Below are positions 1 through 64,000 of a DNA stretch of 64,000 nucleotides, piece after piece (positions within the stretch are counted from its first letter, which is position 1; every line of letters starts with the position of its first letter). This stretch comes from Leptolyngbya sp. KIOST-1. Lineage in GTDB: Bacteria > Cyanobacteriota > Cyanobacteriia > Phormidesmidales > Phormidesmidaceae. The notes under the pieces were generated by a model that saw only the letters and a program-made list of their open reading frames with translations, was not told where the DNA came from and made no database searches. The translations under genes and the position numbers were made by a program. The DNA is taken from contig NZ_JQFA01000004.1 of NCBI RefSeq assembly GCF_000763385.1, forward strand, positions 186,001-250,000. Direction: 5' to 3'.

Positions 1-1830
1 CTGGCTGGGCTTGCGCAGGTCGCCGTCAATTAACAACACCCGACGGCCCATGTTCGCCGCCGCGATCGCCAGGTGCGCACACATCGTCGATTTGCCTTCC
101 CCCGGTATTGACGAGGTCAGCGCCACCACCTGCACCGGCACGTCGGAGCTGAGCATGCGCAGGTTGGCCTCAAGGGAGTAAAAGGCCTCCGCGAAGCTAA
201 AGGAGGTGTAGAGCTTGTCGGGGCTCTGGCTCTGGGTCAGCACATCGGCCATCGTCACCGCCAGGGCGGGGGTCATCAGCAGCGGCTGCTTTTGCAGGGC
301 CAGGGCATTGGGCACCGTGGCCAGGTTGGGCAGCTGGGTGGCCTTGACCAACTCCTCAGCGCTGTGGAAGGCCTGATCCATGCGATCGCGCAGCAGGGCC
401 GCCATCCCGCCCAGCATCAGCCCCACCACCGTACTCAGCAGCAGGTTGCGCGGCAGATTGGTGGTTTTGACGATGCTCGACTCGCTCAGGGGAGAAATAA
501 TTTCCCAGGGGGAGGTCTGGCGAGCCATCTGTAGACGCAGCTCCTGGCGGCTGGCCAGCAGTTGGTTGAGGCTACTTTCGGCCACCGTTAGCTCGCGGTC
601 AATTTGCTGAAACGACCGGGACAGGTCCGCTAGCCGCTGAATTTCCGCCTGCAGCTGCTGCACCGCCTGGGCGATCGCCTGGTCCTGGGTTTGCAACACC
701 TGCACCTGGTTGGCTGTATCCACCAGCTGCTGAATCAGGCTTCGACTGACCGAGCCCTGATAGCCCAGATTTTGCGCCTCCACGGCTGCCCCCACCAGGC
801 GCTGGGCTTCGGCCTCCAGCAGCGGCAACAGCTGCTGACGCTGATCTTCCAAGGACTCAATCATGGGCGTTTCAGCGGCAAACCGGGCCGACTCGGCGGC
901 AATGGTCTGCTCCAGCTCGCGCAGATCCCCCAGCAGCGCCTGGTAGGTGGGCGATTCATTGAGGTTGGCCACCCGCAGAGCGGTATTGGGATCAAACCCC
1001 ACCTGGTTTTGCAGATTGTCGTATAGGGGCTCCAGGGCCGCCAAATTGACCCGCAGCTGCTCCTGGTCGGCCAGCATCTGGTTCAGGCGCTGGGTCACGC
1101 TTTCACTGGTGGCGTTGACGTTGACGATGTCGTAGCGCTTCTGAAATTCACTCAGGCTGCCCTCAATGGCCGCGACCTCCTGCCATTTCTCCTGCAGCTG
1201 CTCGTCGATAAAACCCAGACCCCGCCGCAGGTCGCCCTGGCGGTCCTGCACGCTGTAGTCTACAAACCCCTCGATCACCTGGGTGAGCACAAAGGCGACC
1301 ACCTCGGGGTCGGCATCGTTATAGGTGATCCGCAGGACCTTGGAGTCACCCTCCCGAACAATGTTCAGGCGGTTGAGCAGTTGGGTGTAGGTGATGTCCG
1401 GGTAGCGGCGCTGAATGTTTTCCAGAATTGGGTTGATCACCGCCGGACCGCGCAACACCCGAATCTGGCTATCGTAGTCCAGGCTCGACCCGGTCCGACC
1501 GCTCTGCACCCCCAGCACTTCCTCCAGCCCCCCAGAGGTAACGCTGGTTACGGGCTCAACCAGGAGATTGACGGTGCCGCTGTAGGCCGGGGGACGGCTC
1601 AAATGCCAGAGCGTCAGGCCGCCAAAGGAGAGCGCCGCCACTCCCAAAAATACCCCCAGCCGCCGCCTCAGCACCCCGACCAGATGGCTTAGATCAAAAT
1701 CATCGCCATCGTCTACGAGGGGGGATGGCGGCGCGTTGAGCGGGACGAACCCATGATTGACCTGACTATGGCCGTTACCATTGCCGTTGCCGTTGGCTTC
1801 ATGGGCCGTTGAGGAGGGAGAAAAAGGCAT
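1..1830 (-). CDS. Wzc-like polysaccharide co-polymerase / tyrosine autokinase (3' end beyond window)
   Basis: Inner-membrane protein that controls polymerisation and export of exopolysaccharide. I translated 610 codons from the ATG at 1830 to the window edge. After an Asn/Gly-rich N-terminus comes a Wzz-type domain with a first membrane segment near residues 60-80, then a long Gln/Glu-rich coiled coil (about 200-430), a second membrane segment near 470, and the start of a BY-kinase domain. Walker A (SSIPGEGKST, near residue 577) and Walker A-prime (LLIDGDLRKP, near 600) are visible. Walker B and the Tyr-rich tail would lie beyond the window. The SLBB export gene lies 112 bp upstream in the same orientation, the usual pairing. 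The family is clear; the glycan is unknown. Confidence 0.9.
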   Translation of the reverse strand, partial: MPFSPSSTAHEANGNGNGNGHSQVNHGFVPLNAPPSPLVDDGDDFDLSHLVGVLRRRLGVFLGVAALSFGGLTLWHLSRPPAYSGTVNLLVEPVTSVTSGGLEEVLGVQSGRTGSSLDYDSQIRVLRGPAVINPILENIQRRYPDITYTQLLNRLNIVREGDSKVLRITYNDADPEVVAFVLTQVIEGFVDYSVQDRQGDLRRGLGFIDEQLQEKWQEVAAIEGSLSEFQKRYDIVNVNATSESVTQRLNQMLADQEQLRVNLAALEPLYDNLQNQVGFDPNTALRVANLNESPTYQALLGDLRELEQTIAAESARFAAETPMIESLEDQRQQLLPLLEAEAQRLVGAAVEAQNLGYQGSVSRSLIQQLVDTANQVQVLQTQDQAIAQAVQQLQAEIQRLADLSRSFQQIDRELTVAESSLNQLLASRQELRLQMARQTSPWEIISPLSESSIVKTTNLPRNLLLSTVVGLMLGGMAALLRDRMDQAFHSAEELVKATQLPNLATVPNALALQKQPLLMTPALAVTMADVLTQSQSPDKLYTSFSFAEAFYSLEANLRMLSSDVPVQVVALTSSIPGEGKSTMCAHLAIAAANMGRRVLLIDGDLRKPSQ

Positions 1831-1942
1831 AGTATTCGAGGGAAATATTCCCAAGAGTTCGTTAACTTATAGCTCAAAAGTCAAAATCCAGCACAATTCA
1901 GGCCATTTTTGTGCAGATTAGGCTCGGGTATAGCCATCAGGA

Positions 1943-3067
1943 TCAAAACCCAAACAGCCGCAAAATGGCAGCTAAAGGCGTCAGAGGACGCAGAAAGAGG
2001 CCCAGGGTGTCACCAGCGGTGGCGGCAAAGTTGCGATCGACAATCACCACATCGTTGGGGCGCAGAATTGGGTTGGTGGTGTCATTGGCGGCGGCGGCCA
2101 GATTGACCTCAACCGTGCGCTGATCGACGCTGCCGTCGGGGTTGAGCCGCACCAGCTGCACCGTGGAGCTTTGGGCGCGGCTGTTCTCAAACCCGCCCGC
2201 CGCCAAAATCGCCTGGTTGAGAGTGGCATTGGCCGGTAGGGTAACCCCGCCGGGGCTGGCCACCTCCCCCACCACCTGCACGGGCATCTCTGCGGGCGAG
2301 AAATTGGCGCTCGAAACCGCCACCGACTCCTCCGGCGAAATGGCGATCGCTTTGGGAATCACAATCGTGTCGCCGTCGCGCAGCCGAATGTCCTGGCTGA
2401 TATCGCCGGTGCGGATCAGGTCCCAAAGGCTGGTGGTAATGACGGCATCCCCCTGGCGCTGCTGCCGCCGCACCTGAATGTCTTTGATGTTGGCCTGCTG
2501 GGTAATGCCCCCCGCCTCCTGGATCACCTGGGTGAGGGTGGGCCACTGACGCCCCGCGCTTGAACCGTTGCCCCCGCTGCTTTCGGCTTCGAGATCGATG
2601 GTGTAGGTGCCGGGGCGGATCACTTCCCCGGCCACTACCACCCGCACCGGGCGCGCCGACAGCAGCGTCACGGTCAGCCGGGGGGGGCGAGTCAGCAGCG
2701 GCGCATAGCTGGCGGTCAGGGCCGCCTGGGCTTCGGTGAGGGTCAGGCCCTGCACGGCGACAGTTCCAGCCAGAGGCAGGGCCAGGGTGCCATCCACCAG
2801 CACCTCGTGAACGCCGTTTTCGGGACCGCTAAATTCGGGGATATTAAAGATGTCAATGCGGATGCGATCGCCTGGTCCCAGCACGTAGGCTTCAGGAAAT
2901 CGAGCGTCGGGCTGGGGGGCCGCCAAGTTCGGTTGGGTGAGCACCGGGGCCGCCGTTTCTTCGATCAGGGGCAGCGGTTGACCCTGGGCCAGTCCTGGCT
3001 CAAGACCTAAGGTTAGGGGCAAAGCCAGAGTACCCAGACCCCAGCCGATCAGACAAAAACGGTTCAT
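1943..3067 (-). CDS. SLBB-domain polysaccharide export protein (Wza/GumB-like)
   Basis: 374-residue exported protein of the polysaccharide biosynthesis/export family, which forms the periplasmic and outer-membrane conduit for capsule or slime. A signal peptide is visible (hydrophobic residues 5-27, then GLAQG). It is followed by the Poly_export domain beginning with VLGPGDRIRIDIF (near residue 66) and two SLBB-type beta-grasp repeats (VVVAGEVIRPGTY and VQVVGEVASPGGV). No lipobox cysteine follows the signal peptide, so unlike E. coli Wza it is probably not a lipoprotein. A hydrophobic C-terminal stretch could be the outer-membrane helix. It precedes the Wzc-like gene and probably shares its transcript. 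Confidence 0.88.
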   Translation of the reverse strand: MNRFCLIGWGLGTLALPLTLGLEPGLAQGQPLPLIEETAAPVLTQPNLAAPQPDARFPEAYVLGPGDRIRIDIFNIPEFSGPENGVHEVLVDGTLALPLAGTVAVQGLTLTEAQAALTASYAPLLTRPPRLTVTLLSARPVRVVVAGEVIRPGTYTIDLEAESSGGNGSSAGRQWPTLTQVIQEAGGITQQANIKDIQVRRQQRQGDAVITTSLWDLIRTGDISQDIRLRDGDTIVIPKAIAISPEESVAVSSANFSPAEMPVQVVGEVASPGGVTLPANATLNQAILAAGGFENSRAQSSTVQLVRLNPDGSVDQRTVEVNLAAAANDTTNPILRPNDVVIVDRNFAATAGDTLGLFLRPLTPLAAILRLFGF

Positions 3068-3390
3068 GGCTGAACTTCCTCAGGCCGTCTGGACCAGCGT
3101 TTTGCAACATTCGCGCAGCACTGCGATAGCTCATGATGGTCGATTGGCCCCGGTTTGGCTTCAGTATTTCGTAAAGGTTTACCTTAGAGAAATACCGGGC
3201 TCAGGGGGGCAGGGCTGCGTTAACAAGGCTCTGACGCACGGCAGCGGCAACTGTTCCCGCAGGAGCGCCCCAACCGATGACACGCCCTGGTACCGCTGTG
3301 CGGGATTCAAAATACAACGCTCAAGCTGACTGCTACTGGGTAGCGCCTAGGTGGAGGACTGCGATCAACCCGCGCGATCGCCCCATTTAC
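3068..3390. other. Intergenic region between argG and SLBB gene
   Basis: No convincing gene. The open frame starting at 3066 on plus has no recognisable homology and is composed like non-coding DNA. Near 3276-3290 it holds GATGACACGCCCTGG, which matches the terminal repeat of the MITE-like elements at 14717 and 45350, so a decayed end of that family may lie here. The promoter of the export operon is probably in this region, but I cannot place it. Confidence 0.4.
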
Positions 3391-3427
3391 TGACGGCGCA
3401 CGATCCACCTGAACCCATGCGCCGTCA
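3391..3427 (-). terminator. Hairpin downstream of argG
   Basis: A perfect 10-bp inverted repeat, TGACGGCGCA / TGCGCCGTCA, with a 17-base loop starts 21 bp beyond the argG stop codon. There is no clear U-tract, so it may be a weak terminator or an mRNA 3-prime stabiliser. Confidence 0.45.
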
Positions 3428-3447
3428 ATGTCTAAATTAATGTCCCT

Positions 3448-4650
<1,203 letters not shown>

Positions 4651-4723
4651 GGGCAACTTCCTGCTTTTCGATAGTGGGGTTAGTCAACAGTCATCCCGGC
4701 AGGATGACCCGCCAAACTTACCA

Positions 4724-4829
4724 CAGCCTTACCCCTCCAACAGGTATAGTGAGGCGCTGGCAATCTGGCCATGGCTATCTTATCTGGAGTTGCCTGCCCT
4801 ACACTACGGCGATTTAGCAAGATCTGATG
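4724..4829. repeat. Imperfect direct repeat, left copy flanking a toxin-antitoxin pair
   Basis: Shares CAGCCTTACCC, then ACAGG.ATAG, then the exact 14-mer GGCGATTTAGCAAG and ATCTGATG with 5645-5717, in the same order. The two copies lie either side of the toxin-antitoxin genes. Spacing within the copies differs (about 106 against 73 bp), so they have diverged by indels. Confidence 0.5.
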
Positions 4830-4857
4830 ACATCGTCCCTGAACTTAGCACCCAGGA

Positions 4858-5343
4858 TTATTGCCCTATCACTTGAGTATAGCGATCTAAAAACTGTTGA
4901 ATCAGAACAGGCGAAGCTCGGAAGGACGTCCGCTGTAATTGGCTAATGGCAGTAGGAAAGTCAAGTAGCCCCCGTGTCCCAGCCCTAAACAGGATCCCTA
5001 AAAGACCTGTGACCGTTAGCCCCTGAGACAGTGCAGCTTGCCTGCCCTCCCAATCGTCCAGAATTATTAAACCTGCTTGCAGGCTTACGGCTAGAGATAT
5101 GGCTTCCCGCTCACCTCGGCCAAGCTTGGCAGGTAAGCTGCCGATCAGTTGCGGCACTGGCTGAATGTTTACCCAGCTGGGTGGGGCTGCGATCCATCCC
5201 AGGATCAGGTCGTGGTTTTGCTCGGCCCTTAACTCATCGTTGACGCCAGCAGGAATTGTGATTGACTCAAATAATTGCGGCAGTAGGTCAATCTCACCGA
5301 TCAAGATTAAGTAGCAGAGCGGTGAGGTGTCACAAACGACCAT
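4858..5343 (-). CDS. DUF3368 PIN-domain toxin
   Basis: 161-residue putative ribonuclease toxin of a type II toxin-antitoxin pair. It starts VVCDTSPLCYL, with the first PIN aspartate, has GEREAISLA with the central acidic residue, and ILDDWEGRQAA with the second aspartate pair, all typical of DUF3368. Its ATG overlaps the TGA of the upstream antitoxin gene by one base (TGATG), so the two are translationally coupled. PIN toxins of this group are thought to cut RNA; the target here is unknown. Length is normal and all visible acidic residues are present, so it is probably intact. Confidence 0.85.
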   Translation of the reverse strand: MVVCDTSPLCYLILIGEIDLLPQLFESITIPAGVNDELRAEQNHDLILGWIAAPPSWVNIQPVPQLIGSLPAKLGRGEREAISLAVSLQAGLIILDDWEGRQAALSQGLTVTGLLGILFRAGTRGLLDFPTAISQLQRTSFRASPVLIQQFLDRYTQVIGQ

Positions 5344-5618
5344 CAGAACTTGGTCAGAGCGCGATCGACAGCCTCAAGATCTTGATCTAAATCCGCTTCC
5401 GTGTAGTGTAAATAGGCTCCGTGCTCCTTAAGTAGGGCGTCAGTAGCTAACCTGGATGACAGCTGAAGCATACGCTGAACCTCAGCTGCATTGATGAGCT
5501 TTGAGCGGTAGGCTTCAACGGCAATGGCTTCGAGAGCAGTTTGAGACAGGCTGCCTAAGTGCGCTTGCAGGCGCTGCTCGATGTCACCAGGGATGTTGAG
5601 GGTAATGTCCATGGGCAT
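5343..5618 (-). CDS. UPF0175 family antitoxin
   Basis: 91-residue protein matching UPF0175, the usual partner of DUF3368 toxins. The N-terminus is a beta-strand/helix segment (DITLNIPGDIEQRL), and the centre has the conserved ALEAIAVEAYRSKLI run leading to a short helix-turn-helix-like region. The C-terminal acidic part would wrap the toxin. The start could be either of two ATGs two codons apart (5618 or 5612); neither has a strong ribosome site. Such antitoxins generally repress their own promoter. Confidence 0.82.
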   Translation of the reverse strand: MPMDITLNIPGDIEQRLQAHLGSLSQTALEAIAVEAYRSKLINAAEVQRMLQLSSRLATDALLKEHGAYLHYTEADLDQDLEAVDRALTKF

Positions 5619-5644
5619 GCTTTGGCAGAAAGACTAGAGCATAG

Positions 5645-5717
5645 CAGCCTTACCCACAGGATAGCTTTTGTATGGAAAAAGTGTCCGTAGAACCTGGCGA
5701 TTTAGCAAGGCTTAATC
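5645..5717. repeat. Imperfect direct repeat, right copy flanking a toxin-antitoxin pair
   Basis: Partner of 4724-4829. The exact 14-mer GGCGATTTAGCAAG lies at 5696-5709 here and at 4808-4821 in the left copy. Confidence 0.5.
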
Positions 5718-5788
5718 TGATGGCAAAGGCATTGGATCTAGGGCATCGACGATCGCTGAAACGCTTTAACCGCCTCAACGGGATTTGA
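5672..5788 (+). CDS. Possible 38-residue small ORF
   Basis: A short ATG-to-TGA frame runs through the right direct repeat and ends 45 bp before mazG. Its product is basic at the C-terminal end (HRRSLKRFNRLNG). I see no ribosome-binding site and no homology that I recognise. It may be the remnant of a gene that existed before the toxin-antitoxin pair arrived, or chance. Confidence 0.15.
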   Translation: MEKVSVEPGDLARLNLMAKALDLGHRRSLKRFNRLNGI

Positions 5789-5833
5789 CGTAGACAGGGG
5801 GTGAGCTAGACTGAAAAGCACACAATTAATGCC

Positions 5834-6667
5834 ATGCAAGACGAACTTCTATCGCCTCCTCGCGCCGCTATTCTCGCCGCACTGGAACGGCTGATCGATG
5901 TGATCGCTCAGCTGCGCCATCCCGAAACCGGCTGCCCCTGGGATTTGGCCCAGACCCCCACCAGCTTGATTCCCTACGTGATCGAAGAGGCCTACGAGGT
6001 GGTGGATGCCATTCAGGTGGGGGAAAAGGGCGCGATCGCCGAAGAACTCGGCGACCTGCTCCTACAGGTCGTTCTCCAGGCGCAAATTGCCAACGACAGC
6101 GGTGACTTTGACCTGGGCACCGTGGCCACGGGCATTGCCGACAAGCTGGTGCGCCGCCATCCTCACATTTTTGGCGATACCAGCGGGGCCACGCCGGAAG
6201 AAGTCAGCCAAAACTGGGACCGCATCAAGGCCGAGGAGAAAGGCATTCCCCATGATCCGGCTAAACTCACCCCCAAGCTGGTCAAGTACAGCCGCACCCT
6301 GCCGCCACTGATGGCCGCCAGCAAAATTTCCGTCAAAGCCGCCAAGGCCGGGTTCGAGTGGGAAGCGATCGACGGTGTATGGGAGAAATTCCACGAAGAG
6401 CTGGACGAGTTTCGCGCCGCCCTGGCCCACGAACCCAAGGAGAATCAGCAGGCGGAGCTGGGCGATCTGCTCTTTACTCTGGTAAATCTGGCCCGCTGGT
6501 ACGACCTCGACCCTGCCGAGGCGCTGCAAAGCACCAACCGTCGGTTTATTCAGCGCTTTGAGCTGGTGGAGTCGGTGGCCGAGAAGCCGCTCAGCGAGTA
6601 CGGCATTGAGGAGCTGGAGGCGCTGTGGCAAAAGGCGAAGGCGCGGCTGGCCAAGTCTGAGGACTAA
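5834..6667 (+). CDS. mazG: Nucleoside triphosphate pyrophosphohydrolase MazG
   Basis: Hydrolyses (d)NTPs to NMP and pyrophosphate, a house-cleaning activity that may also tune nucleotide and alarmone pools. The 277-residue protein has the two-domain MazG layout. The N-terminal domain has GCPWDLAQT and the metal-binding EExxE...ExxD pattern (IEEAYEVVD, then EELGDLLLQ). The second domain repeats it (EELDEFR, then ELGDLLFTLVNLARW). The link KYSRTLPPLMAASKI is typical. Despite the toxin-antitoxin pair just upstream, it is not a MazF partner; it is on the opposite strand with its own start. Confidence 0.95.
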   Translation: MQDELLSPPRAAILAALERLIDVIAQLRHPETGCPWDLAQTPTSLIPYVIEEAYEVVDAIQVGEKGAIAEELGDLLLQVVLQAQIANDSGDFDLGTVATGIADKLVRRHPHIFGDTSGATPEEVSQNWDRIKAEEKGIPHDPAKLTPKLVKYSRTLPPLMAASKISVKAAKAGFEWEAIDGVWEKFHEELDEFRAALAHEPKENQQAELGDLLFTLVNLARWYDLDPAEALQSTNRRFIQRFELVESVAEKPLSEYGIEELEALWQKAKARLAKSED

Positions 6668-6694
6668 AAACTCTGGCTTTAAGCTGAGGTGAAT

Positions 6695-6711
6695 GGTGGG
6701 CGGTGCCCACC
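6695..6711. repeat. Short palindromic dispersed repeat
   Basis: GGTGGGCGGTGCCCACC is a 7-bp stem with a 3-base loop, followed by CTAC. A related form (GTAGGTGGGCCCTGCCCACC) occurs near 39033 beside argS. Such GTGGGC palindromes are common intergenic repeats in cyanobacteria. Confidence 0.55.
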
Positions 6712-6784
6712 CTACAATAGCGGTTTGTGGATTAGCTGTCCCGGCTGGCTGCCAAAATCGCCAATCCCAAATCCAAAATTGGCC

Positions 6785-7003
6785 TCACCGGGGCGCGTCG
6801 GGTTTGTAGTAATCGTTGGGGGTCGCCGTCTGGCTGCCGCCCTCTTTGTTAATGCAGCCGGGTTTGTCCACGTAGCGACAGACCCGCGCGTAGAGGCGGG
6901 CACGGGTGCCCGGTGGGCCAGCGGAAAACAGAACGCGATCGCCCCCCACGATCCCCACCAAAATTTTGACGCCGCACACGGGGCAGGTTTGGGGAGCAGC
7001 CAT
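6785..7003 (-). CDS. Small four-cysteine protein (hypothetical)
   Basis: 72 residues beginning MAAPQTCPVCG. One CxxC knuckle at the N-terminus and two further cysteines (VCRYV, PGCIN) could make a zinc site. The arrangement looks like a cyanobacterial conserved hypothetical, but I cannot name a function. The start codon lies 9 bp after the cofG stop with GAGG upstream, so it is probably co-transcribed with cofG. The C-terminus is Lys/Pro-rich and likely disordered. Confidence 0.65.
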   Translation of the reverse strand: MAAPQTCPVCGVKILVGIVGGDRVLFSAGPPGTRARLYARVCRYVDKPGCINKEGGSQTATPNDYYKPDAPR

Positions 7004-7012
7004 GGGTTTACC

Positions 7013-8056
7013 TCAGTGGACCTGTGAGGATTTTACCCTGTTGGGGTAAGTGGGTGGGTGGTTGAGTGAGGTGCGCCAGGTTTGCACCAGAGACTGCATG
7101 GACTCTGGTAGCCAGCTGTCGTACTGATGGTATACCGGCAGTCGGGGTTGTAGATGCCAGCCTGAGGGGGCGATCGCCGCCTCGAGCGACTCTGGCGTGG
7201 GGTGGTCGTAGTCGGGGTTGACCTCATCGATGGGGCTGATGCCACCCAGATCCCTTGCCCCTGCGTCCAGGCAGGCCAGTAGGCCCCTGCGGCTGACCAG
7301 GTTAGGGGGAATTTGAATGGCGATTTCGGCGGGAAGCCATTCCTGCGCTAGTTGTACCGCTCTGGCTAAATCCATTTCATCGAGGGCCATTCCCGGCTGA
7401 AGCTGCCGCTGGCCTGGGCTGTGGGGTTGCAGAATGACTTCTTGAATGTGGCCATAGCGATGGTGAATGCGGGCGATCGCCCCCAGGGACTCCACCCAGT
7501 CGGCCTCGGTCTCCCCCAGCCCCAGCAGCAGCCCAGTGGTAAAGGGAATCCCCAATTCGCCCGCCTGGATGAGCTGATTAAGGCGCACCTCGGGGCGCTT
7601 GCTGGGGGCGTGGCGATGTACGGTATCCAGCAGCCTGGGCGTCACCTGCTCCACCATCAGCCCCATCGAGACGTTGACCTCGCGCAGCTGCGCCATCTCC
7701 GTCTGGCTCAGGGGGCCAGCATTGGTGTGGGGCAGCAGTCCGGCGGCCAGGGCCAGCGCACAGGTTTGGTGAATGTGGTGCAGCCAGTCGGCGCGGCGGG
7801 GACTGCCGGGGGCCACCTCTCCGCTGAGCACCAGCACCTCGCACACGCCTCGCTGACGCAGCAGGGGCAGCAGCTGAGCGACCTGGTCTAGACTCAGCCA
7901 GGGCGATCGCCCCGGTTCGACCCGAAAGTTACAGTAGGTGCAGCGGTTGAAGCACTCGTAGGTGGGTACCAGGGTGTAGGCACGGCTGTAGGTCACCGTT
8001 TTGACCGGCGAGCCCACGGTCAATTCCCGAAGATGCTGCCCACTGCCCTGCTCCAT
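7013..8056 (-). CDS. cofG: FO synthase subunit CofG (7,8-didemethyl-8-hydroxy-5-deazariboflavin synthase)
   Basis: Radical SAM enzyme that, with CofH, makes the deazaflavin FO; in cyanobacteria FO serves as the antenna pigment of DNA photolyase. The SAM cluster motif reads CFNRCTYCNF (CxxxCxxC) near residue 36, preceded by YSRAYTLVPTYE. Downstream, GLGETEADWV, QPHSPG and the SPIDEVNPDYDHP segment are CofG-like. I chose the ATG at 8056 over an upstream TTG at 8071. It appears to form a unit with the rhodanese-like gene (stop 33 bp upstream) and the cysteine protein (9 bp downstream). No cofH is in the window. Confidence 0.92.
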   Translation of the reverse strand: MEQGSGQHLRELTVGSPVKTVTYSRAYTLVPTYECFNRCTYCNFRVEPGRSPWLSLDQVAQLLPLLRQRGVCEVLVLSGEVAPGSPRRADWLHHIHQTCALALAAGLLPHTNAGPLSQTEMAQLREVNVSMGLMVEQVTPRLLDTVHRHAPSKRPEVRLNQLIQAGELGIPFTTGLLLGLGETEADWVESLGAIARIHHRYGHIQEVILQPHSPGQRQLQPGMALDEMDLARAVQLAQEWLPAEIAIQIPPNLVSRRGLLACLDAGARDLGGISPIDEVNPDYDHPTPESLEAAIAPSGWHLQPRLPVYHQYDSWLPESMQSLVQTWRTSLNHPPTYPNRVKSSQVH

Positions 8057-8089
8057 GCCCCGTTGCCCCAACCGTTCGGTTTGACCAGT

Positions 8090-8467
8090 TTAGGCTACCG
8101 CAGCGGTCACCACCTCCACCGGAAAACCAGCGGCCTTCCAGGCGGCCACCCCGCCGCGCACGATCGCCACCCGCGAGAACCCGCGCTGGCGCAGCTGCTC
8201 CGCGACAGCTGTCGCTTCGTCATCGGTGTTGCTGTAGATGTAGAGATCGCGGGTGACTTCAAAACACTGGGCGGCCATCGCCAGCAGCGAGTCGGTGGGC
8301 ATGGAAATCGCGCCAGTGATATGGCTCTGGTTGAAGTCGGCGCGATCGCGCACATCGATGATTGTCAGTGCGGGTTCGCCCCAGTCGAGCCGCTCCTTGA
8401 GGTCGTATACCCGCGACTGGGGCCGCAGGGGAGAAGGCTTGGGCAGGAGGTTAAAAAAGCGAAGCAT
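8090..8467 (-). CDS. Rhodanese-like domain protein lacking the catalytic cysteine
   Basis: 125 residues from the ATG at 8467; the open frame extends upstream but the rhodanese fold begins right after this start. The family pattern is visible: IIDVRDRADFNQSHITGAISMP (split here as DVRDRADF and HITGAISMP), then LYIYSNTDDEA where an active rhodanese has the loop cysteine, and VRGGVAAWKAAGFPV at the end. The active-site position is serine or asparagine, so sulfur transfer is unlikely; a binding or regulatory role is an inference. It lies 33 bp upstream of cofG, same strand, and is divergent from mutL. Confidence 0.85.
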   Translation of the reverse strand: MLRFFNLLPKPSPLRPQSRVYDLKERLDWGEPALTIIDVRDRADFNQSHITGAISMPTDSLLAMAAQCFEVTRDLYIYSNTDDEATAVAEQLRQRGFSRVAIVRGGVAAWKAAGFPVEVVTAAVA

Positions 8468-8648
8468 GGTGAGGAGGATCCTGAGGAAGGCGTTCTCCTG
8501 CAATGTAACAAACCTTAACAGGTCCGGCAAACTTTCATGGCGATGTATAGAAAAACCTCGATTCATCGACCGCTTTCGATCCTTTGTACTGGTCCGGTCG
8601 TCACACAGTAGCATTGAGAAAGAGCATGAAAAAATTTGCGCCTGGAGC

Positions 8649-10370
8649 GTGGTTCCCATTCCTGTTGCCGACTCGCCCCACACCAACCCCAGCTACCCCA
8701 TTCAACCGCTGCCTGGGGACGTGGTTCACAGCATTGCCGCCGGAGAGGTCATCGACTCCCTGGCGGCAGCGGTGCGCGAACTGGTTGAAAACAGCCTTGA
8801 TGCCGGGGCCAGCCTCATTACCCTGACTCTCTGGCCGGAGCAGGGGCGGCTGCAGGTGGCCGATAACGGCACTGGCATGGCCCTGGAAAATCTTCACCGG
8901 GCGGCAATTCCCCACAGCACCAGCAAAATTCGCACCCAGGCCGATCTGTGGCAGGTACACAGCCTGGGGTTTCGGGGGGAAGCCCTGCACAGTCTGGCCC
9001 AGGTAGCCCAGCTAGAAATCTGCAGCCGGCCTTCCAGCGCTGAGGCGGGCTGGCGGGTCACCTACTCGGCCCAGGGAGAACCGCTGAGCACCACTCCTGT
9101 GGCCATGGCCACGGGCAGCATCGTCACCCTGAACGACCTGTTCGATCGCTGGCCTGCCCGTCGCCAGCGGCTGCCCGCCATGCCGCGCCAGATCACCCAG
9201 GTGCAGCGGGTGCTGTACCACTGTGCCCTGGCCCACCCCACCGTCACCTGGACCGCCCAGCTCAACGATCGCCCCTGGCTGGCGCTTACCCCCAGCCCTA
9301 CTGCCCGGGGGTTGGTGCCGCAGCTGGTGCGATCGCTCGCTGAGGTCGATCTGCACGAGGGCTGGCAGGCGGTGCCCCCGACAGTCGATACCGACCAGGC
9401 CACCGGCATCTATGGCCTGGTCGGTCTGCCCGATCGCTGCCATCGCCCCCGGCCCGACTGGGTCAAGGTGGCGGTAAATGGGCGACTGGTGACCGTGCCC
9501 GAGCTGGAGCAGTGTATTTTGCAAGCCTTTCGCCACACGCTGCCCCGCCACCGCTACCCGCTGGCCTTTCTCCACCTCACCGTTGCCCCCCGCGACATCG
9601 ACTGGAACCGCCGCCCCGACAAGGGCACCCTCTATCTGCACCAGCTCGATGGCTGGACCGCCCACTGCCAGCGCCACCTGGAGGCCCTGCTGGGCCAGGG
9701 GGCAGTCAGTCTGACCGCCGCCAATCAGCAGCAGCGGGTGGCTCAGCTCCTCAAAACCGCCGAGCCGGGGGGAGCCTATGGCCCAGTCAGCAATTTGTCG
9801 GACCCGCTGCCCTCCGGCGATCGCCCGGGTGGTTTGCGGGCGATCGCCCAGGTGCACAACCGCTACATTCTGGCCGAGCAGGCCGACGGGCTGTGTCTGA
9901 TTGAGCAGCACATTGCCCACGAGCGGGTGCTCTACGAACGGCTACAGGACCAGTGGCAGCTGGTGCCCCTGACCACCCCGGTCGTGCTGGAGGGGCTGAG
10001 GGAAAAACAAACTGAGCAGCTCCAGCGGTTGGGGCTAAACCCAGAAGAGTTTGGGCCAAATCGCTGGGCCATTCGGGCGGTGCCAGAGCCCCTGTGCGAT
10101 CGCGAGGACCTGCCCGACGCGCTGCTCGAACTCAGCCTGGGGGGCAACCTGGATACAGCTCAGGTGGCGATCGCCTGCCGCACCGCCATCCGCAACGGCA
10201 CCCCGCTCGATCTGCCCACCCTGCAAACCCTGCTCGACGACTGGCAGCGGACCCGCAACCCGCGCACCTGCCCCCACGGTCGGCCCATCTGTCTGACCCT
10301 GAGCGAAAGCAGCCTGGCCCGCTTCTTCCGCCGCAGTTGGGTCATTGGCAAAAGCCACGGGATTGAGTAG
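8649..10370 (+). CDS. mutL: DNA mismatch repair protein MutL
   Basis: Matchmaker ATPase of mismatch repair. GHKL motifs are all present: ELVENSLDAGA (binding the ATP magnesium), DNGTGM, TSKI and GFRGEAL. The C-terminal half has ACRTAIRNG and CPHGRP, two metal-site motifs of endonuclease-type MutL. The canonical DQHA(x)2E(x)4E is EQHIAHERVLYE here, with Asp replaced by Glu. The start is uncertain. The open frame reaches back to 8253, but GTG at 8649 gives 573 residues, normal for the family, and there is no in-frame ATG close to the conserved start IQPLPGDVV. It is divergent from the rhodanese-like gene. Confidence 0.92.
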   Translation: MVPIPVADSPHTNPSYPIQPLPGDVVHSIAAGEVIDSLAAAVRELVENSLDAGASLITLTLWPEQGRLQVADNGTGMALENLHRAAIPHSTSKIRTQADLWQVHSLGFRGEALHSLAQVAQLEICSRPSSAEAGWRVTYSAQGEPLSTTPVAMATGSIVTLNDLFDRWPARRQRLPAMPRQITQVQRVLYHCALAHPTVTWTAQLNDRPWLALTPSPTARGLVPQLVRSLAEVDLHEGWQAVPPTVDTDQATGIYGLVGLPDRCHRPRPDWVKVAVNGRLVTVPELEQCILQAFRHTLPRHRYPLAFLHLTVAPRDIDWNRRPDKGTLYLHQLDGWTAHCQRHLEALLGQGAVSLTAANQQQRVAQLLKTAEPGGAYGPVSNLSDPLPSGDRPGGLRAIAQVHNRYILAEQADGLCLIEQHIAHERVLYERLQDQWQLVPLTTPVVLEGLREKQTEQLQRLGLNPEEFGPNRWAIRAVPEPLCDREDLPDALLELSLGGNLDTAQVAIACRTAIRNGTPLDLPTLQTLLDDWQRTRNPRTCPHGRPICLTLSESSLARFFRRSWVIGKSHGIE

Positions 10371-10477
10371 TTCACCCGTCGACACGGATGGAGGGGGATA
10401 GGGTGAGCGGTGCAGGGTGCAGGGTTTAAGGTGAGCGGCCAACGGCACCTCCGTAGACCGGACACCGCTAGTCGTCA

Positions 10478-11692
10478 TTAACTCAGCGAAACCGCCGCAA
10501 AGTTGGCCGGGTCCTGATCGCGGCGGTGGCGGGTGGGCAGCGGGTCGGGCTGGGCGTCTCCGGCCAGGGCAGCGGTGGTCTCCAGGGCGTCGCGCAGGTG
10601 CTTGGCGGCGTAGATCGACATATCGCGGGGCACGTTGATGCGATCGCGCAGGTAGCGCAGCCCCAAATCACTCCCCGCTGGAGGCTGACAAACGTCTCCG
10701 GTGATCAGGTAGGTCAGCGCACAGCGCAGGGCCGGGTCGATCACCTCCCTCGCCGCAGGATTCACCTTGATCACGTTCTCCCGATGCTTCACCATCCGGG
10801 TCAGGGCCTCTATCCGAGCGGTTGCGGGCGCTGGGTAGGCCACATCGGGCAAACCAAACCAGGGGCCGAGGTCTACCTGGGCCTGATTGCGGCGGGTCTG
10901 AGCCGAGTCATTTTCGTAGCAGCCGCCCATCTGCGGCGGCAGGTCGTGGACATGGGTGTGAAAGTCGCTCTGGGTGCCGCGATAGGTCGAGCGCGTTTCC
11001 AGACCATCGAACCATTCCCTGAGCCGCGGATGTTCGTCCCGCAGCGAATAGCCTTTGTAGTAGTAAAGGCTGGCATTCATGCGCTCCACGTAGGGCACAA
11101 ACACTACATCGGCGGTGCTAAACTCCGGCAAAAAGAACGGGCCAGGGGTGCTGGCCAGGGCCTGCTCCACCCGCTGCACAATGCCGACAAACTGCTCACC
11201 CGCTCGCCGATCCGCCGCCGCTGAGCGGGCTGGCTGGCACAGCCACATACACCAGGCCCGAAACAGCAGTCGCTCCAGCTGACGCAGGGGCACCACCTGC
11301 GGGTCTTGCATCTCCCAGCCCAGGGGGCCAAAGGCCCGCTCCAGGGCCAGCAAAATGTCGTCGCTCTCGGTAATCAGCTGCCCATCCAGGTCCAGGGCGG
11401 GCAGCATCCCCGAGGGCACCCGGCGCTTATACCAGGCTTCCTTTTCGCCGTAGCAAAACATGGTGACCTTTTCGATCCGGTAGGGCACCTGCTTTTCTTC
11501 CAGCCACAGCCATACCTTTTGGCAGTAGGGGCACCAGGCGTGGTTATCGCGGTACAGCGTCACCCGCACCGCGCTCTCGGGCTGGCCAAACAGGCGCAGC
11601 CGCGACTGGGCGTTGGTGGGGCCGTTGACGTAGTCGATGGAAAAATCGGCCTTCTCTTCCAGGGCCGACCAGCTCAGGGGGGCAGAGGTCAT
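10478..11692 (-). CDS. Glutathione S-transferase family protein
   Basis: 404-residue protein with an N-terminal thioredoxin-fold domain carrying a glutaredoxin-like CPYC motif ([15 protein letters not shown], near residue 50) and the GST cis-proline segment ([12 protein letters not shown]). This is followed by an all-helical C-terminal domain and a long tail rich in helices. It is much longer than a standard 220-residue GST and matches a plant and cyanobacterial subgroup. It probably reduces or transfers glutathione on an unknown substrate. It is a single gene, with short GC-rich simple-sequence segments on both sides. The start at 11692 follows a plausible spacing from the upstream region. 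Confidence 0.85.
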
Positions 11693-11809
11693 AGAGCGAA
11701 GATACGGTGGGTGACTTCCCTGATTGTGCCAGTAAATCAGGGGTTACGGTGTGCGGTGTCGGGTTCAAGACTACCCCTGGCACCGTAAACCGTGCACCTC
11801 GCTCCTCTA

Positions 11810-12454
11810 CTATGCCTTATTATTTTCGATCGCCCAGCGGGCCAGCTCGGTGCGGTTGTTGAGGCCGGTTTTGCCCAGCATGTTGCTGACGTGGCTCTCA
11901 ATGGTGCGCTGGCTGACCTGAAGCTCGTTGGCAATTTCGCGGTTAGCCATGCCTCGGGCCACAAACTGCACCACCCGCAGCTCGGTCGGGGTCAGCTCTA
12001 CATCAAAGGGCACCTGAATTGCCGGGCTGCCGCCGCCTTTGATCTGCTGCTTGATCAGGCGCGAGGCCTGCTTGAGCGAAGACTCCACCTGAGCCACCAG
12101 TTCTTCGGGCTCAAAGGGTTTGACCATATAGACATCGGCCCCGGTGTTGAGCCCCTTGACCCGATCCTGGCTCTGACCTTTGGCTGACAAAAAGAGAATT
12201 GGAATCCACTCGGTAGACGGGTTTTCCCGCACATTGCGGACAAAGGCATGGCCATCCATCTCCGGCATCATGACGTCGCAGATGATCATGTCTGGGATGG
12301 TGTCTTCCAGCATGTCCAGCGCTTCCCGCCCATTCCCTGCGGTCTTGACCTCATAGCCACGGAACTCTAAGTAGTCCTTGACTAGCAAGATCAAGTTAGG
12401 GTCGTCATCAATTAGCAGAAGCTGCTTTTGGTCGCCGGGAGTTGAATCCTTCAT
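11810..12454 (-). CDS. Response regulator, NarL/LuxR type (Ycf29-like)
   Basis: 214 residues. The receiver domain (residues about 10-125) has the acidic pocket LLLIDDDPN, phospho-acceptor aspartate in IICDVMMPEMDG, the conserved Lys in MVKPFEPEEL and Ser/Thr in LFLSAKG. The C-terminal LuxR helix-turn-helix reads LTPTELRVVQFVARGMANREIA and SQRTIESHVSNML. The layout matches Ycf29-type regulators of cyanobacteria and red-algal plastids. I chose the ATG at 12454 because the upstream extension of the frame has no homology. No partner kinase is adjacent. Confidence 0.9.
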   Translation of the reverse strand: MKDSTPGDQKQLLLIDDDPNLILLVKDYLEFRGYEVKTAGNGREALDMLEDTIPDMIICDVMMPEMDGHAFVRNVRENPSTEWIPILFLSAKGQSQDRVKGLNTGADVYMVKPFEPEELVAQVESSLKQASRLIKQQIKGGGSPAIQVPFDVELTPTELRVVQFVARGMANREIANELQVSQRTIESHVSNMLGKTGLNNRTELARWAIENNKA

Positions 12455-12933
12455 GCTCTGACAATCACTGCGATTGGCTTGTTTTCGGAACCCTAGGTGT
12501 GCCCCTGAATCAAAGTATGCCCCGGTAGCTGGTACATTCACCATGATGACGCCGAAACGCCCCTTTGAACCCCGATCTGGGGCCAGTGGCCGCTCAAGGC
12601 CGGGTTCGTAGAACCTACCCAAAACCACAAACGAATGATTTAGTCGTTTGCCAAAAGCCTTGGACGCACAGAAGGCAGGAGACTGCCCACCAACATGGAA
12701 TCGATGTATTTAGGTAGGCTCTTAGCTGATGATACTTTAGCAGACTGCGTTCTGCAGGCGATCGCCCCCTTTTCCCCTGACTCAGCCGCAGACTGCTGGT
12801 CAAACCACCTACAGTGGCAACGGTCGCCCCAGCGGGTGGGACGACCGTTGATCTCAGGGTTTCAGTGGCGTTGCCCATCGGTGAGGCAGCTGACGTCAGG
12901 CTCAAAAGAACCTGGGCCAGCTGCCGTTTGGGT
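12455..12933. other. Intergenic region between fasciclin gene and response regulator
   Basis: About 480 bp without a convincing gene. Open frames on both strands overlap each other and show no known domain. The right part has a hairpin that could end the fasciclin transcript. The left part should contain the response-regulator promoter, which I cannot place. Confidence 0.4.
12818..12850 (-). terminator. Hairpin downstream of the fasciclin gene
   Basis: Perfect 9-bp inverted repeat CAACGGTCG / CGACCGTTG with a 15-base loop, about 85 bp beyond the fasciclin stop codon. No U-tract; weak candidate. Confidence 0.3.
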
Positions 12934-13551
12934 CTACATTGGCAGCAGCACCGAGTCAATCACGTGGATCACGCCATTGCTGGCCTCGATATCAGCCGCA
13001 ACGACATTGGCATCGTTGATGGTGACGGACTCCTCACCAACGGTCACCACAATCGGTGCCCCCGCCAGGGTATCGACCTCTCCAGAGGCCAGATCGGTGG
13101 AGAAAACTTCACCGTCGACGACATGGTAGGTCAAAATCTGGGCCAGCTGGTCACGGTTTTCGGGCAGCAGCAGGGTGTCCAGGGTTCCTTCGGGCAGCGC
13201 TGCGAAGGCTTCGTCGGTGGGGGCAAACACGGTCACAGAAAGTTCGCCATTGCTCAGGGCCTCGGTGAGCCCAGCGGCTTCAATGGCAGCAGCCAGGATC
13301 GTAAAGTTCTCATCTCCAGCTGCGATCTCAGCGATCGATTGCTCGGAAGTGGCTACAGGCTGCTCGGCCTCGGTCGGCTCTTCGACCGCCGTGGGCTGCT
13401 CAACATCAGCCGGCTCTTCAACCGCAGCGGGCTGCTCAATCTCAGACATGTGGGTATCCGAGAAGGCCTGCTGAGGAAAGGCGGTGACGGCCAGGGGGGC
13501 AGCACCAAACATCAGTAGACCAAGCGCCATACGAAGAGTGTTCGGAGTCAT
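12934..13551 (-). CDS. Exported fasciclin (FAS1) domain protein
   Basis: 205 residues: a signal peptide (hydrophobic residues 7-25, with AFPQQAFS after it), an acidic Pro-rich linker, then one FAS1 domain. The linker repeats units of the form EQPxxVEEPxxV four to five times. FAS1 is recognisable by TVFAPTDEAFAALP (H1 box), ILTYHVVDGEV and the closing NGVIHVIDSVLLP (H2 box). FAS1 domains mediate adhesion or matrix binding. In cyanobacteria they are commonly single-domain exported proteins. It appears to be monocistronic. Confidence 0.92.
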   Translation of the reverse strand: MTPNTLRMALGLLMFGAAPLAVTAFPQQAFSDTHMSEIEQPAAVEEPADVEQPTAVEEPTEAEQPVATSEQSIAEIAAGDENFTILAAAIEAAGLTEALSNGELSVTVFAPTDEAFAALPEGTLDTLLLPENRDQLAQILTYHVVDGEVFSTDLASGEVDTLAGAPIVVTVGEESVTINDANVVAADIEASNGVIHVIDSVLLPM

Positions 13552-13889
13552 GGGAAGTTACGTCCTAATGGGGGTTAAAGACTAAATTGGCTCAGCAACT
13601 TTACATTGCTTAACCATTCCTGAAGAGTTTTAACACGGTGGACGGGGGCAACTATCTATCTAGCGATAGAAACCATTCGTTCCCCAAATCGCTAATTCTG
13701 CTCTGGAATCAGTACGACAACGGCTGTAACGATAAAAACCAATGCCTCTAGCCGGGGCAAACGGTCGTTTGTCCCTATCCAACTTCATGCCTGCGTTCGG
13801 CATTCAAATTCATGCCTACGTTCAGAAACGCCGAAATTACCAGAGTCAGAGGTTTCAGAGGGCGATCGCCCCCGGCGAGCCCAACCCAC
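13552..13889. other. Intergenic region upstream of fasciclin gene, with short direct repeat
   Basis: About 340 bp without a gene. It holds TTCATGCCTGCGTTC at 13784 and TTCATGCCTACGTTC at 13809, a 15-mer repeated with one change at 25-bp spacing. The leader next to the fasciclin start is AT-rich and probably carries its promoter. Confidence 0.4.
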
Positions 13890-14534
13890 CTACTCATTGC
13901 GCTGACTAACCGATTGTTCGCGACCGGGTACGGCTTCCATCGCCGCCAGTACCGCCCGCTGGGCCGCCAAGATATCGCGCTCCTCGCCCCCCAAATACAG
14001 CCGGCCAAAGCTGCCCACTGAGCTAATTTGCAGAATGTTGATCAGAGCCGCTTTCTCGGCCTCGTTGGCGGCTAGAGAGGCATAGGCGGCAGGCTCGACT
14101 TCGAAGACGTAGAGGGTTTGGCCTGCGACAATCATGTTTCCCCGACGGTTGCGGTTGATTAGCTGCACATGGTGCGGGTCGAGGTTGCGAATGACCTGGC
14201 TTGAAATGATCCGCGGCTTGAGCCGCTCGCGGTAGGAGGATACCCCCAGAGCCGACAGCATAGCCCCGCCCGCCGCATGTACTTCCCCTTGGTTGCTAGC
14301 GTGAATTTCGAGTAGACCGTATAGGCGTTCCACAATCAGGGTGCCGGGGCGCACTACGGCCGCCTTGAGGCCAATATCGAGAACTCGGTTAATTTCAATG
14401 CCTGGGGAGATCTCTATCCACAGCGAAGCATCGCCCGGCAGCGGCAAAAACCCCAGCGACACCGTGCCCATATAGGCGGCATGCTGGGGTTGAAGGTTGT
14501 CAATATAAACATAGCTGCGAAGATCAACGCCCAA
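13890..14534 (-). CDS. ccmP: Carboxysome shell protein CcmP (tandem BMC domain)
   Basis: Pseudohexameric shell protein of the beta-carboxysome with two BMC domains; CcmP double layers are thought to gate larger metabolites. The sequence follows cyanobacterial CcmP closely: [18 protein letters not shown] at the start, [35 protein letters not shown], then the second BMC ending [17 protein letters not shown]. Homology begins exactly at a TTG (14534), giving 214 residues as in the family, with AGGA about 10 bases upstream, so I chose that start. A longer frame reaches back to 14636. It stands alone, as is usual for ccmP away from ccmKLMNO. Confidence 0.9.
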
Positions 14535-14661
14535 GGCCCAGTATCCTACTTTCCTCTCCTGGTAGTATACGGGCTTGGGCGAACACTTGGAGCCTTGCCC
14601 TGGGGGCAAGCGAGGACTGGTGGTCTGCCAAGCCAAAGCTGAGGGGGCTAGCAGGGTTCCA

Positions 14662-14718
14662 GGCTCACGGTTTCAGGTAGACCGCTAGCCTTGAACTGCA
14701 ACCCTGAAACCGTGAGCC
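14662..14718. repeat. Long perfect hairpin
   Basis: A 16-bp perfect inverted repeat, GGCTCACGGTTTCAGG / CCTGAAACCGTGAGCC, with a 25-base loop. It lies upstream of ccmP and touches the left end of the adjacent MITE-like element. It would fold in either transcript. Confidence 0.6.
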
Positions 14719-14981
14719 CTAGGGGCTGTCATCAATTAGCTGCTGAATGCTTAAAAACCAAGGGTTACAGCCCCTAGGGGTCTGTCAAGCCTAAATTTGT
14801 AGGTTGGGTGGCGCGCTAGCAGAACCCAACAGGGCTAACTGGCGTTGGGTTCTACTCCGCTTCACCCAACCTACGCGAACTGCCAAAAGCCAAGGGTTAC
14901 AGCCGCTAGCCTGTTATTTGGGTCGGGCGTGGCAAAGCTTGGTATAGAGGGTTTTGGCCACAATTGATGACACGCCCTGGG
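14717..14981. mobile_element. MITE-like element, copy A (with nested repeat)
   Basis: Bounded by imperfect inverted ends: left CCCTAGGGGCTGTCATCAA and right TTGATGACACGCCCTGGG. No coding capacity. The block at 14885-14980 matches, inverted, 45350-45447 at roughly 85 percent by eye, including GTCGGGCGTGGCAAAGCTT. An internal palindromic repeat at 14799-14874 seems to have been inserted into it, and a partial internal copy of the end (AAGGGTTACAGCCCCTAGG) occurs at about 14760. Confidence 0.6.
14799..14874. repeat. Palindromic GTAGGTTGGGT repeat nested in MITE copy A
   Basis: GTAGGTTGGGTG and CACCCAACCTAC form the ends and AGAACCCAAC / GTTGGGTTCT the inner stem. This is a well-known type of cyanobacterial dispersed repeat that reads as an imperfect palindrome. 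Confidence 0.65.
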
Positions 14982-15028
14982 CGGCAGATCCCGTCGCTAT
15001 CAAATTGACTAAGCCTTAGATAATAAGC

Positions 15029-15370
15029 TTAGAATGTAGAACCAAATCCGACCGATGTGGTCCCCATGGCGTCGTAAACGGTTAGCCCCAGGGGCAAATT
15101 TAGCGACCCGGACTCATCTAAAAGGTCGTTGAGAAACGGTATTTGCAGCGAGTCGAGCAGGGTCTCCGTATTGCTGCTTTCCTGGCGGCCCACCCGTTGC
15201 CCTACTTCATTGGCCAGGCGATCGAGATTTCCTTGGCTGTGCCGTTCAACGGCCAGTGCCTCTGCCATCGTCAGGGGAGTCGGCTGCAGATCATGAGGTG
15301 CAGCCATCGCATCCATAGTCGCAACGGAAAGGGCGGCCGCGGCGACCGCAATAGAATAGAAATACTTCAT
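15029..15370 (-). CDS. Small exported protein (hypothetical)
   Basis: 113 residues with a clear signal peptide: MKYF start, hydrophobic Ala/Val segment and AMA-A cleavage near residue 23. The mature part is acidic and polar in its first half (two short helices), with a Leu-rich stretch, and ends in GTTSVGFGSTF, a terminal pattern ending in Phe. I do not recognise the family. The stop is 48 bp from MITE copy A. Likely periplasmic or secreted. Confidence 0.6.
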   Translation of the reverse strand: MKYFYSIAVAAAALSVATMDAMAAPHDLQPTPLTMAEALAVERHSQGNLDRLANEVGQRVGRQESSNTETLLDSLQIPFLNDLLDESGSLNLPLGLTVYDAMGTTSVGFGSTF

Positions 15371-15683
15371 GGGGTTGGGCGTGTGAGGGTAAACTAAGGC
15401 TGACGACCAGGAACTTAAACCCTTGGCCCTGACAGGAGCACAGCGTGGTTGTCCAAGCGTTTATCCAGGTATAACCCGCTGAATTGAATTGTCAAAGCAA
15501 GCTTAATTTGGGGTTCATTAAGTTGCAGGTTCATTAAGTAATGTGTACAAAATACCCTGCAGCTTGCGGTACGAACATCGCTCTACCGATGTAGGTTGCC
15601 CTATCTCTCCGTAGAACTACCAGAGCATTTTCAATATCAGGGCCAGAGGGCAGGCGAATCGACCGTCGCCCCTGGGCCATGCC
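15371..15683. other. Intergenic region upstream of the small exported protein
   Basis: About 310 bp, relatively AT-rich, without a gene. It contains a short direct repeat around GGTTCATTAAGT / GGTTCATTAAGT (15510-15540). It probably holds the promoter of the exported protein and the 3-prime end of the oxidoreductase transcript. Confidence 0.4.
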
Positions 15684-16730
15684 TCAAATTGAGACCGTTT
15701 GGCCAGTTTCAGCCGCCGTGGCAACCGCGGCCATGACCTTTACCAGTTCGATCGCCACTGCCCCGGAGGAAATGGCCGACGGCCGGTTGGTAGCAACGCT
15801 GGTCAGGAAGTGACGGCACATCTCTCGCAGGGGTTCAACCGCAGCGATCGCGATCGCCTCTGCCTGGGCATCGGTGGGGACAAAGGGGAACGTCTGGGTT
15901 TGAAACTCGCCCTGGTACAGGGTGAGCGGGTGAGCGTCCGCACCTTCATCTAGCACCAGGGTGCCGCGATCGCCCACCAGCGCCAGCCGTCGCTGTCGGT
16001 CGGGGTTGGCCCAGCTCACGTGAACCATAATCTCCAACGGCTGGCTGCGATCGCCCCGTTCATAGATCAGCCGCAGCCAGCCTACATCCCTGAGGCCAGA
16101 GTCAAAGGGCTCCTGGGGCCGCGGCTGAAGCCATGCTGCCCCCCAGGCGGCAACGGCGGTGGGGAGCTGTCCCAACCAGTGATTCAAAATTGAAATATCG
16201 TGAATCGCCAGATCCCAAAACACATCGGCATCGGGACGCACTGGACCGAGATTGGTGCGGGCGGCGTAGCCGTAGCGCAGGGTGCCCAGCCGCTGGCACA
16301 GGTCACGGCCCTGCTGCACCGCCGGGTGAAACAGGTAGGTGTGGTCTACCATGAGCTGCCGCTGTTGGGCGGCGGCCAGCTGGCACAGGCTGGTGCTGGT
16401 CGCCACCTCCAGGGTCAGCGGCTTTTCGCTCAGCACATGCAGTCCGGTTTCGAGGGCCGCTTTGATGATGGGGTAGTGGGTGCAGGCGGGGGTTGCAACT
16501 ACCGCCGCCTGGAGATTGGGATGGGCCAGGGCCTCGGTCCAGGTGCGGTAACAGGCCACTTGGTCCCTGAGCTCAAAGCGATCGCACAGGTCACGCAGCC
16601 GCTGGCAGTTGGGATCGACCAGGGCCACCACCCGCGCCTCGGGCAGGGCAAGAAAATTACGCAGCAGGTGGGTACCCCAGCGGCCCAAACCGACAATGGC
16701 CAGCTCAATCGGAGGGGTTGGGGAGGTCAT
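15684..16730 (-). CDS. Gfo/Idh/MocA family NAD(P)-dependent oxidoreductase
   Basis: 348 residues from ATG 16730. The N-terminal Rossmann fold has the dinucleotide motif IVGLGRWGTHLLRNF and the acidic residue in VALVDPN that favours NAD. The family EKP motif appears as LSEKPLTL near residue 95. The C-terminal beta-sheet domain follows, with DLAIHDISIL. Substrates of the family are sugars, inositols or biliverdin; this one cannot be assigned. The chosen start overlaps the last 26 bases of rnc, so the two genes are probably co-transcribed. The open frame extends further upstream inside rnc but without homology. Confidence 0.85.
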   Translation of the reverse strand: MTSPTPPIELAIVGLGRWGTHLLRNFLALPEARVVALVDPNCQRLRDLCDRFELRDQVACYRTWTEALAHPNLQAAVVATPACTHYPIIKAALETGLHVLSEKPLTLEVATSTSLCQLAAAQQRQLMVDHTYLFHPAVQQGRDLCQRLGTLRYGYAARTNLGPVRPDADVFWDLAIHDISILNHWLGQLPTAVAAWGAAWLQPRPQEPFDSGLRDVGWLRLIYERGDRSQPLEIMVHVSWANPDRQRRLALVGDRGTLVLDEGADAHPLTLYQGEFQTQTFPFVPTDAQAEAIAIAAVEPLREMCRHFLTSVATNRPSAISSGAVAIELVKVMAAVATAAETGQTVSI

Positions 16731-17445
16731 GGGCGGGGCAGAGGCGATCGTAGGCAACGGCGGCGGCGGCCTGCTCAGCCTGTTTTTTGGTGGGGCCATA
16801 GCCGCTTCCCCAACAGGTTTCCCGAAACCACACGGTGGATTGATACCGCTGGGGGTCACCGTCCACCGGGTGCTGTTCGACGGTGCGGTACTGGGGCACC
16901 GTCTGGCTGTGGGCCTGGGTCAGTTCTTGCAGCGCCACCTTATAGTTTTGTTTGACTGGATCCTGAAAAACGGCGATCGCCCGCTGGTGGAGCGCATCGT
17001 CCAGCCAGGCTCGGATCGGCGTCACGGTATGGGTTTCCAGGTAGAGTACGGCGACGACTGCCTCCAGGGCATCGGCCAGGTGCGACGGGCCCGCCGTCAT
17101 GCCCGCTCCTACGACCAGGCAGGAAGCCAGGTCCAAGGTTTGGGCCAGCTGAGCCAGACTGCGATCGCTGATCAGTACCGATCGTACCGCCGACAGTTCA
17201 CCAACCGAGGCATTTGGAAAGTTCTCTTGCAGACACTCGGTGGCGACCAGGCGTAACACAGCGTCCCCCAGCAGCTCAAGCTGCTCGTAGTTGTAGGCAG
17301 CATCCACCGACCTGTGGGTCAGGGCCTGGTCTAAGCGGCCTAAATCAAGCTCGGCAGAGGCAGGTAGAGCCAGGTTTTGTACCCAGCGCTCTAGCTGCCT
17401 CTGTCGGGACAACGGTAATTTGCTCACAGTCAATGGGGCACTCAT
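16705..17445 (-). CDS. rnc: Ribonuclease III
   Basis: Double-strand-specific endoribonuclease for rRNA and mRNA processing. The 246-residue protein has the RIBOc signature (ALTHRS, then YEQLELLGDAVLRLV) with catalytic Glu and Asp, and the second acidic cluster in LADALEAVVAVLYLE. A C-terminal dsRNA-binding domain follows, starting at NYKVALQELTQ and ending KKQAEQAAAAVAYDRL. The ATG at 17445 lies only about 10 bases after the mature end of rnpB, and no purine-rich ribosome site precedes it. Its 3-prime end overlaps the oxidoreductase gene. Confidence 0.93.
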   Translation of the reverse strand: MSAPLTVSKLPLSRQRQLERWVQNLALPASAELDLGRLDQALTHRSVDAAYNYEQLELLGDAVLRLVATECLQENFPNASVGELSAVRSVLISDRSLAQLAQTLDLASCLVVGAGMTAGPSHLADALEAVVAVLYLETHTVTPIRAWLDDALHQRAIAVFQDPVKQNYKVALQELTQAHSQTVPQYRTVEQHPVDGDPQRYQSTVWFRETCWGSGYGPTKKQAEQAAAAVAYDRLCPAHDLPNPSD

Positions 17446-17453
17446 GAAAGGGG

Positions 17454-17831
17454 AAGGAGGTAGACATAAGCCGGGTTCTGTTCCCCTGTTGCCAGGGGGG
17501 CGGTTATCTATCTGGGACGCCTGTTACCAGACGCCTCTTGCGGTACTAAACGGCGGGGCCGGAAAAAGACCAACCTAGCCCCTCGACCTTGCACCCGACC
17601 GGGGTTTACCGAGCCAGCACCTCTCGATGCTGCTGGTGCGCTCTTACCGCACCCTTGCACCCTTACCTGTGCCCAAGGAGCAACGCTCAGGGCCATCGGC
17701 GGTATGTTTCTGTGGCACTCTCCTCACGGTCGCCCGCACTGGGCGTTACCCAGCAAGTCTGGTCTTTCGGGAGCCCGGACTTTCCTCAGACTGGCCGAAG
17801 CCAATCCGCAACCGCCTGCGCTACCTCCCTC
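17454..17831 (-). ncRNA. rnpB: RNase P RNA (bacterial type A)
   Basis: Catalytic RNA that matures tRNA 5-prime ends. On the minus strand the universal segment GAGGAAAGTCCGGGCTCCC occurs about 40 bases after the 5-prime end, and the 3-prime part ends AGAACCCGGCTTATGTCTAC. Helix P1 is formed by GGAGGTAG (revcomp of 17821-17828) and CTACCTCC (revcomp of 17456-17463), which sets both ends within a few bases. The estimated length of about 378 nt is normal for cyanobacteria. rnc follows immediately on the same strand. Confidence 0.95.
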
Positions 17832-17990
17832 TTAGCTTCAGTTTAAACCCTGGGGTAGGGAAAACGACGGTTACAGCCATCGCCAAAACCGTCAGGCCAT
17901 CCCCAAGGCACTTATCACCAGCACACTTGGATCGATGGCTATAGGCCTTTGCGCCGCCTCAGGTTATAAGCGTGGCACGGAGTCATACCG

Positions 17991-18085
17991 AATCCTATTC
18001 TGGCTACCCCAGATTGGTAGGGGCGTAGCATGCTACGCCCCTACGGGGTTACTGGTTGTGAATCGGGGTTTTGTGACTCGGATTT
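17991..18085. repeat. Dispersed palindromic repeat, copy 1
   Basis: Centre is a perfect 28-bp palindrome built on GTAGGGGCGTAGCA at 18017-18044. Flanking sequence (AATCCTA on the left, CGGGGTT..TG..GAATCGGGGTT on the right) is shared with 53187-53280. This GTAGGGGCG palindrome type is a common cyanobacterial intergenic repeat. Confidence 0.65.
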
Positions 18086-18155
18086 GGTTTCAGTATCCTT
18101 GAGCGCAAAGGCCGTCCCCTGGCAATAGCTTTCCCCAGCGCCAATTCTGCCACCC

Positions 18156-18196
18156 TAAACAAAAACGGCCCCGGCTTAAATGATTCGCCGGGGCCG
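18156..18196 (-). terminator. Rho-independent terminator after rpoC2
   Basis: On the minus strand a perfect 10-bp GC stem (CGGCCCCGGC / GCCGGGGCCG) is followed by GTTTTTGTTT. It lies 24 bp beyond the TAA at 18220 that the restored rpoC2 frame would use. Confidence 0.85.
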
Positions 18197-18301
18197 CAGG
18201 TGATCAGTGGAAAATCCGCTTACAGCGCTTCGGTTTGATCGTCTATCAACAGATCGTCGTCATCCAGCCCGGCCCCATTGCCAAGCCCACCCAAATCGCC
18301 A

Positions 18302-21300
18302 TTACCGGACCCACCTCCGCGAGCCCCCCCCCTCATCCAGGGACATGCCGCCGATCATCTCGTCGTCATTGAGCATGCTGAGGTTGCCATCGAGGTCGTA
18401 GGTACGGGCGGTGAAATCGTCCAGCACCACATCCTGGAGCACCATGTCGTCGTCCAAAATGGCCGACTCGTAAGCGGGGTCAAGCTCATGAGAAGCGGTT
18501 TCCTCGTAAGCGTTGTAGCCCGTGCCAGCCGGAATCAAACGCCCGATGATGACGTTCTCCTTCAGGCCGCGCAGCCAGTCTGACTTGCCTTCAATGGCGG
18601 CCTCGGTCAGCACCCGGGTGGTCTCCTGGAAGCTAGCCGCCGAAATGAAGCTATCGGTGTTCAGCGAAGCTTTGGTGATACCCAGCAGCACCGGGGTGTA
18701 TTCCGCCGGAGCACCGCCGGTAATCGCCATCGCCTCATTCACCTGCTCCACCTGGTAGATTTCAACCAGCTCTCCCGGCAGCATGGTGGTGTCGCCGCCG
18801 TCATCGATGCGGCACTTCGACGACATCTGCCGCACAATCACCTCGGTGTGCTTGTCAGAGATGTCGATGCCCTGGGACTGATACACCGACTGCACCTCGT
18901 TAACCAGGAACGACTGCACGTTTTGCAGCGCGCCCAGGGCGGCATCGTGGATGCCCATCCCCTGGCTGAGGTTGTACTTAAAGAACACCTCCAGAATCTG
19001 GTGGGGGTTGGCAGGGCCATCGGTCAGGTGCTCGGCGGTGCTGACCCGCTGGCCATCAGACACCAGCACGTTTTGGCCGGGGCTGATCGGGTACTCCGTC
19101 ACCACGCCGTCGTCTTCAATGATTTTGACCTCTACGGTTTCGTCATCGCTGTAGACGACCTGGGCATTGCCGGGGCGCTCGGCCAGCACGCAGGCTTCCT
19201 TGGGCTTGCGCGCCTCCAGCAGCTCCTCAATCCGAGGCAGACCCTGAATGATGTCGCCGGTCTTCGCCCGTTCAAACACCAGCAGTACGAGGTTGTCACC
19301 CCGCTGGACCAGGTCACCATCTTCGATGTGAAGAACCGCACCAGTCGAGACTCGGTAGGGACGCGCTAACCGCAGTAATACCTGACCATCCTCCAAAGCC
19401 GTAACAACGCCCGACTCGCCGTAGCTAATCCCAGGGGCTAACTCGGTATTGGCTACCACCAGGCTACCCACCTTGACCGTGGGAGTTTGGCCCTGGAGAT
19501 CTACCTTGACGCGATCGGCCTCGCGCACCACCAGCACCCGGCGAATGGCCTCCTGCCCCTCGCGGATACCGCGCACTTCACCCGCCTCTTTACAGCGAAT
19601 TTCGGTGCGGGCCACCACGGCTCCGGGCTCAATCTGCTGACCATCCTCCACCAGCAGGCGGGTCACGGTTCTACCCTGGGTCTGGTCAGCCACCACATCA
19701 CGGCGAATCACCTGGGTTTCCAGCACCACCATCTGCAAACGCATCAGGTCGGCGTCGGCGTCGTCGGGTACCAGCTCAATGTCGGCCACCACATGGGGCG
19801 ACTCGTCTTCGATATCGAGCACCAGCTGGGTGCGCAGCAGTTCTACCCCGTCCACCGACTTCACTCGCTCCCCATCCTTAAAGGGGATCCGCTGAATAGC
19901 CCGCAGTTTGATGGAACCGGCGGCGTCGGCGGCACTGTCCTGACTCGGCACAGCGGGCTCGTTGGGCACAACGTACTCCTCGACGGGACGCAGCAGCAGC
20001 GCAGGTCCATCGGGTGTTTCCACGTACTCGACATAGCGGAGGGCGTCGGCTACTAGCCCAGGCATGACCTCTTCCCCGGCGTTAACCAGGGTACCGTCGC
20101 GATCCATTACGTCTTCGGGGGCATCCACCATATGGATTTCGCCGGGCTTGACCAGAATCTCGCGCAGAATGTCGTTCTTCTGGGTCACTTCGACCACGCC
20201 ACTGTTCTGGCAGAAGATGTCCTTGACCACCTCGGTCCCCGCTTCCAGGTACTGACCGTCCTCTACCATCAGCAGCGAGATATCCTTGTTGACCTCGTGG
20301 GCCTCTTCGGGAATCCACAGCAGGGTGCCGCCCTGAACCACTTCATAGCCCTGCTTGCCCTTGCCTTTTTTGGCCACGTCAACGCCCGAGAATTTGACGA
20401 TGCCGCCAGTTTGGGTGTGGTAGCGATCGTCTTCGAGTTCGGCGATTACCTGGCCGCTGGTCACCTTGGCCCCCGGCGTCGCAATCAGCGAGAACCGCTG
20501 ACCGTGGGCGGTTTCAATGAAGTAGTGCTCGCGGCCCTGGCCGTGTTCCTTGCGCACCTGCGCCTGGTCGAGCATCACCGAAGCGGTAATAATCTCGACT
20601 TCGCGGGTTCCCTTTTCGTCGTCAGCTTCGGGCAGACGCACCAATCCACCCCGTTCGGTGGTGAGCTTGGTTTCGGCCAGGGTATCGTCGGCATTGACGT
20701 AGTCACCGTTGCGTACCACGGGTTCAGCACTGGGAGGCAGGTTATAGACATCCCCCGCCAGCACCCACAGCAGGCCACCCCGCTGGGCCAGACGGGTGGT
20801 GTTGCCCTGGCGGTCGGTTTTTTCTTCCTGGACAAGGCCAGCAAATTTTACCTCCCCGGCCAGATCGGAGGTAACGTCCTTAGTGGCTTTCTCGGTTACC
20901 TTGCGGGTGCGTCCGGCGGAGGGCAGTTCGGCCAGAAGCTGCTCTTTTTGCACCGTTTCCCCATCGCTGACAAACAGAATCGTGCCCTGGGGCAGGGACT
21001 CGGTTTTGTTCTTGCCGGTGCCCTCAATCACGATATCGGCATTGGCCTCCAGCATTAGGGCTTCTTCGCCGTAGCGGGTACGGAAAGCGCGAGTTTTGAG
21101 GTTTTTGGGCAGCTTCACGGTACCGTCCTTGCTGGCCCGAATACGGGGGGCCACTTCGCCGGTAAAGGTACCGCCTGTGTGGAAGGTCCGCATGGTCATC
21201 TGGGTGCCGGGCTCCCCAATGGACTGGGCGGCAATGATGCCTACGGCTTCACCGAGATCCACCATTTCAGAGTGGGCCAGGCTCCAGCCGTAGCAGAGAC

Positions 21301-22216
21301 GACAGACAGAGCGGGTGGCCTCGCAGGTAAGAGGCGATCGCACCACGACCTCCTCAACCCCGGCCTCGGCCAGCATTTCTGCCGTTTCCGACGAAACCGC
21401 ATTGTCTTTCTCCAGCAGCACCTCGCCCGTTTGGGGATGCACCACATCCTGGGCCACCACCCGGCCCAGCAGGCGGCTCTCCAGGGGGATCAGCACCCGT
21501 TCCCCGTCGGTCATGCTGCGGAGGGGAATTCCACGCTCGGTACCGCAGTCGTGCTCACGGATGATCACATCCTGAGACACGTCCACCAGACGGCGGGTCA
21601 GGTAGCCCGAGTCTGCCGTACGCAGGGCTGTGTCGACCAGGCCCTTGCGGGCACCGTAGGAGGAAATCACGTACTCGGTAACCGTTAAGCCCTCCCGAAA
21701 GTTGGTCTTAATCGGCAGGTCGATGATCTCGCCCTGGGGATTGGCCATCAGCCCCCGCATGCCCACCAGCTGCCGCACCTGGGAGATATTCCCCCGAGCG
21801 CCGGAAAAGGCCATCATGTAGACCGAGTTGAGCGGGTTGTTCTCTTTAAAGTTTTTGACCACCTGGTCTTTCAGCTCTTCGCTGGTGTCATTCCAGGTGT
21901 CAATCACCTTAGTCAGACGCTCCACTTCGGTGATTTCGCCGCGAGTATAGCGATCTTCGGTGGCCCGAATGTCCTCTTCTGCTGCAGCCAGCAGGTGACG
22001 CTTTTCCTGGGGAACCTGGAGGTCTTCCACACTAATAGAAACCCCAGCCCGGGTGGCGTACCGAAAGCCCAGGTCCTTGATGCGATCGGCCATCTGGGAC
22101 GTGCGGGCGGTGCCGTAGTGGGTAAATGACCAGGCAATCAGCTTTTTCAGCTGTTTCTTGTCAATAATACGGTTCCGAAAGATCGGAGAGGATTGAGGTG
22201 CCCCTTGCTCAGCCAT
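18302..22216 (-). CDS. rpoC2: RNA polymerase subunit beta-double-prime (RpoC2); C-terminal tail out of frame
   Basis: C-terminal part of the split beta-prime subunit of cyanobacteria and plastids; it includes the trigger loop, the large lineage-specific insertion (repeated SBHM-type folds) and the jaw. Start [10 protein letters not shown] and the early [20 protein letters not shown] are typical. [21 protein letters not shown] marks the trigger loop, and [11 protein letters not shown] and [18 protein letters not shown] lie near the end. The frame as written ends GGGSRRWVR at 18302, just after a run of nine G (18324-18332). Dropping one base restores an acidic tail ending DDQTEAL at 18220, next to the terminator. 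Follows rpoC1 by 57 bp. Confidence 0.95.
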
Positions 22217-22273
22217 AGGTCTTGCCCTTTGTAATGTGCCTGTGATGTTCGTGCTGTGGTGTTTCTGTGGCCC

Positions 22274-24148
<1,875 letters not shown>

Positions 24149-24249
24149 GCTGGGTGTTTTCCTTGAAAGGGCGCTTTTGTCTGGGTTGGGGAGATGGTGT
24201 CTGTTCCCAGGAGAGCCTGGTCAGCGTGCTGGGAACAGAGGGGGATGGG

Positions 24250-27200
24250 CTAGTCCTCTACTTCCTCTAGCTCTTCATCCCGAGCAATGGACTCGTAAGT
24301 GGGACGCGAGGGGGTGCGGCGACTGTTGACGTCGGCCATCAGGTCAACCTCGGTATCGCGGCTGGTGCCGTCTTCGCGGGTTTCGACCTTGTGCACAGCG
24401 ATGTCTAAGCCGAGGGACTGCAGCTCTCGCATCAGCACCTTAAAGGACTCAGGGGTGCCGGGCCGGGGGATCGATTTGCCCTTGACAATTGCGTTAAGGG
24501 CCTCGTTGCGCCCCTGCATATCGTCAGACTTCACCGTCAGCAGCTCCTGGAGGGTGTAGGCCGCCCCGAAGGCTTCCAGCGCCCACACTTCCATTTCGCC
24601 GAAGCGCTGGCCGCCCTGCTGGGCCTTGCCGCCCAGGGGTTGCTGGGTTACCAGCGAGTAGGGACCTGTGGAGCGAGCGTGGATCTTGTCATCGACCAGG
24701 TGCACCAGCTTCAGCATGTAGGCTCTGCCCACCGTAATCGCCTTGTCAAAGGCCTCGCCCGTGCGACCGTCCCGCAGCACAATTTTGCCGGGGTCGTCGG
24801 GGTTAAAGATCCAGTCCTTGCCGGTGGTTTCCCGCGCCTCCATCAGCTTGCCGTGGGTGGAGTTGCGGGAGGCCTCTTCCCCGTACATCTCGTCAAAGGG
24901 AATCACCTTGAAGCGGGCGTCCAGGTTTTCGGCCGCCCAGCCCAGCAGGCACTCAAACACCTGACCCACATTCATACGAGAGGGTACACCCAGGGGATTG
25001 AGGGCGATATCAATGGGGGTACCATCGGGCAGGTAAGGCATGTCTTCGATGGGCAAAATGCGGGAAATAATTCCCTTGTTGCCGTGGCGACCGGCCATTT
25101 TGTCGCCCACCTGAATCTTGCGCTTCTGGGCCACGTAGACCCGCACCACCATGTTGGCCCCCGGCGGCAGTTCATCGCCCTGCTCCCGGGTAAATACCCG
25201 CACATCGACCACGCGGCCCTTTTCACCGTTGGGCACCCGCAGGGAGTTATCGCGCACATCGCGAGCCTTTTCACCGAAGATGGCCCGCAGCAGTTTTTCC
25301 TCCGGAGGCTGGTCCGACTCTCCCTTAGGGGTCACCTTACCGACCAGAATGTCGCCCGACTCAACCCAGGCTCCAATGCGGATGATGCCGGTTTCGTCCA
25401 GCTGACGCAGGGCGTCTTCGCCAACGTTGGGGATCTCTCGGGTGATCTCCTCAGGGCCGAGCTTGGTCTGCCGCGCCTCGATCTCAAACTTCTCCACGTG
25501 GATGGAGGTGTAGATATCGTCGTACACCAGGCGCTCGCTAAGCAGAATGGCATCCTCGTAGTTGTAGCCTTCCCAGGGCATGTAAGCCACCAGCACGTTT
25601 TGCCCCAGGGCCAGTTCGCCCCCTTCGGTGGCCGAGCCATCGGCCAGCACCTGACCCGCCCGCACCTGCTCACCGGGAAACACGATCGGTCGCTGGTTGA
25701 GGCAGGTGTCCTGGTTGGAGCGCTGGTACTTCTGCAGCTCGTACTCGTGGACATTGCCCTCGGGATCGCGCACCTTAATTAGATCGGCATCGAGGTAGAC
25801 GATCTCGCCGTCGGTGCGGCTGATGATCACCATGCCGGAGTCGCGGGCCGCCTGAGCCTCCAGGCCAGTACCCACCAGAGGGCGCTCGGGCTGCAGCAGG
25901 GGCACCGCCTGACGCTGCATGTTCGAGCCCATCAGGGCACGGTTGGCGTCATCGTGCTCCAGGAAGGGAATCAGCGAGGTGGCCACCGAGATAATTTGCA
26001 CCGGCGACACAGCCACGTAGTCCACCTCGGTGGAGTCGGTGGTGGTGAAGTCCTGGCGGTAGCGCACCGGAATTGTATCGCCGATGATGTAACCGTTTTC
26101 GTCGGTGGCGATATCTCCAGGGGCCACCCGCAGGTCGTCTTCCTCGTCGGCGGTCATGTAGATGGGCTCGACGTCTTTAAAGACGCGACCACTTTCCGCC
26201 TTGAAGAACGGCGTTTCGATAAAGCCAAATTCGTTGACGCGGGCATGGGTGGCCAGGGAGCCAATCAGACCGGCGTTGGGACCTTCCGGCGTTTCGATGG
26301 GACAAATCCGACCGTAGTGGGAGGGGTGAATGTCGCGCACGGCGAAACCGGCCCGCTCCCGGGTCAGACCACCGGGGCCAAGGGCGCTGATGCGGCGCTT
26401 GTGGGTCAACTCCGCCAGGGGGTTGGTTTGATCCATAAACTGGGACAGCTGGCTGGAGCCAAAGAACTCTTTGATTGCCGCCACCAGAGGTTTGGGGTTG
26501 ACCAGCGATGCCGGGGTCAGAGAGTCGGAGTCGGAAACGGTCATGCGCTCCCGGATAATCCGCTCCAGGCGATTGAGACCGACCCGCACCTGGTTTTGCA
26601 GCAGTTCACCGACGGAGCGCACCCGGCGGTTGCCCAGGTGGTCGATATCGTCGATGGAACCAATATCAAATTCGAGGTTAATCAGGTAGTCGATCGCCGA
26701 CAGAATATCGGTGGGGGTCAGCACTCGCGTGGCGTCGGGCACGTTGAGGCGCAGCTTGCGGTTGAGCTTGTAGCGGCCCACCCGGCCCAGGTCGTAGCGC
26801 TTGGGGTCGGAGAAACGAGAGTGCAGCAGTTGCTCACCACCGGCCACCGTCGGGGGTTCACCGGGGCGCAGCTTGCGGTACAGCTCCAGCAGGGCCTCTT
26901 CCTCGCTGAACTGCCCCTCTTTTTCGATGGTTTTTTGGAAGTAGTCGGGGTGGCGCAGGGAGTCAAAGATCTCGTTGTCGGTGAGACCCAGCGCCTTCAG
27001 CAGCACCTGGGCTGACAGCTTGCGAGTTTTGTCGATCCGCACCCAGACCAGGTCGTTTTTGTCGGTCTCAAACTTGAGCCAGGCCCCGCGGTTGGGGATC
27101 AGGTTGGCGTTGTAGGTGCGGCGGCCATTCTTGTCGGTTTCGGCCTTATAGTAGACCCCAGGACTACGCACGATCTGGTTGACGATCACCCGCTCGGCAC

Positions 27201-27558
27201 CGTTAATGATGAAGGTACCGCGATCGGTCATCAGGGGCAGATCGCCAATAAAGACTTCCTGCTCTTTGATTTCGCCGGTTTCTTTGTTGATCAGCCGAGT
27301 GGGCACGTACATCTGCACGGCGTAGGTAGCATCCCGCCGCTTGGCCTCGTCAACGTCGTACTTGGGGCTTTTGAGCTTGTACTGCTTACCCAGGAAGTGC
27401 AGCTCTAGCTTGCCGGTGTAGTCGGTGATAGGAGAGAAGCTTTCCAGCTCTTCGATCAGACCCTCTTCTAGAAACCAGCGAAAGCTAGACCGCTGAATCT
27501 CGACCAGGTCGGGCAGAACGAAGTTGGGAGGATTTTGGTAAACGGTGGTTTCAGTCAT
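24250..27558 (-). CDS. rpoB: RNA polymerase subunit beta (RpoB)
   Basis: Catalytic beta subunit, 1102 residues, normal for cyanobacteria. Landmarks: the rifampicin region with [21 protein letters not shown] and [38 protein letters not shown], and the C-terminal [20 protein letters not shown]. It ends in an acidic tail EELEEVED. Position 2 in the order tatD-rpoB-rpoC1-rpoC2. The 170 bp before it could carry its own promoter. Confidence 0.98.
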
Positions 27559-27728
27559 GGGTCTCCTAGTGCAGGTCGGCCAGGGGGAGATGGGTCAGGG
27601 TGTAACGACGCATCTCGGGGGGAGCGGGAAAAACTTGGGCGATCGGGATTGGGTGGGCCACGAAGGCCAATTTGGAGCTTGGCATGGGGTGCCCAACTGC
27701 GATCGCCCCAGGGTCTCAGGCAAACGGT

Positions 27729-28574
27729 CTAGCCGTTGGCCGGAACGGTTACCGGTTGGGGGACAGCGGAGAGCCGCTGGGAGGGCTCGGGTAGGTCAGG
27801 CAGTTTGAACAGGGTCACAGCATTGCGGGTGGTCAGCTGCGCCAGGGCTTCAAAGTCGACCTGGCGCAGCTCTGCCAGGTAGGCCGCCACATGATAGACA
27901 AAGGCCGGCTGGTTGCGACGTTCCTTGCGTCGGGGCTCGGGGCTGAGAAAGGGACAGTCGGTTTCCACCAGCAGGCGATGGGCGGGCACCATTTGAGCTG
28001 AGGCTTTGACCTGGTGAGCGTTTTTGAAGGTGACAATGCCGCTGAAGCTGATGTAAAATCCCAGATCAAGGAACCGCTCAGTCTCGGCCGGATTGCCCGC
28101 CCAACAGTGCATGACGCCCGTGACAGGGCCAACCTGGCGCTGGAACTGCTCAATCACCTCAGCCGTTGCCTGGGCCGCTTCGCGGCAGTGGACAATGACG
28201 GGCAAACCCAGCCGATGGGCAATGGTCAGCTGCTGCCAGAAGGCTTCGCGCTGCACGACTTCGTCATCAGCCTTAAAGAAATCGAGCCCGGTTTCGCCAA
28301 TGGCGACCACTCGCCGATCGGAGGTAGCCAGCTCGGCAATTTGATCGGCGGTGCCGTTGGTCCACTTGTCCATATCGAGGGGATGTAGCCCCACCGACAG
28401 GTACAGCTCTGGAATCCGGTCGGCGATCGCCTGCATGGCCGCAAATTCCCCAGGCTCGACGCAGGAATGCACCAAAGCCAAAACCCCGGCCTGCCTCCAG
28501 GCCCGGGTTAGTGCGTCGAGATCCCCAGCAAACGTATCAAAGTTGAGGTGTACGTGGGTATCAACCAAAGGCAT
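27729..28574 (-). CDS. tatD: TatD family metal-dependent hydrolase
   Basis: TIM-barrel amidohydrolase-fold nuclease, 281 residues. Metal ligands are visible: DTHVHLNF at the start, GETGLDFFK (Glu), PVIVHCREA (His), MHCWAGNP (His) and ETDCPFLSP (Asp). Members have 3-prime exonuclease or DNase activity in DNA repair or quality control. The rpsT-tatD-rpoB order is a conserved cyanobacterial arrangement. The C-terminal extension after NAVTLFKLP is Pro/Ser-rich and probably disordered. Confidence 0.92.
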
Positions 28575-28636
28575 AACGAATGCAGCGACAAGAAACGGCA
28601 GGCAGCTCTGGCGGGCCTGGAACCCGAGAGAATCCC

Positions 28637-28942
28637 TTAGGACGCGGCCTCTGTCGCCTCTTGAGCCTTGAGCACCCGAGCCAGACGAGACTTTTTACGG
28701 GCACCAGTGTTTGGGTGAAGCACGCCGCGCTTAACGGCCTTGTCGATTTTGCTGTAGGCAGCGGCCATGGTCGCATCGACCTGCTGCTTGGCATCGGCAC
28801 TGCTGGGGTTGGCACGATAGGCATCCACAGCAGAGAGGTAGTTTTTGGTCAGGGTCTTGACCGCCGACTTGTAGGATCGGTTCTCAAGCCGATTCCGCTC
28901 GGTAATTGCAATTCGTTTGAGTGCAGACTTGATGTTTGCCAC
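28637..28942 (-). CDS. rpsT: 30S ribosomal protein S20
   Basis: 101 residues, strongly basic and helical, beginning [21 protein letters not shown] as in all S20 proteins (longest stretch abbreviated), with the family segment [18 protein letters not shown]. It binds 16S rRNA early in 30S assembly. Lies 62 bp upstream of tatD, same strand, and is divergent from hisD; the 225-bp gap between them should contain both promoters. Confidence 0.97.
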
Positions 28943-29167
28943 AGTTCGCCCTAGCTTAACAGGATTAATTGACTCGGATAAAGTATGTTAGCACCAATTG
29001 GGACCAAATGGTGCAATTGAATACTGGGGTTGGCTACCAAATTAGTCTGGAGATCGACTAGGATGTTAGAACGCAGGTGTTGACTGCCTTTCCGGGGTGT
29101 TTTGCCGCTCCGCAGCGGTGACCCTGGCCCATCGCACCTTGCTGGCTTATCTGGATTCTTGGCTGTA

Positions 29168-30496
29168 ATGCTGCGCATCACCCATCAGCTACCTGAGGCA
29201 AGAACAGAGCTACAACGCATCTGTGCCCGCACCCACGACGACCAGGTCGTTCATAAGGAAGCCACAGTTCGAGAAATTTTACATTCGGTTCGACGCCAGG
29301 GGGATCAGGCTCTGGTGCAGTACACGGCGGACTTCGACGGCGTGACTTTGGCCGCCGATGGCCTCCGATTTTCGGGTGCTGAGCTGGATGCCGCCTACCA
29401 GCAGGTGAGCAAGGGGCTGCTGGATGCCATTCGGCTGGCCTGCAAAAACGTTGAGTCCTTTCACCGCCAGCGGGTGCCCCAGAGCTGGGTTCGCTTCGAG
29501 GACAATGGCGTGGTGCTGGGCAAGCGCTACACCCCGGTTGATCGAGCCGGGATCTATGTGCCCGGCGGGCGAGCCTCCTATCCCAGCACTGTGATTATGA
29601 ATGCGATCCCGGCGCGGGTGGCTGGGGTCGGGCAGGTGGTCATGGTGACGCCCCCCGGTCAGGCCGGTGTGGTCAATCCGGCGGTGCTGGTGGCGGCCCA
29701 GGAGGCGGGCATTACCGAAATTTATCGGGTGGGGGGTGCCCAGGCGATCGCGGCGCTGGCCTACGGTACCGAGACGATTCCGGCAGTAGATGTGATTACC
29801 GGCCCCGGCAACATCTACGTCACGCTGGCGAAAAAGCTGGTGTTTGGCACCGTCGGCATCGACTCTCTGGCGGGGCCGTCGGAGGTGCTGGTGATTGCCG
29901 ACCAGAGCGCCAACCCGGCCCACGTGGCCGCCGACCTGCTGGCCCAGGCGGAGCACGACCCGATCGCCGCCGCGATTTTGATCACCACTAGCGAGTCCCT
30001 GGCGACTCGGGTGGCCGCCGAGGTTGACCGCCAGCTGGCGGGGCACCCTCGCCAGACCCTGACCGAAAAGGCGATCGCAAACTACGGTCTGGCGGTCGTG
30101 GTCGACAGTCTAGAGATGGCCGCAGAGCTATCTAATAGCTTTGCTCCGGAGCACCTACAGCTGGAAGTGGCCGAACCCTGGGACCTGCTAGAGCACATTC
30201 GCCACGCCGGCGCGATCTTTCTGGGGCATTCCACCCCTGAGGCGGTGGGCGACTACCTGGCTGGTCCCAACCACACCCTGCCCACCTCAGGGGCGGCCCG
30301 CTATGCCTCGCCGCTCTCGACCGAAACCTTTATGAAGCACTCCAGCCTGATGCAGTACTCGCCGGAGGCGCTGCGAGAGGTGGCCGACGCGATCGCGGTG
30401 TTGACCGAAACCGAGGGACTCCCCTCCCACGGCGACTCGGTGCAGCGTCGAGTGCAGCCCGAAGCGGGCACCAGCGAGGGTGCGCCCGGCGCCTAG
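29168..30496 (+). CDS. hisD: Histidinol dehydrogenase
   Basis: Last two steps of histidine synthesis: NAD-dependent oxidation of histidinol to histidine. I chose the ATG at 29168 (442 residues, beginning MLRITHQLPEA); an upstream TTG extends the frame without homology. Signatures: DRAGIYVPGGRASYPSTV, ITGPGNIYVTLAKK, SLAGPSEVLVIAD, and the zinc/catalytic region LLAQAEHDP and ALEHLQLE-type segment (APEHLQLEV), with GPNHTLPTSGAARY near the end. Single gene; no other his gene is nearby. Confidence 0.97.
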   Translation: MLRITHQLPEARTELQRICARTHDDQVVHKEATVREILHSVRRQGDQALVQYTADFDGVTLAADGLRFSGAELDAAYQQVSKGLLDAIRLACKNVESFHRQRVPQSWVRFEDNGVVLGKRYTPVDRAGIYVPGGRASYPSTVIMNAIPARVAGVGQVVMVTPPGQAGVVNPAVLVAAQEAGITEIYRVGGAQAIAALAYGTETIPAVDVITGPGNIYVTLAKKLVFGTVGIDSLAGPSEVLVIADQSANPAHVAADLLAQAEHDPIAAAILITTSESLATRVAAEVDRQLAGHPRQTLTEKAIANYGLAVVVDSLEMAAELSNSFAPEHLQLEVAEPWDLLEHIRHAGAIFLGHSTPEAVGDYLAGPNHTLPTSGAARYASPLSTETFMKHSSLMQYSPEALREVADAIAVLTETEGLPSHGDSVQRRVQPEAGTSEGAPGA

Positions 30497-30596
30497 ACCA
30501 GGCTGTCGCAGGCTGTGTTCTCCCCAGCGTGAGCCCCAGAAGGCGTCTAGAATCAGCACGAATCCCCCGGCCCCTGTGGCACAATTAACGGGTTAA

Positions 30597-33475
<2,879 letters not shown>

Positions 33476-33487
33476 AGGTTCAAGCGG

Positions 33488-36400
33488 CTACAGGGAAAGG
33501 GAAGAGGAGGGAACGGTGAGGTCGATGATGACATCGAGGCGAAAGTCGTTGACCAGCCGGTAGAGGCGCTGGGCCAGGGGATCCTGCTCGGGGGGTAGCT
33601 GGGCGATCAGCTGCCGCACGCGGCGATCGTCAGCGGCCTGGGCCGCCTGGTGCATTTGGCGCAGCCAGTCGGCATCGAGGGCACTAAAGTCGGCCCTGGT
33701 CAAGGGGCGCGAGTCGCCAGGCCAGGACCGTTTGCGGTCAGACAAAACAGCCCTGGAGCTGGGCGAACCGCCACTGGACGAGGAACCGCCTGGGCACAGG
33801 TTGCCCGCTTCATGGACAGAACGATAGGTCAAGCCCAGGCTGCGGCCAATGTGCTCCAGCAGCGTCTGCCGCTGCAGGGGTTTTGGCAACACAGCATTAC
33901 AGCCCGCCGCAATGCAGTCCGATCGCTGCTCTTCAAACACGCTGGCGGTAACCGCAATGATCGTGGTCGTATCCCCTCCCGGCAGGGCGCGGATGCGACG
34001 CGCCACGCCATAGCCATCGAGCACGGGCATGCGCATATCAAGGCAGATCAGGTGGGGGCGCAGCGCCTGCCACAGGTCGATCGCCTCTTCTCCCTGGCTG
34101 GCCTCGCACACCTCAAAACCAGCCGCCTCCAGCCAGTGACGAATCAGCAGTCGACTCTCGGCCACGTCGTCCACCACCAAAATTCGGGGCGTGGCCTGGT
34201 CGGGAGCCAGGTGCAAAACACCCGGCTCTACCGACGAATCGGTGGCGCTGGCCCCGGCGGGGAAGTCTTTGACCATCACGGTGGCCCCCACCGGCAGACT
34301 GACCACAAACGTAGACCCCGCCCCCGGTTGACTCGTGACGGTAATGTCTCCCCCCATCAGCTGGGCGAAGTTGTAGCTGAGCGATAGCCCCAGACCGGTA
34401 CCCTCCGCCGATCGCCGCCCAGACTGGGTCTGCTGAAAGGGTTGAAACAGGTGGTCCAGTTCACCGGCGTCAATGCCCACCCCGGTGTCCTGCACCACAA
34501 TGGTGAGCTGGTAGGGCTTAGCCTCCTCGCCTAGAGCATTTTGCACCGGGGACGGGGCCATCTCGACCAGCGACCACCGCACCACAACCTGCCCCTGGGA
34601 GGTAAATTTGATCGCGTTGCCAATCAGGTTGATCAAAATCTGTCGCAGTTTGCCTTCATCGGCCCATAGCTGGTGGGGCAACCGGGGGGGCTGCACCAGC
34701 TGTAGCTGAATGCCCTTGGCTTCGGCCTTGAGCTGCAGCATGTCCTCTACAGTCTGGAGCAGCTGATGCGGGTCGAAGGCCCCTTCGTTGAGGGTAATCT
34801 TGTTGGCCTCAATTTTGGCCAGGGACAGCACGTTGTTGATCAGCCCCAGCAGGTGGTTGCCGCTGCGGTTGACGATGGCAATCAGGTCCCGGTGGGTTTC
34901 GTCCAGGCTGTCGTCGTCGGACAAAATTTGGGTGAAGCCGAGAATGGAGTTGAGGGGAGTACGCAGCTCGTGGCTCATACTGGCCAGGAAGTCGCCCTTG
35001 GCCTGACTGGCCGCATCGGCCGCCCGTTTGGCGATAGCCAGGGCCTGGGCCTGCTGCTGAGTCTGCCGCAGAAGATTGGCCTGCTGCACCGCCGTACCCA
35101 GGTGAGTCCCCACCTGCAGCACCATCTTGACTTCGTTGCGGGTCCAGGTCCGCGGCCGGTTGTGAGCATAGACCCCCAGCAGCCCCCACAGCTGACTGCC
35201 GGCAAAGATGGGCACAATGACGTAGGCGCGCACCTGCCACTGCTCTAAAAACGCGAGGTAGCAGGTATTAAAGCCCTCGGTGTAGATGTCGTTGACACAG
35301 TGGTAGGTGTGGTCCTGGCGGTAGGTTTCGGCCTGGGTTTCCTGCAGGTAGGTATCTTCAAACAGGAGGTAGCCGCTGTCGAAGTTGCCGTTTCTGAGCG
35401 CCCGCGCACCGCAGTCGTCCTGCTCCAGCAGGGAGCCCTCCACGGTCTGCGCCGTCAGGGTTGAAGGCGCGGTGACATCGGTCAGCGATTCGGCGACCAC
35501 GCGGCCGCTCCAGTCGGCGTTGAAGCGGTAGATCCAGACGCGATCGCAGCTGAGGGCCTGCTGTAGTTCTTCGGTGGTGGCGGCAAAAATCGCCTCCAAA
35601 TTAAGGGTCTGGCGCATGCGCTGAACGATCTGCATCACCGCTTTTTCCCGGTTGGCCACCGATCGAACCGCCACCTCCGCCTGCTTTTGCACGGTGATGT
35701 CGCTACAGGTGCAGACCACCCGTTCGACCTGTCCGCTGTCGCTCAGCTGGGGGTCCACATTGACCAGCAGCCAGCGGGGTGGATCGGCGACGGCCGCACT
35801 GACGCCCATCACCACTTCGCCCAGGGGCTGTTTTTGGGCAATGGCGCGCTGCACTGGCAGCTCTGCCGCCCGAAACGGGGTGCCGTCTTCGTGCTGGATG
35901 TAGCCTGCCTGACCAAATTGCTGGGGCGAGCTGTCGTCGACCTCGGGCAGGTGGAGCAGCAGCTGCGCCGCCTGATTACAGATGAGGATTTCGGCGCGGT
36001 CATTGAGCAACAGTGCCCCCACCGCCATATCGCGGATGAGCGCCCGAAAGCGCTGTTCGCTGCTGGCCAGGGCGACCGCCTGCAAACGCTGCTGGGCCAA
36101 CCGTCGATCGGCCCGCAGTACCCCCAGGGCAATGAGCAGCATGACCGCAGCCCCCAGCCCCACCACCAGGGCTAGCCAGCGAGGATCTAAATTTGGCAGT
36201 GCCCCCGGGTCTGGGGCCAGATCGTCGGGCTGCAGGGCGGTAGCTGCCATCGCGGTGTAGTGCAGTCCACCGATGCCCGTGGCTAGAGTCGGGACCGCCA
36301 TCTGGGCAAACCAGGGTTGACCCAGGCCCAGGTAGCCCTTGGGCCAACGATTTAACGCCAGGGCCAGGGTTGACGCGACCACCGCGATCGCCACCGAGAG

Positions 36401-36853
36401 CAAGACCAGAGGCCAGTTGTACCCGAGGTGAGCGGCCATGTCCATAGCGGCCATACCGATGTAGTGCATTGAGGCGATCGCCAAACCCATTACCAAACCG
36501 CCCGCTCCAATGCCCAGCCAGCTTAAATTAGATCGGCTGACCACTGTCAGCGCCAGGCTGGCCGCCGCCACCGCACAGACCAGCGACAGCCCCGTGGTCA
36601 AACCATCGTAGGTGATACCCATTGGCAACTCCAGGGCCAGCATGCCAATAAAATGGGTGGCCCAGATGCCAATACCCATGGCCAGCCCCCCGCCAATTCG
36701 CCAGGGCCACTGGTGGCGATCGATAGCCAGAATTTGCCGCCCCATGCTCAGGGTGGTAAACGACGCCAATACCGCAACACCGACAGACAAGCTGACTAAG
36801 GCAACGTTATAGTGACCAACTACCCCGTAGGTCATCGCAATGGTTCTAATCAA
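33488..36853 (-). CDS. MHYT-PAS-GAF hybrid histidine kinase
   Basis: 1121-residue membrane sensor. Order: seven-helix MHYT domain (about 7-245, with ATHFIGML, SMHYIGMAAMD and GLHYTAMAA repeats proposed to bind copper or gases), PAS (about 260-385), GAF (about 395-575), HisKA with SMSHELRTPLNSILG (His near 628), HATPase (NLIGNAIKFT, DTGVGI, GTGLGLSLS) and a receiver with LDMRMPVLDGYG (Asp near 938). The C-terminal 130 residues are Ser/Pro-rich, then helical. The GAF resembles cyanobacteriochromes and keeps a cysteine (NTCYLAFLEQ) where bilin is attached in those, but followed by Tyr, not His. Downstream partner: the cyclase regulator. Confidence 0.92.
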   Translation of the reverse strand: MIRTIAMTYGVVGHYNVALVSLSVGVAVLASFTTLSMGRQILAIDRHQWPWRIGGGLAMGIGIWATHFIGMLALELPMGITYDGLTTGLSLVCAVAAASLALTVVSRSNLSWLGIGAGGLVMGLAIASMHYIGMAAMDMAAHLGYNWPLVLLSVAIAVVASTLALALNRWPKGYLGLGQPWFAQMAVPTLATGIGGLHYTAMAATALQPDDLAPDPGALPNLDPRWLALVVGLGAAVMLLIALGVLRADRRLAQQRLQAVALASSEQRFRALIRDMAVGALLLNDRAEILICNQAAQLLLHLPEVDDSSPQQFGQAGYIQHEDGTPFRAAELPVQRAIAQKQPLGEVVMGVSAAVADPPRWLLVNVDPQLSDSGQVERVVCTCSDITVQKQAEVAVRSVANREKAVMQIVQRMRQTLNLEAIFAATTEELQQALSCDRVWIYRFNADWSGRVVAESLTDVTAPSTLTAQTVEGSLLEQDDCGARALRNGNFDSGYLLFEDTYLQETQAETYRQDHTYHCVNDIYTEGFNTCYLAFLEQWQVRAYVIVPIFAGSQLWGLLGVYAHNRPRTWTRNEVKMVLQVGTHLGTAVQQANLLRQTQQQAQALAIAKRAADAASQAKGDFLASMSHELRTPLNSILGFTQILSDDDSLDETHRDLIAIVNRSGNHLLGLINNVLSLAKIEANKITLNEGAFDPHQLLQTVEDMLQLKAEAKGIQLQLVQPPRLPHQLWADEGKLRQILINLIGNAIKFTSQGQVVVRWSLVEMAPSPVQNALGEEAKPYQLTIVVQDTGVGIDAGELDHLFQPFQQTQSGRRSAEGTGLGLSLSYNFAQLMGGDITVTSQPGAGSTFVVSLPVGATVMVKDFPAGASATDSSVEPGVLHLAPDQATPRILVVDDVAESRLLIRHWLEAAGFEVCEASQGEEAIDLWQALRPHLICLDMRMPVLDGYGVARRIRALPGGDTTTIIAVTASVFEEQRSDCIAAGCNAVLPKPLQRQTLLEHIGRSLGLTYRSVHEAGNLCPGGSSSSGGSPSSRAVLSDRKRSWPGDSRPLTRADFSALDADWLRQMHQAAQAADDRRVRQLIAQLPPEQDPLAQRLYRLVNDFRLDVIIDLTVPSSSLSL

Positions 36854-37227
36854 AACGTAAAAGCTGCGTTGAGATACAACCCTATCTTTCCCGAAAAGTT
36901 ACCGCTTGAATCAGCAAACTGCATCGGAAAACACGATCTCTTTTAAATTCACTTTGCTTGTTTAAAATTGAGCTTTATATTAAGTAGTTGAAATTACCGA
37001 AAGTCTTAATTCCAGACGGCCTTCAGCTTTGCTCAATCAATTACCCAGATAAAAGGCATTAGTTAAGCCGTTAAAAGATTACGGGTTAGATAATGAGATA
37101 TCTCTTCAAGATAGAGGCACCAGATTGGCACTATTTAGCGCCTATTATGAGCTAAGCAAGTTTAAAGTTAATTGTCCCCTGCCTTTAGGTAGATGTCAGG
37201 CGGCCAAAACCCGTCAAGCATAGCCCC
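36854..37227. other. AT-rich intergenic region between argS and the sensor kinase gene
   Basis: About 370 bp, clearly more AT-rich than its surroundings, without an open frame of note. It includes the palindrome GAGATATCTC near 37089-37098 and several A/T tracts. It lies upstream of the sensor kinase and downstream of argS, so it probably contains the kinase promoter and regulatory sites. I cannot define boxes. Confidence 0.4.
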
Positions 37228-38985
37228 TTACATGCGCTCCAACACGCGAATGCCCAGCAGCGACAGACCCAGCTTCAGGGTTTTTGCGGTAAGGTCGCAG
37301 AGCAGTAGCCGAGAGGTGCGCTGGGGTTCTGCCGCCTGGAGCACCGAGCAGCGATCGTAGAACTGATTGAACTTTTGGCTCAGCTCAAACAGGTACTGGC
37401 ATAGACGGTTGGGGTAGAGATCCTGAGCTACCTCGCCCAGCACCTCGTCGAGCTGCAGCAGGTGGCGGGCCAGGGCAAACTCGCTGTCGTCTTCGAGGTG
37501 GATGCGGGCCTCGGCAGGGAGATTGTCTAAGTCAATTCCCCCTTTGCGGGCGATGCCCTGCACCCGCACGTAGGCGTAGAGCATGTAGGGGGCGGTATTG
37601 CCCTGCAGGGCCAGCATTTTGTCGAAGCTAAAGATATAGTTGCTGGTACGGTTTTGGCTCAGGTCGGCGTACTTGACCGCGCCGATGCCTACGGTCTCGG
37701 CCACCTGCTGCACAAAAGCATCGGTTTCCTGCCGCCCTTCCGTTTCGATGCGGGCTGTGAGGTCGGCGCGGGCGCGACTGACCGCCTCATCCAGCAAGTC
37801 CTTGAGCTTGATGGTGTCACCGGAACGGGTTTTGAATTTTTTGCCGTCCTCCCCCTGCACGACGCCAAAGGGCACGTGGGTAAACTCGACCCCCGCCGGA
37901 AGCCACCCCGCCTTTGCCGCCACCTGGAAGACCTGGGCAAAGTGGTTGCCCTGGCCCGCATCCACGACGTAGAGCACGCGCTCTGCGCCGTCCTGCTGGG
38001 TGCGGTAGCGAATGGCGGCCAGGTCGGTGGTGGCGTAGTTGTAGCCGCCGTCGGTTTTTTGGATGATCAGCGGCAGCGGGTCGCCGTCTTTGTTGGTAAA
38101 GCCCTCGACAAAGACCACCTTGGCTCCCTGATCCTCTACTAACAGGCCCAGGGCTTCCAGATCCCTCACCACGTCGGCCAGCAAAGGGTTATAGAAGGAT
38201 TCACCTCGTTCTTTAATATCGATATCGAGGCGATCGTAGATGGTTTGAAATTCCTGGCGCGACTGTTCGCAGAGGGCTTGCCAGGCTTGGGTGGCGATCG
38301 CATCCCCCGCCTGCAACTCCACCACGGCCTCGCGGGAGCGGGTTTTGAAATCGTCGTCCTCATCGAAGCGTTTTTTGGCCTGCTTGTAGAAGGCCACCAG
38401 GTCGCCAATATCGACCGATGAACCCGCCTCCAGCGCCTCGGGGCAGGCTTCTCGGAGGTGGGTGATCAGCATGCCAAACTGGGTGCCCCAGTCGCCCACG
38501 TGGTTGAGCCTGAGCACGTCGTGACCCATGAACTCCTGCACCCGGGCAATGGAGTCGCCGATGATGGTGGAGCGCAGGTGCCCCACATGCATTTCTTTGG
38601 CAATGTTGGGGCTGGAGAAATCTACAATCACTTTCTGGGGCATCTTGACCGGCTCTACCCCCAGGCGCGGGTCGGCCTGCATGGCGCGCAGCTGGTCTTC
38701 CAGGTACTCGGTTTTGAATCGCAGGTTAATAAAGCCGGGGCCAGCAATTTCAGGCGGCTCGAAGAGATCGCTGAGGTCGAGCTTTTCGACGATCTGGCTG
38801 GCAATATCGCGGGGTTTTTGCTTGAGCGGCTTGGCCAGGGACATGGCCAGGTTGGCCTGGTAGTCGCCAAACTTGGGGTTGCTGGTGGGCACCAGCATAG
38901 GGTCGGTGCCCGCCAGGTCTGGGCCAAAGGCGGCAACCAGTGCCTGGTCGAACCGAGCGGTGAGCTGTGCCAGTGTAGACTTCAT
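37228..38985 (-). CDS. argS: Arginyl-tRNA synthetase
   Basis: Class I aminoacyl-tRNA synthetase, 585 residues. It has the arginyl N-terminal tRNA D-loop-binding domain ([13 protein letters not shown]), the HIGH-type motif in [17 protein letters not shown], and [13 protein letters not shown]. The KMSKS equivalent is degenerate ([11 protein letters not shown]), as usual in ArgRS. The C-terminal DALR anticodon-binding domain ends [12 protein letters not shown]. Single gene. Confidence 0.97.
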
Positions 38986-39083
38986 CGGTGTACTTTCCCC
39001 TAACCCCTAATCTCAGAAACCTGCTTGCCGCTGTAGGTGGGCCCTGCCCACCCCCCCATTCACGCTACTACTGGAACTATCCT

Positions 39084-39539
39084 ATGGCTCGTCCTCACCC
39101 GCTCTTAACCGCTGCCGCCATCAGCGCCATGGCTGAATCCACCTTTACCCACCCTCTCAATCCTAGAGCAATCCGCCACGGTAGGTCGCTGGGAGATGCG
39201 ATCGCCTTTGAGTACATCGGCGTCCATCTGGTGCGGGTGGAGCCGGGCCACGACTCGACCCAGTACCACCGCCACCAGGCCGAGGAGGAGTTTATCTACA
39301 TCCTCAGCGGGCGGGGGCTGGCGGAGATTGGCGATGAGACGTTTGAGGTTGGCCCCGGCGATTTTATGGGTTTTGTGGCGGGTGGGTTGGCCCACAGCCT
39401 CAGCAATCCCTTTGGGGAGGATCTAGTTTACCTGGTGGGGGGCATGCGGCTGGAGTTTGATATTTGTGATTACCCAAAGGTGAATACTCGGCTGTATCGC
39501 CGGGGAGAACAGCGGGAGTATGTGGAGCTGGGAGAATGA
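39084..39539 (+). CDS. Cupin domain protein
   Basis: 151 residues from ATG 39084; a second ATG at 39129 is possible because the cupin fold starts only after it. Cupin motif 1 reads PGHDSTQYHRHQAEEEFIYILSG (His, His, Glu in the metal positions) and motif 2 has PGDFMGFVAGGLAHSL with the last His. A small single-domain protein that probably binds one metal; the substrate is unknown. Its stop overlaps the DUF429 start by four bases (ATGA), so the two are translated together. Confidence 0.82.
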   Translation: MARPHPLLTAAAISAMAESTFTHPLNPRAIRHGRSLGDAIAFEYIGVHLVRVEPGHDSTQYHRHQAEEEFIYILSGRGLAEIGDETFEVGPGDFMGFVAGGLAHSLSNPFGEDLVYLVGGMRLEFDICDYPKVNTRLYRRGEQREYVELGE

Positions 39540-40303
39540 GCGATCGCACCCCCTACCACTGCTTTCTTGGCGTTGATCTGGGCTGGCAGAGTGGCCCTAC
39601 GGGGCTGTGCTGCCTGACTATGGCCGACGATGCGCTGGAGCTGGTCGCCCTCGATCGCCTCCAGAGTACCGCCGACATCCTGGCCTGGATCGATCGCTGG
39701 GCGGAGGGGTCTACCAATGCCGTGGTGGCTGTGGATGCGCCAACGCTGATTCCTAACGAGACCGGGATGCGCCTGCCCGATCGCCTGGCCCACAAGTACT
39801 TTGGCCGCTACGACGCGGGCTGCTACCCCGCCAACCGGGGCCGCCCCTTTGCCGAGAAGCTGATTGCCTTTGGCCTGGCGCTGGAGGCGCTGGGTTTTCA
39901 GCACCGGCCCCACAGCGACGCCCAACCCCAGGGGCGATTTCAGCTGGAGGTGTTTCCCCACCCGGCAACGGTGCACCTGTTTGGTCTGAGCAAAATTCTG
40001 AAATACAAGAAAGGCACCCTGGCCCAGCGTCGTCCGGAGTTGGAAAAACTGCGGCAGTACCAGCTCGATGTGTTGCCGACCCTGGAGCCTGCTCTGCCTC
40101 TGGAGGACGCTGATCTGCCCGAGATTCCCCTCACCGGGGCGGCGATGAAGGCGGTGGAAGACCAGCTGGATAGCCTCACCTGCGCCTACGCGGCGGCCCA
40201 CTGGTGGGTTTGGGGTCTAGAGCGAAACTGGGTGCTGGGCGATGTTAGCGAGGGATACATCGTGGTGCCTGCTCCGAATGAATACGCAAAGTTAAGCCAA
40301 TAG
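39536..40303 (+). CDS. DUF429 domain protein
   Basis: 255 residues with the actin/RNase H-like fold typical of DUF429: FLGVDLGWQSGPTGL at the start (Asp at the first metal position), VVAVDAPTLIPN in the second strand, and QLEVFPHPATV with a conserved Glu. The closing segment ends DSLTCAYAAAHWW. The family is suspected to be nucleases or phosphotransferases but has no proven role. Coupled to the cupin gene by a 4-bp overlap. Confidence 0.8.
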   Translation: MSDRTPYHCFLGVDLGWQSGPTGLCCLTMADDALELVALDRLQSTADILAWIDRWAEGSTNAVVAVDAPTLIPNETGMRLPDRLAHKYFGRYDAGCYPANRGRPFAEKLIAFGLALEALGFQHRPHSDAQPQGRFQLEVFPHPATVHLFGLSKILKYKKGTLAQRRPELEKLRQYQLDVLPTLEPALPLEDADLPEIPLTGAAMKAVEDQLDSLTCAYAAAHWWVWGLERNWVLGDVSEGYIVVPAPNEYAKLSQ

Positions 40304-40396
40304 ACAACGGCCTGGTCGATTACAGGAAAGTACAATAAATTACGGGAAAGTGTAGTCCTTTGTATTTGCCTGAAATTTGGGATGCTATGGCTTGAT

Positions 40397-40669
40397 ATGC
40401 CGCCTGTATCGCACCCGTTTTAAAAAGGCTTGCTGGTCGTGCTGATGAACTACAACGATCATGCACCGCCCCATGTCCATGTCAAATACCAAAACGATTA
40501 CGGCAGCTATCGCATTGAGATTAAGTCTCATCGGTGGATGAAACCTGGCAAACCGTTGCCGCCAAAGCTAAAGCAGTTGATTGAAGCTTGGGTAGAAACC
40601 CATGAAGAGGCGTTGATGGATCAGTGGCAGCGAGCGATGCAAAACGAGACAGTCGAAATTGTGGGTTAA
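40397..40669 (+). pseudogene. DUF4160 protein gene with in-frame stop at codon 9
   Basis: From ATG 40397 the frame reads MPPVSHPF, then TAA (40421-40423), then KGLLVVLMNYNDHAPPHVHV and on to the stop at 40667. DUF4160 proteins normally run from an MPxI-type start into the DHxPPHxHV motif without a break, so the stop falls inside the expected N-terminus. A shorter product could start at TTG 40430 or ATG 40445 and would keep the His-rich motif. The DUF2442 gene begins 5 bp later, the usual partner. Either a decayed gene or one using the internal start. Confidence 0.6.
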
Positions 40670-40674
40670 GGGCA

Positions 40675-41052
40675 ATGGAGTGGCAAGCTTGGCAAACACT
40701 GGCAAATGACGAAATCCACTGGCAAAACACCTCCGAAAGGGGCTTATTAAAAGCTGAATGGTTGGGTGACTATTGCCTGCGGTTATGGTTTGAAGCAGTA
40801 CTGGATGTCGAAATCTACGAGCTGGATTTTTTTGCGCTGTTGATTGAAGAAGACCCTGGCCCAGCGCTGTTGCCTCTGCGCGATCGCGAGCGATTCCAGT
40901 TTGTCAAAGGAGACTATGCCCTAATTTGGCCCAATCCCGACAATGGAGCCTACGACGGAGCGGCGATCGACCTGGCACCCGAGTGCGTCCGATTCTTTTG
41001 CGAGCGTTACGGTAAGTTGGTAAAACCGGCTCGGTCCATAGCAGTGGCTTAA
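40675..41052 (+). CDS. DUF2442 family protein
   Basis: 125 residues from ATG 40675. The pattern DYCLRLWFEAVLDVEIYELDFF, then FQFVKGDYALIWPNP and AIDLAPE, fits the DUF2442 domain (strand-loop with WPN and DLAPE near the end), although it is longer than the 80-residue minimum. DUF2442 and DUF4160 genes are very often adjacent and have been proposed as a toxin-antitoxin-like pair; that role is not proven. Five bases separate it from the DUF4160 stop. Base composition is less GC-rich than the neighbours. Confidence 0.7.
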   Translation: MEWQAWQTLANDEIHWQNTSERGLLKAEWLGDYCLRLWFEAVLDVEIYELDFFALLIEEDPGPALLPLRDRERFQFVKGDYALIWPNPDNGAYDGAAIDLAPECVRFFCERYGKLVKPARSIAVA

Positions 41053-41172
41053 AGTCCCTGAGCTATACCAAGTTGACCTCGAAGCAGTCTTTTTTATCCT
41101 GGGCCAAACCGTATGTCTGAACCTGAATTTAGTTGATCTATTGCATTTGTTTAAGGGGCTACCTGCTTAACT

Positions 41173-42219
41173 ATGCCTAAGCCTTTAGATATTCACCATT
41201 TTCTGCAAGGCTCTGGCCCCATCCTCGACGTACGCAGTCCGGGGGAATACGAACACGGGCACATCCCCAGCGCGGTGAGCTTCCCCCTCTTCACCGACGA
41301 CGAACGCGCCCAGGTGGGCACCTGCTACAAACAGGTGGGCCGCGAGGCGGCGGTGGAGCTGGGGTTCGACCTGGCTGGCCCCAAGTGTGGCGAGTTCATT
41401 CGCGCCGCCAAGGCCCTGGCCCCCGACCGCCAGTTGCGGGTGCACTGCTGGCGCGGCGGCATGCGCAGCGGCGGCATGGGCTGGATTTTGGAACTGGCCG
41501 GGTTTACGGTGCACACCCTGGAGGGGGGCTACAAAGCCTACCGTCGCTGGGTGCGGGAGACCCTGGCGACACCCAGGCCAATTGTGATTTTGGGTGGCAT
41601 GACGGGCAGCGGCAAGACGCAGATTCTCCAGGCTCTGGCAGATTTGGGCGAGCCGGTGCTGAATCTGGAGGGGCTCGCCAACCACCGGGGCAGCAGCTTT
41701 GGGGCGCTGCTGCTGCCCCCCCAGCCCTCGACGGAGCACTACGAAAATTTGCTGGCCCAGCGGTGGGCGACGTTCCAAACGGAGCGGCCCATTTGGCTGG
41801 AGGCGGAGAGCCGCCGGGTGGGCACCTGCCGCATTCCCGACGAGCTGTTTGCCCAGATGGAGGCGGCTCCGGCGGTGGAGGTGGTGCGATCGCTCGACGA
41901 ACGCCTTGACCTGCTGGTGGAGATCTACGGCGAGGCCGCTTCAGCAGAATTGGTGGAGGCCACCCAGCGAATTCGCAAGCGCCTGGGGGGCGATCGCACC
42001 CAAGCCGCCATCCAGCACATCCATGCGGGCAACCTGCGCGCTGCCTGCGCCATCATCCTCGACTACTACGATCGCACCTACCGCTACGACCTAGAGCGGC
42101 GGCAGCGAGTAATTCCTCAGCTCGACATCACCGGCCTCTCGCCGGTCGAGAGCGCCCGTCTGCTGATCGAAAAACTGCCTCAGCTTTGCCCACAGCTAGC
42201 CCCAAAAGTCTTGACCTAG
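41173..42219 (+). CDS. mnmH: tRNA 2-selenouridine/geranyl-2-thiouridine synthase
   Basis: Also called SelU or YbbB. It replaces sulfur with selenium, via a geranylated intermediate, at the wobble uridine of certain tRNAs. The 348-residue protein joins an N-terminal rhodanese domain with catalytic Cys in VHCWRGGMRSGG to a P-loop domain with Walker A GGMTGSGKTQIL (near residue 140). NLEGLANHRGSSFG is a further signature. Whether selenophosphate is available here is unknown; no selD is in the window. Confidence 0.94.
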   Translation: MPKPLDIHHFLQGSGPILDVRSPGEYEHGHIPSAVSFPLFTDDERAQVGTCYKQVGREAAVELGFDLAGPKCGEFIRAAKALAPDRQLRVHCWRGGMRSGGMGWILELAGFTVHTLEGGYKAYRRWVRETLATPRPIVILGGMTGSGKTQILQALADLGEPVLNLEGLANHRGSSFGALLLPPQPSTEHYENLLAQRWATFQTERPIWLEAESRRVGTCRIPDELFAQMEAAPAVEVVRSLDERLDLLVEIYGEAASAELVEATQRIRKRLGGDRTQAAIQHIHAGNLRAACAIILDYYDRTYRYDLERRQRVIPQLDITGLSPVESARLLIEKLPQLCPQLAPKVLT

Positions 42220-42254
42220 TTGCGAAGCTCTGCGCTCAAAGCCCCCACCACAGG

Positions 42255-42286
42255 CAACGCCAGCACCGTTAGCGATGCTGGCGTTG
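42255..42286. terminator. Hairpin between mnmH and a convergent gene
   Basis: An 11-bp perfect stem CAACGCCAGCA / TGCTGGCGTTG with a 10-base loop sits between two converging stop codons (42219 and 42308). No strong U-tract on either side; it could serve both directions. Confidence 0.6.
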
Positions 42287-42307
42287 CGGGGTACCCATAG
42301 ATGGAGA

Positions 42308-42643
42308 TTAGGAGTTGGGCTGAGTGGTGACGTTGGTCGCGCCATCGACGCCCAGGGCTACTTTCTTCGCCTGCTCCAGCACGCTTTCAGCGTCGGGATT
42401 GTACTTCAGCACCACGGTAGAGCCAGTCTGGGCTACCCACAGGCCCACGCTGTCAGAGATGTTGGCCTGGTCGAGGGCCAGGGCCACGCGCTTGGCCAGA
42501 CCGCTCTCGTCGAACTGGCCGTCAATGCCTACTTTAGCGGGGTCGATTTTGGCCGAAGCAGCCGCTTGTTTTACGTTGATTTTGGGGGAAGCCTTCGCTT
42601 TTTCTTCTTCTTTTTTGCCAAACAGCTTGCCTAGAAAACCCAT
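42308..42643 (-). CDS. Small conserved protein, BON-like C-terminus (hypothetical)
   Basis: 111 residues. It starts MGFLGKLFGKKEEEKAKA: a short amphipathic, basic N-terminus that could touch membranes, then a Lys/Ala-rich linker. The second half alternates helix and strand in the manner of a BON domain (SGLAKRVALALDQANI, then VGLWVAQTGSTVVLKY). The BON assignment is by eye and weak. The gene stands alone, convergent with mnmH and divergent from leuC. Confidence 0.6.
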   Translation of the reverse strand: MGFLGKLFGKKEEEKAKASPKINVKQAAASAKIDPAKVGIDGQFDESGLAKRVALALDQANISDSVGLWVAQTGSTVVLKYNPDAESVLEQAKKVALGVDGATNVTTQPNS

Positions 42644-42936
42644 GACATATCTCCTGATTTAATCGAAGCAGTTTTATGTAGAACGGCTCTGGCGGAAACG
42701 TTTTGGAGTTTGCCAAAGGCCATAACCACACCAGACCGGAATCTACCAGCAAATCGTAAAGAATCGATAAAGGAGTAACAAGCGTCAGCAGATACAATTC
42801 TGCCCTGCCTCTTGATATAGGCGACTGGGCAATGGGGCCGGGGGTTTGGGCTAAGATAGAACACTGGCAACGGGTTCGCCGCCTGCGCCTCTGTTTCACC
42901 GCCACTCCTTTACCGTTATTGCCCCACAGGTCTGCC

Positions 42937-44349
42937 ATGAGCAAGGGTACGCTGTTCGACAAAGTCTGGGATTTGCACACCGTTGGTACCCTGCCCTCGG
43001 GGCAGACTCAGCTGTTTATTGGGTTGCACCTGGTGCACGAGGTCACCAGTCCCCAGGCCTTTGCCATGGTGCGCGAACGCCAGCTCAAGGTGATGTACCC
43101 CGATCGCACCGTCGCCACGGTCGACCACATCGTGCCCACCGACAGCCAGGCCCGGCCCTTCGCCGACCCCCTGGCCGAGGCGATGATGCAGGCCCTGGAG
43201 CAAAACTGCCAGGAGCACGGCATTCGCTTTTACAACATCGGCTCCGGCAGCCAGGGCATTGTCCACGTAATTGCCCCCGAACAGGGGTTGACCCAGCCGG
43301 GCATGACGATCGCCTGCGGCGACAGCCACACCTCCACCCACGGGGCCTTTGGGGCGATCGCCTTTGGCATTGGCACCAGCCAGGTGCGCGACGTGCTGGC
43401 CTCCCAAACCCTGGCTTTGGGCAAGCTCAAGGTGCGCCGCATCGAGGTCAACGGTGCGCTCCAGCCGGGGGTCTACGCCAAGGACGTGATTCTGCACATC
43501 ATTCGCACCCTGGGGGTGAAGGGCGGGGTGGGCTACGCCTACGAGTTTGCCGGTACGGCGATCGAAGCCATGTCCATGGAAGAGCGCATGACCCTCTGCA
43601 ATATGGCGATCGAGGGCGGCGCCCGCTGCGGCTACGTCAACCCCGACCAGATTACCTACGACTACCTCAAGGGACGCGACTTTGCGCCCCAGGGGGAGGC
43701 CTGGGATCAGGCCGTCGCCTGGTGGCACACCCTGCGCAGCGATGGCGATGCTGAGTACGACGACGTGGTGGTGATGAACGCCGCCGACATTGCCCCCACC
43801 GTCACCTGGGGCATCACGCCGGGCCAGGGCATTGGCATCAACGAAACCCTGCCCGCCCCCGCCAGCCTGCCCGCCGAAGAACAGGTGCTGGCCCAAGACG
43901 CCTTTGCCTACATGGATCTCGCCCCTGGTCAAAGCCTCAAAGGCACCGCCGTCGATGTGTGCTTCATTGGCAGCTGCACCAACGGGCGCATCAGCGACCT
44001 GCGGGAGGCGGCGAAGATTGCCCAGGGTCACCGGGTGGCGGCGGGGGTGAAAGCCTTTGTAGTACCCGGTTCCGAGCGGGTGAAGCAGCAGGCCGAAGCT
44101 GAGGGGTTGGACAAAATCTTTACCGAGGCGGGCTTTGAGTGGCGCGAGGCGGGCTGTTCCATGTGCCTGGCCATGAACCCCGACAAGCTCCAGGGGCGGC
44201 AGCTCAGCGCGTCGTCGTCCAACCGCAACTTCAAGGGGCGGCAGGGGTCGGCCTCGGGCCGCACGCTGCTGATGAGCCCGGCCATGGTGGCGGCGGCGGC
44301 GGTGGCGGGCCAGGTCACCGACGTACGCGAGTACCTCACCAATCCGTAG
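42937..44349 (+). CDS. leuC: 3-isopropylmalate dehydratase large subunit
   Basis: Aconitase-fold subunit carrying the 4Fe-4S cluster; isomerises 2- to 3-isopropylmalate in leucine synthesis together with LeuD. I chose ATG 42937 (470 residues, [14 protein letters not shown]); the frame extends upstream without homology. Cluster cysteines are visible in [12 protein letters not shown] and [14 protein letters not shown]. The signature [20 protein letters not shown] matches the large subunit and not generic aconitase. No leuD lies downstream in this window. Confidence 0.97.
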
Positions 44350-44666
44350 TCGGAGATATCGGCACCGGGGAAACGTATCGCATATAGCCAAGCAGGGCGA
44401 GCCAGGTGCGGCAGATCACAAAGGTTAACGAAGTGTTTGCCTGAACTTAACCTGGATTGAGGAGTTTCTTAATTCAGGGCGTTGATGATGTAGCTGGGAA
44501 CTCTGCTGCCGGAAGGCTGCCATTGAGCCAGATTTGACTGGAACTGCTCAGTGACACGGCTCTCGACCAACCGCGATCGCCAGTGACGGCCACGCTTTGA
44601 TGGCTGCACATCATGGTTGAGCGTTTGGTGGGCCAGTAGTTACCCCGGCGCACTCTAGGTACCTCC
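44350..44666. other. Intergenic region between leuC and Crp-type gene
   Basis: About 317 bp with no convincing gene. Short GC hairpins occur near the right end. It should hold the leuC terminator and the promoter of the regulator gene; neither can be placed with confidence. Confidence 0.35.
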
Positions 44667-45353
44667 GTGTCTGTAACCGCAACTTCTGCCGTTGGCAATG
44701 CTGCCCTAGACGTCTACAGCCATCGTACCTTTATTCAGCTGCTGGAGCAGCTCTACCGAGAGCGGGCGCTAGTGCCCTACGCCGCCGGGCGACCGATTCC
44801 GCTGCGAGCTGACGATGTGCTGGTCATCTGTCGGGGCATCGTTCAACTGTTTACCATTCAGCAAGACGGTAGCGAAACCCTGCTGGGGCTGGCCGGGCCG
44901 TCGATGCCGGTGGGACTACCCCTGACCACCGTTGACCCCTACTGGGTGACCGCCATCACCGATGTCGATGTCCTATCGCTGCCCATGGCTGAAATCGAAG
45001 GGTCGTCGGTGCTGATGGCGGGCATGTTTCGCAATATTCTGCTGCGTATGCAGCAGGCCGAGGCCTGGCTGGCCCTCTCGGGCAAGCGGCTGGTCGCCGA
45101 TAGACTCAGGCATTTTTTGCTGATGCTGGCCCAGGACTTTGGTCAGGTAGAACCCAGCGGTATCCGCATTCCCATCCGGCTTACCCATCACCAACTGGCT
45201 ACGGCCATCGGCACCACTCGGGTCACCGTCACCCGGTTGCTCAAGGACTTTAAAGCCGAGGGGTGGCTGAGGATCGACCAGCGCCACATGGTGCTTCAGC
45301 TCGATCCTCAGTTTCCGGCCAGCCGACTGCTGAACCCGATCGCTCAGCGCTAG
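44667..45353 (+). CDS. Crp/Fnr family transcription regulator
   Basis: 228 residues from GTG 44667. N-terminal effector-binding beta-roll (about 35-110), a dimerisation helix (about 115-150), and a C-terminal Crp-type helix-turn-helix with LTHHQLATAIGTTRVTVTRLL. The phosphate-binding cassette of true cAMP-binding proteins is not recognisable, so the ligand is unknown. It is not NtcA, which has a different HTH. The HTH resembles the second Crp-type gene at 61909 (SEVLGSSRVTVTRLL). It is flanked on the right by a MITE-like element. Confidence 0.87.
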   Translation: MSVTATSAVGNAALDVYSHRTFIQLLEQLYRERALVPYAAGRPIPLRADDVLVICRGIVQLFTIQQDGSETLLGLAGPSMPVGLPLTTVDPYWVTAITDVDVLSLPMAEIEGSSVLMAGMFRNILLRMQQAEAWLALSGKRLVADRLRHFLLMLAQDFGQVEPSGIRIPIRLTHHQLATAIGTTRVTVTRLLKDFKAEGWLRIDQRHMVLQLDPQFPASRLLNPIAQR

Positions 45354-45497
45354 GGCGTGTCATCAATTGTGGCTAAAAGCTCGGTATATCAAGCTTTGCC
45401 ACGCCCGACCCCAAAGACAGGCTAGGGGCTGTAACCCTTAATTTTGGGGTATTTGACAGCTATGGGTATTTAGCCGCTAATGGATGACAGCCCTAGG
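45350..45497. mobile_element. MITE-like element, copy B
   Basis: 148 bp between the Crp-type and DUF1350 genes, starting 3 bp before the Crp-type stop codon ends. Left end CTAGGGCGTGTCATCAATTG and right end TAATGGATGACAGCCCTAGG are imperfect inverted repeats. Its left two-thirds match copy A (14885-14980) in reverse orientation. No coding capacity. The left end contributes the stop codon region of the Crp-type gene. Confidence 0.6.
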
Positions 45498-45505
45498 TTA
45501 GGGCG

Positions 45506-46477
45506 CTATCGCTCAACCAGGGTCGGCACCCTGTCCCCAGAGACCGCCTCGGCGGTCATCCCCACTTCGGCGGTCATCTCCACCGTTTGCAGGCGGGTAA
45601 ACAGCTCCAGCACAGCGTCGCCCGTGGGCCACTGCCCCAGGGGCTTGATGAATTTATCCAGGGGGTTGAGATCGACCAGCCAGGAGCCGATTTTTACCCC
45701 CAGGGGCTCCAGATGCCTGCCCTCAAACTCGCGATAGATCAGCCCCTTGGCCTGGAGGTGTTGGTAAAGCCAGAGCACGTCGCTGGTGGCCGCACAGGCG
45801 TCTTGAAGGCTGCCCGCCACTCCGTCGCGGTCGTAGGCGACCATGGCGGTCAGGTTGAACAGGCGGCTGCGATCGATCAGGGCCAGGGTCTGCGATCGGG
45901 TGGGTTGTACCCCCAGCCCCAGGGCGTCGAGCAGGTGGGCCAGGGCCTTGACGGGCACGGCACTGGTGGTATCGCTAAGGTCGGGGGCCAGCAGTTGGGA
46001 GGGCTGGTTCCAGATGGTGGGGACGGTAGAGAGGCGATCGCGCAGCCAGCGGGCCGTTTTGGACCCAATCACGCGATCGAGGGTTTCATCCTGGACATCC
46101 AGCTCCACCCCGCAGAGCAGTTCGAGCAGCGCAATATATTTACAGCCCAGACTGTGGCCCAGCCAGGCGTAGCGATCGCCCTGGCGGTAGAGGTCACCCT
46201 CATACCCCAAGCGCTGAGCCAGGTCCGGCAGGAGTGCCCGCAGCCGCCGCTGTTCCTCCAGCAGCCCCAGGGCAATCCCCCAGTGGCGAAAGCTGAACCG
46301 GAAAGGCATGGCCACCACGGCATACCCGGCCCGGTAGACCTCCTGCAGCAGGTGGCGATAGCTCAGGGTCGGAAACGTGCCAAAGAACGCCCCGCCAATA
46401 AACTGAATCACCCCCTTGGGCTGCGGGTGCAGCGCCACCCAGCTGTAGGACACAGGTTCAAATTTAGGTGATGGCAT
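45506..46477 (-). CDS. DUF1350 family protein
   Basis: 323 residues, a family found in cyanobacteria and plants with an alpha/beta-hydrolase-like core. Early landmarks are VIQFIGGAFFGTFPTLSYR and AMPFRFSFRHWGIA. The putative nucleophile elbow reads WLGHSLGCKY (GxSxG as GHSLG) near residue 110. No signal peptide, so cytosolic or thylakoid-peripheral. The substrate is unknown. The start ATG at 46477 fits the family N-terminus. Confidence 0.87.
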   Translation of the reverse strand: MPSPKFEPVSYSWVALHPQPKGVIQFIGGAFFGTFPTLSYRHLLQEVYRAGYAVVAMPFRFSFRHWGIALGLLEEQRRLRALLPDLAQRLGYEGDLYRQGDRYAWLGHSLGCKYIALLELLCGVELDVQDETLDRVIGSKTARWLRDRLSTVPTIWNQPSQLLAPDLSDTTSAVPVKALAHLLDALGLGVQPTRSQTLALIDRSRLFNLTAMVAYDRDGVAGSLQDACAATSDVLWLYQHLQAKGLIYREFEGRHLEPLGVKIGSWLVDLNPLDKFIKPLGQWPTGDAVLELFTRLQTVEMTAEVGMTAEAVSGDRVPTLVER

Positions 46478-46667
46478 GGCAAGGTCCAGGGTTACGGCAG
46501 GGCAAACCAGCCGCAGGCGGTGCCCACGGCTGATCTCGGACTGAGCAAAAACGTTAGCGGTAGGGACAAACGTCGGGTTGAAATAGGTTGGGGCGCTTAG
46601 GGTGTTGGCCCAATCGCCCCAACCCAGTCGTCACTTGGGGGAGGGGTTCCCCCTGACAGCGCTGGGG

Positions 46668-47501
46668 TTATGGGCTCACCGGCTCCATACGGATGGGAAT
46701 TTCGAGCCGAGAGAGCAGAGCACTGACGGTGCTGAGGTTTTCAGCGCTGGGATCCACCTGGGCCAGTGTCTCAGCCAGCACCTCGGCCCGGGCCGCCGGG
46801 CTGAGCAACGACAGGTCGATGGCCGGAGGGTTGACCAGCTCAGGAATCACGGGCCGTTCTAGCCCCACATTGCCTACAAAGATCGGGTCAATGACGAAGG
46901 AACCAGGGTCGGGCACGATTTCGTTCAGCCCCTTACCGCTGGCCAGCTGCAGCGGATAGTTGATTTGATCAAAGTCACCGCCGCTGCCGGGGAAGGTATT
47001 GGGCAGGAAGGTGCCGCGAATCTCAGGGTTTAGCAGCACCTTGACCGGAGTGCTGCCCTGGGGCCGCAAAAAGATGCCCTGGCGCAGGGCCGGTACGCTC
47101 AGCCGCACATAGCCCCGAATCTCAATGTCGGGATTGGCCTCATTGAACAGGCCCGGCTTCGATAGATCGGGCAGCAGTTGCAGAGAGGCGGTCTGCCGGG
47201 CAGGCACCCGAAAGCGGGTGGTAAACACCGGGGTAACCGGGCTGGGGCTGACAGGGGTCAGGGCTAAGAAGCTGTTGGCCCCAGCCACATCAAAGGCAAC
47301 CACCGCGTTGCCCGCCAGGTTGCGGTTGGGGTTGGCGGGGTTGGGGCGGCTAACGGTGAACTCCAGCTGGTAGGTCAGGTCGCGGTCTTCCAGGTTGGAG
47401 AGAGTTAAGAAATAGCCTTGAATGACCCGCCGAGCCAGGGTAGGGCTGGTCGGGGGCGGGGCAATGCGCTTGACGAGTAGCTCAAAGGTCGTGATTTCCA
47501 T
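46668..47501 (-). CDS. Hypothetical protein, beta-rich
   Basis: 277 residues that I do not recognise. No signal peptide and no membrane segment. Pattern suggests a beta-sandwich: many alternating hydrophobic strands separated by Pro/Asn loops (GYFLTLSNLEDRDLTYQLEF, FRVPARQTASLQLLP, EIRGYVRLSVPA). The last 60 residues (LSPAARAEVLAETLAQV) form helices. The strand pattern recalls proteins that line extracellular or structural surfaces, but that is speculation. It lies between DUF1350 and purN with more than 150 bp on both sides, so probably its own unit. Confidence 0.6.
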   Translation of the reverse strand: MEITTFELLVKRIAPPPTSPTLARRVIQGYFLTLSNLEDRDLTYQLEFTVSRPNPANPNRNLAGNAVVAFDVAGANSFLALTPVSPSPVTPVFTTRFRVPARQTASLQLLPDLSKPGLFNEANPDIEIRGYVRLSVPALRQGIFLRPQGSTPVKVLLNPEIRGTFLPNTFPGSGGDFDQINYPLQLASGKGLNEIVPDPGSFVIDPIFVGNVGLERPVIPELVNPPAIDLSLLSPAARAEVLAETLAQVDPSAENLSTVSALLSRLEIPIRMEPVSP

Positions 47502-47654
47502 GGGTTTATTTCACTATGGGTAACGGCATACTCCCTGGGTCTGGGCTACCCTGTTGGGCTGAGCCTCTCACCGCCAGGTTGTCCCCATTCTCCTGAAGCG
47601 CCCCCGCCCCTGCCGTCACCCGCGCGGGTACATTCTGAAGCTCTGAAGCCACCT

Positions 47655-48290
47655 TTAAGTCAGCTCCGCCGCCAGGGCGATCGCTGCCGGATAAATCCGG
47701 TGCTCCTGCACCTGAATCCGAGCCTGAAGGGTTGCCGCCGTATCAGTCGGCTCCACCGACACCGCCGCCTGCATAATCACCGGGCCGCTGTCCACGGCCA
47801 GCTCCACCTGGTGGACGGTGCAGCCCGCCACCCGCACCCCCGCTGCCAGGGCCTGCTCTACCGCTCGCAGCCCCGGAAAGCTGGGCAGCAGGCTGGGGTG
47901 AATGTTGAGGATCTGCCCGGCAAAGGCGTCGATTAACACCGTCGTCACGCAGCGCATCCAACCCGCCATAATCACCCAGTCCACCCCGTGGGCCTGCAGC
48001 CTGTGCACAATATCACTATCTAGAGCTTCGCGGCTGGGGTAGTGGCGATGGTTGAGCAACACCGCTGGCAGACCCAAGCGGGCGGCCCGTTCGGCCACCC
48101 CCGCCCCAGGGTTGTTGTAGATGACGACGCGAATTTCGGCATGCAGTTCATCGCGCTGGATCGATCGAGCGATCGCCTCCAGGTTGCTGCCGTTGCCCGA
48201 AGCCATCACCCCGAGACGGAGCGGCGATTCAAACCGGGGCCAGGTTCCAGGCAGGGGCGGCGAGATGAGAGCAGCGGCAGTCTCCAACAT
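47655..48290 (-). CDS. purN: Phosphoribosylglycinamide formyltransferase
   Basis: Transfers a formyl group from 10-formyl-THF in purine synthesis (GAR transformylase). LGVMASGNGSNLEAI is the phosphate-binding start, VIYNNPGAG follows, and the catalytic cluster is LNIHPSLLPSFPG with VRVAGCTVHQVELAVDSGP (Asn, His, Asp present). I chose ATG 48290 (211 residues); a GTG at 48335 would add 15 residues without homology. It is divergent from the metalloprotease gene, 82 bp apart. Confidence 0.94.
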   Translation of the reverse strand: MLETAAALISPPLPGTWPRFESPLRLGVMASGNGSNLEAIARSIQRDELHAEIRVVIYNNPGAGVAERAARLGLPAVLLNHRHYPSREALDSDIVHRLQAHGVDWVIMAGWMRCVTTVLIDAFAGQILNIHPSLLPSFPGLRAVEQALAAGVRVAGCTVHQVELAVDSGPVIMQAAVSVEPTDTAATLQARIQVQEHRIYPAAIALAAELT

Positions 48291-48372
48291 AGGATCGGGA
48301 AAAGGGTGAAATTGGGAACTATCATATGACAACACGAAACGCCTCTAGCGCAGGGGTAAAGGAGGGCGTCTG

Positions 48373-51210
48373 GTGAAGCGGGGCATGCGGCTGGGACTCA
48401 TTTTTTTCTGCGGGCTGGCGATCGCGGCCACCCTCGCCTGGGCTCACCTCCAGCCGGCCAGAGCCTTTGTCCCTACAACTGAGTCCGCCTCGCCCCTGCT
48501 CTACGCCCAGGGCGAAGCGGCGGACAGCAGCGTTCCCGATGCCGAAGCCACTCCCCCACCGGAGCCAGGCAGCCTCAAGTCCTTTGATGAGACTATCAAG
48601 GGGCTGACGGTTTCCCAGGGTCTGTTTACGGTCTACCACGACCTGGAGCGGAATCGAGCGTTCCTGGGGCTAAAGCCCAGTCAGCTCCAGCAAAATCTGC
48701 TGTTCATGGCCAACCTGGAGTCGGGGCTGGGGGAACTGGGGCTGTTTCGAGGCTGGCCCGTCAACGATTTAATGATCCAGTTTCGCCGGATTCCCGACAA
48801 CCGCCTCCAGGTTGCGGTGCCCAACCTGTACGTGCGCAACCCGCAGCCCCAGGCCCAGCGACTGCTGCGCGAGTCCTTCGGCGATTCAGTTTTAACGACC
48901 CTCCCCATCCAGGCCATCCACAGCCAAACCGGGGAACTCTTGATTGACCTGAAAGACTTTTTGATCAGTCGCGACCTGGCCAACCTGCCGGGCCAGTTTC
49001 CCTGGGCGCTGGGCAGCTATGGGCTCAATGCCGAAGCATCCTACCTGGGACCAGTCAAAGCCTTTCCTGACAATATTGAGCTAGAAACAGTCCTGGGGTT
49101 CAGCGGTGGAGGCAGTCCGACCTCACCCTTTGCCTTTGGGCTCAGTAGCCTGCCAGACCGGCGGGGATTTAACCTGCGGGTGCGCTACAGTCTCTCAGCG
49201 ATACCCAACCACCCCAGTTTTCATCCCCGCCAGGCGGATGAGCGCATCGGGTACTTTCTCACCGCCTACCGATCGCCTGGACGGCCCGGCCTCTCCGATC
49301 CCTTTGTGCGCTACATTCACCGCTGGCATCTGGAGAAACAAAACCCCGCCGCCGCCCTCTCGCCGCCCAAGCAACCGCTGGTGTTCTGGATTGAGAACAC
49401 CACTCCCACTGAGTACCGAGAAGCCATTGCCGACGGGGTGAAGTGGTGGAATGCCGCCTTTGAGCGGGCCGGGTTTATCCAGGCGATTGAGGTACGGGAA
49501 ATGCCGGCCAACGCCAGTTGGGACCCCGCCGACGTGCGCTACAACGTGATTCGCTGGTCAGATTCGCTGTACCCCTGGGCCAGTGGACTGGGGCCATCGC
49601 GGGTCAACCCGCTAACCGGGGAAATTTTAGACGCCGACATTATCCTCGACGCCAGCGTGGTGCGCGACCTGGCCCTGGAGTACGACACTCTGATCAGCGG
49701 ATCGGCTCCTACGGCAGGTGGACTGGCCCCCTGCGGCCATCCCCTCAGCGATCGCCTGATGGCCCGCCAGGCGACCCGTCCCTCGTCCCGTCCCGCTAAC
49801 GCCGTGCAGCGGTTGGATGCCATGGATTACTGTGCTGGACTGCGATCGGCTCAGACCAGCGCCTTTGGCTCATTGGCGATCGCCACCCTGGCCCCTCCCT
49901 TCTCCAGCCGCGAGGCCAAGCAGACCTACATTCAGCAGTATCTGAGGATGCTCACCGCCCACGAAGTGGGGCACGTGCTGGGGCTGCGGCACAATTTTGC
50001 TGGCAGCACGCTGCTGTCTCCCGCTGAGGTGAACGACCCGGCGATCACGCAGGCCCAGGGGATGGCCAGCTCTATCATGGACTATCTCCCCCCCAACCTG
50101 GCCCCCCCGGGCCAGCCCCAGGGCGACTATTTTCCCACCAAGCTGGGTCCCTACGACCTGTGGACGATCGAGTACGGCTACCGCCCGGTCAGCACCCCCA
50201 TCGCCGCCCAGCGAGAGCTACAGCCCATTGCCAACCGCACGGGGCCGGGGCTGGCCTACGCCCCCGACGAAGATGCCTTTGCCCTGCTCGATCCCAAGGC
50301 CAGCGCCTGGGATATGAGCAGCGATCCCCTGGGCTATGCCGAGGACCAGATGGCGATCGCCAAGACCATCTGGGACCGCCTGGACTGGTACTCGGTAAAC
50401 CCCGGCGAGGGCTACGGTCAGCTGCGGCAGCGGGTCAATTTGGTCTTTTCCCACTACGACATGCAGGCCATGATCATCGCCAACTACATCGGTGGTCAGC
50501 GATTCACCCGCACAGACCCCTGGAGTTCACGGGGTCGAGCCCCCTTCGAACCCATTCCAGCAGCGGAGCAGCGGCGGGCCCTGGCGGTGCTCAACCACCG
50601 AGTCTTTGCCCCCGATGCCCTGGCCCTCTCTCCAGAACTGGTCAACCGCCTCGCCCCAGACCGCTGGCTCGACTGGGGCCAGAACCCCTTCGTCGATCGG
50701 ATTGACTATCCCATCTACGATCGCATCCTGTTTACCCAGGCCTTCACCCTCAGCGACCTGCTGGACGGCTATCGGCTGCTGCGGCTGCGCGATAGCGAGT
50801 TTAAGCAGCCGGGCGGGGAGGCGTTTAGGCTGGCCGAACTGTTCGACACCCTCGGGCATTCCATCTGGTCCGAGGTGCTCAATCCGCCCGCCGAGGGGGT
50901 GTCCATCTCCAGCCTGCGTCAGGGTCTCCAGCGACACCACCTGAATACGCTGACCAGCCTGGTGCTGCGCAACCATGGCTCGGGCGAAGGGGTTGGCAGT
51001 CTACTGGAGTTTGTGGCGCAGGAATTCACCTTCGGTGCCCCCGAAGAAGCCCGGGTGCTGGCTCGCTACCAGCTCAGACAGCTCCAGGGGGCGATCGCTC
51101 ACCACCTCAACCGCCGGGGCAATCGGCTGGATACCGCCACCGTGGCCTACCTGGAAGACACCCGCGATCGCATCGCCAAAGTGCTCGACGCTCCTTTACG
51201 GGGGCAATAA
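48373..51210 (+). CDS. Exported zinc-dependent metalloprotease (DUF5117-type)
   Basis: 945-residue protein with a signal peptide (residues 6-30, ending QPARA) and an acidic Pro-rich linker. A long N-terminal region (about 70-330) resembles the DUF5117 domain, followed by a metzincin-like domain with zinc motif HEVGHVLGLRHNF (near residue 537) and the Met-turn region ASSIMDYLPPN. The zinc and catalytic Glu residues are intact. Function is probably degradation of envelope or extracellular proteins. Related proteins are common in cyanobacteria and Bacteroidetes. Followed in the same direction by the DUF3370 gene after 263 bp without features. Confidence 0.88.
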   Translation: MKRGMRLGLIFFCGLAIAATLAWAHLQPARAFVPTTESASPLLYAQGEAADSSVPDAEATPPPEPGSLKSFDETIKGLTVSQGLFTVYHDLERNRAFLGLKPSQLQQNLLFMANLESGLGELGLFRGWPVNDLMIQFRRIPDNRLQVAVPNLYVRNPQPQAQRLLRESFGDSVLTTLPIQAIHSQTGELLIDLKDFLISRDLANLPGQFPWALGSYGLNAEASYLGPVKAFPDNIELETVLGFSGGGSPTSPFAFGLSSLPDRRGFNLRVRYSLSAIPNHPSFHPRQADERIGYFLTAYRSPGRPGLSDPFVRYIHRWHLEKQNPAAALSPPKQPLVFWIENTTPTEYREAIADGVKWWNAAFERAGFIQAIEVREMPANASWDPADVRYNVIRWSDSLYPWASGLGPSRVNPLTGEILDADIILDASVVRDLALEYDTLISGSAPTAGGLAPCGHPLSDRLMARQATRPSSRPANAVQRLDAMDYCAGLRSAQTSAFGSLAIATLAPPFSSREAKQTYIQQYLRMLTAHEVGHVLGLRHNFAGSTLLSPAEVNDPAITQAQGMASSIMDYLPPNLAPPGQPQGDYFPTKLGPYDLWTIEYGYRPVSTPIAAQRELQPIANRTGPGLAYAPDEDAFALLDPKASAWDMSSDPLGYAEDQMAIAKTIWDRLDWYSVNPGEGYGQLRQRVNLVFSHYDMQAMIIANYIGGQRFTRTDPWSSRGRAPFEPIPAAEQRRALAVLNHRVFAPDALALSPELVNRLAPDRWLDWGQNPFVDRIDYPIYDRILFTQAFTLSDLLDGYRLLRLRDSEFKQPGGEAFRLAELFDTLGHSIWSEVLNPPAEGVSISSLRQGLQRHHLNTLTSLVLRNHGSGEGVGSLLEFVAQEFTFGAPEEARVLARYQLRQLQGAIAHHLNRRGNRLDTATVAYLEDTRDRIAKVLDAPLRGQ

Positions 51211-51473
51211 ACTCCCCGGGGGAATCTATAAAGATTCTATGATTCCCCCTAAAAAGCAGCGAAATACCCTGTCCCCATAGGTGGTATTGTAGATCGGGCT
51301 AAATACTGCGTTACATTAGCCTCCCCATTGGGCTCGAACCTGGCACGTCCTCGCCAGCCCAACCCACCCTTCAAGGTCATCAAGGCCATTGCCAGGGTCG
51401 TCTACTGCTTCAGGCTTGTGATTACCTGGGCACACTGAATTCACGAGTATTTTGGTCGTTCCGCGGGTTATTC

Positions 51474-53093
51474 ATGCTGAGTGCGTTAGTCGCTTTCACC
51501 CTCTCCCCTCTCTTTGCTCAACTTCCCCAAGGCGAGGTCTCCCCCCCCAGCGAAGCTAAAACCGTTGTCATTCCCCGCGATGGCACCTACGCCGAAGTCA
51601 TTCGCTATCAGGAAGTTCGTCCTCTGCCCGGCAGCCTGGACGAAATTCCGGTTTTCAACAGCAATAGCCCCGAAGTGGTACAGCAGAACGGCATTCTGCT
51701 CTCTACCTTCCCGAAAGACGGCATGGCCACCCCCGAGGCCCACCTCAACTACGCCTTCAACGGTCGCTTTGACGTCTTTGCCCACCACATTGCCCGGGGC
51801 GTAGACCCCGACGACCGCCGCACCCTGTTTATGGGCATCGTCGTCCATAATCCCGGCACCGAGCCCGTTGACATCACGATTCATCAGGGGGTGAGCTACC
51901 TCAGCCAGGAAGCTCCTTTCCTCAACCTGCCCGACGTGCGCCTGAGTAGCAATGGCAATGTCTTTGCGGGTCCGGGCAGTCGCACCACCACCGACATTCT
52001 ACGGGGAGCCAATCAATCCCACTGGCCCGAGCGCATTACCATTCCCCCAGGCCATGTGCAGTTGTTGATGAATACCCCCATTCCCCTGCGTCAGCTCACG
52101 GTGCCCGTCAACGGCAGCCATCCCCAGGGCAGCTATATTCCCAAGCCGCCCGTACGTCCGGTCACCCTCACTGCGGCCGACGCTCAACTCACAGCGGAAG
52201 TCGGCGAGAACGGTACCGGCGCTCCACCCCGCCCCGTCGCGCCGCGTCCCATCCCCAGTAACGGTCGCACGGCCATGATGTACCTCTCCAGCAGCGGCCC
52301 GGTGCACGTGGCCAGCCTGGCCCGCTACGCCGACCTACTGCCCAACGGGAACGAGCGTGTGCCCACCCTTCAGGACTGGTTGCAGGTGCTCAGGCAGGGC
52401 CGCCTGGCTGGCCCTCGCGATATTCCCCCGTCTGACCCGGATACCCATCGGTTTGGGCGCTTCTATTACGGCCGGGTTGCCGGAGTCGCCAAAGGGTCTA
52501 ACTGGAAAGCCACCCTAACTGATTCCCCCGACACCGATGTGCTAACGATTCCGGCACCGGGCAACGCCTTCTCCTACGTGATTAGCTCCGTGGACCGCAA
52601 TACCTTTGGCACTGGCCAAATTCAGAGCGCTCCCATGTTGGCTCGCTACCCCGACACCGCGTTCCGCGCCCACGGCAACTACGGTGTGCGCTACAGCCTC
52701 AAGCTGCCCCTGTACAACAACCGAGGGACGCAGCAAACCGTCACCCTCAAGTTTCAAACCCCCATGCGTGACGAAGAGCTAGTGCAGGGGCTGCGGTTTC
52801 GGCGTCCACCCGAAGATCGCATTTTCTTTCGAGGCACTGTGCGCTTGAGATTCAAAAACCAGATGGGACTACAGCGCACCCACTACGTTCACCTCGTGCA
52901 GCGCCGGGGCCAAGAGGCCGATGCCCTGTTGAGACTCAATATCCCCGCCGAGGCTCGTCACGACCTTGAAATTGATCTGGTCTATCCCCCCGACGCTACT
53001 CCACCCCAGGTGATTACCGTGCTCAACGGCGGCATTCCTGAGGTGCTGGAGGCTGAAACGCCAACCCCCCCAGCGCTGAGCCGCGAGCTCTAG
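51474..53093 (+). CDS. DUF3370 domain protein
   Basis: 539 residues of a cyanobacterial family. A hydrophobic N-terminus (MLSALVAFTLSPLFAQ) looks like a signal peptide cut slightly short; an upstream start cannot be excluded. The body is beta-rich with landmarks VRPLPGSLDEIPVFNSNSP, YAFNGRFDVFAHHIARG and LYNNRGTQQTVTLKF. No catalytic motif is visible. Presumably envelope-located. Same strand as the metalloprotease, but distance suggests its own promoter. Confidence 0.85.
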   Translation: MLSALVAFTLSPLFAQLPQGEVSPPSEAKTVVIPRDGTYAEVIRYQEVRPLPGSLDEIPVFNSNSPEVVQQNGILLSTFPKDGMATPEAHLNYAFNGRFDVFAHHIARGVDPDDRRTLFMGIVVHNPGTEPVDITIHQGVSYLSQEAPFLNLPDVRLSSNGNVFAGPGSRTTTDILRGANQSHWPERITIPPGHVQLLMNTPIPLRQLTVPVNGSHPQGSYIPKPPVRPVTLTAADAQLTAEVGENGTGAPPRPVAPRPIPSNGRTAMMYLSSSGPVHVASLARYADLLPNGNERVPTLQDWLQVLRQGRLAGPRDIPPSDPDTHRFGRFYYGRVAGVAKGSNWKATLTDSPDTDVLTIPAPGNAFSYVISSVDRNTFGTGQIQSAPMLARYPDTAFRAHGNYGVRYSLKLPLYNNRGTQQTVTLKFQTPMRDEELVQGLRFRRPPEDRIFFRGTVRLRFKNQMGLQRTHYVHLVQRRGQEADALLRLNIPAEARHDLEIDLVYPPDATPPQVITVLNGGIPEVLEAETPTPPALSREL

Positions 53094-53186
53094 AAGCTGA
53101 CATCCATTCGCCTCTGATTTCTTAGAAGCAATGGTCACAGCGCTGGTATTGGGGTCATCAATAGCCATCGCTATATTCTCAGGACA

Positions 53187-53280
53187 AATCCTACCTGAAT
53201 ACCGCCGATTCGTAGGGGCGCAGCATGCTATGCCCCTACGGGGTTCCTGGTTATGAATCGGGGTTGCCCAAATCGGATTT
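53187..53280. repeat. Dispersed palindromic repeat, copy 2
   Basis: Matches 17991-18085, including the central palindrome (53212-53239, one mismatched pair), CGGGGTT and TGAATCGGGGTT. It occupies the gap of about 300 bp between the DUF3370 and winged-helix genes, in which I see no gene. Confidence 0.65.
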
Positions 53281-53396
53281 CGGATGAGAGGTGCTGGCCA
53301 CAAGTCTGGCCACAACTAAGGAGCATCGCCGTGCTTACAGCCGTCCTGGCGTGGGAGCGGCTGATCATTCGGTGGGCGCAGGTATGCCTCAACTCT

Positions 53397-53726
53397 CTAC
53401 TCCAGAGCATTCCAGAGTTTGTCGGGGACCGTACGCGGCTTGCGTGAGACCAGGTTGGGTTTAAAGATAGCCGGATTAGAGCCATCTTCTACCACCAGGA
53501 AGCCCCCGGCCAGCAGCTTATCCACCAGGGCCTGGGCAGCGGCGGCTTCCATCTGGGTGTGGGCAACAATATCCGCCAGGGAGGCCCTCCGCTGACGCAC
53601 CAGCCAGTTCACCAGGGTGCGCTCCGGATCCGCGAGACCCAGCAGATCGGTCATTGTTTTGGGTCCGGCACCAGCACCTGGCTGCGGCCGGGGGGTGGGG
53701 CGTTCCCCAGGGAGGGGGTGAGTCAT
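53397..53726 (-). CDS. Winged-helix-like small protein (hypothetical)
   Basis: 109 residues. After a Pro-rich disordered start, residues 25-85 fit a MarR/winged-helix pattern: LVNWLVRQRRASLADIVAHT (helix 2), MEAAAAQALVDKLLAGGFLVV (recognition helix and wing). ATG 53726 has GGAG seven bases before it and starts 4 bp after the ParA-like stop codon, so it is translated as part of that unit. A DNA-binding or protein-binding role is likely; the target is unknown. Confidence 0.68.
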   Translation of the reverse strand: MTHPLPGERPTPRPQPGAGAGPKTMTDLLGLADPERTLVNWLVRQRRASLADIVAHTQMEAAAAQALVDKLLAGGFLVVEDGSNPAIFKPNLVSRKPRTVPDKLWNALE

Positions 53727-53730
53727 CGAG

Positions 53731-54510
53731 CTACTCCGTGGCAATGAGTTGGCGAGCTACGATGTGCACCTCCTGACTAAAGGCATGGTCGGGGTGGTGG
53801 AGCCAAAAAATACCGCCGCTGGCTAACTGCAGCATCTCATCGTTTTCATAGAACAGTCCACCGACGGGCACGCCGTACTGGGTTTGCACTTTGTCGATCA
53901 GCGTTTCGCGGGGGTAGATGTCGGGGGCCTTGTTGACCAGCAGGGTGATGTCGGGCACATCGAGCTTCTGGGCCACCTCAAGGGTGACGGCGGTGCCCAG
54001 AAAGTCCTGACGGTCGGGACGCAGGATGATCACCATGCGATCGGAAATGGCAATGGACAGCAGGGTTTCCTCGTTGAGGCCGGGGTGAGTGTCAATAAAC
54101 AGGTAATCGAGGTTAAGTTGATCGATCAGGTCGTGAAAGCCATCATTGAGCAGGCCAACGTCGTAGCCTTCCCGCAGAATTTTGGCGATTTCACCCGCCT
54201 TAAGGCTGGAGGGAACCAGGTACACCGTACCGCTGATCTCGGCGGAAGACCCCTCTGCGGTGACAACATGGGAGGTCACATCGTAGGCGGCATCCTTGGC
54301 GCTGCACTTGTCCCACAGGTAGTCATTGAGGGAGTGGGTAAAGTCTTCTTCGTCGAGGCCAAACAGCACGTGAATGCCAGGGGACTGAATATCGGTATCG
54401 ACAATGGCAACGCGCTTGCCCTGGCTGGCCACTGCCGTAGCAATGTTCGCCGTGAGGTTTGATTTGCCAGTGCCGCCGCGAAAGGAGTGAATCGAAATAA
54501 CCTGCGCCAT
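53731..54510 (-). CDS. ParA/MinD-like ATPase with altered signature lysine
   Basis: 259 residues from ATG 54510. The deviant Walker A motif reads SFRGGTGKSNLT: the P-loop lysine is present but the signature lysine of KGGxGK is Arg. IVDTDIQSPGIHVLFGL is the switch I region and FIDTHPGLNEET the Walker B/switch II. LLVNKAPDIYPRETL follows. Proteins of this type position cellular cargo or regulate by dimerisation. Partners are the downstream winged-helix gene and, divergent with 128 bp between, a tail-anchored cyclic-nucleotide domain protein. Confidence 0.86.
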   Translation of the reverse strand: MAQVISIHSFRGGTGKSNLTANIATAVASQGKRVAIVDTDIQSPGIHVLFGLDEEDFTHSLNDYLWDKCSAKDAAYDVTSHVVTAEGSSAEISGTVYLVPSSLKAGEIAKILREGYDVGLLNDGFHDLIDQLNLDYLFIDTHPGLNEETLLSIAISDRMVIILRPDRQDFLGTAVTLEVAQKLDVPDITLLVNKAPDIYPRETLIDKVQTQYGVPVGGLFYENDEMLQLASGGIFWLHHPDHAFSQEVHIVARQLIATE

Positions 54511-54638
54511 GGGACTTTCACCTCTGCCAGATAAACAACGAAGCTCTACGCGGGAATAGCTCACCCGAGTGAGCGATAGAACTGGGCCTAGTATGGGAAC
54601 AATAGCCGCGAAACTAACGCGCTGCGCGAAACTTATCT

Positions 54639-55151
54639 ATGGAAAAACTCACCTATTCCCCAGGCGACGTGATCTATCGGGAAGGAGACGAAAGCCAGCA
54701 GGTTTATCTGATCAAGTCGGGCCGCATCGATCTGGTGGACACATACCCGGAGACCGGTCAGGTAGTCGCGAAATCCCTAGGCCCAGGGCGAGTTTTTGGC
54801 GAGGTAGAGCTGATCGATCGCCGCCCCCGATCTTCCACGGCCCAGGCCCGCGAGGAGGCCAAAATCGTAATTTTCTCCCATGACGAAATCATGGATATGG
54901 TGTTTGAAAACCCTGAAAAAAGTCTGATTTTAGCCCGTGATGTGTTTGACCGGCTGCGGCAGCTCTACAGCGCCGACAGCCTGGACGGGGAACTGACCAA
55001 GCTGCGCGAGGAGATGCACGAAACCATTAAGTCGGCGGTGATTAGCCATGAGGCGCGGGTGGTCAAGAGCCACAACGGCATGGCGGCGATCGCGCTTCCG
55101 GTGGTGCTGCTGATTGCTATTGTCGTAGGTATGCAGATCTATTTGCACTAG
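54639..55151 (+). CDS. Tail-anchored cyclic-nucleotide-binding domain protein
   Basis: 170 residues. Residues 1-115 form a cNMP-binding beta-roll: YSPGDVIYREGDESQQVYLIKSG at the start and GRVFGEVELIDRRPRSSTAQA in the phosphate-binding position (FGExxLxxxxxRSxT-like, so ligand binding is plausible). A helix links to a single C-terminal membrane segment (about 146-166, IALPVVLLIAIVVGM), leaving four residues outside. It would be a tail-anchored protein facing the cytoplasm. It has no HTH, so it is not a Crp regulator. A strong terminator follows at 55190. Confidence 0.85.
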   Translation: MEKLTYSPGDVIYREGDESQQVYLIKSGRIDLVDTYPETGQVVAKSLGPGRVFGEVELIDRRPRSSTAQAREEAKIVIFSHDEIMDMVFENPEKSLILARDVFDRLRQLYSADSLDGELTKLREEMHETIKSAVISHEARVVKSHNGMAAIALPVVLLIAIVVGMQIYLH

Positions 55152-55189
55152 GCAGCGGCCCATTGCGGCAATGAATGGCTTTAACAGAT

Positions 55190-55229
55190 AAAAGCTGCGG
55201 ATAGAGGACATCCGCAGCTTTTGTTTTTT
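55190..55229 (+). terminator. Terminator between the cNMP-domain gene and small membrane gene (copy 1)
   Basis: A 13-bp perfect stem AAAAGCTGCGGAT / ATCCGCAGCTTTT with a 7-base loop, followed by GTTTTTT. It ends the plus-strand gene and, with its A/T-rich left side, may also end the converging small gene. The second copy lies at 55893-55932. Confidence 0.85.
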
Positions 55230-55262
55230 AGCTTAAATCTAACTATTAAAGATCGATTTTAT

Positions 55263-55448
55263 TTAGTATTTCCAGGCCAAGTAAATAACCGAGGCAAAGG
55301 CAATTAGGGTGGCGATACCGATGTAGACCATCTTAAACTCGTGCCCCTCAATCGCATGTTCTAATTCCTGGTCGAGGTCCTGGCGAAACTGTTGAATTTT
55401 GTCGCCTGCCTGGGGGTCGTTGATAGATTTATAGGAAGGTTTGGCCAT
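55263..55448 (-). CDS. Small single-span membrane protein, copy 1
   Basis: 61 residues from ATG 55448 (MAKPSYKSINDPQAGDK). A charged helix (QFRQDLDQELEHAIEGHEF) is followed by one membrane segment (VYIGIATLIAFASVIYLAW) and a KY end. I do not recognise the family; it resembles short thylakoid-type proteins only in architecture. A longer frame to 55496 is possible but less likely. Identical to the second copy, including its upstream region, so both could be expressed. Confidence 0.7.
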   Translation of the reverse strand: MAKPSYKSINDPQAGDKIQQFRQDLDQELEHAIEGHEFKMVYIGIATLIAFASVIYLAWKY

Positions 55449-55892
55449 TATCTTCGCTCTCAGATATGCCCCATTAGCGTTCCCGCAAATACCCAAAAAT
55501 CACGGCGTCCTGACTGGTAGTTATACCTGATCCAGGGGCACTTTAGAAACAACGTTTGATAAAAACTGCCGCGTTTTTAACCATAGCCCTACCTGGACGT
55601 TCGGGGGGTATCAACGTAAAGCGGGACAAAGGGAGCTTCAGTGCAACGTATCAATAAGCACCCTATCGAGAAGAGATAAAAGGCTCTGCGGCAGCGCCCA
55701 GAGCCCGGTATCGTTACCGGTACGAATTCAAAACGGTTGAGCTTGAGTCTCAACAGGCAGGGGCTGTGCCCTGCCAGGCTGCAACGCCGGACGCACCCCC
55801 GAGTTCTTCCCCAGACGGGGGCCATGCTTGACGTCGGGTTGTGACTGATGGTGGCTAGCGCTTCGGCTCTGCCCTGCGCCTCTTTAACAGAT

Positions 55893-55932
55893 AAAAGCTG
55901 CGGATAGAGGACATCCGCAGCTTTTGTTTTTT
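55893..55932 (+). terminator. Terminator hairpin, copy 2
   Basis: Same stem and U-tract as at 55190-55229, carried within the duplication. Confidence 0.8.
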
Positions 55933-55965
55933 AGCTTAAATCTAACTATTAAAGATCGATTTTAT

Positions 55966-56151
55966 TTAGTATTTCCAGGCCAAGTAAATAACCGAGGCAA
56001 AGGCAATTAGGGTGGCGATACCGATGTAGACCATCTTAAACTCGTGCCCCTCAATCGCATGTTCTAATTCCTGGTCGAGGTCCTGGCGAAACTGTTGAAT
56101 TTTGTCGCCTGCCTGGGGGTCGTTGATAGATTTATAGGAAGGTTTGGCCAT
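55966..56151 (-). CDS. Small single-span membrane protein, copy 2
   Basis: Same 61-residue product as the gene at 55263-55448, without visible difference. This copy lies directly beside the insertion sequence (157 bp from its left end). Before the insertion this gene and devB would have been divergent neighbours. Confidence 0.7.
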   Translation of the reverse strand: MAKPSYKSINDPQAGDKIQQFRQDLDQELEHAIEGHEFKMVYIGIATLIAFASVIYLAWKY

Positions 56152-56444
56152 TATCTTCGCTCTCAGATATGCCCCATTAGCGTTCCCGCAAATACCCAAA
56201 AATCACGGCGTCCTGACTGGTAGTTATACCTGATCCAGGGGCACTTTAGAAACAACGTTTGATAAAAACTGCCGCGTTTTTAACCATAGCCCTACCTGGA
56301 CGTTCGGGGGGTATCAACGTAAAGCGGGACAAAGGGAGCTTCAGTGCAACGTATCAATAAGCACCCTATCGAGAAGAGATAAAAGGCTCTGCGGCAGCGC
56401 CCAGAGCCCGGTATCGTTACCGGTACGAATTCAAAACGGGAACG

Positions 56445-58049
56445 ATGACCTCTACTATACGAGAGCGGCGACAACAGGTGGCCGAATGTTTGAGAACGCA
56501 AGGTCGAGCGGCGCTGAGTGCGCTAGCTGAGGCGACGGGATTGAGCCGCAGCAGTGTTCATCGCCATCGGCAGTCGATAGACCGCGCTGAGCAACACCCT
56601 GAGTCAGGCTGGTGGGAAACAGCGGTGGGATATCCGTGGCTAGTACGCCTGGTGATAGCGGTGGTGTATCACTTTGGGATTAAGCAAGGGGTTGGAGCCG
56701 AGAGCCTATCGGCGTTCTTTAAGGCGATTCATCTGGACACTCACATGGGTAGTTCGGCCACAGCATTACGACAACTCAAACATCGAGTGGAGACAGCTAT
56801 CGTTGAGTACGGCAGCGCTCAAGCTGAGCGCTGCCAACCGACTGAGGGCCAAGGGGTCTGGTTGGGGGCCGATGAAACCTTTTTTGGATTACCCACCCTG
56901 GTGCTGATGGAGTTGGCCAGCGGCTTTATTTTCACCGAAGTCGAAACGAAAGAGCGCACCTACAGCACCTGGAAAGCGCAGCTCCCACCGGGGTGGGAAT
57001 CAGCTGGATGGACCTGTCATAGCTTGGTCAGCGACGATGCTCGGGCGCTGATTAAATTGGCCACAACCGGCTTAGGCACGGTCAGTGTGGCGGACTTATT
57101 CCATACCCTGCGCAATCTGGGACGACCGCTAGGGCGGAGTCAGGGGCAGCAGTTGGCGCAGTTGGATAAGCAAGCCAGGCAACTGCTGCACCGCCTAAGT
57201 CAAGCGTCTACGGAGGAGACTCAGACAGCCCTTCAGGCTCAGTATGACGCGGTGGTTAACCAGCAACAGCGCGTTATCGAGGACCAACAGCGTTACCGTC
57301 TAACGCGACAGGCCATCAGTCTGAGTGTTCATCCCTTCGAGTTGGAGCGCGCCCAATGGCAACTAGCCACCGACCTATCGACTCGACTGAGTGCCCTACT
57401 GCCCACCCTCAACGCCCTGGCTGCAAACTATGGGGGAGCCTCGGCGGTGGCAGCGGTGGCGACCTTTGAACGCCAGATCCCGGCGTTAGCCCAAGGCGTT
57501 CACGCCTGGTGGCATTGGGTCACTCAAGCCCTATCGACCCAAACCCATGACCCTGAGCTGCAAAACTGGGTCTTAACCGTCCTATTGCCTTGGCTATATT
57601 GGTTGCAGCAAGCCAATAAAACCCGCACCTCTCACCTCAAGCATCGCTACCAGCAGGCCGCTAGTGACGCCTTTGATGCGGTGATGGCCGCTGAGATCAC
57701 CCTCACTCTTCAGCAGGAGGAACTCTTGTGCTGGATTCAATGGGGCCGACGGATGTGTGCCAACTATCAACGCACCTCCTCAGCCGTGGAGGGCCGCAAT
57801 GGCTATCTCGCCCAACGACATCACGCCTCCCGTGGCTTTTCAGCCCAGGCATTGACGGTGCTCACTGTCCTCCACAATTTTGACCTCAAGCGTCCTGATG
57901 GTACGACAGCGGCTCAGCGACTCTTTGGCCAGGAGTTTCCTGACCTCTTTGAGTCCGTCTTGAGTACCTTCACAGAGTTACCTATGCCTAGGCGGTCTTC
58001 TTCGTCACAACTGCCCAATCCCTGGTACGGTCAACCTGTCTCGGCTTAA
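56445..58049 (+). CDS. DUF6399-type transposase
   Basis: 534 residues. An N-terminal helix-turn-helix (TGLSRSSVHRHRQSI) is followed by a catalytic core in which three acidic residues could form a DDE triad: WLGADETFFGLP, SVADLFHTLRNLG and SSAVEGRNGYLAQRHH. The closing region HNFDLKRPDGTTAAQRLFG is typical of DUF6399 proteins. The family-to-IS assignment is mine and moderately sure; the terminal repeats and target duplication around it support a transposase. The frame is intact. The last 20 or so residues are encoded by the right terminal region, which recurs at 58525. Confidence 0.8.
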   Translation: MTSTIRERRQQVAECLRTQGRAALSALAEATGLSRSSVHRHRQSIDRAEQHPESGWWETAVGYPWLVRLVIAVVYHFGIKQGVGAESLSAFFKAIHLDTHMGSSATALRQLKHRVETAIVEYGSAQAERCQPTEGQGVWLGADETFFGLPTLVLMELASGFIFTEVETKERTYSTWKAQLPPGWESAGWTCHSLVSDDARALIKLATTGLGTVSVADLFHTLRNLGRPLGRSQGQQLAQLDKQARQLLHRLSQASTEETQTALQAQYDAVVNQQQRVIEDQQRYRLTRQAISLSVHPFELERAQWQLATDLSTRLSALLPTLNALAANYGGASAVAAVATFERQIPALAQGVHAWWHWVTQALSTQTHDPELQNWVLTVLLPWLYWLQQANKTRTSHLKHRYQQAASDAFDAVMAAEITLTLQQEELLCWIQWGRRMCANYQRTSSAVEGRNGYLAQRHHASRGFSAQALTVLTVLHNFDLKRPDGTTAAQRLFGQEFPDLFESVLSTFTELPMPRRSSSSQLPNPWYGQPVSA

Positions 58050-58404
58050 GTTGATACCCATGTTGAGCTATCTGAAAGCAGGCATCATAGGCTGAAATAT
58101 TGTGGGCGATCGCAATTTCCAACGCCTCACTAACAACCTCTTGAATACCGATTGCTTGTAAGGACAACGCCCTCAATCGAGCCAAACTAGCCTTTGCTTT
58201 ATCCGCCGGATAGTTAGCCCGGCGCACGTACTGCCAGAGCACATTAGCGCATTCGGCAAAGAACAGCTCAGGAACATACAACTCAGTGTCTGGCTGAGTG
58301 CTCAGTTTCTCAAAAAGTGCCTCTGCTTGGGCTGAGCCTTCTTGCTCAATAAAAAGCTTAATGGCAACGCTGGCATCAACCACACAGCGGGTGGGTTCAC
58401 TCAT
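57988..58404 (-). pseudogene. VapC-type PIN toxin, 3' end replaced by IS sequence
   Basis: Open for 138 codons. Residues 1-115 are a VapC PIN domain: VVDASVAIKLFIEQEG (first Asp), FFAECANVLWQYV (Glu), HNISAYDACFQIA (third acidic residue). At 58059/58060 the frame enters the inner right end of the insertion sequence, read backwards, giving a 23-residue tail (GYQLKPRQVDRTRDW...). The expected C-terminal LVTAD segment with the last catalytic Asp is missing. Probably inactive. Its ATG overlaps the vapB fragment as in intact vapBC operons. Confidence 0.78.
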
Positions 58405-58524
58405 CGTATCCCCGAATTTCTCGTAAGAGGGTTACGCTGTCGGGGGCGATCGTAGGCGGCGTCCATCGCGCTTGATGAATCTCTTGCAGGATCTTCGTTT
58501 GGCTTTGCCGCTGGGCTTCAATCT
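58397..58524 (-). pseudogene. Antitoxin (VapB-like) C-terminal fragment
   Basis: On minus, a frame ending in TGA at 58397-58399 encodes about 41 residues, ending TLLREIRGYDE, upstream of and overlapping vapC. This resembles the C-terminal half of cyanobacterial antitoxins paired with VapC (IEAQRQSQTKILQEIHQ). The frame is cut at 58524/58525 by the outer right end of the insertion sequence, where an in-frame TAG falls on the junction. The N-terminal DNA-binding half and start codon are absent. Confidence 0.65.
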
Positions 58525-58621
58525 AGTACCTTCACAGAGTTACCTATGCCTAGGCGGTCTTCTTCGTCACAACTGCCCAATCCCTGGTACGGTCAACCTG
58601 TCTCGGCTTAAGTTGATACCC
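58525..58621 (+). repeat. Outer copy of the IS right end (97 bp)
   Basis: Identical by eye to 57963-58059 with a constant 562-bp offset, including the right terminal inverted repeat. The target duplication CGTTCGGG starts at the next base. Confidence 0.9.
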
Positions 58622-58633
58622 CGTTCGGGACCT

Positions 58634-59815
58634 ATGACTCTCAAAGCCATCACCGCCAAGACTAATGGTTACCGCTGGGCTGCCGCTGCGCTGCTGCTAC
58701 TGATCAGTGGCTGGGGGGTGTATGCGGCGCGATCGCACCTCACCCGCCCGGCCCCGGTAACGACCGCCACCCCTGCGCCAGTGCCCACGGTGGCGGCCCT
58801 GGGCCGGATTGAGCCGACCTCATCGGTGATCAAGCTGTCGGTGGCCAACGCCCAGGACAGCCGGGTGAACCAGCTGCTGGTTCGGGAGGGCGATCGAGTG
58901 GAGGCCAACCAGATCATTGCCACCCTCCAGGGCATTGAAAAGCTTCAAGCCGAGGTGGCCGAGGCCGAACAAAACGTTGCCCTACAGCGGGCCAGGGTGA
59001 ACCAGGCCCAAACCGCCGCCGCCACCCCCAGCCAGCAGACGGCCCAGCAGGCCACAATTCGACAGCTCGAAGCGGAGCTGCGGGCGGCGGAGCAGCAAAA
59101 TCAGGCGGCGATCGTCGGGGCGGCCGCCACCCTGCGCCAGGCCGAGGCCGACTACGATCGCTACCAGCAGCTCTACAGCCGAGGGGCCGTCAGCGCCACT
59201 GAATTGGACAGCCAACGAAAGAACCTGGATACCGCCCGCGCCAGTCTTCGGCAGGCCGAGGCTCAGCTGGCTGGCAGCCGCCAAACCCTGAGCGCTCAGA
59301 TTCAGTCCGCCACCGCCAGCCTGGCCCAGCTCAGCGAAGTCCGCCCGGTGGATGTGAGTGTTGCCCAGGCCGAGGTGGCCTATGCCCAAAGCCAGCTCGA
59401 CCGGGCCAGGGCCGACCTGGAAGACTTCTACGTGCGGGTGCCCGTGGCGGGACAAATTTTGCGGATCAACACGCGGGTGGGGGAACGGGTCAACCCCGAT
59501 CAGGGAATTGTGGATCTGGGTCAAACCGACCAGATGGTGGTGATTGCCGAGATCTACGAAACCGACGTACCGAAGCTGGCGATCGGCCAGCGGGCCGAGA
59601 TTACCAGCGAAAACGGCGGCTTTACCAACACCCTTCGGGGCGAGGTGGAAGCCATTGGGCTGCAAATCCGCAAAACCGATGTGCTCAACTCGGACCCAGC
59701 CGCCGACAGCAATGCCCGCGTGGTGGAGGCCAAAATTAAACTTGACCCCGCCGATAGCCAGCAGGTTGCCGCGCTGACCTACATGCAAGTGCGGGTCAAA
59801 ATTCGAGTGGATTAG
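58634..59815 (+). CDS. devB: DevB-like membrane fusion protein (HlyD family)
   Basis: Periplasmic adaptor of an ABC exporter. 393 residues from ATG 58634. A membrane segment (WAAAALLLLISGWGVYAA, residues 15-33) is followed by a lipoyl half-motif (TVAALGRIEPTSSVIKL), a long helical hairpin with coiled coil (about 100-245), the second lipoyl half (DFYVRVPVAGQILRI) and a beta-barrel. The DevB type is identified by AALGRIEP and by the devC-devA genes that follow. Any upstream extension of the frame would be read from insertion-sequence DNA and is rejected. The insertion lies 12 bp before the start codon. Confidence 0.9.
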   Translation: MTLKAITAKTNGYRWAAAALLLLISGWGVYAARSHLTRPAPVTTATPAPVPTVAALGRIEPTSSVIKLSVANAQDSRVNQLLVREGDRVEANQIIATLQGIEKLQAEVAEAEQNVALQRARVNQAQTAAATPSQQTAQQATIRQLEAELRAAEQQNQAAIVGAAATLRQAEADYDRYQQLYSRGAVSATELDSQRKNLDTARASLRQAEAQLAGSRQTLSAQIQSATASLAQLSEVRPVDVSVAQAEVAYAQSQLDRARADLEDFYVRVPVAGQILRINTRVGERVNPDQGIVDLGQTDQMVVIAEIYETDVPKLAIGQRAEITSENGGFTNTLRGEVEAIGLQIRKTDVLNSDPAADSNARVVEAKIKLDPADSQQVAALTYMQVRVKIRVD

Positions 59816-59900
59816 CTCGGTTAGGGCCCACCACCGGGCGGAACCGGTGCCCTGGGGCAACGGTTAAAACAGTGACCGCATTCTTTACCACGGGCGATCC

Positions 59901-61073
59901 ATGGTCTTTGGCAAGTTACCTTTCCCCCGTCAGGAAAAACCTCTGGCCTGGTCTCAGCTCTCGCACCAGCGGGTGCGGTTGCTGGTGGCGCTGTCAGGTA
60001 TCTCCTTCGCCAACATTTTGATCTTTATGCAGCTGGGCTTTCGCTCAGCGATGTTTAGCGGCACGACCAACGTGCCCGCCAGCCTGGATGGCGACGTGTT
60101 TTTGATCAACGAAAAGAGCCAGTTCCTGGGCAACGAAACCTTTGACAAGCCCCAGCTTTATCGGGCCGCCGCGGTGCCTGGGGTGGCCTCCGCCCGACCG
60201 TTTTACTACAACACGGCCAGCTGGGTAAACCCCGACAATCGCAAGACCACCAACATTACCGTGATTGCCCTGAACCCGGCTCAGCCGGTAATGACCCTCC
60301 CCGCCATCAACAATCAGCTGGCTCTGGTCGAACAGAGCGATCGCATGCTGTTTGATACCCAGTCGCTGCCCTCGCTGGGCAACATTGCCGTGGAGTTTGC
60401 GGCGGGCCAGGACACTCCGATCGAAGTGCAGGGCCGCAAGATGCGGGTCAATGGCACCTACTCCCTGGGCAGCAACATCTTCAAACGGGGCCACATTGTC
60501 ATCAGCGATGTCAACTACCTGCGGCTGTTTGGGGCCGCCCAGGCCAATCAGCTCCACGCTGGGGTGCTCAAGCTGGAACCGGGGGCCGATGGACCCACTG
60601 TGATTGCCGAGCTGGAGCGTTTGTTGCCCACGGAGATCAAAGCCCTGAGCCATGCTGAGCTGATCGAGCTGGAGCAGAGCTACTGGGCCAAGGAACCGGC
60701 CGGCATTATTTTTGACTTCGGCACCATCATGGGTTTTGTGGTGGGGGTCGTGATTGTTTACCAGGTGCTGTATTCAGACGTCAACGATCACCTGTCGGAG
60801 TACGCCACCCTGAAGGCAATTGGCTACTCGGACCGCCAGCTTCTGCTGGTGGTGTTCCAGGAGGCCACCATTCTGGCGGTGCTAGGATTCATACCCGGCA
60901 TTCTGTGCTCGCTGGGCCTCTACGCCCTGCTGAGCAACCTCACCGGAGTGGCGGTGCTGATGCGCCTGGGGGTAGGGCTCCAGGTGTTTTCGATGACCCT
61001 GGTGATGGGGGTACTGTCGGCGGCGATCGCGGTGCGGAAACTGCGATCGGCTGACCCCGCCGACGTGTTTTAG
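59901..61073 (+). CDS. devC: DevC-like ABC exporter permease
   Basis: 390 residues: an N-terminal membrane segment (SFANILIFMQLGFRSAMF), a large periplasmic domain (about 60-260), and three C-terminal membrane helices in the FtsX/MacB-like arrangement (about 275-380), with the conserved DHLSEYATLKAIGYSDRQL. In heterocyst formers DevBCA with TolC exports envelope glycolipids; homologues in other cyanobacteria export unknown lipids or peptides. 85 bp after devB, 39 bp before devA. Confidence 0.9.
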   Translation: MVFGKLPFPRQEKPLAWSQLSHQRVRLLVALSGISFANILIFMQLGFRSAMFSGTTNVPASLDGDVFLINEKSQFLGNETFDKPQLYRAAAVPGVASARPFYYNTASWVNPDNRKTTNITVIALNPAQPVMTLPAINNQLALVEQSDRMLFDTQSLPSLGNIAVEFAAGQDTPIEVQGRKMRVNGTYSLGSNIFKRGHIVISDVNYLRLFGAAQANQLHAGVLKLEPGADGPTVIAELERLLPTEIKALSHAELIELEQSYWAKEPAGIIFDFGTIMGFVVGVVIVYQVLYSDVNDHLSEYATLKAIGYSDRQLLLVVFQEATILAVLGFIPGILCSLGLYALLSNLTGVAVLMRLGVGLQVFSMTLVMGVLSAAIAVRKLRSADPADVF

Positions 61074-61112
61074 GAAGTTTTAGAGTTGGGATTTTGGGCT
61101 GGAGAGGCTGCT

Positions 61113-61814
61113 ATGGAACCTGTCGTCAATATTCAGGGATTGCACCACGCCTTTGGCAAAGGTTCCCTGGCCAAGCCGGTGCTGATCGACATTGACCTCG
61201 CCATTCAACCGGGGGAAATTGTGATTTTGACAGGGCCATCCGGCAGCGGCAAGACGACGCTGCTGAGCCTGATGGGGGGGCTGAGGTCGGCCCAGCAGGG
61301 GAGCCTCAAGATTTTGGGTGAGGAGCTGCTAGGGGCCAGCAAGCAGCAGCTGGTTCGGCTGCGCAGCCGGATTGGCTACATTTTTCAGGCCCACAACCTG
61401 CTGGACTGTTTGACCGCCCAGGAAAACGTGCGCATGGCCCTGCGCCTGCAGCCGACCCTCACCTACGACGATCGCACCGCTCAGGCCACCGCCATGCTGG
61501 AGGCCGTGGGGCTGGGGCATCGGGTCAACTACCGACCCGACAACCTCTCGGGGGGGCAAAAGCAGCGGGTGGCGATCGCCCGCGCCCTGGTCACCCAGCC
61601 CAAGCTGATTCTGGCGGACGAACCCACCGCCGCCCTCGACAGTCAGTCAGGCCGAGAAGTGGTGCAGCTCATGCAGCGCCTGGCCCAGGAGCAGGGCTGT
61701 ACCATTCTGCTGGTCACCCACGACAACCGCATCCTCGACATCGCCCACCGCATCATTCACATGGAAGACGGGCGGCTAATCAGGGCCGAAAGCCCCGCCG
61801 CCGCGGTGGTCTAG
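61113..61814 (+). CDS. devA: DevA-like ABC exporter ATPase
   Basis: 233 residues from ATG 61113, which has GGAGAGG six bases upstream; the longer frame from 61086 is unlikely. Walker [13 protein letters not shown]-loop FQAHNLL, signature [15 protein letters not shown], Walker [13 protein letters not shown] and the switch His in LLVTHDNRI are all present. Belongs to the MacB/LolD/DevA group of short ATPases that work with FtsX-type permeases. Completes devBCA. Confidence 0.93.
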
Positions 61815-61908
61815 GGCTACGTATTCCTGGTTGGAGTTTACGGACCAGCAGCCCATCCCAGCAGAGGGCTGGAGGAAAGCCTGGTGGAAATAGCCAGCCC
61901 AACAGGCC

Positions 61909-62523
61909 TTATCCCCAGTGGGACAGGGGCTGGCGCTGGGACAGCAAAATAGCTCGACTCGAACCCGGCATAGCGCCATGGTGACGGTTATCGCCCCGGC
62001 GCTTTCTGAATCGCACCAGCTGCCCCTGCTGCTCCAGACTGTTGAGCAGGCGGGTCACAGTCACCCGACTGCTGCCCAAGACCTCGGAGAGCTGCTTGTG
62101 GGTCAACAGCGGCGGCAACACGGTGCCCTCCGGAGTTTGGTAACCAAACCGGTGGGCCAGCCAGTGCAGCAACTGCAGCAGTCGTTCCGCCAGGCAGGGA
62201 GTTTGCACCACGCAAAACAGTTCCTGACTACAGCAGAGATGGTTGAGCAAGAGCTGCCGCCAGAAGCGAGTTTGCGTGTCAACGGTGACCTCTGTCACCG
62301 TCACCTGAGTCAGGCACTCCATTCGGTAGGGGCTGAGGCGAGTCAGCGGCAGACCGACAATATCGCCCTGGCCCCAAATACCCACCGTCGTGACCTGCCC
62401 CTCGGCGGTCCAGGTGAGCGCGCGCACAATGCCCTGCTCAATCAGCCAGACGCGATCGCCCAGGGGTGGCAGCGCAGATCTGGCGTCAAAGGTTTGCAGA
62501 ACGGACAGTTGGGGGTGGAGCAT
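61909..62523 (-). CDS. Crp/Fnr family transcription regulator
   Basis: 204 residues from ATG 62523; the upstream part of the frame has no homology. The effector domain is short and lacks recognisable cNMP-binding residues (DRVWLIEQGIVRALTW, GIWGQGDIVGLPLTRLSPY). A helix-turn-helix follows with LTHKQLSEVLGSSRVTVTRLLNSLEQQGQL. Three cysteines (HLCCSQELFCVV) occur in the dimerisation helix and could respond to redox or metals, an inference. It ends 95 bp from the convergent devA and is a distant relative of the regulator at 44667. Confidence 0.85.
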   Translation of the reverse strand: MLHPQLSVLQTFDARSALPPLGDRVWLIEQGIVRALTWTAEGQVTTVGIWGQGDIVGLPLTRLSPYRMECLTQVTVTEVTVDTQTRFWRQLLLNHLCCSQELFCVVQTPCLAERLLQLLHWLAHRFGYQTPEGTVLPPLLTHKQLSEVLGSSRVTVTRLLNSLEQQGQLVRFRKRRGDNRHHGAMPGSSRAILLSQRQPLSHWG

Positions 62524-62552
62524 GGGCTTGGGTGGGGTGAGGGACTGGAGAG

Positions 62553-62873
62553 CTAGGGTTGGGAGCTGGTAAACGGCCGCCAAAGGCGTTTTTTGAGGTA
62601 AGGTCGGCTGGGCGAATGCAGCGGCCTCAGCGCAACGGCTTCGTAATCGGTGCAGTGGAGGGCGGCTTCGGAGGCGGCTTCTGTGGGACGCACCGGGCAC
62701 TTGAGGTAGGGGCTGCCCGTGTAGTACCGACAGCGAAAGCAGGGCACCTGGTGCAATCGCCGCAGCCGCTGGATCCCGTCATTGACCGCCAGCAACACCG
62801 CCAGGACAAAGGCCAGCACCAAGACCCATATGCCCAGGGGGACCAGAACGGCGAGCAGGGTGGCAGAAGGCAT
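62553..62873 (-). CDS. Small membrane protein with four-cysteine motif (hypothetical)
   Basis: 106 residues from ATG 62873. One membrane segment at the N-terminus (VLVPLGIWVLVLAFVLAVLLAV) is followed by VPCFRCRYYTGSPYLKC and LHCTDYE, i.e. CxxC plus two later cysteines able to bind a metal. The pattern CxxCRY(Y/F)..(L)KC.V.P...C.DYE occurs in conserved cyanobacterial hypotheticals. The function is unknown. Same strand as its neighbours, 29 bp upstream of the Crp-type gene, possibly one transcript. Confidence 0.7.
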   Translation of the reverse strand: MPSATLLAVLVPLGIWVLVLAFVLAVLLAVNDGIQRLRRLHQVPCFRCRYYTGSPYLKCPVRPTEAASEAALHCTDYEAVALRPLHSPSRPYLKKRLWRPFTSSQP

Positions 62874-62915
62874 AGAAACTCTGGATAACAGCGTGGCAAC
62901 CGATGGCAAGCGAGG

Positions 62916-63659
62916 TTAGGAAATGGTCAGCCTCGGCGGTGATAGCAGTACAGAGTCGGTGGTGCCCCAAAAACTGAGAATTTGGCTGACCACCGGGTGG
63001 GCGTAGTCGGCGTGAAAGAAATGGCGGCCGGGGCACAGGGCAATGCGATCGCCCGCTTTGAGCCACGGCTGCCACCCCCGCAGCTGGGTCGGGTCAACCA
63101 CAAAGTCGTCTTCGCCGCCGCACACCAGCAGGGGCACCGCCACGCTGCCGGGGCAGAGGCTAACCCGCTTCAGCAACGAGTGGGGCGACACCGAGTGGAG
63201 CAAATCCTGCTCCAGCAGATTGACCCAGCCGGGCACCAGGGGCCGTGCCTGGTAGCCAAACAGGCTGTAGACCATCTGGGTAAGCACCTGTCGCCGACTG
63301 CAGGGCAAACGTTCGAGCTGGGCGTAGTAGTGGGCCTGCCAGTCAACCATGGGGTTGACTCCCACCGCCAGCAGGGTCAGCGACTTCACCCGGTGGGGAT
63401 TCTGGCGGGCGTAGAGCAACCCCACCAGCCCGCCAGTACCATGGCCGAGCAAATGCACCGGGCGGTCATGGTTTTTCAGATAGTCATGGAGCAGGGTGAC
63501 GGCAATAGCCAGGGAGCTGGGCTCCTCTGGGGTTTGGCGGTAGGCCCAGTGGGCCACCTCTACGTAGCGGGCCAGACTGCCCAGCAGCTTGTGGTCAAAC
63601 CGCTCAAAGCTGGGGCTGACGTTGAGCCATACCGCGTCGGGAAGGGTAGGTGGAGACAT
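62916..63659 (-). CDS. Alpha/beta hydrolase fold protein (IsiC-like context)
   Basis: 247 residues from ATG 63659 (MSPPTLPDAVWLNVSPSF). The nucleophile position in HLLGHGTGGLVG is Thr instead of Ser (GHGTGG), which is unusual. The acid and base are plausible in GGEDDFVVDP and GRHFFHADY. Not exported. It lies 92 bp downstream of an IsiA/CP43-prime type gene, and in some cyanobacteria the iron-stress operon includes an alpha/beta hydrolase (IsiC); that link is an inference from position. Confidence 0.8.
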   Translation of the reverse strand: MSPPTLPDAVWLNVSPSFERFDHKLLGSLARYVEVAHWAYRQTPEEPSSLAIAVTLLHDYLKNHDRPVHLLGHGTGGLVGLLYARQNPHRVKSLTLLAVGVNPMVDWQAHYYAQLERLPCSRRQVLTQMVYSLFGYQARPLVPGWVNLLEQDLLHSVSPHSLLKRVSLCPGSVAVPLLVCGGEDDFVVDPTQLRGWQPWLKAGDRIALCPGRHFFHADYAHPVVSQILSFWGTTDSVLLSPPRLTIS

Positions 63660-63751
63660 AGGATTGAGCGTTACAATCGAAGAGAAAAGGGGGGCAGGAT
63701 GTTGGAGCCCTATATGCCCCCCAAGAGAGGAGAAGTTAACCCAACACTGGA

Positions 63752-64000
63752 TTACGGTTCGACCGTACTCAGGGCCTTTTCTACCCGGCGAAAGTCGAAC
63801 CCAATGGCGCGCAGGGCGTGCCACAGATGGCCCTGCAAGAACAAGAACGCCAGAATGAAGTGCGCGTTGGCTAACCAGCAGCGAGAGGTGTGGGCATTGA
63901 GCGGCAGCACCACGGTGTCAGCAAAGTAGGGCATAATACCCAGTCTGACTGCCAGGGGTGGGCCGTAAAATTCCACCGGGTAGGCCAGGGTGTTGACGGC
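63752..64000 (-). CDS. IsiA/Pcb-type chlorophyll-binding protein (5' part beyond window)
   Basis: The last 82 residues of a CP43-prime family antenna protein; the frame is open to the window edge. Visible: [20 protein letters not shown], then the sixth helix [31 protein letters not shown], and an end [12 protein letters not shown]. The chlorophyll-ligating His pair (ANAHF and GHLWHALRA) is present. PsbC itself ends differently, so IsiA or Pcb is more likely. IsiA accumulates under iron limitation and surrounds photosystem I. Confidence 0.85.

Follow-up and report, generated by a model that had tools for sequence, protein, structure and literature searches.

An arginine-type MinD/ParA-fold ATPase and a sensor tail found in the same genomes

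The divergent locus and its ATPase

The stretch of DNA analysed here (the window, 64,000 nucleotides from Leptolyngbya sp. KIOST-1) contains a small divergent gene set. On the minus strand lie the gene for a ParA-like ATPase with arginine at the position of the signature lysine, called ParA(R) below (53731..54510), and the gene for a winged-helix protein (53397..53726). On the plus strand lies the gene for a protein with a cyclic-nucleotide-binding (cNMP) domain and a C-terminal membrane helix (54639..55151), separated from ParA(R) by a divergent intergenic region of 128 bp (54511..54638). Two identical minus-strand genes for a single-helix membrane protein of 61 aa are also found, copy 1 next to the cNMP gene (55263..55448) and copy 2 at 55966..56151. 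A sequence-only reading of this region, which passed over the small membrane protein, had claimed a ParA/MinD-like ATPase with arginine for the signature lysine, a small winged-helix gene coupled to it at 4 bp, and a divergent cNMP domain with a C-terminal membrane helix and no DNA-binding part, and all three descriptions are confirmed.

The ParA(R) open reading frame spans 53731-54564 on the minus strand, and homologues favour ATG 54510 as the start, giving a protein of 259 aa, MAQVISIHSFRGGTGKSNLT. Pfam matches it to AAA_31 (7e-16) and ParA (8e-16). In the AlphaFold model (pLDDT 90.4, pTM 0.91) the fold is that of MinD/ParA over its full length, and MinD structures are the closest solved ones (Z 29-30; for 1g3q Z 29.9, rmsd 2.3, 236 residues). 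FlhG and FleN share the full-length fold as well (Z about 26-28), and the P-loop GKS and Walker B Asp of these proteins are retained in ParA(R), but identity to MinD and FlhG/FleN is about 16-24%. The Walker A segment HSFRGGTGKSN (54457..54489, minus strand; Arg11, P-loop Lys16) reads RGGTGKS, so that the signature lysine has become arginine while the P-loop lysine is kept. Arg11 is present in the window protein and in all 48 relatives of the alignment; K16 is nearly invariant and D140, the Walker B Asp, is invariant in the family alignment. The arginine was therefore rejected as a sequencing oddity or a sign of decay, as it is invariant across the family.

Members of the MinD/ParA family without the signature lysine include McdA and BcsQ (Table 1 of PMC9178275), and for this reason ParA(R) is classed by its fold, as a separate Arg subfamily and not as a canonical ParA. 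McdA is, like ParA(R), a cyanobacterial ParA-like ATPase without the signature lysine (excerpt of PMC6328274), but its Walker A is SGGQGKT (excerpt of PMC9178275) where ParA(R) has RGGTGKS, and its structural score against ParA(R) is lower (Z 24.6). BcsQ, which acts in cellulose secretion, has arginine at the same position as ParA(R) (RGGVGTT; Table 1, PMC9178275), but its motif lacks the P-loop lysine, and no cellulose genes were noticed among the scanned neighbours of ParA(R). The best NCBIfam match is NF047398, a KGGVGR-motif AAA ATPase, at 85.9 bits and thus below its cut-off of 90; in that motif it is the second lysine that is replaced by arginine, whereas in ParA(R) it is the first. No open-access publication on the KGGVGR motif was found. 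ParA(R) thus forms a subfamily of its own within the MinD/ParA fold, marked by an invariant arginine. The window protein has a net charge of -20, which is unusual for a nucleoid-bound ParA, and on inspection by eye no MinD-type C-terminal amphipathic helix is seen in it.

The subfamily occurs in distant phyla. Among the loci of the best 80 of 376 relatives, from Cyanobacteria and Chloroflexota, HS[FY]RGGTGKSN occurs in 92 of 100 related ATPase ORFs, a count that leaves out L073, a short fragment, and the copies of the window itself (the window, L081, L082). ParA(R) is found in 22 of 146 cyanobacterial genomes (E<=1e-45), the window's own included, in 22 of 121 Chloroflexota genomes, and on Deinococcus and Rhizobium plasmids with tail genes (see below) close by. 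A purely local, lineage-bound gene set was rejected, since relatives of ParA(R) occur across phyla. Plasmid partition was also rejected as its role: the ParB family has no match among the scanned neighbour proteins of ParA(R) loci, and the neighbours vary by genome.

Winged-helix and cyclic-nucleotide neighbours

The neighbourhood was surveyed for conservation, as proposed along with the sequence-only reading, which a lack of conservation in relatives was to refute. Such a lack is not what the survey shows: 43 of 80 loci, Chloroflexota included, have a winged-helix domain less than 500 nt from the ATPase and on its strand, and the divergent cNMP/membrane gene is present in 11 of 80, with identity down to 73%. 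In one further genome (L103) it lies on the strand of the ATPase.

In the window, the winged-helix protein is 109 aa long when read from ATG 53726, which lies 4 bp past the ParA(R) stop; the listed ORF starts at TTG 53744 and overlaps the ParA(R) gene. Its match to MarR_2 (PF12802) is sub-threshold (1.3e-4, 22.5 against a gathering cut-off of 27), and it is the family model that finds the domain in 44 of the 80 loci. The C-terminus carries a conserved [IL]W..L[DE]. Counted by copy, a winged helix adjoins 48 of 92 ParA(R) copies; in 3 of these 48 cases the domain is part of a variant paralogue that lies next to ParA(R). The domain is fused to 6 of 8 variant ParA paralogues, and in a model of one such natural fusion the order of helices and strands appears winged-helix-like. 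In loci L001 and L004 the sequence stops with ParA(R) or shortly after it, so that a winged helix could not appear there. By genome the picture is sparser, with strong matches (E<=1e-9) in only 10 of 146 cyanobacterial genomes (G036 at 1.2e-10); such a match is missing in 13 of the 22 ParA(R) genomes, and G054 has such a match without ParA(R). The winged-helix gene is a frequent third member beside ParA(R) and the tail gene. Both partners are missing from the vicinity of 23 of the 92 ParA(R) copies, in some cases owing to contig ends.

This pairing could be read as a transcription switch, in which ParA(R) would act like FlhG/FleN and hold the winged-helix protein, or release it from DNA, according to the state of a sensor. 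The frequent adjacency, the fusions, and the presence of FleN and FlhG among the closest folds argue for it. However, the winged-helix protein of the window has a net charge of +3 and its core a charge of 0, so that DNA binding is not evident, and strong matches are restricted to the 10 genomes mentioned; we consider a switch of this kind improbable.

The cNMP protein (170 aa) matches PF00027 well above the gathering cut-off (2.6e-20, 72.6 against 27.5), and its most hydrophobic 19-residue window begins at residue 147; residues 1-115 are taken as its soluble part. PF00027 is the only model above its cut-off, and no helix-turn-helix (HTH) was matched. A CRP/FNR-type regulator was rejected on these grounds, the C-terminus being a hydrophobic helix and the HTH absent. 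Alignment of relatives marks a phosphate-binding-cassette-like stretch, FGEVELIDRRPRSSTA (54795..54842, plus strand), in which Gly-Glu and Arg are conserved in 14 of 14 aligned relatives; we take these to be the phosphate-binding-cassette residues of CNB domains.

It is possible that this gene is a mere neighbour, functionally unrelated to the ATPase and sharing a divergent promoter region with it. The gene is not beside ParA(R) in the close relatives L007-L009, nor in L015, and in G036 the two are about 10 kb apart. On the other hand, all three of the 146 cyanobacterial genomes with a cNMP/membrane protein hold ParA(R) (one is the query's own), in locus L103 the genes for the cNMP/membrane protein, a homologue of the small membrane protein and the ATPase stand in a row on one strand, and other cNMP proteins are repeatedly found beside ParA(R). 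An unrelated neighbour is on balance rather unlikely. The cNMP/membrane and small membrane proteins are a lineage-specific addition.

A sensor tail and its distribution

Otherwise unrelated sensors have an undescribed tail of about 46 residues in common, mostly at the C-terminus. Its carriers include dCache/HAMP proteins, heme-type Cache/HAMP proteins (Tll0287-HAMP), CHASE2 and PAS proteins, and soluble cNMP proteins. Conserved positions of the tail include IEID..K, EIT..DYF..L and LR, a dCache/HAMP example being the sensor L097:5005-6600. Most aligned tail rows end in basic residues, and CHASE2-type proteins bear several short tail-like repeats. The window's genome encodes five tail proteins, none of them inside the window, and the window's own cNMP protein is without the tail. 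A description of the tail or the module was not found in the open-access literature, judged from titles and abstract openings among the matches listed, which is weak evidence.

The tail (E<=1e-6) and ParA(R) (E<=1e-45) mark one and the same set of genomes in each phylum, 22 of 146 in Cyanobacteria and 22 of 121 in Chloroflexota; as the genomes are related, 22 does not mean 22 independent events. Across the two phylum samples, all 44 genomes with either of the two have both, a number that includes four Chloroflexota genomes (G150, G154, G157, G158) already reached via ParA(R) loci. When the tail cut-off is relaxed, one extra clear genome appears (G121, 7.4e-6), and here a divergent ParA (1.6e-43) lies directly downstream. 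In a further set, one of 18 ParA(R) genomes reached via loci has no tail match (G163). It is worth adding that the tail model was trained on tails near ParA(R), so that an unlinked class of tails may be missed, and that in some genomes the scored candidates are part of the first-look candidates.

Gene order is informative as well. A tail gene lies on the same strand within 1.5 kb of 35 of the 92 ParA(R) copies in the 80 loci, and in 35 of 35 cases it is upstream. This arrangement is not universal, since on a Deinococcus plasmid the order is ParA(R), winged helix, then tail gene, and in L119 a single tail gene sits between two ParA(R) genes. In several genomes, such as G083, G113 and G008, tail and ParA(R) are far apart or sit on different contigs, and physical linkage is thus not enough to account for the shared genome distribution. 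Within three of five plasmid stretches of 14.7 kb each, from Streptomyces (40% identity), Pseudanabaena and Nostoc, no tail was found. Diverse tail sensors and ParA(R) thus co-occur by genome, in many cases with the tail gene a short way upstream. Seen in two phylum samples, this co-occurrence argues strongly, at the level of genome context, for a partnership between the two that has not been described.

Some tail proteins have a cNMP domain. Genes for such cNMP-tail proteins lie directly 5' of ParA(R) in Chloroflexota and, among Cyanobacteria, in genome G125, and in L121 cNMP-tail, ParA(R) and winged-helix genes are adjacent. The sequence-only reading had proposed membrane-localised positioning or signalling under control of cAMP or cGMP, and this is supported in part. 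The genomic context speaks well for signalling, with tail-bearing sensors beyond the window as the main inputs; cAMP/cGMP stands as a recurrent input, given the cNMP-tail genes that precede ParA(R), but not as a general controller, since of the 146 cyanobacterial genomes 22 have ParA(R) and 3 have the cNMP/membrane protein.

A putative signalling module

The window probably encodes the ATPase side of a signalling module made up of sensors and ATPase, in which the sensors control ParA(R) through the tail. In many sensors the tail stands after HAMP or PAS, a position usually taken by an output domain (kinase, cyclase or chemoreceptor). We infer that it binds ParA(R) and controls the ATPase, and that the module has an output. 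The tail would be a docking and regulatory peptide, acting much like the basic N-terminal peptides with which partition partners act on ParA, and the state of the sensor would alter how ParA(R) hydrolyses ATP or dimerises. ParA(R) would then relay this state via the winged-helix protein and the location of the complex. In the window's lineage, the added membrane-anchored cNMP receptor and small membrane protein would let the module respond at the membrane to cAMP (or cGMP). More tentatively, this could be a general, undescribed branch of bacterial signalling, with sensors of varied type (periplasmic, heme, PAS, cyclic-nucleotide) that end in the tail instead of an output domain, the Arg-type ATPase as the tail's dedicated partner and signal carrier, and the winged-helix protein as effector of the ATPase.

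Known ATPases of this fold have other partners: MinC and MinE in the case of MinD, FleQ in the case of FlhG/FleN, as compared with tail sensors and winged helix for ParA(R). Others work with chemotaxis arrays. One of them, PpfA, has TlpT as its partner in chemoreceptor placement. PpfA and ParC are ParA-like ATPases tied to sensory proteins, as ParA(R) is (excerpt of PMC9178275), and ParC/ParP act in chemoreceptor placement (for ParP, according to an abstract). Both pairs are tied to chemotaxis arrays, whereas ParA(R) is a separate Arg subfamily with many sensor classes that carry one tail.

Another possibility is that ParA(R) is a spatial organiser, positioning tail sensors as cargo, with the tail as an ATPase-stimulating peptide and the signal output elsewhere. 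Besides the MinD/ParA fold, the placement of chemoreceptor clusters (PpfA, ParC) and carboxysomes (McdA) by ParA-like proteins (excerpt of PMC9178275) is in line with this, as are the basic ends of most aligned tails and the repeats in CHASE2-type proteins. However, the inputs are very diverse, and some of them (soluble cNMP, PAS and partner-switch proteins) show no obvious need for placement, and the charge of the window ATPase and the C-terminal helix not seen in it speak against positioning; we regard it as unlikely.

A biological-conflict system for immunity or cell death, kin to vWA-MoxR systems that contain MinD/ParA, was also considered. Systems of the vWA-MoxR type include MinD/ParA-like and cNMP parts (excerpt of PMC7159879), CHAT-domain genes lie close to some ParA(R) copies, and the cNMP parts match Pycsar-type models of PADLOC, down to 2e-18 (L049) and 7e-8 (P0002). 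Yet the best PADLOC match of ParA(R) itself is 2e-12, to part of the PDC-M28B model, and PADLOC matches neither the winged helix nor the dCache sensor. There is no constant effector, and among the neighbours are genes for a transporter, for partner-switch proteins and for glycogen enzymes. Defence was rejected as the main reading on the PADLOC results, and a conflict system is very improbable.

If ParA(R) is indeed the docking partner of the tail, a specific target could be assigned to those sensors of Cyanobacteria, Chloroflexota and Deinococcus in which no output domain was detected, and the role of general signal relay would fall to an ATPase of the ParA type. The tail is also a simple search key for more members of the module.

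An arginine-bearing ATPase subfamily

The sequence-only reading had described a ParA-like ATPase with arginine in place of the signature lysine, coupled to a winged-helix gene and facing away from a membrane-anchored cyclic-nucleotide sensor. This gene description is correct, the arginine included, and all three proteins have clear relatives elsewhere. The ATPase, here called ParA(R), has 259 aa (53731-54510, minus strand), with the start ATG at 54510 backed by homologues, and the small winged-helix protein (53397-53726, minus strand) has its own ATG 4 bp past the ATPase stop. Divergent from the ATPase, 54639-55151 on the plus strand encodes a protein that has a cNMP-binding domain and, C-terminally, a membrane helix (the cNMP/membrane protein), and beside it lies the gene of a small membrane protein of 61 aa (55263-55448, minus strand).

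A search of the public genome set turned up 376 stretches with a relative of the ATPase; the best 80 of these 376, from Cyanobacteria and Chloroflexota, were kept as loci, and ATPase ORFs were counted where at least 150 residues aligned (n = 100). The motif HS[FY]RGGTGKSN is present in 92 of the 100 ORFs and at least once in each of the 80 loci; the other eight ORFs are variant paralogues, at least four of them without the P-loop lysine. Arg11 is invariant and the P-loop lysine nearly so in an alignment of 48 ATPases. The predicted model (pLDDT 90.4, pTM 0.91) matches MinD best (Z about 29-30), followed by FlhG and FleN, ParA/Soj, BcsQ and McdA (structural comparison, with Foldseek). The closest chains of known structure by sequence are also those of MinD (E about 1e-12), and plasmid relatives, where annotated, are named 'MinD/ParA family protein'. 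ParA(R) is a distinct ATPase subfamily. Arginine at the signature position is not unique to it, as a review table has RGGVGTT for BcsQ; the same table gives SGGQGKT for McdA, as against RGGTGKS in ParA(R).

A sensor tail that occurs with ParA(R)

Unrelated sensors encoded just upstream of ParA(R) end alike, in a conserved segment of about 46 residues (L.IEID..K...qVaEIT.sdyF..L..kA..LR). The fronts that precede this tail are Tll0287-like with HAMP, dCache with HAMP, CHASE2 or a soluble cNMP-binding domain, and elsewhere also PAS/GAF proteins and a hybrid response regulator. The match ends no more than 30 residues from the C-terminus in 32 of the 48 tail proteins of the loci. Long extensions past the tail (96-394 residues) are confined to one sequence cluster, whose tested member (locus L067) is a CHASE2 protein, and these extended proteins carry additional short, weak repeats of the tail motif. 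No Pfam family above cut-off spans the tail in the proteins scanned; a weak coiled-coil match (OmpH, in L018) overlaps it.

Tail and ATPase co-occur almost perfectly in two phylum samples. With cut-offs of E<=1e-45 for ParA(R) and E<=1e-6 for the tail, ParA(R) was found in 22 of 146 cyanobacterial genomes and the tail in exactly the same 22; in Chloroflexota both occur in exactly the same 22 of 121 genomes. Under independent draws, an identical set of 22 would have a probability of the order of 1e-26 and 1e-24 in the two samples, the true figure being larger through relatedness. The sets are spread out, with tail and ParA(R) each present in 18 of 75 cyanobacterial genera, and in several genomes (G008, G079, G083, G099, G103 and G113) the genes of the pair stand at a large distance from each other or on separate contigs. 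Relaxing the tail cut-off to 0.05 adds five cyanobacterial genomes, of which four, at E 0.004-0.05, are the chance expectation for 146 genomes. The fifth, G121 (tail 7e-6), is an apparent exception that amounts to another pair, since a divergent ParA (E 1.6e-43, SFRDGTGKST) sits directly downstream of its CHASE2-tail protein. Against the rule, one (G163) of 18 genomes with ParA(R) that were reached from loci has no tail at 1e-5.

Gene order in the 80 loci is strongly biased: 35 of the 92 ParA(R) copies have a tail on their own strand no more than 1.5 kb away, and all 35 have it upstream. Outside these loci the order can be different. One locus (L119) has a single tail gene between two ParA(R) genes, and a Deinococcus plasmid has the row SpoIIE, ParA(R), winged helix, tail protein and variant ParA, with a second tail protein nearby. 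This plasmid and that of Rhizobium jaguaris, where ParA(R) comes straight after a tail ORF, are the two tail-bearing cases among five plasmid stretches (14.7 kb around the relative); no tail was found within those of Streptomyces (40% identity), Pseudanabaena and Nostoc.

The tail may bind ParA(R) and alter its ATP cycle. Its basic end resembles, by analogy, regions with arginine in the N-terminus of ParB and in the tail of ParG, which are reported to stimulate their ATPases. We moderately favour an ATPase relay in this broad sense; the data are also compatible with a role in positioning the sensors.

Winged-helix partner and probable signal inputs

With a family model built from neighbour proteins, the winged-helix domain is detected at 44 of the 80 loci. 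It stands beside ParA(R) (same strand, within 500 nt) at 48 of 92 copies in 43 loci, 38 times downstream and 10 times upstream, three of the latter being domains fused to an adjacent variant paralogue (L029, L030, L071). Six of the eight variants have it naturally fused to the ATPase C-terminus, while the 92 canonical ATPases all lack such a fusion; in the model of one fusion (L063; pTM 0.85) a linker of low confidence leads to a winged-helix region that is predicted with confidence. Strong matches (E<=1e-9) were found in at least 10 of 146 cyanobacterial genomes, a lower bound as in some genomes only 32 first-look candidates were scored, and nine of the ten hold ParA(R), the exception being G054. 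The winged helix is a frequent, not an obligatory, partner, and it might serve as adaptor or effector of the proposed relay; control of transcription is also a reading with which the data are compatible.

The fused variants (L027, L029, L030, L040, L063, L071) each share their locus with an intact ParA(R), and several variant paralogues have an altered P-loop, e.g. RHGTGCSH. The same domain is also N-terminal in three longer ORFs of 918-1034 aa (L099:3945-7046, L098 and L100); that of L098 is cut by the contig end, and one of the three has 13 WD40 stretches.

The cNMP/membrane gene lies divergently beside ParA(R) in 11 of the 80 loci (L001-L006, L010-L014; 73-95% identity) and is absent there in L007-L009 and L015. 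Its protein occurs in three of 146 cyanobacterial genomes, all with ParA(R). The 61-aa membrane protein gives strong matches (E<=1e-9) in these three genomes as well, with a model that included rows like or from two of them; a match in a fourth genome (E 0.008) is probably chance. In L103 (genome G048) the genes of the cNMP/membrane protein, the small membrane protein and ParA(R) are consecutive on one strand, with that of another cNMP protein next, and the same 15 kb hold a dCache-HAMP-tail sensor and a cyclase-domain ORF. A Gly-Glu pair and an arginine of the cNMP domain are expected to hold the cyclic nucleotide, and they are kept in 14 of 14 aligned relatives. In Chloroflexota, genes of soluble cNMP-tail proteins stand immediately before ParA(R), and in the cyanobacterial genome G125 (L121) three neighbouring genes of one strand encode a cNMP-tail protein, ParA(R) and the winged helix. 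Cyclic nucleotides are thus an input that recurs but is not universal; in the window's lineage cAMP may act.

Six of the 48 tail proteins, all directly upstream of ParA(R), contain CXXCH (L038, L062, L066, L068, L072, L080); L072 is Pfam-confirmed as Tll0287-like, the other five being assigned by clustering. A 2026 preprint (PMC12889525) shows the Tll0287-like family to be a heme-c Cache domain, with NO-sensor properties when fused to signalling parts. A nitric-oxide or redox input is possible.

Own genome and other settings

The window's genome has two ParA(R) genes, the second (C2:1281752) adjoining, by eye, a glutaminase-like gene. None of its five tail proteins is encoded in the window: three (HAMP, GAF-HAMP-PAS and PAS-PAS proteins) are at most about 13 kb away from the second ParA(R), and another, a hybrid response regulator, lies 24 kb from the window's copy. 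The dCache-HAMP-tail sensor at C2:3299061 is clustered with a Na+:dicarboxylate symporter and, by eye, racemase-, MFS transporter- and hydrolase-like genes. In L011 and L013-L015 its closest relative (54-55% identity) stands around ParA(R), together with cluster genes at 53-67% identity, not all matched in all loci; in L011, L013 and L014 the cNMP/membrane gene accompanies them. This sensor was likely paired with the window's ParA(R) ancestrally and has since become separated from it.

Elsewhere, ParA(R) is found near SpoIIE/STAS/HATPase partner-switch genes (L017, L108, L110), near the glycogen genes glgX/glgB and, on a Pseudanabaena plasmid (L111), inside a lanthipeptide/NHLP export cluster with a cNMP-binding protein; SiaB/SiaC-like slr1658/slr1659 genes lie beside a tail gene in L117. 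No constant effector was seen among the ParA(R) settings. Many pathways appear to have taken up ParA(R) with its partners as a module. None of the open PMC papers listed seems to describe either tail or module. The nearest published context noted, MinD/ParA-like domains predicted to be inactive in vWA-MoxR conflict systems (PMC7159879), differs in make-up. The kind is known, a ParA-type ATPase with a partner peptide; there is a real chance that it represents a distinct class of signal transduction.

Some minor observations can be added. The row in L117 (2595-4063: slr1658-like, slr1659-like, 161-aa tail protein) ties the tail to SiaB/SiaC-type partner switching. In the window, the cNMP/membrane (54639-55151) and small membrane (55263-55448) proteins share a juxtamembrane A[IV]..HE before the helix. 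A 300-nt direct repeat (55179-55478 and 55882-56181, 100% identical, copies 703 bp apart) doubles the latter's gene and the hairpin preceding it. A 534-aa ORF with a DUF6399 domain (56445-58049) may belong to a mobile element; at 58525-58600 its 3' part is found again as a repeat of 76 nt (repeat search extended to 58600), and the two copies flank most of a PIN-domain ORF (57988-58404).
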